This document shows, piece after piece, positions 1-64,000 of a DNA stretch of 64,000 nt. The DNA is taken from contig JALIGW010000003.1 of NCBI GenBank assembly GCA_023053685.1, positions 46,335,996 through 46,399,995 on the forward strand, in the 5' to 3' direction. The first letter of the stretch is position 1, and every line of letters starts with the position of its first letter. Source of the stretch: Diadophis punctatus similis (lineage: Eukaryota > Chordata > Lepidosauria > Squamata > Dipsadidae). The translations under genes and the position numbers were made by a program. Below the pieces are notes generated by a model. It was not told where the DNA came from. It did not search any database and saw nothing but the letters and a program-made list of their open reading frames with translations.

Positions 1-2163
1 GGTATGAGCAGGTCATATTGGGGTGAAGCCATACTGACTGCCAATTATTTAGTAAATAGGTTGTGGAGTTCATCCATTAATAATACTCCATATGCAATGC
101 TATATGGGAGAAAGCCTTCTCTAGCACATTTAAAAATATTTGGAAGTACTGCATGGGTACATATTCCAAAGGCAATCAGAAGAAAGGGACAACAAAAGGC
201 TAGAAAGCTCAGATTTGTGGGCTATGAGCCAGGCTCAAAAGGGTATCGCTTTAGCGATGGAAGTAAAAGGATAGTGATTTCAAGGTCTGCTAGTTTTGCA
301 GAACAAAATTGGAACAGAATTGATGCAAATTCTGAAAATGTCTCACTTAGTGATGGTGATCCACTTAGCGACGGTGATCCACTTAGTGACAATAACTCAT
401 GTAATGATGGTGAATCATTTACTGAAGGTGTCTATGTTCAGGGAGGAGAGTCTGAACAAGATATGAAGCCAGAAAAGCTTGAAACACAAGTACAGGCAAT
501 GCCACGTAGGTCAGAGCGTAGGAACAGAGGGGTTCCGCCAGACAGGTATTCTGCCAGTAAAGTTAAAGTGTGTAATGTGTGGTATGAGCCAAGAAACTAT
601 AAGGAAGTATTGGCATTAGCAAAAGTTGAACAAGAAAAGTGGAAGGAAGCCATGGATAAAGAGATGAAATCCATGGGAAATCATAAAGTGTTCACATCTG
701 TGACTTTGCCACAGGGTACCAAGGCTGTAGGATGTAAGTGGGTATATAAGAAAAAAGTATTACCCAATAATGAAGTACAGTATAAGGCAAGATTGGTGGC
801 ACAAGGTTTTTCTCAATTAAAGAATGTGCACTATGATGAGGTGTTCGCGCCAACTGTAAAAGCTGAGAGCATAAGACTAGCACTGGCATTAGCATCAGCA
901 TACAGGCATAGAATTTGGCATTTTGATATAACCACTGCATTCCTCAATGCTGAATTAGAGGAAGAAATTTATATGGTTCAAGCGCCAGGGTATGAAAATA
1001 AAATGCCTAACATGGTGTATAAATTGAACAAGGCCATTTATGGGCTGAAGCAGTCAGCCAGAAATTGGAATATCTGTTTAGATACTGCATTGAAAGGTCT
1101 TGGGTTCAAGAGTTGCAAAGCTGATGGTTGCATATACACTGGAAAGTTACAAGGTGGGAATTGTCTACTATTAGCATTTGTGGATGATCTTTGTTTCATT
1201 GCAAAGGATGCATCACAAGTTAAAGAATTTGCTAATAAGTTAGAAAAGAAATTTGAATTAAAGAATTTGGGAGAAATAAAGAATTATCTCGGTGTAGAGA
1301 TACAAAAAACTGAAAAAGGTGGTTATATTCTCAGTCAAAGGAGAAAAATTGAACAATTATTAGAGAAATATAACATGAAAGATTGTAATATTGCTCCTAC
1401 ACCTATGAGCACAGATTTTTACAATAGTTTGGGTGAGGACAAAAGTGAAGCCTGTGATCAGGAGATATATCACTCTGCAATAGGGAGTTTGTTATATCTG
1501 TCACAGTGGTCCAGACCAGACATAGCTTGTGCAGTGAGCATCTTAAGTCGCTTTACTGCTACACCTACAAAGTTGCATTGGATGGGTGTGAAAAGAATTC
1601 TCAGGTATTTGAAGGGAACTGTGAATTTGGGTCTTCAAATAAAGGTCACTGAAGAATTAAAATTGAAATGTTATGTTGATAGTGATTATGCAAATGATGT
1701 AAAAACCAGAAAATCTAATTCTGGAATTGTAATAATGTTTGGAGGGGCTTTAATTGGTTGGAAGTCCAGAAAACAAACAACGGTTGCTATTTCAACTGCG
1801 GAAGCAGAGTTTATTGCATTGTCTGAGTTATGTTCTGAAATAGTTTGGTATGTACAGTTGTTACAAGATTTAAATGTAAATGTAAATGAAGCTGTTACTG
1901 TTTATGAAGATAATGCTGCTTGTATAAAAATGGCAACAGGTGACAGAGTGAAGAACAGAAGTAAACATGTGGACATTAAGTATTGTAATGTCAGGGAAGC
2001 TGTAAAAGAAAAATTGATACGTTTACATCATTGTTCTTCAGAGGATAATTTAGCAGACATGATGACCAAACCATTGGGTGGCGTCCATTATAGGAAATGT
2101 TTAAATCCAATAGGTTTGATGTCTCTCCCAGTAATGAAGGGAGGAGTGTTGGAATATTCATGA
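1..2163 (+). CDS. copia pol, C-terminal 720 codons (integrase end, RT, RNase H)
   Basis: The frame is open from the first base of the window to a TGA inside the 3' LTR. It begins in the C-terminal part of integrase (WGEAILTANYLVNRLW). A low-complexity linker with repeated LSDGDP follows, then the copia-type reverse transcriptase (RVT_2) with GCKWVYKKK, FDITTAFLNAELEEEIYM and YGLKQSARNW. The catalytic box reads FVDD in place of the usual YVDD. The RNase H part has CYVDSDYANDVKTRKSNSG, STAEAEFIALSE and the family-typical SKHVDIKYCNVRE and LADMMTKPL. No stop or frameshift is visible in this part, so this copy looks recent. What lies upstream is unknown. Confidence 0.95.
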   Translation, partial: GMSRSYWGEAILTANYLVNRLWSSSINNTPYAMLYGRKPSLAHLKIFGSTAWVHIPKAIRRKGQQKARKLRFVGYEPGSKGYRFSDGSKRIVISRSASFAEQNWNRIDANSENVSLSDGDPLSDGDPLSDNNSCNDGESFTEGVYVQGGESEQDMKPEKLETQVQAMPRRSERRNRGVPPDRYSASKVKVCNVWYEPRNYKEVLALAKVEQEKWKEAMDKEMKSMGNHKVFTSVTLPQGTKAVGCKWVYKKKVLPNNEVQYKARLVAQGFSQLKNVHYDEVFAPTVKAESIRLALALASAYRHRIWHFDITTAFLNAELEEEIYMVQAPGYENKMPNMVYKLNKAIYGLKQSARNWNICLDTALKGLGFKSCKADGCIYTGKLQGGNCLLLAFVDDLCFIAKDASQVKEFANKLEKKFELKNLGEIKNYLGVEIQKTEKGGYILSQRRKIEQLLEKYNMKDCNIAPTPMSTDFYNSLGEDKSEACDQEIYHSAIGSLLYLSQWSRPDIACAVSILSRFTATPTKLHWMGVKRILRYLKGTVNLGLQIKVTEELKLKCYVDSDYANDVKTRKSNSGIVIMFGGALIGWKSRKQTTVAISTAEAEFIALSELCSEIVWYVQLLQDLNVNVNEAVTVYEDNAACIKMATGDRVKNRSKHVDIKYCNVREAVKEKLIRLHHCSSEDNLADMMTKPLGGVHYRKCLNPIGLMSLPVMKGGVLEYS
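2136..2146 (+). other. polypurine tract of copia copy A
   Basis: GAAGGGAGGAG lies immediately before the TGTTGG start of the 3' LTR. This is where a plus-strand primer is expected in LTR retrotransposons. The same tract occurs at the matching place in the second copy. Confidence 0.85.
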
Positions 2164-2412
2164 CTGGGAGAGCCATGTGATTGAGTCAGCCAATTGGGCT
2201 GAAGTGTTAATTGAGCATGTCCAGAAACTTAGCAAGAAGAAGGGTGTGGTTTACTCAGTCCACCATTAAAGCTTGCTGTGAAAACATCTCAACATGTGAT
2301 CTGAAACAAAGTGTGGTATTGTTAATGTTTTATTCTACTTATAAAGAAGTTATTTGAATCAGCAAAATGCAGTTATCTTTTGAAGCTTCTGATTTATTGC
2401 GTAACTCTGACA
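2147..2412 (+). repeat. 3' LTR of copia copy A
   Basis: 266 bp with TG...CA ends, matching in length and almost in sequence the two LTRs at 47554-47819 and 51849-52114. It contains a TATA-like CTTATAAAG in its second half. The pol frame runs 17 nt into it before stopping. Confidence 0.93.
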
Positions 2413-2479
2413 AATATCAGGAGTATTTGTGCTGACTAGGAAACAGCCAAAGATGCTGCTGTTTTGAGGGGGAAGAATA

Positions 2480-3232
2480 ATGTTCCTAAATGACCTAAGT
2501 GCCAAAGCCCACTGCAACAACATCGCCAAAAAGGCTTCAAGAACTGTTAACCTAATCTTACGTAGCTTCTTCTCCGGTAATATCACACTACTAACCAGAG
2601 CATACAAAACATTCGCCAGACCAATCCTTGAATACAGCTCATCTGTCTGGAACCCACACCGCATATCGGACATAAATACATTAGAAAGTGTCCAGAGATA
2701 CTTTACAAGAAGAGTCCTCCACTCCTCTACTCGCAACAGAATACCTTACGCAACCAGACTTGAAATCCTGGGCTTAGAAAGCTTAGAACTACGTCGCCTT
2801 CGGCACGACCTAATCATAGCTCAAAAAATTATCTGCTACAACGTCCTTCCCGTCAACGACTACTTCAGCTTCAACCACAACAATACACGAGCACACAACA
2901 GATACAAACTCAAAGTGAACCGCTCCAAACTTGACTACAGAAAATACGACTTTAGCAACAGAGTGGTAAATGCCTGGAACTCACTATCTGACATTGTGGT
3001 TTCGTCACCAAACCCCCAAATCTTTACCCTTAGACTGTCCACTGTTGACCTCACCCGATTCCTAAGAGGTCAGTAAGGGGCGTGCATAAGTGCACCAGCG
3101 TGCCTACCGTCCCTGTCCTAATGTTCCCTCTTAATCAGTACCCATCTTATGTATATAAACAATGTTATATCTATGTATATTACCAACACGTACTTGACAA
3201 AAAGAAATAAATAAAATAAATAAATAAATAAA
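2480..3232 (+). mobile_element. LINE 3' end with RT C-terminal fragment
   Basis: An open frame at 2480-3076 encodes about 198 residues typical of the end of a non-LTR retrotransposon reverse transcriptase: RPILEYSSSVWNPH, LESVQRYFTRRVLH and LEILGLESLELRRLRHDL, then an arginine-rich end. A short 3' UTR and an AAATA/AAAT tail (about 3204-3232) follow. The endonuclease and RT core are missing, so this is a 5'-truncated copy. The clade (CR1/Rex-like) is a judgement from these motifs only. Confidence 0.8.
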
Positions 3233-3235
3233 ATT

Positions 3236-5201
3236 CAAAGATCCATCTCCTCCATTCTGTTTCTAATGACTCCAGGCTTCAGATTTTTCCACAAACAATT
3301 TGCAGAGTTGTCACTTTATACTAATGAGAAGTACTGATGAGGACTTGATTTTTTTGAGTTTTGACATTTTAACAACAACAAAAGGCATCATGGAAATATA
3401 TCAAGTCTTCCTCAGTAGGTCCGAAAAACTCACTACAGCACTTCCCAAAGGCTGGTACCATTTTACTGAGGGAAGCAGGAATAATTTCAGCATTTAATGG
3501 TGATGATAAAAAACAACACATTTGAAGGAGAGTTGAATTAATGCGCTGGAACTGTTTGAATTTATTTTGATTGAAATGGCAACTACTGTAAAGCTTTTTA
3601 GAGGAGGGGGGGGGAAATATAATTGCACAATTTCACTGAGCAAGTGCTATTCCTTTACTCCACTTAGATCAGATCCAAGGCAGACAGCTTATGTCAAGAA
3701 AAGATGAAATACCAAATGCTGCCTTTTGTTCCAAAATTCCGGTGTCATTTGTTCGGTTCAGTCAGTCACTTGGATCAACATAGTCCAATCAATCAATATA
3801 GTGATTTTGTAACCTAAAAGAATCTGTGACTAGATACCATCCAAAAGTAAATATTGAACGTATTTGTACTTGGGTTCCCAAGCACAAATGAGGATTTATT
3901 TGTATACTTAAGGCAAAATAGTTTATTTGTACAGTAATCTATAGACTGCCAACTTCACAAGGATTTGAGGTGGTTTTGATTCATGTTTATTTCATTCATA
4001 TAGCTGCCCATCTCACACACGTGATGCTAGGTGACTTGCTACAGGAATAATTAATAAAAGCAACATAGTAATCAGAAATAATTAGGAAGCCCGAGTACTC
4101 TTGATGGAATGTTTCAAGGCTTCCTAAAAAATCCAAAAGTGCTTTTACCTTGAATAGCCATGTGTTTTAAAGGGCAAGGGAAGTCACAGAGGTACATTGC
4201 CAAGCCACTACCTTATAACCTATGGGGTGGGCATTTTTTTTCTTAACGATTGCAGAGGGACATCTGAATATGCAGCAGAAATGGACTTGTGCATATCTGG
4301 ATGCAAGCCACACAGTGCTTTGGCACTATTTATATCCAGATAAAAACCAATAACCAATGCACTGTTTGCAACATTGTTAAATCCGTTACCCGTAAGTACC
4401 CGAAACCACCACATGTATTTCGGACCCGTTGAAGTTTCCAAGTCGTCTTCAAAACAACCCTATGCAGAGGATGTTACAGCAGTGTGTATGTGAATAGGAA
4501 TCATTGTTGTCTTGACATTCTGGTCCACGGTGGCCCATAATTGGCGCAATTTTTGTGATCTCCACCATGTTGATCTAGCAGAACCCATGAATCCAAGACA
4601 ACTCCCAAATCCGTAAGGATGCAATGTTCTCAAGAGCTAAGATCAGAGATAAAATGGAGCCAGAACCATTGCCAACTAACAGTAATTCCATTTTGCAGGG
4701 TTTTAATCTGAATGTATTTGAGCTAGAAGGCGCTTATAAACTCCAGGCCTTTTGTGGTAGCCCCAATTCAGTCTGCAGTGGCAAAACAAAGGATAAATCT
4801 AGATAGGAAATGTATTTGAAATAAAAGTCCTATCTGCCATGTGAGCAAGAGGAGCAAACAAGGATGTGAAAGGGAAGCGCTGATAAAACTGCAGCTTTTT
4901 ACTGGGAAGGAGAGAAGAGAAATTTCAATCCAAAGATGCTGGACGGGACCATTACGCTTTAAAATATTCAAAGAAAATTAAAACTTACTGTTCCATCCAA
5001 ACCATCAGTTTTTAATGCTTGATTACTCCATTTCTAGCCTGTTAATCAGTGTGGTAAGAATGTTTCCATTATTTGCCTAAGCTACATATACCTATATACA
5101 TACATTCTGAAAACCATTTGCGGGAGGGGGGGGAGAGCCTGAAAATATCACTCTACTCTCTTATCTCTAAGTGTCTGAAACCAGGTAATTTGCTCTTAAA
5201 G
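3236..5201. other. intergenic stretch, no feature recognised
   Basis: AT-rich DNA with short open frames that lack family motifs and codon bias. I see no exon, RNA gene or clear repeat boundary here. Confidence 0.5.
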
Positions 5202-5666
5202 CAGGTGTCAGCAACCTGCAGCTCCGGAGCCACATGCGGCTCTTTGGGCCCTCTGCTGTGGCTCCCTGTTGGGTGATCCTACCACTGGCTGGCCCCACCC
5301 CTCGCCCTCCCTTCCCAGTCACTCCTTGCCTGGCCTGAGAAGGTAAGAGCGACATTGGGGGATGGAGAAGCGGCTGGGGCAGAAACAGAAAGATAGAGGG
5401 GGGGGGAGAGAGAGACATAGACAGATACAAAGAGAGGGGGGAGAGAGGGAGAGAGATGTCAAAAGGGTTTTGTGGTTCCCGGTGTTTTTTAACAATCAGT
5501 TCTCTGCCCTAATGACCTGCTGGGTAGGTGTGGCTAGGGGGTCATGTGATTGGTGGAAGTGATGTCAAGTTGGCCACGCCCACCCAGGTTTTGTGGCTCC
5601 CGGTGTTTTCTTTTCTGTGGGAAACGGGTCCAAATGGCTCTTTGAGTGTTTAAGGTTGCAGACCCG
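5202..5666. mobile_element. hAT-type nonautonomous element with 8-bp TSD
   Basis: It begins CAGGTGTCAGCAACCTGCAG and ends GGTTGCAGACCCG, which are imperfect inverted termini of hAT style. The flanking duplication TCTTAAAG is exact (5194-5201 and 5667-5674). The interior includes a G/A-rich run near 5395-5455. No transposase is encoded. Confidence 0.85.
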
Positions 5667-5968
5667 TCTTAAAGAAACCAGGCCTCGAAGAATGGGAGCA
5701 ACAAAAGAGCACGCGTCCTGTTCAGCCAAGGACTGAGTCAAAAGAGGGGGAATAGAGGCAGAGGACGAACATATATTAATTGTCAGACTCAGTCCTCATT
5801 GGCTGAAGGGACGGGGTCATCCCATTCTTGGAGGTTAACTCCACCCACTATGGAGAATATGACTCTGCATTTAATCGACTTGGAATTAACTTTATGCCTA
5901 TTAAGATCTGAACAACATGAAAAATGAAACTGCTGCTCAACTTCAACTTTCCGCTCCCAGAATGGAAG

Positions 5969-6215
5969 CCTGGAAAGGGACAACTTATTGTCCCAACTCA
6001 CCCCAGGACAACCCACAGGAGGACAATTCAACACTGTATTAATCATTTCATTCAGGTACTTTTATTATTGGTGACCACACTTTCGTTGAAATTATTGTAA
6101 CTCTTGTATTTCTGCATTGACTTTATTATTACAGTTCCGTCGAAATTAATTTAACTTTTGTATTTGTTGCATTGTCCTGGGGCGAGTTGTCCCACAGCAA
6201 GTTGTCCCTTTCTAG
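5969..6215. repeat. inverted repeat with a duplicated core
   Basis: The arm at about 5969-6012 (CCTGGAAAGGGACAACTT...) recurs reverse-complemented at about 6172-6215. Between the arms a unit of about 35 bp (CGTTGAAATTATTGTAACTC...) appears twice, at about 6083 and 6139. It is probably a DNA-element relic of unknown family. The flanks 5667-5968 and 6216-6640 show nothing I recognise. Confidence 0.5.
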
Positions 6216-6640
6216 GCTGGGGCACTGAAGTCCATACATCTTAACATTGCTGAGGTTGAAAAATACGGCAATAAAGAATTGGCAGTTTCTTGATTGACAA
6301 CAATGCAAACTTTGTGGAACCCAGAGCATCAGGACAGATGCCTCGGTGCTCTTCCATTCGTTCTTATTCATGACCTGTTTAACTTGAAGCAGAAAAATGT
6401 CTTGAGGCCTTGAGCCTCATCCATGAAACAAAAGAAAGAGACCTAACCTTTCTAATAGAGCAGTCTTGCAGACTATTCACAGGGGAAATCAAAGAATTGG
6501 TCAAGTTACTGTAGAGCACAATGGTTGAAAAAGTAAGGAGTCAATTGTGAAGGCAAACCAGGGATAGAAGCTAGATCTCTTCATTTATACAAAACCAGAA
6601 TATTGTGCAGGAAGCCTGAAAACATGAGCTAAGTAATGCT

Positions 6641-7271
6641 TACCGTATTTTTCAGAGTATAAGACGCACCTTTTTGCCCCCCAAAAGTGGGTGGAAATGT
6701 CGGTGCGTCTTATACACCGAATACAGCTATTTTTGGCCTCCAGAAGCCCCGGTCCTGCAAAACGGGGGCATTTTTGCCTTCCCCCACCCCCTAGGAGTGC
6801 TCTGCAGGATTCCCAAACCCTCTGCATGCCTCGTTTTTGCAAAAAAATAGCTGAAAAATGGGCCATTTTTTGCAAAAACTGAGATGTTTTTGTCTTCTAA
6901 TTACTCCATCTAGCATGACTGGAGGAGGAATTCTGGGAGTTGAAGTCCACTAGTCTTAAAGCTGTCAAGTATGAAGACCCCTGGGTTAGGGGTGCAAGGG
7001 TCTTTAAACTTGGCAAGTTTAAGACTTATGGACTTCAACTCCCATTCCTGAGCTAGCATGACTGGAGGAGGAATTCAGGGAGTTGAAGTCCACAAGTCTT
7101 AGAGCTGTCAAGTTTGAAGTTTGTAAAAAGTGTACATGGTTGTAAAAAGTATTCTGCTATACTGGTATTTTATTAAATAATATATTACTACACCATTTGG
7201 TTCAGAATACTTTTTTCCTTGTTTTCCTCCTCTAAAATCTAGGTGCGTCTTATACTCCGAAAAATACATTA
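6641..7271. mobile_element. TA-flanked DNA element (GTATAAGACGCACC termini), rearranged
   Basis: The left end reads TACCGTATTTTTCAGAGTAT and continues AAGACGCACC. The right end is the inverted counterpart, GGTGCGTCTTATACTCCGAA, running to about 7270. An internal block at about 6930-7110 carries two inexact copies of CTAGCATGACTGGAGGAGGA plus GGGAGTTGAAGTCCAC, a hAT hairpin relic. Related elements are at 13440, 33828 and 53857. No coding capacity. Confidence 0.75.
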
Positions 7272-9261
7272 ATTGTACGGTAAGCATAATCCTATAAGAG
7301 CTTTGATACTCAAAGAGTAAAGGTAGACAACATAAACTCCAAATAAAAGCCAATTTATTAATCCTAACCCAAATATTGCAAATATACAGAAAAATACCAG
7401 TACAAATTTATAATATAGCCAGGCATATTTACAAAACTCTATACATGGCTCCTTTGTGTTATCTTTTGCATGTTGCCTCAGACTGTACATCTTAGGAAAT
7501 TTCTGTATAGAGGAGTGCTATTAACAATGGCTTTTGGCTACACAGCATTCCGTAGCCATCCCACAGATGGTATGGAACAAGAATGGTCTGCCTTGCAGGC
7601 ACATTGGGAAGACAATTATGCTTCAAAGCGCATGCAATGGCAACACTGCCATGGTTGCTATGTTGCTTGGGCAACACTTACAAAACAGTGAGAAATATGT
7701 CACATTATCTACATATTCAACACTATGGGAGGAAGACTACCACTGCCCAGCGCAGATGTGTAGCTGTCATAAGACCCTGATTTACTGGGCAGTTTTCAGT
7801 TTATTGGAATGTTCTCACCATGTCAGTCAATGTACTCTACCTTGAGAAGAAAAGGCCAACAGAAATGAGGCAAAGGAAGAGGTCCCAGGCCTGAGAGAGA
7901 TAAATACCCAATAACAAGATTTCTAAGCCTCTTAGAGATGCCTTAATACACAGGGAAAGTTGAGATATACTACAAAGAGGAAGTAATCACTTATTACATA
8001 CACATTGTGCTGGGAAAGATCTATGACAGATTTTCTCCTACATTTCCATTACCAGATTTCAGTCGTCACATCCAATTTAGTGGAGCAATTTGATTCTACA
8101 CAGGGGAGGTTCTGCCCAAGTATGTTTAAATAGTTTTAGAGTGTAATAAAAGACTAATTATCTCCTTTAGTTCAAGAACTGGTAACCATGAGCTTTAAGC
8201 AACATCATTGCACTGTACACGTTACTGATATACCAGGTGTGCTTGTGTATTATCCAATACTATAAGCAAAAAATAACTTGTTATGTGGAACAGACATTTC
8301 TTCCTGCCATTTCTCTTGTCTTACGAGTATTCCTGTTGGTGCGTTTATCTTTTTTTCATCAGGGATCAAACAATCTGGAAAGATTACTGCAGTACCCTGG
8401 GCTCAATTATGTTATGCAATGGTACAAAGGAAGAAAAAGGATCAGAAACCACAGTAAGGCCACAAGAATTGAGAGGGATGGGGGACAAATTCAAGACAAC
8501 CGCTTGCTTTCAGGCTTCTCACTCTCATTTTATTGCTATCAAAGGAGAGATGGAAAGTGTTATAACTTTAGTAGCCTGCTCTTTCTTGAATTATCTTTGA
8601 AGCTAGCTTTTGAACAGCTAACAAATCCTAACTGATCTGATGCAAATCACCAGTGACACGCTAACTGCCTCTCCAACAGATCAAGCTTACTCTTAGGGAC
8701 TGCATCAAGATGAAAGGAAAGGAAAATGAAGATGAATGATGAGATGAATATTAAACAATGAATCACCAAAGAATGCAGGTGGTGGTAATTTGCAAATAGG
8801 AATGTGTATGCTAGATCAGGATGAGATTGTGTAACATATATAATTGGTGATACTTGTAATTACCCAATTTAGTGCAATATAAGCTCAATTTCCTCCATTT
8901 TAGTTAGCCCAGAGTCTTTGCATACTCCTCCACCCAACAGCTATGGTTTCCAATGCTGTGATAGCAGCATCTCAAGTATCATAACCTTTGGAAATATATC
9001 TCAAGTGCCAGATTGGTAGTATGGCAGTAGAGAAGAAGAGAAGTCTCCTGCACAGACCTTGAATTTTTTGCTGGTTTGATCCTTTTCCAGGTAAGACTGA
9101 AAGAAGGGAATAGATGGGATGAACATCATCATGCAAAACACCCTGAGATCCAGATTTAGAACTGACCAAAAAAAAGAAGAAAGGTTCTTTTCCATTTTTT
9201 TTAAAAAAAAGTTCTACTTGCCAAGCCCAACTCTCAAATGAGGAAAAGTCAGTCACAATTC
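7272..9261. other. region downstream of SORT1, no feature recognised
   Basis: No coding or RNA gene is supported. AATAAA on the minus strand occurs near 7355 and 8529, so parts could be distal SORT1 3' UTR, but nothing here proves transcription. Confidence 0.4.
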
Positions 9262-11212
9262 TTTATTTTGAAAGAAACCAAATTTATATACCTGAAACAA
9301 GTGTATCTTCTTGTGGGTGTAGTCCTTTAATGAAAGGATGAATGAAAACCATCAAAACCCAAGGTCAATGTTTATGAACATTCCTTTGGAGTGCAAATAA
9401 AAGGATTCCGTTTGTTTTATAAATGAGGTGAGCAACATTGCTCAGTGTTTTGCAGCTTAGTTATCACTCTGGATGCAACAGTTGAAACTGGAAATGGTTT
9501 TCTAATGTTCTGAAGCAAGCACATGGTATCTGTAATGGAATCCCTAAAATAGTCTTAAAATGAAGAATCCTCCCTCAGTGTTTCCCCCAAATTTAAGGGG
9601 GTGGGGTGGAGGAACCTCAAATTTCAACTTCAATAACCATGTATTACTGTCTGTACACTGCAGCTCTTCTCTCCACCATCAGTGGGAAAACCTCACCATT
9701 GTTACAGTTGGATTTATCCAATTGTGCTTCAGCAACTGACCGAAACATTCACTCCAGTTGCTGAATGTATTGCAAAATATTCCTCTCCTTCCATCCCAAC
9801 CTGCACCCCAAATATATTTTGGAGGATCAAAGAACCTCCCGGAGCACAGATGGAAACTGCAGGAGGGAAGCATTGGAGTCGCCCCATTGGGAAAGCTCAA
9901 GTCTACCCACATAAAATTCAAAGTTGTCTATCGGGGTCTGGAGTGCTTTCAACTGGTCAACTAGTTTTCTAGCAGATCAGGTTTCTAACTAGATTTCAAG
10001 ACAGTTTGAATTAAATATTGTGAAGATTCCATTTCTATTACTTTCGGAAAAGCAAAGCATATGATTTCACAAGGGTATTACAGCGGTTTAACTGTACTGG
10101 TGCAGAGGGGCTCATAAATCCACAAGAGTAAAATGGTGATGAAGTGGCAAGCACCGATCTATTGCTTTCAAGAAAACAGTGAAAAGGAAAATACTGAAAC
10201 CTCCGTCGTGCTGCTGCAAGTTACAAAGGTTTCCTTCAAGAAACTGACCTAATATATCTAATTTAGTACCTAAAGCAGGGGTCCCCAAACTTGGCAACTT
10301 TAAGACTTGTGGACTTCAACTCCCAGAATTCTCCAGACAGCATAGCTGTCTGGAGAATTCTGGGAGTTGAAGTCCACAAGTCTTAAAGTTGCCAAGTTTG
10401 AAGACCTCTGACCTAAAGAGATAACAATTTAAATAACTCTTACTTCTAACAGATCTGTACCGCTTATTTTTAGATTTTTTTTTAAATCTCTCTTTACTTA
10501 TCCAGAGCTGTGTGCTTTGTTTTTGAATTTATGGCAGTACACATGCTAATTTCACAGTTCAGTTCCTTGGAATCACAGGATGTTGGGCCGCCAACTTATT
10601 TCAAGCCTTGGAGTCATCCTTACGTTACACCGAACACATCCATCCATTTGATTACATTTTAGATGAAACAAAAATAAAATGCATTTTGGCACACAGCCCA
10701 TTGTGATGCTGGTTAATACCCACAATCTCTGACCAGCATCTCATTGCTCGGTTTGCTAGGAGTGTTGTCATGCGAAAGAGCTTCAATGCAATTTTATCAC
10801 AGCGTTGGAGTGCAGTAGGTGTTTCCCATGTGGGGATTTGGGAGTTTCTTCCAGCAGCATAGTACCTTGTACCTAGTAATGCTAATATTTAGTGAAATCC
10901 TTATTTCACAGTCCTATTGGTTCTCCTTTTAGAGCTGGAAAAATCTGATTAAAATAAAATTATATTTAAATTAAGCAGCTTTCCTTCTTCATTCCTCAGA
11001 GTTAAAGAACCTTGCCCTCACCCTTAAAAAAAAATCTAATGCAGTTCTTGCATCTCTGTTGGTTTTAGACATTTGATAGAAGCAAAAGGAATATAGACTC
11101 TCTCAGATACGGGAAAGGCATCCATATCGGAAGTAAAATGGACTGTTGGCATTCATGCCCTTCTATAGCAGCAGCCAAACCCACGAAGTGGGCAATCCGA
11201 GTGAGAACATCA
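9262..11212 (-). other. SORT1: putative SORT1 3' UTR
   Basis: This is the sequence directly after the SORT1 stop codon on the minus strand. The first AATAAA I noticed on that strand is at 9267-9262, giving a 3' UTR of about 1.95 kb. The human transcript has a 3' UTR of several kb, so a more distal site is possible. It contains a hairpin hAT element at 10276-10410. The end point is a guess from the hexamer only. Confidence 0.35.
10276..10410. mobile_element. hairpin hAT MITE in the SORT1 3' region
   Basis: The ends CAGGGGTC and GACCTCTG are inverted, and the 8-bp duplication ACCTAAAG is exact (10268-10275 and 10411-10418). Its arms (10287-10340 and 10346-10399) are perfectly complementary over 54 bp around a 5-nt loop. 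It lies about 0.8 kb after the SORT1 stop and would be transcribed within the mRNA if the 3' UTR extends to 9262. Confidence 0.93.
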
Positions 11213-40539
<29,327 letters not shown>

Positions 40540-40762
40540 CTGTAAAGACAATTGCAAATACATTTTAGTCCCTGCTCCTGTAGTTGACATTATTCAGCAA
40601 AAGCCCTTCCCTTTCTTCCAAGAAACTTTCTTCCTAGAAACTTATTTCTGGACACCATATTCCTCACAATCTTATTTCCTGTTAAATTTAATAGTTATAA
40701 TTTCCCAATAAAGTATATAAAATAACAGATAATATAACCCTTCTGGAGTTGATTCTCTAGAG

Positions 40763-41150
40763 CAGGGGTGTCAAACTCAAGGCCCGCGGGCCGGATCCGG
40801 CCCACAGGGTGCTTCGATCTGGCCCGGGGAGCCGCCCTGGAAACAGCAGAGGACTGGCCTGCGCTGCCTCTACCAGCAAAAACGGAGCTTGGGAGGGCTG
40901 CACGCGGCCCACTCAGGCTCTGTTTTGGGCCATGACGGCCTCCTGCAGCCCTCTGCCAGCAAAAACAGAGCTTGGGGAGGCCATGTGCGGCCCTCTCGGG
41001 CTCCGCTTTTGGCCACGATAGCCTCCTGTGGCCCTCTGCCAGCGAAAATGGAGCTCAGGGATGCCACGTGTGGTCACACACACCCGGGCCCCCATGAGGT
41101 AAAACACAATCCTAATGCAGTCCTCAATGAAATTGAGTTTGACACCTCTG
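40763..41150. mobile_element. hAT element A (CAGGGGTGTCAAACTC) of a tandem pair
   Basis: 388 bp with ends CAGGGGTGTCAAACTCAAGG and GAGTTTGACACCTCTG. Flanked by CTCTAGAG on both sides (40755-40762 and 41151-41158). The interior holds about three diverged direct repeats of roughly 83 bp, each beginning CCAGCAAAAACGGAGC or similar. Confidence 0.95.
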
Positions 41151-41158
41151 CTCTAGAG

Positions 41159-41301
41159 CATGCGTGCCCAGCCCGCTGTCACATGCAGCCCCACAAGATT
41201 GTAATCATTTAATATTATTGTGTTATTTACATACACTAACTATAGTATATATTTTAAATGTGGCCCAGGACAATTCCTCTTCACGAGCTTGGGCACCCAT
41301 G
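41159..41301. mobile_element. hAT element B of the tandem pair
   Basis: 143 bp, ends CATGCGTGCCCAGCC and GCTTGGGCACCCATG, flanked by CTCTAGAG on the left (shared with element A) and CTCTAGAC on the right (41302-41309). Different family from element A. Confidence 0.85.
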
Positions 41302-42007
41302 CTCTAGACGCTTTGTCTTGGATGTCATTACCTATGCAGATGTGAAGGAGGGACTGCATCATACTTAAGAGAAAAGCAGAGATTAGACTGTTTTGGATGC
41401 TTAAAGAAGTTTGCCGCTTAATATTGTAACACATTTATTTTCATTTTCCTTTTTCATCTTGAAATATTACTACATTTTTATTGACTAACAGTAGTAGGAA
41501 AATTGGGAGAGCTTTCATGTAAATTTACTTACAACTAGAACTACTAAAGTCTGTCAAGCTATGCAAAGAAGATATGTTGCCGGAAATGCATCTAGTGTGA
41601 CCAACAATTCTCTTTTCTTAATATAAAGATCAAGTTGCCATTGAGGTGAGTTTGATTCTTAGTGACTGCTTTGTTCCAGGACACTTTTCTGGAATTCCTA
41701 GGCAGTTCTATTTCCATATACTCACCAGAATTAACCCTGTTTACCTTCATCTATAAGCTGGTTTGATAACAGTACAATCATCTCTTTAGGCACTATCAAT
41801 GTATCCATCCTGCAAATGAAGTCTGACCAGAATCAAATACCACAGATCTCTTAGATAAGAATCTGCTGATGTAAAACCTCAAAAGCCTTCTTCTAAGTAT
41901 GTCACTTCATTGAAGCAAATACATACATCTTTCCTACAAGCGAAGTCTGAGCAAGTTAAAGATAAGATAACCTTTATTGTCACTTTTTTCTGTGAATACA
42001 CTGGCAC

Positions 42008-42234
42008 CAGTGGTGGGTTGCTGCTGGTTTGGACCGGTTCTTTAGAACCAGTAGTGGAAATTTGCTGCCGCTCGCCGAACTGGCAGTGATGGCCGGCGGT
42101 CCACGTTCCCGAACCGGTCCTCCAGTCGCCGCAGCTGGCAAAAAAACCCTCTGCGCACGCGCAAAGGCTTCTGCAAAACGCACACTTCCATCGCGATGCA
42201 AACCGGTAAGGAAGGTAAGTGGAACCCACCCCTG
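42008..42234. mobile_element. hAT MITE (CAGTGGTGGGTT family)
   Basis: 227 bp, ends CAGTGGTGGGTTGCTGC and GGAACCCACCCCTG, exact 8-bp duplication ACTGGCAC (42000-42007 and 42235-42242). Confidence 0.94.
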
Positions 42235-42242
42235 ACTGGCAC

Positions 42243-43439
42243 ACATTAAAAAATGAAATTCTGATGCCCACTCTCAACACACGCATTAATCACAGACCAT
42301 TTAGAATACATAGCAGAAAAAAGAGTCTTGAAGTTAACAAGGTTAAATGTTATAGGTTCTCTTAGATAAGCTTTCTATGTTTATTTAAATGCTAAAATAA
42401 TGTTCTAGCATATCACTCTGTTGTTTGCCAGCATTTTAGTTAGCTATACACAGGTGGAGGTAATGGCAAAACACAGTTACAAAAGCCATTCTTGCTCTAG
42501 AACAGAATATTGCTACAGTACTTCCTCTCATACTTCCTTCTGTTTTATTTTGCAGAATTAGTTAAAAAAATTCTTGGTACAAAATCCAGCTCTACAAATA
42601 ATTCAAAATTACCCTAAACTGGGAAAAGATTACTGTGACTAATAGATTCCCCAGAATTAACATGTATTCATAAAGTACCATTGAACACTATTACTGGTAT
42701 TACTCTAAATAGCTCTCTCCAACTTGATGCAAATACTCTAATTCTTTTCTCCGTGGTCTTTTTTTCTCCTCTCCCTTTTTGGTATTAGAATTAAGGTAGT
42801 CTGCTTCAATGACACAAGTACAAGATCAGATCACTCAAACATTTTTTAACCCAAGTGGGAATAAAATAAAAAAGGCTCCTCACATTTCCCATTCTCTTCT
42901 AAGATGGCTTAAAAATGATTTGGGCAGAGCAACTGTAAGCTAAAAATAAATTAAATAGGCCAACCATCCATCGTTCCAGTATGCATCTGGTCTTTAAAAA
43001 CCGCTCCAATACATAATCAGAATACAGCATTAGAGAACTCCGTGTAATATACAATAATGGTCCAAATTTCTTTTATTTATATTTCCTGAAGTCTGTGCCA
43101 ACACTTGCTCAATAGGATCACAGCCATCACAATAAACTTGTGCGTTGCATAAGGCATGACACTCTTAATGTTCCAAAGATACAAGCCAACCATATTGTTA
43201 TTTGCCTAAATATATACGGTATGTTAATGTTACTTCAGAAAGAAAAACAAATATACGTTTGAAATTCAAATCACAAATTTTTCTACAAAGGGTGTAACGC
43301 TTCCTTTAACAGCTCCATAAGCACCTGAGGCCAGAAATATCACAATTCAAACTACTCATCAACCAAGACCAGTGTAAGAATCAATATGAAACACACAACC
43401 TCTGAGTCACCAAATACATGAGATGAAAGCTTCCCAGGC
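42243..43439. other. intron 1 stretch, no feature recognised
   Basis: AT-rich sequence with no repeat boundary or coding signal that I can support. Confidence 0.5.
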
Positions 43440-44086
<647 letters not shown>

Positions 44087-44099
44087 ATATATATATATC

Positions 44100-44944
44100 A
44101 CTTCAAAATAAGAAAAATAAAAGCACACTAAACAATCCGACATTGGCAGAACAATTACAGTTCAGAAAGCCAAACAAAGTACTTCATCCTCAGGAATCCA
44201 GGTGCAATTGTTGGTTCCCAGAGGAAAGGAGATGGCACAAGAAATGCTGCAAAACACGGTCTCATTTTGATACTGCTTTCCTGAACACCATATATTTAAT
44301 GCTGCACAAATAAAAATCATAGTCATATTATAATTGTAACTAGCAATGTGTTTCATATGAATAACAGTTTAAGGAAGAAGCAAATACTGTGTTATAAATA
44401 CAGGTATATAAAATAGAGAAAGCTGATACTATGGGGGTTAAATTACCCTAATTACATAGCTGTAATTAGCAACCAGTCTGAAGGAGGAAGAGGTTGGTAA
44501 GAGCTATTTGTGTAACAGACAGCTTCTTCGATAAAGGCACAGAAGGGGTAATATGAATGCTTCTCCTGAACTATTCTAAAAGCGGATATCTGATTCAAAT
44601 ATATCCTTAGCTTTGTTGCTAAATATCAGCCTACTTGGTAGAGTTAAAATTTAGAAGCAGCAGTAAAACTGGATGAAAGCATTTGGTGGAAGAACAAGTA
44701 AAACAGGAGCAAGGAAGACAGAAAAATGGAAGAGAAAACCAAGAGTTATTACTTCTGACTTGAAATAGAGCATTTTAAAAATCTTAAACTGCTGCATGGC
44801 TCCACTGGAGACCCAATGAACTGTATTGTCCATATTACCTAACAATATATTTAAAAGAATCCCAACCATTTAATTCTACATTTCCTCCAGGAGCTCAAAG
44901 CAATTTACTTTTTTTTAAAAATCACCCAACCCTATGATATATAC
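44100..44944. other. intron 1 stretch, no feature recognised
   Basis: No exon, RNA gene or repeat boundary recognised. Confidence 0.5.
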
Positions 44945-45371
44945 CCATGATGGCGAACCTATGGCACGTGTGCCCAAAGTGGCACATGGAGCCATGTCGC
45001 CTGGCACGTGCGGTGTTGCCCGTTCCTCTTCCGGGTTTCTGGCGCGCATGCGCACATGATCAGCTGGCCTTTGTGCACGCGGCAGTGCCGGAAACCGGAA
45101 GAGCTGGTCTTCTGTCTTCCTGCATGAGCATGCGTACCGGCCAGCTGATCGGCGCATGTGTGCCAGTAATCAGAAGATTTGGCTGACCCGTGCGCATGCG
45201 CATGCCAGAAACCAGAAATATATTTTCCAGCATGTGCATGCCCCCTGGGCAGCTCCTCTTCCTGGTCGCGGTCCAGACAAGCGGTCACACGAAGTGCTCC
45301 CTTTTTGGCACTCGGTGCTGTGCGCATGCTCCCTTTTTGGCACTCAGTGCCGAAAAGGTTCGCCATCACTG
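44945..45371. mobile_element. hAT element (GATGGCGAACC termini)
   Basis: 427 bp, ends CCATGATGGCGAACCTATGG and AGGTTCGCCATCACTG, exact 8-bp duplication ATATATAC (44937-44944 and 45372-45379). The right duplication overlaps the first bases of the Tigger-like element that follows. The interior is rich in GCGCATGCGC-type palindromes. Confidence 0.92.
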
Positions 45372-45376
45372 ATATA

Positions 45377-45777
45377 TACAGATAGTCCTCGACTTACGAC
45401 CACAATTGAGCCCCAAAATTCTGTTGCTAGGTGAAATATTTATTAAGTGAGTTTGCCTGTTTTATGAACTTTCTTGCCATCGTTGCTAACTGAATCACTG
45501 TAATTATTAAATTAATCAAACTGTTGTTAAGCAAATCTGGCTTCCCCATTGACTTCGCTTGTAAAAAAAAAGTTGCAAAAGGGGATCACGTGACCCAGGG
45601 ACACTGCAACTGTCATACATACATACCAGTTGCCAAGCATGCGAATTTTGATCACATGATCATGGGGATGCTACAATGGTCGTAAGTGTGAAAACTGCTC
45701 ATGGTTCACTTTTTCCAGTGCCATTATAACTTTGAACGGTCACTAAATGAACTGCTGTAAGTTAAGGACTATCTGTA
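45377..45777. mobile_element. Tigger-like DNA element
   Basis: TACAGATAGTCCTCGACTTA at the left and AAGTTAAGGACTATCTGTA at the right, flanked by TA. Best-preserved member of its family in the window. No transposase. Confidence 0.85.
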
Positions 45778-45958
45778 CTGAGCTGAAATTGATAGACCCA
45801 AAGTCACCTAACAAAGTTTCCATGGCTGAGGACAGATTTGAATCCGGGTTCCCACAAGGAACCCTTGTGGTAGCCAACTCCCCTGCAAGAAGACTCATCA
45901 TAAACACAGATTCATCCCCAACAGCCTGGGCCTGTCTTCAAGAGTGAAGGGAGACAGG

Positions 45959-46269
45959 CAGGGGTGGGTTCCACTTACCTTAGATACCGGTTCGCATCGC
46001 CTCGTGCGATTTGGCTTCCGCACATGCTCAGAAGCAGAAATGAGCCTGAAACACAGCTGAGGAGCTCATCAGCTGTGCTTCGGGCGAAGAAATAAAGGTC
46101 AGAATTCACCCGCAGGGGGGTGCTTTTTCAAGCCGCAGAAGGGGAAAATTTCACAAAAAATACACAAAAAAAGATGGTGGCACGCACAGACTGGCACCGA
46201 CAGTGAAGTCACCAGCGGGTCACTACCGGTTTGGGCGATCCGGTCCGAACCGGGAGGAACCCACCCCTG
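45959..46269. mobile_element. hAT MITE (CAGGGGTGGGTTCC)
   Basis: 311 bp, ends CAGGGGTGGGTTCCACTTAC and GGAACCCACCCCTG. Flanked by GAGACAGG and GACACAGG (one mismatch). Contains ACCGGTTCGCATCGC and CCGGTCCGAACCGGG. Confidence 0.9.
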
Positions 46270-46284
46270 GACACAGGGCAGAAA

Positions 46285-46600
46285 ACATCATGCAGCCAAG
46301 AAGTCTCCATACTCATTTGCATCACTCAGCTGACCCTGAGGATACAGATAAACCTCCAGGTTGTCTCAATGACCCCCTAAAAGAAGAATGCAAATGACTA
46401 GCTGTCTGCAAGGAATATAAATCCTTCTGTTCCCCACTATCCAGTCAGAGCTGAAAAAGCTTCTTGGATGAGAAGTGAAACCTCTTCAAAGAAAACAACA
46501 ACAAGAAAGTCCAGTTGCCTCCCGAAAAAGCACCTTTGGGACAACCCTGATCTGGATGACTGAGAATCTCCACAGACTTTCCCCTTCCAGAATTATTGAC
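46285..46600. repeat. interspersed repeat, class uncertain
   Basis: Contains CTTCTTGGATGAGAAGTGAA and CAGTTGCCTCCCGAAAAAGC, phrases I recognise as part of a widespread reptile/fish retroelement 3' region (possibly Penelope-like). Its borders and clade cannot be fixed by eye. Confidence 0.35.
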
Positions 46601-47548
46601 TAATCTGAATTCGCCATAGAACTGTATAAGCCATTTCGGCTTCACATAATGCTCCAAAACACCTTTTTGCCTTTGAATATAAAACACTAAGTACTGAATA
46701 ATTTGGTTATATGGTTTTTTAATCCCAATTTTTATACTATAGTTCTAATTCTATAGCCACCTATTCCTTTTTCCAAGGTTACACTCAACTCTTTTATGTC
46801 AACAGGATCAGAAAGCTATTTCTTCGTACTTTTATTAATAAAAAGACCATGGTTCCTTTTTGACCTCACAATAATAATTTCACTTTGACAGTATTCTCTT
46901 CATAACTGCGTTCAGAAATTTTAATCAGCATTGGTCAGTTCTTGATACAGCAGTCCAAGAAGTACACTGGAATCCCGTAGGATCATTAATTTGATTCCTC
47001 CTACTTTCTTCAGAACAGCTGCGCTCTGAATCACTTTGCAATTTCTTCCACATTAGCCCTCATTTTCAGAGCACTGTAATCTTTTGTTAGAGATTGCAGC
47101 ATTATGTTATTAATTTTGACACTTCTTACTCCGACAAAGCTGCATACTAGGCATCTGAAGTTATTTTGTTAGTTTTTAATAGCTTTTACTGCTTTTTTGG
47201 TACATATTAATAGTGCGTGCATTTCCTAATATATTAGTTGGCTTTTAATAAGGAAGGATTTCTTTTCTGTTGCTCACAAGCATTTCTGACAGAATGATTA
47301 TGGATATTGCTCCCTGCAATTTTCTTGATTTCTTTGTTTCTCAGGGCCTTCTTTAAATTATATTTATAAAGTATATTTATGTACACTCTTTCTATATCTA
47401 TGTAGATAGACTGTATTCCACATTAAGGTACTAAATAACATTTAGTAAACTCCACATTCATAAATATATGGAGAGTTTGCTGCTTAAATTCTCAGCAATT
47501 TTGCATAATTGATGGTTGCTATAAAACATTTACTTTGAACATTTATAC
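46601..47548. other. intron 1 stretch, no feature recognised
   Basis: AT-rich sequence, no supported feature; it is the left flank of the copia insertion. Confidence 0.5.
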
Positions 47549-47553
47549 ATTTA

Positions 47554-47819
47554 TGTCAGAGTTACGCAATAAATCAGAAGCTTCAAAAGATAACTGCATT
47601 TTGCTGATTCAAATAACTTCTTTATAAGTAGAATAAAACATTAACAATACCACACTTTGTTTCAGTTCACATGTTGAGATGTTTTCACAGCAAGCTTTAA
47701 TGGTGGACAGACTAAACCACACCCTTCTTCTTGCTAAGTTTCTGGACATGCTCAATTAACACTTCAGCCGGATTGGCTGACTCAATCACATGGCTCTCCC
47801 AGTCATGAATATTCCAACA
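47554..47819 (-). repeat. 3' LTR of copia copy B
   Basis: 266 bp, TG...CA ends. It differs from the 5' LTR at one base in the region after TTTGTTTCAG (T versus A). It carries a TATA-like CTTATAAAG (47628-47620) and ATTAAA (47701-47696) on the minus strand. Confidence 0.97.
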
Positions 47820-50800
47820 CTCCTCCCTTCATTACTGGGAGAGACATCAGACCTATTGGATTTAAACATTTCCTATAATGGACACCACCCAATGGTTTGG
47901 TCATCATGTCTGCTAAATTATCCTCTGAAGAACAATGATGTAAACGTATCAATTTTTCTTTTACAGCTTCCCTGACATTACAATACTTAATGTCCACATG
48001 TTTACTTCTGTTCTTCACTCTGTCACCTGTTGCCATTTTTATACAAGCAGCATTATCTTCATAAACAGTTACAGCTTCATTTACATTTACATTTAAATCT
48101 TGTAACAACTGTACATACCAAACTACTTCAGAACATAACTCAGACAATGCAATAAACTCTGCTTCAGCAGTTGAAATAGCAACCGTTGTTTGTTTTCTGG
48201 ACTTCCAACCAACTAAAGCCCCTCCAAACATTATTACAATTCCAGAATTAGACTTTCTGGTTTTTACATCATTTGCATAATCACTATCAACATAACATTT
48301 CAATTTTAATTCTTCAGTGACCTTTATTTGAAGACCCAAATTCACAGTTCCCTTCAAATACCTGAGAATTCTTTTCACACCCATCCAATGCAACTTTGTA
48401 GGTGTAGCAGTAAAGCGACTTAAGATGCTCACTGCACAAGCTATGTCTGGTCTGGACCACTGTGACAGATATAACAGACTCCCTATTGCAGAGTGATATA
48501 TCTCCTGATCACAGGCTTCACTTTTGTCCTCACCCAAACTATTGTAAAAATCTGTGCTCATAGGTGTAGGAGCAATATTACAATCTTTCATGTTATACTT
48601 CTCTAATAATTGTTCAATTTTTCTCCTTTGACTGAGAATATAACCACCTTTTTCAGTTTTTTGTATCTCTACACCGAGATAATTCTTTATTTCTCCCAAA
48701 TTCTTTAATTCAAATTTCTTTTCTAACTTATTAGCAAATTCTTTAACTTGTGATGCATCCTTTGCAATGAAACAAAGATCATCCACAAATGCTAATAGTA
48801 GAAAATTCCCACCTTTTAACTTTCCAGTGTATATGCAACCATCAGCTTTGCAACTCTTGAACCCAAGACCTTTCAATGCAGTATCTAAACAGATATTCCA
48901 ATTTCTGGCTGACTGCTTCAGCCCATAAATGGCCTTGTTCAATTTATACACCATGTTAGGTTTTTTATTTTCATACCCTGGCGCTTGAACCATATAAATT
49001 TCTTCCTCTAATTCAGCATTGAGAAATGCAGTGGTTATATCAAAATGCCAAATTCTATGCCTGTATGCTGATGCTAATGCCAGTGCTAGTCTTATGCTCT
49101 CACCTTTTACAGTTGGCGCGAACACCTCATCATAGTGCACATTCTTTAATTGAGAAAAACCTTGTGCCACCAATCTTGCCTTATACTGTACTTCATTATT
49201 GGGTAATACCTTTTTCTTATATACCCACTTACATCCTACAGCTTTCGTACCCTGTGGCAAAGTCATAGATGTGAACACTTCATGATCTCCCATGGATTTC
49301 ATCTCTTTATCCATGGCTTCCTTCCACTTTTCTTGTTCAACTTTTGCTAATGCCAATACTTCCTTATAGTTTCTTGGCTCATACCACACATTACAAACTT
49401 TAACTTTACTGGCAGAATACCTGTCTGGCGGAACCCCTCTGTTCCTACGCTCTGACCTACGTGGCATTGCCTGTACTTGTGTTTCAAGCTTTTCTGGCTT
49501 CATATCTTGTTCAGACTCTCCTCCCTGAACATAGACACCTTCAGAAAATGATTCACCATCATTAAATGAGTTATTGTCACTAAGTGGATCACCGTCACTA
49601 AGTGGATCACCGTCGCTAAGTGAGACATTTTCAGAATTTGCATCAATTCTGTTCCAATTTTGTTCTGCAAAACTAGCAGACCTTGAAATCACTATCCTTT
49701 TACTTCCATCGCTAAAGCGATACCCTTTTGAGCCTGGCTCATAGCCCACAAATCTGAGCTTTCTAGCCTTTTGTTGTCCCTTTCTTCTGATTGACTTTGG
49801 AATATGTACCCATGCAGTACTTCCAAATATTTTTAAATGTGCTAGAGAAGGCTTTCTCCCATATAGCATTGCATATGGAGTATTATTGATGGATGAACTC
49901 CACAGCCTATTAACTAAATAATTGGCAGTCAGTATGGCTTCACCCCAATATGACCTGCTCATACCAGAATCCTCCAGTAATGAGTCTTTCATTGTTTGCA
50001 AAACACCATTTCTCCTTTCAGCCACTCCGTTCTCTCCCGGTGTGTAAGGATTTGTGCGCCTGTGTCTTATTCCCAATTGTCTCAACCATTGTTGAAAATT
50101 TGTTGACATAAATTCAGAACCTCTGTCAGTTTGCAACTGACATACCTGTTGTCTGTACCTTCTCTCTACAAAGCTTAACCATTGCTTAAATTGCTGTAGC
50201 ACCTCTGTTTTACTCTTAAGTAAGTAGCAAAACCCAAACCTGCTGTAGTCATCCACAATGACCAGCACATACTTTGCTCCTCCCAAACTGGCTTGCATAG
50301 GCCCAATTAAATCAGCATGCACCAGTTCTAGAGCTTTTGTGGTTTGTCTTGTGCTAAACTTGCTCACTGGGAATGCTTTGGATTTCGATGCTTTGCATAC
50401 TGCACAATCCAAATATGCCTTACATCCCTTCAAATCTAATCCTTCTGCAAATTCTTTCATTTGTTGAACAACCTTAAAATTAGCATGACCAAGTCGTCTG
50501 TGCAGAAGATGAACACACGAATTGTGTTCTGCTACATTTTTAACTATCTGGGAACAATGTGGGACCTTTTGTCCCTGCAATACATAAAGATTATCCTCTT
50601 TTATGCCCTGTGCACAAACATTCCCATTTCTTTGGATGATACACTTCCCATTAACAAATGTGGTTTCATAACCTTGCTTGTCTAAACTAGACACACTTAA
50701 CAAATTATGCTCCATTTCAGGTACACATAACACATCAGTAAACCTGGAGTCCAAATATGGAATTTGCACATCACCTCTTCCAAAGATTTTAGCCTTTTGA

Positions 50801-50976
50801 CCATTGGCTAAGGCTACTTCTTCATGGTTTCCTGGGAAAAATCTGGAAAATAAGTCAGAATTATTAACAATTGTTTGACTAGCCCCACTGTCAATCAACC
50901 ATTTGTCTCTATTGTTATTATAACAAACTTTTGCAACTGCAATCTGTCCTTGCAAATAATGTCTCTTGTCTTGCAC
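47803..50976 (-). CDS. copia pol: protease, integrase, RT, RNase H
   Basis: About 1057 codons without a stop. Domains in order: aspartic protease (WLIDSGAS near residue 30), GAG-pre-integrase and zinc-binding HHCC (HRRLGH...DCAVCKASK, about 158-195), and the integrase core with its DDE residues in HADLIGP, QTDRGSEF and ENGVAERRN (about 220-325). The copia-type RT follows (FDITTAFLNAELEEEIYM; FVDD catalytic box, about 655-790), then RNase H (CYVDSDYAND, STAEAEF, SKHVDIKYCN). The listed start is a GTG with no special support. The frame continues upstream through a CCHC zinc knuckle to a TGA near 51170, so it is probably reached from gag rather than started independently. The frame ends inside the 3' LTR. 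Confidence 0.95.
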   Translation of the reverse strand: MQDKRHYLQGQIAVAKVCYNNNRDKWLIDSGASQTIVNNSDLFSRFFPGNHEEVALANGQKAKIFGRGDVQIPYLDSRFTDVLCVPEMEHNLLSVSSLDKQGYETTFVNGKCIIQRNGNVCAQGIKEDNLYVLQGQKVPHCSQIVKNVAEHNSCVHLLHRRLGHANFKVVQQMKEFAEGLDLKGCKAYLDCAVCKASKSKAFPVSKFSTRQTTKALELVHADLIGPMQASLGGAKYVLVIVDDYSRFGFCYLLKSKTEVLQQFKQWLSFVERRYRQQVCQLQTDRGSEFMSTNFQQWLRQLGIRHRRTNPYTPGENGVAERRNGVLQTMKDSLLEDSGMSRSYWGEAILTANYLVNRLWSSSINNTPYAMLYGRKPSLAHLKIFGSTAWVHIPKSIRRKGQQKARKLRFVGYEPGSKGYRFSDGSKRIVISRSASFAEQNWNRIDANSENVSLSDGDPLSDGDPLSDNNSFNDGESFSEGVYVQGGESEQDMKPEKLETQVQAMPRRSERRNRGVPPDRYSASKVKVCNVWYEPRNYKEVLALAKVEQEKWKEAMDKEMKSMGDHEVFTSMTLPQGTKAVGCKWVYKKKVLPNNEVQYKARLVAQGFSQLKNVHYDEVFAPTVKGESIRLALALASAYRHRIWHFDITTAFLNAELEEEIYMVQAPGYENKKPNMVYKLNKAIYGLKQSARNWNICLDTALKGLGFKSCKADGCIYTGKLKGGNFLLLAFVDDLCFIAKDASQVKEFANKLEKKFELKNLGEIKNYLGVEIQKTEKGGYILSQRRKIEQLLEKYNMKDCNIAPTPMSTDFYNSLGEDKSEACDQEIYHSAIGSLLYLSQWSRPDIACAVSILSRFTATPTKLHWMGVKRILRYLKGTVNLGLQIKVTEELKLKCYVDSDYANDVKTRKSNSGIVIMFGGALVGWKSRKQTTVAISTAEAEFIALSELCSEVVWYVQLLQDLNVNVNEAVTVYEDNAACIKMATGDRVKNRSKHVDIKYCNVREAVKEKLIRLHHCSSEDNLADMMTKPLGGVHYRKCLNPIGLMSLPVMKGGVLEYS
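47820..47830 (-). other. polypurine tract of copia copy B
   Basis: GAAGGGAGGAG on the minus strand, directly before the 3' LTR. Identical to the tract in copy A. Confidence 0.88.
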
Positions 50977-51731
50977 ATTTCTTCTCTGTGCACAGCTTTT
51001 CTGCAGATGATTGGTCTTTCCACAAATGAAACACGCTTTCTTAACTTGCTTGCAGAATTGTTGCTGTGTAACTTGATCTCTCCTGCCTCTGCTCTCCTCT
51101 TGTCTGCAGACACCTCGGCTGTTGCTAGAGATAGGCAGCCTGTGGAAAATTTTCCATCAGCATGGCTGAAAAGCCTTTTCTCATATTCATTCAATAAACA
51201 CGATTTCAAAGCCTCCAAATTCAAATCTGCTTCTGGCTTACTTTCAAAAATAGCTGATACAGTCTCCCAGCTCTGATCCAAACTGTTTAACACTAATAAA
51301 ACTTTTTGGGACTCTGGAAACTTTACTCCACGTTGCTCCAATTCTAGAAAATTAGACTGCATTTTCATTAAATGATCTTCCATAGAATCTCCTGTCTGCA
51401 AACTCATTCTGAAAAGCTTTCTTGAAAGTTGGACCACATTACACGCAGAAACATTGACATGTACTGCTCTCAATTTCTGCCATATCTCTTTTGCAGACTT
51501 TAATTCAGCTACATTTAAGAATTGATCATCCCCCAGACTTAAGAGAAGATAAGCCATAGCTTTGTCATGAGCCTTTTGATCTGCTGCTCCAAGCACTTGT
51601 GGGGGGTCTGCTACGATGTCCCATAATTCTTTTGCTTTCAAAAAACATTCCATTTTTGCAGCCCAAATTAAATAATTTTTCTTCCCCAATTTAGGTATTG
51701 GACTGTCTTTAAATTCCATAGCAGCAGCCAT
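50895..51731 (-). CDS. copia gag (frame-shifted relative to pol)
   Basis: 278 codons from ATG at 51731. The N-terminal part is a typical copia gag (DUF4219/UBN2 type): PIPKLGKKNYLIWAAKMECF, ELWDIVADPP, AYLLLSLGDDQFLNV and LKSCLLNEYEKRLF. The last 60 or so residues look out of frame. A proper zinc knuckle (CX2CX4HX4C, about 51030-50985) is read in the pol frame, one base back. Gag and pol therefore overlap by about 80 nt beyond the listed pol start, in a -1 relation. Either the family uses frameshifting or this copy has an indel. I cannot tell which from one copy. Confidence 0.88.
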   Translation of the reverse strand: MAAAMEFKDSPIPKLGKKNYLIWAAKMECFLKAKELWDIVADPPQVLGAADQKAHDKAMAYLLLSLGDDQFLNVAELKSAKEIWQKLRAVHVNVSACNVVQLSRKLFRMSLQTGDSMEDHLMKMQSNFLELEQRGVKFPESQKVLLVLNSLDQSWETVSAIFESKPEADLNLEALKSCLLNEYEKRLFSHADGKFSTGCLSLATAEVSADKRRAEAGEIKLHSNNSASKLRKRVSFVERPIICRKAVHREEMCKTRDIICKDRLQLQKFVIITIETNG

Positions 51732-51834
51732 CCTGCTTTACTTTTCTTCTCTGCCTGTTCCTTTAACAACACAGACAGCTTCTTATCAGCTTTAAATTAC
51801 AATGCAGTTTTTAACTTTACTTCTTGAGCGATTT

Positions 51835-51848
51835 CTGGGCCCATAACC
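51835..51848 (-). other. copia primer-binding site, complementary to initiator tRNA-Met anticodon arm
   Basis: Directly after the 5' LTR the minus strand reads GGTTATGGGCCCAG. This is the exact complement of 14 nt of the vertebrate initiator tRNA-Met (CTGGGCCCATAACC, the anticodon stem-loop), not of a tRNA 3' end. Drosophila copia primes in the same way from a 5' half-molecule of initiator tRNA-Met. Confidence 0.88.
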
Positions 51849-52114
51849 TGTCAGAGTTACGCAATAAATCAGAAGCTTCAAAAGATAACTGCATTTTGCT
51901 GATTCAAATAACTTCTTTATAAGTAGAATAAAACATTAACAATACCACACTTTGTTTCAGATCACATGTTGAGATGTTTTCACAGCAAGCTTTAATGGTG
52001 GACAGACTAAACCACACCCTTCTTCTTGCTAAGTTTCTGGACATGCTCAATTAACACTTCAGCCGGATTGGCTGACTCAATCACATGGCTCTCCCAGTCA
52101 TGAATATTCCAACA
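51849..52114 (-). repeat. 5' LTR of copia copy B
   Basis: 266 bp, TG...CA ends, one mismatch to the 3' LTR. TATA-like CTTATAAAG at 51923-51915 on the minus strand is a candidate core promoter. Confidence 0.97.
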
Positions 52115-52525
52115 ATTTATTTCAACTGACAATTGCTGATGTATTTCACAATCCAATTAAAATACTGATTTTAACTGAATCTATTAGGGAAAACCCCCCT
52201 GCCTTGTTAGTTTGCAGACGAGAGAGTATTCTAAGTTTATATTCATTTATTAAAACTGGATATATGTTACAGACTTGCACTGAGATTATAGGCTTTAACA
52301 TTTCTGCCATGCTAGAATCGATGAAGTTTGTGGATTTAGTTTTGCTGGGTTTTGTGGTATTTTATCGAAGGTGCTGCAGGATAACTTTTAAAGCACCTTT
52401 TGATATCCATAAAGGTGCTTTCAGTTAGAGGACTGAGGAGTTCTCAAAATTAAGATGGTGGAAGTACGATTGCATACCATTCTCTGGAAAAAGAAAAAGG
52501 AGGGCAGTTTGCAAAATCATTATAG

Positions 52526-52625
52526 TACTAGCATTTAGGCTTATATACTGCTTTGAAGTGCTTTACAGCCCTCTCTAAGCGGTTTACAGAGTCAGCATAT
52601 TGACCTCAACATTCCGGGTCCTCTA
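52526..52625 (-). mobile_element. SINE 3' fragment
   Basis: GCTTTACAGCCCTCTCTAAG and CGGTTTACAGAGTCAGCATA, the reverse complement of the 3' half of the window's SINE; the tRNA head is missing. Confidence 0.85.
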
Positions 52626-52739
52626 TAAATGCACAAGGAACAGGAAAAGTTAAAAGGAACACAAACAGTAAATGAAAAACAGATGGCTTCAGCTATAAAA
52701 TAGTTAAACAATCATTATCCAACAAGCTTATGTGAACAG

Positions 52740-53690
52740 TTCTTCAAAGTTGAAAGAGGTGTTGAGCTGGGTATTGCAGCAGAGCTCTCCTCAAGCCTGT
52801 GCTATTCAACATATTTCTAAATGAGAGAAGGGGTTAAAATTGGGTATATCAAACTTCTTGACAGCACAAAGATAAGGAAGGATAGCAAACATCTCGTAGA
52901 ACGGTATCGTAGCAATAGGCATAAGCTAGCCAAATTAATTTCAGTACAACAAACATAATAATTTGGGTAGGAAAACTTAAAGATATGCACACAGAATGGG
53001 GGATACCACACAGCAGTACTTGAGAAAATTATTGGGATAGCTTGATGAAGCACAAGCTGAGCATGAGCCAAGAATATGATGCATACGCAGAAAAACTCAA
53101 AAACAATCCTAGGCTGCATTCCCCAGAAGGAATGGGTTAAGACCAACAGAACCACCCCCACTTTCCTCCTCTCTATTTTGCACTGTTCAGATTACATCCA
53201 GAATACGGCACATTGCCAAGTTCTTAGCGCTGTAGCTTAGGAAGGATGTTGACAAATATATTCATGGAATGAAAACAAGATATTTGTTTAAATTTTTGTA
53301 AGTGTACTTGAGTGTTTTGTCAATATTTTGTTTTGTGTGTTTTGAAAAATAAAATAAAAAATAGAAACCCAGGAGGAACAGTTGGAAGTGTTGGGTTTGT
53401 TTAGCCTGGCAAAAATATAATGTGGGGAGTCTCTGAAACATGTAGAAAACAAGATAGACTTGAGCAGCATGGCTCTAGTCTAGAACATATGACAGTCAGT
53501 TTACATTGCAAGAATATAGAGTTCAATTGAACCCCATAATTATAAGAGCTGTTCAACAATAGAAACCACTAGCTTGGGAGGTAGGTAGATTCTCCTTCTC
53601 CAGAAGTATTTGAACAGAAGCTGACTAGTCATCTGCTGTACAGTTAGGTCTTCAATCAATGCCCTACCATTAGTCTAGCCATTTTTCAAC
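52740..53690 (+). mobile_element. old, degraded CR1 copy
   Basis: Patches resemble the CR1 reverse transcriptase C-terminal nucleotide sequence: CAATCCTAGGCTGCATT, AGGAAGGATGTTGACAAATA, GGGTTTGTTTAGCCTGGC and CAGAAGTATTTGAACAGAAG. Many stops and indels remove any coding capacity. Confidence 0.55.
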
Positions 53691-53856
53691 AAATTGAATT
53701 TCACATCGCCATTTTTTTTAATTCTATCATTAGTATTAATAATCATTTGATTATACTGTCAGTTCACTGCTCAAGTTAAAAGATGTATTAGTCATTTCTA
53801 TAAATATCTGTGGAACATTAATAATGTTTACTCTTTATGCTTAAGTATTTTTGAAC

Positions 53857-54716
53857 TACCATATTTTTCGGAGTATAAGACACACCGGAGTATAAGACGC
53901 ACCTTAGTTTTTGGGGAGGAAAATAGGGGAAAACAATCTGCCTACCAGGTATTCATCCGGCTAGCATCCTTAGTCTGGTCAGCTTCAGCACATTATTTTA
54001 TCCCCTGGTTAGGACTTAAAAAAAACCTTCTGAGAGAGTAACAATGAAAGAGCATGCAAGCCAGTAAGAGCTGGGAAGATCGTTAGCATCTAGTTAGGGC
54101 TAGAAAAAAACTTATTCTGAGCAGCTTCAGCACATTATTTTATCCCCTGGTTAGGACTTAAAAAAACCTTCTTCTGAGAGAGTAACAATGAAAGAGCCTG
54201 CAAGCCAGTAAGAGCTGGGAAGATCGTTAGCACCTGGTTAGGGCTAGAAAACAACTTCTTTGGAGCAAGTAGAGCAATGAAAAAAAAACCTGCAAAGACT
54301 TAGGGCTGGAAAAACATTCTTTGGAGAGAGTAACAATGAAAAAGCCTGCAAGGTAAGAGCTGGGAAGATCTGTTAGCAATAGCAATAGCACTTTACTTAT
54401 ATACCGCTTCATAGTGCTTTACAGCACTCTCTAAGCGGTTTACAGAGTTCAGCATATTGCCCCCAACAATCTGGGTCCTCATTTTACCGACCTCGGAAGG
54501 ATGGAAGGCTGAGTCAACCTTGAGCCTGGTGAGATTTGAACAGCTGAACTGTTGAACTAGCAGTCAGCCTGCAGTAGCTGCATTTAACCACTGCACCACT
54601 TCAGCACCTAGTTAGGGCTGGGGGAAAAAGCTACATTTGAAGTATAAGACGCACCCAAATTTTCAGCCACTTTTAGGGAGGAAAAAGGTGCGTCTTATAC
54701 TCCAAAAAATACGGTA
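53857..54716. mobile_element. GTATAAGACGCACC element with nested SINE
   Basis: TACCATATTTTTCGGAGTAT at the left, inverted counterpart ending ATACGGTA at the right. It has an extra internal direct repeat (GCACATTATTTTATCCCCTG twice, about 53990 and 54130) compared with 13440-13929, and a minus-strand SINE at 54376-54604. Confidence 0.85.
54376..54604 (-). mobile_element. tRNA-derived SINE nested in a DNA element
   Basis: Reverse complement of the SINE: 3' end AAGCGGTATATAAG, body GGTTGACTCAGCCTTCCATC, B-box GTTCAAATCTC. The host element is empty at the same place in its relative at 13440-13929. Confidence 0.92.
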
Positions 54717-57692
54717 ATTTCTTCACTGCTTCTAAGCACAACATGTATCACGAGATCATCTTCTGTCCCTAAATCTGGTACTGCATTTGTGTTATTTGAC
54801 CATAATACTGTACATTCCTTGATGTAGTTATATGCATAGTAGATCCAATGCATAGCAGATCCAATAATATCTAGCCAAAGCTGATTTAAGAGGTTCATAT
54901 TTGCTTGGAATTAAATTGCTTTTTAATCATGTTATCATCATACAGCTGCAAGGATAGCAATCCTTCTTTATGCAACTCTGAAAGATTCTCTACTACTACA
55001 TCGAGGTCATCGTTTAATGCCCCCGTTTCTCATTTCTTCCATGAATGCCCAAAATTAATCAAACAATAATGCTTTAAAATAATCGACTCAACATTAAAAT
55101 AAATTATGCAATATGGTACACAGCAGCACAAATACTAGCACAAAACTGCATATATCATCTACATCTGCAGCTTATAGCTATGAAAACACTGCACCTGCAT
55201 CACTGCTACCTTAGCAATAATATGAAGGGTTATATGAGAGGCTGCCAAGCTGAAATGCAGCAGTAATGATATGTTAGCTGGGGAACAGCTGGGGAAATTC
55301 AGATCTTCAATAAAACACATTCAAAATCCAGATTGTTTACTTGAGATTCCTCACTATTAATAACTCATTTAGCATTCAAGAGCGAAAAGCATAGCTTAGC
55401 ACTTTATTTTGCCAGAATTACTATAAAGTTCACAAATTAGTGTCATTAGCACTTCAGTGTCACAATCTTCCTGGAAGACTACAGTAAATAGCAGGATCGC
55501 AGCATTTGCCTAGGTCTTGACTTAAGGCAGTTCAATTACCATTGAATCATTCGGATGGCACTGCCAGAGCATATTTGACATCTGGAGAACTGTAATTTAT
55601 AAGTTCTGATTATGTTTAACATCCACAATTATGCAGGAGGGATAGCTGCAAAGTGAAAGGAATGCACTTATGGCAGTGTCATAACCACCTATTTAACCAC
55701 ATATGTGAGATTACTGTGAGGCAGGATATAGTTTCCCCAGTGCCCAAAGCATTACAATAAATCTGCAAGATTGCTAGACCAAACTTTTCCTCAAGTCTTC
55801 CATCCTAACAAAATGATACTGGTAGAACTGCCAATATTTTAAATGAGGTGACTCATCTCAAAAGGAGTATACTGAATATGGTCCTAACACTAGTAATAGT
55901 GAGCAGTGTTCACAATTTATAATACAAAACTCGAAGGGGATGAGAAATTGGGCGTATCAGCATTAATTATGCTTTCTGCAATTTCACTTCAGGAAGACTG
56001 AAAATAATTGTGAGAGTTAGTTCTCTCCTGGTCTAAGAAAAGCAAATAGGTATCTAATCTATTGCTAAAACAAGAGAAATCTAGAACATGAGTGCTCTGA
56101 CTACAAGAAAAAGATGTTCTGCCTTTACATAACTCTGTGCAATAAACACTGACTTTGCTACTCACTATTGATGACTTACCAGAATTCTTCCAAAATGGCT
56201 TCCCATTAGGGCCAGAATGGAAACAGCAAGGAACACATATCAGAGGAAAAATTATTAGTAATTTAATTCCAACACTGTGGCAGTCAAGAAATAACCTAAC
56301 AGAAAAATAGGGAAACAACCTCTTCAGCATCACTTATTCCAGGAGTATTTCTGAAGCCTCAAGAACCAATGATACTACCTACCAAAATATGGTAGTGCAA
56401 TGCAATGTGTATTTTGCAGAGAGGAAAGATTGTAAGGCTTACATACTTATTTTGTATTAAATCCCTGAAACTTCCTCCCCTATCAAAATGGGGGGAGGCT
56501 TTGAAATTGAACTTCATCCCTTTTCCGTGTGTACTTTCTGAAATGTATAGTTCTTCTTACCATCTTCCATAGCAAAATAAATAAAAACACACTAACCATT
56601 CAAACCTTTCTTGTCCTAGAAAAAGGGCAGGGAAAGTTTAGCACTCCTAAAAACTTATTCAAACCCTGAAAAACTGGTTTCACCAGTTTACTGAGCCAGA
56701 AATCATACACTGCCCTCCTTACTAAAAGTTATATCATGATGACCTGAGATTAAAGTACGGATTGAGATGGACATACAAAACAGCTTTTTTTTCAGATGTG
56801 TTGCCTACACATCTAAATATAAAGAACTCCTACACATAACTACAGTATTAGCATTGTAATTCATTCTTCTCAATAGTATATTTATTGTAAACAATATCAC
56901 CACATGTAATGTTATAAATCATTGGTGCAGAAATTATTCCCAACTACCCTCTGTCATCTCACAGCAAGCCACAACAAAAACATAAAACACAACAGCAGTA
57001 ATAAAAAATATGTAAAATAATAAAATAGTAAAGAAGGCACTGCTAAAATGAATCCTCAATTTTTAGAGGATTTATTAATGAGAAACAAAGAATGAGAGAG
57101 TTCCAGAAGCCACAACAATAATAAAATACACATTTTTAAAAAGACTTTTTTTTGTTTTAAAACCAAAACAAACACATTGTATACATTTACTTACTTCTAT
57201 ACTTTCCAAATTAGCTAAATAATAAATTACTTATTGTTTAAATAAAACAATGACATTTGTTATTTCTCCTGTTTTTATTTTTTATTTATTGTCTTGGGAC
57301 CTGTGGAGACCCAGAAAAATTCTTATGACAATGATACTGCCTATGATTTAGAAAAGTATTCTTTTAAAACAGTCTACCATAGCTGGTTAATGAAAAACAG
57401 CAGGAAAAAGCTAGAAAAATATTCAGATGAAATTAACTCCTTATTCCACTTAACAATAGAAAAATTCAATTTTAATAGGTCAATGATGTGGTTCTTATTT
57501 CCTCTACGCCAATGGATTTTAGAAGACATTGGCCAAATCAAGAAGGGAAATTTTGTTGATAAATTATGAGTTAGTGTAGCACTGCCAAATATAGGTGCCC
57601 AACAAATAGAGCAATGCTGCTTTATGAATCAATGAATGCCATTTCATGCAATCAAGCCCAGCAACCAGGTCCAGTTGGATGATTTTCATATG
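54717..57692. other. intron 1 stretch, no feature recognised
   Basis: About 3 kb of AT-rich sequence. The small frame at 57294-57569 shows no family motif. No repeat boundary, RNA gene or exon could be supported. Confidence 0.5.
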
Positions 57693-60600
57693 GGGAGGAG
57701 CCTCGGCGGAGATGGCGGTGAAAAATCTGACTCCGCATAAGATCTGAATTCTCTGCCGCCGTCTGCTCGAAGGAGACCACCCCCAGAGATCCTTTTTGTT
57801 CTGGGTGGAATTAGATCACAGCAGGTACTCAGCGATTGTGGCGGAATAACTGGCCGCACGCGGATAGTGCCGCTAAATTCTCCTTCAGGATTAACATCTG
57901 CGGAGACGGTCATCCATTTTGGAGTGGCAAACTGGAGAGGAACTTCGGGAGGAACTTCGGGAGGGGTTTCTTAGAAAACCATCACCAATTCGCTAAACTG
58001 CTAAATGGCGAAAAAGGGAGGAATTTGACACCAGCCTGCGGGGAGACTGCGAGCTCGGACGGCGTGCCTGTCATCGGCAGCGAGGAGCTTTGCTGTGCCC
58101 TGTCAGAGGACTTGGCTGAGCCTGGTTGGAGAGATCAGCTGTGGTTTGCGCGTTGGGCGCCGCTCTCCAGTTCTGGCCGGGAAGATCGATGGCGTTTTTG
58201 TGAGCGTCTTTGGAGCAGACCGACCAGGTGTGGGAGGCTATTGAGAGCTGTGTGGATTGCCAGGAGTTGGCCCTGCGTTCTGGGAGTGAGAACGGCGGGA
58301 GTGAGAACGGCGACTAATTAGATTCTTGACGCTGATTATGGAGATCGCCGCCATTTTCTCATGGCGGAGGCTTGCTTCCGAAAATTAGCCTCACTCTCTG
58401 ATACTCTAAGGAACGTTTAAAGAACGCTACAACCGCCACCATTACTGCCTGTTTTATTTTTCACCTGGGTGGTTTTGGTGGGTGTCTGACATTACGTTAA
58501 GGGCGCGGGAGTATTTCCCAAGCGCTACAACCTCCAATATCGCTAAATTGAACCAAGGGAGACTCTGGACACGAGGTTGCTTTCTGCCCCTTGGGACCTC
58601 CCGTTGTAGTTGCTGTCGAGGGGGTGTAGATATAGCTTGGGTGTTGACGTCTGTCTTTGGATGCCCGTAAGAACTTCTCTCTGGAGGGATCGCGAGAGTC
58701 CGCCATTGCTGCCTGCCTGTCATCTAGAAGGCAGTTTCTGGAAGGCATAGTGACTATAATTATTCCGGATGCTCTTTTCAACACCACCTTGGCTCCTGTG
58801 GACGTTTTTAGTCGCTTTATTGATTAAGGCAACCAAGACGAAGATGCTGACCCCCCCCTTGGCTAAAATTCGATCATGCACTGAGGGGTGTAAGACTTTA
58901 GACTTTCAAAGCCACCTTTGTGATCCTGCCACCTTTTTAGAATTTTTTAGAAACCGTTTTAAATTGTATCCTCCCCTCTGAGATGTGATATGAATGTGGG
59001 TGAATGTGGATAGAATGAGATGAGTGTTTGAGTATCAGTAAGCGTGTGAAATGGAAAATGGAAAAGCTAGGGACTGGGACTTTGCTCCCCCCCGCTGAGT
59101 GTAAAAACAGAAGTGGGTGGGGAGACCCGGCTACCCTTTCCTGTAAGAATGGTATGTATGGCCTGCAGGAAGGGAGGGAGACCAGCGGGGGAGGGGAGGG
59201 GGTCACTGGTGTAGGCGAGAGCCGGACCATCTCGGTCATAACGGGAAGAGGCAGATATGACGGGAGCAGAGGGGCGGGCCGCTCTCGGGGAATAAGACCT
59301 CGCTGTTTACAAGCGATCCCTTGTTCCGGCCCCTCCGACCCGGTTCCATCTTGCTCAACCCGGATACCTGGCAACCAGGGTTTTCAGGGCCCTGGGCTCA
59401 GGATGCTGCTGCTTAATGCCAGGTCAATTGTCAACAAAGCCCCCTTGATACGTGATTTAATCACAGAGGAGGGGGCAGACCTGGTGTGTGTTACCGAGAC
59501 CTGGCTGGGCCAGGAGGGGGGAGTAGCTCTCTCCGAGATATGCCCAGCCGGTTTCTCGGTGCAGCACCATTCTCGACCCCAGGGAAGGGGGGGAGGAGTG
59601 GCAATAATAACCCGCAAAAATCTGCATCCTCGTAGGATCCCTGCCCCGGAGATTGTCGGGTGTGAGACGCTCCTTTTGAAGTTGGACTTAGGGGTACAGG
59701 TGGGCCTTTTCTTGACGTACCTGCCTCCCAGCTGCGTAAGCAAGGCCCTGCCTGAGCTGCTCGAGGCAGTAGCCGGCTTGGCAGTTGAGTTCCCCAGGCT
59801 TATGGTGCTGGGGGACTTCAACTTGCCATCTGCTGGCGAAACCTCTGGGGCGGCTCAGGAGTTCATGGATTCCATGACAACCATGGACCTGACCCAAGTA
59901 ATCCAGGGTCCGACTCATGAGGGTGGTCACACGCTCGACCTAGTGTTTCTTTCGGGGCAGTGGAGAGATGATCTGAAGATAAGGGATATAGTCATCACCC
60001 CTCTGTCATGGTCAGATCATTTCCTACTGAGGTTGGATTTCGCAGCCCCATTCCTCCCCCGCAGGGAGGCGGGACCGACTAGGTGGTTCCGCCCCAGGCG
60101 CCTAATGGAACCGGAAGGATTCCAGAGGGAACTTGGGGAAATACCTGAAACCCTGGTACACAATTCGGCTGACTCCCTGGTGGCTGCTTGGAACACCGCA
60201 GCATCAGGGGCCCTAGACCGAATTGCGCCTAAGCGACCTCTCTATGGCAGTGGATCCCGGAAAGCTCCCTGGTTTACCGAGGAGCTCCGGGAGATGAAAC
60301 GCCAGAAGAGACGTCTAGAACGCCGCTGGAGGGCCAGAAAAACCGAGTCTGATCGAACACTATTAAGAATTTACATCAGATCTTATTTAGTGGCGATAAG
60401 GGCGGCAAAACGATCCTATTTTTCCGCTCTTATTGCGTCCGCAGATTCCCGCCCGGCCGCCTTGTTTAGGGTGACGCGCTCCCTCCTTGCAAAAGGGGGG
60501 AGCGAGGAACACTTACAAGGCAGAGCTGAGGAATTCGCTGAGTTTCTGTCGGATAAAGTCGCTCAGATTCGGTCAAACCTGGACTCTGGCTGGGCAGAGT

Positions 60601-62430
60601 CCATTGAGTTGACAGGGGCTAGTCCTAGTCCATCTTTATGGGAGGAGTTTGGGCCTGTTTCTCCTGAGGATGTGGACAGGGCTGTGGGAGCGATGGGTAC
60701 CTCCACCTGTTTATTGGACCCGTGCCCCTCCTGGCTGGTCTCGACCAGCAGGGAGGTGGCACGCGGCTGGATCCAGGCGGTGGTCACCGCTTCTTTGAGA
60801 GAGGGATCCGTACCGCAGTCGTTAAAAGCTGCGGTGGTGCGACCCCTCCTGAAGAAGCCTTCCCTGGATCCAGCTGACTTGAAGAACTATCGTCCGGTCT
60901 CCAACTTACCTTTTTTAGGGAAAGTTGTGGAGAAGGTGGTGGTTACTCAGCTTCTGCAGCTCCTGGATGAAACAGATCATCTAGATCCTTACCAGTCGGG
61001 CTTCAGGCGCGGCTACAGTACAGAAACTGCCTTGGTCGCTCTGATGGATGATCTCTGGCGGGCCCGGGATGGGGGGAACTCCTCCATCCTGGTGCTACTT
61101 GACCTCTCAGCGGCTTTCGATACTATCGACCATGGTATCCTTCTGCATCGTCTCAGCGAGTTGGGAGTGGGAGGCACCGTTTTGCGGTGGTTCTCCTCTT
61201 ATCTCGCTGATAGGATGCAGTCGGTGCTGGCAGGGGGGCAGAGGTCGTCCCCTAGGCCCCTATTATGTGGGGTGCCTCAGGGGTCGGTTCTCTCGCCCAT
61301 CCTGTTCAACATCTACATGAAACCGCTGGGTGAGATCATTCGCAGACATGGGGTGTGTTTCCATCAGTACGCTGATGACACCCAGCTGTACATTACCACC
61401 CCGTCTGACTTCAGTGAGGCAGTTGATGTAATGTGCCGGTGCCTGGACGACGTTAGGATCTGGATGGGGAGGAACAGACTCAGACTTAATCCCGACAAGA
61501 CTGAGTGGCTGTGGATATTGCCTCCTAAGGATCATGACAACTGCCCCTCCTTGTTCCTTGAGGGAGCGAAACTGACTCCCTCGGACCGGGTCCGCAACTT
61601 GGGGGTCCTCCTAGATCCACAGCTAAAATTGGACCATCATCTTTCTGCTGTGGCTAGGGGGGCCTTTGCACAGGTTCGCCTGGTGCACCAGTTGCGGCCA
61701 TATTTGGAGAAGGAGGCTCTACTCACGGTCACTCATGCCCTTGTCACCTCTCGTTTGGACTACTGCAATGCGCTCTACATGGGGCTACCCTTGAAGAGTA
61801 TCCGGAGACTTCAGCTGGTGCAAAATGCGGCTGCGCGTGCTGTGGTGGGTGTGCCAAGGTACACCCACGTGACATCGATACTCCGCCAGCTGCATTGGTT
61901 GCCCATCGGTCTCCGGGTCCAATTCAAGGTGTTGATCACCATCTTTAAAGCCCTTCATGGCTTAGGACCAGGTTATCTACGGGACCGCATTCTGCCTCAT
62001 ACTTCCCTCCGACCGGTTAGGGCCCACAGAGTTGGCCTCCTCCAGGTCCCGTCGGCCAAGCAATGCCGGCTGGCGGGCCCAAGGGGGAGAGCCTTCTCTG
62101 TGGCTGGCCCCGCTCTCTGGAACCAACTTCCACCAGAGACCCGAACTATCCCCACTCTGCTGGCCTTCCGAAAAGCCGTTAAGACATGGCTCTTCCTGCA
62201 GGCGGGGGGTAGAGCTTAATTCACTCGAGCTCACCCCCCAAGTATGTATGATGTTGAATGGTTGTTGATTTCTTATATTGTGTTTTAATTTTTATATTGT
62301 TTTAATTACTATTTTAGATTTTGGTTGTTCTTGTATTTTTCACTGATGTACGCCGCCCTGAGTCCTTAGGGAGTTGGGCGGCATATAAGAATTCCAAAAT
62401 AAATAAATAAAATAAATAAATAAATATCCA
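57693..62430 (+). mobile_element. near full-length CR1 LINE
   Basis: Starts near GGGGAGGAGCCTCGGCGGAG and GATGGCGG, a GC-rich 5' region of about 1.3 kb. The single long endonuclease/RT frame follows (59028-62219), then a 3' UTR ending GCCGCCCTGAGTCCTTAGGG and GGCGGCATATAAGAATTC with an AAAT tail. The 5' border is a judgement from the base-composition change. Other CR1 3' ends in the window (21952, 31443, 37150) are truncated relatives. Confidence 0.88.
59028..62219 (+). CDS. CR1 ORF2: AP endonuclease and reverse transcriptase
   Basis: 1063 codons with no stop. The AP-type endonuclease starts near residue 124 (LRMLLLNARSIVNKAPLIRD) with its catalytic blocks VTETWL, LGDFNLP, HTLDLVFLSG and SWSDHFLL. 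RT blocks follow: YRPVSNLPFLGKVVEKVV, GFRRGYSTETALVALMDDL, LLDLSAAFDTIDHGILL, PQGSVLSPILFNIYM and YADDTQLY, and a CR1-type C-terminus (SAKQCRLAGPRGRAFSVAGP, FRKAVKTWLFLQ). All expected catalytic residues are present. The start is uncertain: the first 120 residues have no domain I know and may be untranslated or part of a longer protein. Drives target-primed retrotransposition. Confidence 0.92.
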   Translation: MSISKRVKWKMEKLGTGTLLPPAECKNRSGWGDPATLSCKNGMYGLQEGRETSGGGEGVTGVGESRTISVITGRGRYDGSRGAGRSRGIRPRCLQAIPCSGPSDPVPSCSTRIPGNQGFQGPGLRMLLLNARSIVNKAPLIRDLITEEGADLVCVTETWLGQEGGVALSEICPAGFSVQHHSRPQGRGGGVAIITRKNLHPRRIPAPEIVGCETLLLKLDLGVQVGLFLTYLPPSCVSKALPELLEAVAGLAVEFPRLMVLGDFNLPSAGETSGAAQEFMDSMTTMDLTQVIQGPTHEGGHTLDLVFLSGQWRDDLKIRDIVITPLSWSDHFLLRLDFAAPFLPRREAGPTRWFRPRRLMEPEGFQRELGEIPETLVHNSADSLVAAWNTAASGALDRIAPKRPLYGSGSRKAPWFTEELREMKRQKRRLERRWRARKTESDRTLLRIYIRSYLVAIRAAKRSYFSALIASADSRPAALFRVTRSLLAKGGSEEHLQGRAEEFAEFLSDKVAQIRSNLDSGWAESIELTGASPSPSLWEEFGPVSPEDVDRAVGAMGTSTCLLDPCPSWLVSTSREVARGWIQAVVTASLREGSVPQSLKAAVVRPLLKKPSLDPADLKNYRPVSNLPFLGKVVEKVVVTQLLQLLDETDHLDPYQSGFRRGYSTETALVALMDDLWRARDGGNSSILVLLDLSAAFDTIDHGILLHRLSELGVGGTVLRWFSSYLADRMQSVLAGGQRSSPRPLLCGVPQGSVLSPILFNIYMKPLGEIIRRHGVCFHQYADDTQLYITTPSDFSEAVDVMCRCLDDVRIWMGRNRLRLNPDKTEWLWILPPKDHDNCPSLFLEGAKLTPSDRVRNLGVLLDPQLKLDHHLSAVARGAFAQVRLVHQLRPYLEKEALLTVTHALVTSRLDYCNALYMGLPLKSIRRLQLVQNAAARAVVGVPRYTHVTSILRQLHWLPIGLRVQFKVLITIFKALHGLGPGYLRDRILPHTSLRPVRAHRVGLLQVPSAKQCRLAGPRGRAFSVAGPALWNQLPPETRTIPTLLAFRKAVKTWLFLQAGGRA

Positions 62431-62449
62431 GGTTAACTGTATCCTGCCA

Positions 62450-62715
62450 TCACTGTTAAAGTGGTAGGTGGTGCAGGGAACAATGTGGGCTGCTACTTGT
62501 AGAACGTAGCCATCCCATGCCCAACAGGCAGTTTCCCCACATTTTCTCTGTTATTGGTGCAATACCCATTGCTGCCACTGCTGAGCTGATCAAGAAGAAA
62601 ATGCCTAATGACCAAGGGAGCATGCTTATCCCAATGGAATAGAAAGGGCACTCAGCACTTTTGATGGTTGGCCAGCATTCAGTGCCATACAGTGCTATTG
62701 GGCAGACCATCCTTC
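62450..62715 (-). mobile_element. degraded RTE-type LINE fragment
   Basis: The minus strand encodes VCPIALYGTECWPTIKSAEC and AMGIAPITEKM, resembling the C-terminal region of RTE-clade reverse transcriptases (YGSECWP...GIAPI.DKM). Short and damaged. Confidence 0.5.
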
Positions 62716-63380
62716 ACATACTTTTGATTTTAGGCATACAGCACGTCTGTGAACATCTTCCACCACAGTCGTGTTGTTTTCACTAGATCTTCACTGCTGC
62801 CCTGGGTGGTAGCAATGCTTGGCTTGTCTCAAGATATTTTATCACTTTGAGAAAGGCAGAATGTAAGTTAAATCAATATGATGATTTATAAAGTTAATTA
62901 GTAAGAGGATTAATGTGCATTATTACAACTTAAATTGAATTTAAGCAATATAAACATACTTAAATTGATCATACATTTAAAGATTGGAATATTTTCCAGA
63001 AAATGTAAATAATTTTGAATTGTGTTCAGATGATGCTTTATAATTTCTTGAAACTAAAATCGTAATCTTGTATGCCATTAAGTTCACCTCTTCATGAAGA
63101 AACATGTATGGCCTTGATACATTTATCATTAAAGTAACATAACTATACAAAATATATGTGACATCATTACTTGAATACATGAATATTATGTACCAATAGC
63201 TCTATGGTAGATGCAAGGTCTAAATGTCATATCCCAAATTATCTTAGTGTCTCCCTAGATTTGGTTTAGCTCTTATTCGGAAACTGAAAGTTTCATACCC
63301 CAGTAAGAAGGATAGCTCCAATATCCTTGCATATGTGAAGGTTCCCAAGATACAGAGTATGGCTTAGTGTCATATCATTC
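62716..63380. other. intron 1 stretch, no feature recognised
   Basis: AT-rich sequence without supported features. Confidence 0.5.
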
Positions 63381-64000
63381 ATTGGCATCCTTCAGTCTTG
63401 AAAGACTATCCTGCTCTGGAAAGAGTTCCTAAAACAGTGTATGCAAAGCTGGAGTATCCTCTCCAGAGCACGAGGCCTGGGTAGGTTAGTATGGAGGATA
63501 GACTGTTACCCAAGCAGCAGATCCCCCTCTCCACATCTCTGAAATAATCCAATGGAATGGCAAAGCCAATACGATTGGTTCCAGCTGCGTCGCAGGAGTT
63601 ATCAGAACGTGGCTGTACACAGTCACAAACTGCTTCCGGGTCTCTGGCTCCGGATTTTGCCTCAAGGTTTACTCCTGAAGCCTTTTCCAATGATGGATAT
63701 AGCCACAAGGCAGTGGAGGTTTGGAGTCAGAGTTTCCCTTCTCCTAGAACAGTGTTTCCCAACCTTGGCAACTTGAAGATGTCTGGACTTCAACTCCCAC
63801 AATTCCCCAGCCAGCGAACGCTGGCTGGGGAATTCTGGGAGTTGAAGTCCAGACATCTTCAAGTTGCCAAAGTTGGGAAACACTGTCCTAGAAGATGGTT
63901 TCGCTGCTTTATCTACCGTTGGAGCGTAGAGCCCTCTTCCGCCTTCAAAACCGTTGACCATCTTCTCCTGTAACCCTGGAAAGGGGCCCTTACAAGGTGC
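63381..64000. repeat. unclassified interspersed repeat, interrupted by a hAT MITE
   Basis: TTCATTGGCATCCTTCAGTC and TTGAAAGACTATC at the left resemble a common squamate repeat, and related sequence continues past 63885 to the window end. The class is not clear to me. The MITE at 63750-63885 interrupts it. Confidence 0.4.
63750..63885. mobile_element. hairpin hAT MITE (CAGTGTTTCCC family)
   Basis: 136 bp, ends CAGTGTTTCCCAACCTTGG and GTTGGGAAACACTG, palindrome centred on CCAGCGAACGCTGG, exact 8-bp duplication TCCTAGAA (63742-63749 and 63886-63893). Confidence 0.95.

Follow-up and report, generated by a model that had tools for sequence, protein, structure and literature searches.

A 4,561-bp Ty1/copia retrotransposon occupies the minus strand at positions 47554-52114 of the window, the whole stretch of 64,000 nucleotides that was analysed, and we judge with a probability of roughly 95% that it is a recent insertion of a snake-resident family into intron 1 of SORT1 (sortilin). 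The sequence-only reading of this DNA had reported such an element, with two 266-bp LTRs differing once, an exact ATTTA duplication, a primer-binding site (PBS) and polypurine tract (PPT), and gag and pol with integrase before reverse transcriptase (RT). That observation as a whole is confirmed, and the parts are as follows.

47554..52114, minus strand: whole Ty1/copia element, in the same sense as SORT1
51849..52114, minus strand: 5' LTR, 266 bp
47554..47819, minus strand: 3' LTR, 266 bp, differing from the 5' LTR only at 47666/51961
47549..47553, no strand: target-site duplication ATTTA, left
52115..52119, no strand: target-site duplication ATTTA, right
51835..51848, minus strand: PBS GGTTATGGGCCCAG, immediately 3' of the 5' LTR
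47820..47827, minus strand: PPT GGGAGGAG, immediately 5' of the 3' LTR
50895..51731, minus strand: gag frame, 278 codons, copia capsid, not in the pol frame owing to a private short deletion near 51153
50992..51033, minus strand: gag zinc knuckle CX2CX4HX4C, which in this copy sits in the pol frame
47803..50976, minus strand: pol open frame, counted from the first listed start codon and open back to 51156
50881..50892, minus strand: aspartic protease motif DSGA
50014..50526, minus strand: integrase, HHCC-like motif and D,D(35)E core (rve)
48556..49281, minus strand: reverse transcriptase RVT_2, with FVDD
47983..48288, minus strand: RNase H (motifs only), which we take to be its D, E, D and H motifs

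Pfam matches comprise copia gag PF14223 (E 2.6e-26), RVT_2 (E 9.1e-73), Pol_BBD, gag_pre-integrs, rve and SH3_retrovirus, and together with the motifs they place integrase upstream of RT. This order, combined with RVT_2, a copia-type gag, paired direct LTRs ending in TG...CA on the element strand, a short target duplication, a PBS and a PPT, identifies the element as Ty1/copia (Pseudoviridae). Ty3/gypsy, BEL elements and endogenous retroviruses are out, as they require RT upstream of integrase. The pol stop codon falls inside the 3' LTR, and the Pfam search of the element returned no RNase H match. In a search of solved structures, the integrase part gave as its top match 7z0h_W, listed as Integrase and presumably that of Ty1, and the RT/RNase H part gave nothing at E 0.01. 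Scanned against Rfam and for tRNA genes, the window gave no match.

We take the PBS to be complementary to positions 26-39, in the anticodon arm, of initiator tRNA-Met. A tRNA-iMet stretch of the host genome (L041) includes the PBS complement and matches, at all 53 readable bases, what we take to be the vertebrate gene; ARAGORN called no tRNA in this stretch, which is cut by N. The PBS of Drosophila copia also pairs with the internal anticodon arm of initiator tRNA-Met and not with its 3' end, a likeness of description rather than of compared sequences. Judging from the anatomy, RNA driven by the LTR would, in intact copies, be translated into a single gag-pro-pol protein, and two RNAs would be co-packaged in each virus-like particle. 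Initiator tRNA-Met, or its 5' half, would then prime cDNA at the anticodon-arm PBS, and integrase would insert the cDNA with a 5-bp duplication. The family recombines often enough to bring its copies near linkage equilibrium.

The element had also been called complete, which stands for its structure (LTRs, PBS, PPT, gag and the protease-integrase-RT-RNase H series) and fails for its coding capacity. Near 51153 about 60 bp have been deleted at a 16-bp repeat, which shifts gag out of the pol frame, and for this reason the copy is not coding-complete. Some retroelements use programmed frameshifting between gag and pol, and a functional copy of that kind might have been suspected here. However, the frame change coincides with a private deletion, absent from copy B, from six array units and from 20 compared copies, and gag and pol form one continuous frame in 88 of 150 listed relatives; this explanation is very improbable, and we reject it on account of the private deletion at the frame change. 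With no in-frame gag-pol possible, the copy now depends on intact relatives, and it may have done so already when it moved. Autonomy, which calls for gag and pol in frame, is thus lacking in this copy and open frames persist in its relatives; since single copies may be defective, the frame break concerns autonomy and not family membership.

The claim of a vertebrate intron holds, as the host is a snake and exons of SORT1 flank the element on both sides.

40477..40540, minus strand: SORT1 exon 2 (approximate)
about 69020-69225 in window numbering (L010 about 5020-5225), beyond the window: SORT1 exon 1

A pol nearly identical to elements of plants, insects or fungi had been named as a sign of contamination, and the check did not bear this out. 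Named RT matches do include insects, a spider, plants and algae (among 120 listed of 717), as foreign DNA in the assembly would predict, but these are at most 46% identical (119 of the 120 listed had enough coverage). The best RT matches in UniRef are instead from the coral snakes Micrurus paraensis and M. lemniscatus, at 81-82% identity over 178 and 120 residues, the remaining listed matches reaching 62% at most. In the RT tree the element groups with other snake copia, in a 6-row group with M. paraensis, M. lemniscatus and one further entry (99/88); an 8-row group has 100/99. The copy moreover sits between exons of a snake gene, and 944 exact 18-bp LTR-PBS junctions occur in the same 1.78-Gb genome (reversed control, 0). 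Coral-snake RT identity and the junction count rule contamination out, leaving it a practically negligible probability. The Micrurus entries, alike and grouped in RT, are known here from fragments alone, and our literature search found no paper on a Micrurus copia retrotransposon.

The insertion was rightly called recent. LTR pairs carry no substitution in 25 of 37 copies (15/21, 5/10, and 5/5 in a set that had been selected for LTR identity; the copy at 47554..52114 has its one difference), and pair alignments give 24 LTR substitutions summed over the 37. Target duplications are exact in all 37 copies examined (27/27 and 10/10). A weak palindromic target preference was considered and dropped: RANTY occurred in 7 of 27 duplications against a background of 2%, a pattern picked after looking, and by eye in none of 10 new ones. 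Any date in years would be loose, because LTRs of 266 bp are a poor clock and one difference would fit any age between almost zero and several million years.

A search with the 5' LTR found 12 other places with the same full score (among 40 scored of 1,476 candidates). A single reading frame of 1,320-1,360 codons spans 88 of the 150 listed RT matches. These 150 are the ones scored out of 3,885 candidates; they are ordered by RT score and therefore biased to intact copies. Among 10 copies drawn from the junction list, five are open over at least 1,331 codons and the other five are not; the LTRs of one pair show 9 differences, and about 1.2 kb is missing from one copy. Large-deletion copies aside, 35 other copies measure 4,601-4,665 bp. 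Young LTR pairs, open frames and the 944 junctions thus agree with the earlier suggestion that the family may still be active; it looks recently active, and may be so at present.

With those junctions, and with identical LTRs and open frames in many sampled copies, Ty1/copia is neither rare nor old in this vertebrate genome. The statement that such elements are rare in vertebrates was overstated, since in six snake assemblies copia accounts for 0.47-1.65% of the sequence according to the portion of PMC8872380 available; the word copia is absent from the main text of PMC6050309. That copia has been active recently in snakes is already published: in the available parts of PMC11948899 and PMC4657000, a 5.8-kb corn snake Copia caused visible colour mutations (OCA2, amelanistic; CLCN2, stripe) and is reported with 85 copies longer than 5 kb that are more than 95% identical. 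As described there, it resembles our element in being an intronic Ty1/copia insertion of a young family in a snake, and differs in its length (5,832 bp vs 4,561 bp) and in the phenotypes that its insertions caused; the comparison is by description, not sequence. Anolis Copia-6 (Repbase, as cited in the same portion of PMC4657000) is another squamate copia, likened by description only.

The family's copies are finely mosaic. Across 27 of them, linkage among internal positions drops to the level of unlinked sites within about 100-200 bp, and the decay is repeated in nine separately chosen copies (one of 10 new copies, L045, was dropped for a large internal deletion). Recurrent mutation at hot sites could be invoked, as 14 sites among the 27 copies are multiallelic. 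However, the dependence on distance (none of 500 position shuffles was as extreme) holds with 46 transversion sites alone and with 121 non-CpG-context sites, and its recurrence in the nine copies also speaks against hot sites, which we regard as improbable. Short mosaic tracts would also be expected if chromosomal copies underwent gene conversion with one another once inserted, and one assembly cannot tell the mechanism. Yet frequent conversion should make the LTRs of one copy diverge, whereas by an anchored count that scores gaps as differences they differ by a mean of 0.8 within copies (21 differences over 27 copies, 20 with none) and 5' LTRs differ by a mean of 8.5 (range 0-20) between them. 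The 21 differences in 27 copies, compared with 24 substitutions over 37, arise because gaps and shifts were counted. Gene conversion thus seems unlikely, and we read the mosaicism as recombination during reverse transcription in an almost freely mixing pool.

On balance we favour, with considerable reserve, a picture in which some 900 copies behave like a sexual population. Through co-packaging and template switching, sites separated by over about 200 bp would come into linkage equilibrium, shared variants would be under purifying selection, and no single master copy would exist, with broken copies like that at 47554..52114 feeding sequence back. Master-copy models presuppose clonal descent and need care in such a family. 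Its near-absent linkage would make it a natural test of recombination frequency in LTR retrotransposons, for which, to our knowledge, most tests have come from plants and yeast. ONSEN of Arabidopsis is of the Ty1/copia type. According to the part of PMC5668417 available, it too is an LTR family with high-rate recombination among members; in contrast to the snake family, where recombination is deduced from how sites are linked across the standing copies of a vertebrate genome, that work was experimental, on transposition bursts and mostly pairwise.

A second copy of the family, missed by the sequence-only reading, is cut by the start of the window.

1..2412, plus strand: second copy, 98.5% identical over 2,412 bases
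2147-2412, plus strand: 3' LTR of the second copy
L009:2789-7412: second copy, whole, with identical LTRs, duplication AATAT and an open frame of 1,332 codons

The focal element is a 4,561-bp LTR retrotransposon located in sense direction within intron 1 of SORT1, as follows from the positions and strand of the SORT1 exons in the host assembly (1.78 Gb, 419 contigs). When joined, these exons find their best match in a sortilin cluster named for the corn snake (27 members, 94%), followed by clusters of lizards (86%), from which we take the host to be a snake. The bounds proposed in the sequence-only reading proved exact.

Features of the locus, in window numbering
1-2412, plus strand: copy B, a second family member cut off by the window start, 98.5% identical
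~40,540 down to 11,471, minus strand: SORT1 exons
47554-52114, minus strand: focal LTR retrotransposon, 4,561 bp
47554-47819 and 51849-52114, minus strand: its LTR pair, 266 bp each, with one difference
50895-51731, minus strand: gag, in a frame different from that of pol
~69,020-69,225, past the window end: SORT1 exon 1

The focal copy is flanked by ATTTA at both ends and, on the element strand, starts with TGTTG and ends with GACA. The primer-binding site (PBS) GGTTATGGGCCCAG lies directly 3' of the 5' LTR and GGGAGGAG directly 5' of the 3' LTR, within which the stop codon of pol falls. Pfam domains run in the order copia gag, Pol_BBD, gag_pre-integrs, integrase core, SH3-like domain and RVT_2, and the legible motifs are what we take to be a zinc knuckle, DSGA (protease), integrase D,D(35)E, FVDD and RNase H. 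To call this copy complete was nevertheless an overstatement, given that gag and pol are out of frame. The frame changes at a ~60-bp deletion near 51153, at a 16-bp repeat, and this deletion is absent from copy B, the six units of a tandem array of the family and 20 further copies used for comparison. Among the 150 listed reverse transcriptase (RT) matches, the best by score of 3,885 candidates, 88 fall within a single open frame of 1,320-1,360 codons. Copies with an unbroken frame are present in the family, with no particular one singled out as working.

The 14-base PBS is, on our assumption of the tRNA sequence, complementary to positions 26-39 of initiator tRNA-Met. A 25-base stretch of the anticodon arm has one exact match in the host genome, around which all 53 readable bases equal those of the presumed gene, the other 19 being N. 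This internal position suggests that the 5' half of the tRNA may serve as primer, as we also take to be the case for Drosophila copia. The same PBS was found in 26/26 other family copies tested.

The element itself was correctly recognized and is of an ordinary kind for a snake; its family had been understated. Exact matches to an 18-base LTR-PBS junction number 944 in the genome (490 forward, 454 reverse), while the reversed control gave 0. We examined 37 copies, namely the focal copy, copy B, 20 of the 22 top entries in the RT list (two at low contig coordinates were left out), five chosen because both LTRs equal the focal 5' LTR, and ten near the start of the junction list, each of them located on contig C1. 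Both sources carry some bias, since RT matches were ordered by score and a copy needs an intact 5' junction to appear in the junction list. Exact 5-bp duplications flank 37/37 copies (27/27 and, from the junction list, 10/10), and 25/37 have substitution-free LTR pairs, with 24 substitutions in total and at most nine in one copy. Among 4,024 internal positions, the focal copy has 6 private changes against 21 copies, 4 against 26 and 3 against 35, in agreement with its single LTR difference. Each of the 6 alters a pol residue, as would be expected of change after insertion, small as the number is. At a substitution rate of ~2.4e-9 per site per year, the focal copy would be younger than 1 My, with wide error.

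Variants within the family are extensively mixed. In a set of 27 copies, any copy and the one closest to it are separated by 26-62 internal differences, yet private changes are few (median 4.5, 26 copies). Four-gamete conflicts occur in 5,434 of the 9,870 pairs formed by 141 two-state shared sites. Mean r2 is 0.178 within 50 bp, 0.061 at 50-100, 0.049 at 100-200 and 0.039-0.044 beyond, the value expected without linkage being ~1/26 = 0.038. In 500 shuffles of site positions no equally extreme result arose, and the decay persists, with the same outcome of the shuffles, when the analysis is restricted to 46 transversion sites or to 121 sites outside CpG context. It is seen again in the junction-list copies, of which nine were used and one was excluded because of an internal deletion: r2 is 0.365 within 50 bp and 0.109-0.133 at greater distances, against 0.125 expected without linkage (0/500 shuffles as extreme). 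For all 36 copies together, r2 is 0.142 within 50 bp and drops to 0.029-0.032 past 200 bp, against an expectation of 0.029. Shared pol sites comprise 56 synonymous and 45 nonsynonymous changes with 0 stops, whereas singleton sites comprise 36, 59 and 2, as one would expect if variants come to be shared by way of working copies. In a single anchored count, the two LTRs of one copy differ at a mean of 0.8 positions but those of different copies at 8.5, which would place the mixing before insertion. Our reading of the linkage result is that mixing takes place during reverse transcription. This result, based on 36 copies from one assembly and on that reading, is the part that a specialist might find new. 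High-frequency recombination has been demonstrated for the LTR family ONSEN of Arabidopsis (PMC5668417), and nothing comparable for vertebrate copia was found in titles and abstract openings among the matches listed.

Copia elements in snakes are already published. They make up 0.47-1.65% of six assemblies tabulated in PMC8872380, which describes copia as expanded and expressed in hydrophiines and as nearly inactive in Naja; Gypsy and Copia expansion peaking at 2.5-5 My is described for sea snakes (PMC10709897), and a 5,832-bp Copia with 85 copies caused two colour mutations in the corn snake (PMC11948899, PMC4657000). Against 5.8 billion proteins, long-protein matches to the RT reach at most 46% (119 of the best 120 of 717 matches), while identity is 81-82% to shorter Micrurus entries (M. 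paraensis and M. lemniscatus). In a first tree, built without these entries, the family stood on a long branch; in a tree of 36 RTs it groups with M. paraensis, M. lemniscatus and one unnamed entry (support 99/88). This group is nested within one of eight rows (100/99), to which M. surinamensis, at 43% identity, also belongs.

The whole locus of copy B, placed beyond the last SORT1 exon found, has identical LTRs, the 5-bp duplication AATAT and a 1,332-codon open frame. Elsewhere, the family forms a six-unit tandem array of 26,383 bp overall (contig C46, ~20195550-20221932; loci L013-L015), consisting of five units of 4,353 bp and one of 4,354 bp, with 0-2 bases differing between units of equal length. 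Its seven LTRs are shared and TATTA duplications flank the array as a whole, which could have arisen either by insertion of a multimer or by expansion in place. At C1:156931562 and 156935911, LTR-PBS junctions on the same strand are spaced by 4,349 bp and possibly mark a second LTR-sharing tandem. The open frames around the RT matches at C1:91913082 and C154:8462159 span 2,896 and 2,967 codons, more than twice the usual family length.

Other repeats in the window include an apparently intact LINE, of CR1/L2 sort as judged by eye, whose open frame (59022-62216) spans 1,065 codons and contains endonuclease and RVT_1 domains. Two dispersed repeat pairs are 92-96% alike (26958-27257 and 43563-43862; 13431-13819 and 53848-54378). 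AATAG and other 5-mer microsatellites of colubroid snakes are mentioned in PMC6050309, and long AT, ATTCT and AAAT microsatellites are found here at 12076-12454, 17018-17139, 37638-37780 and 43451-43567.
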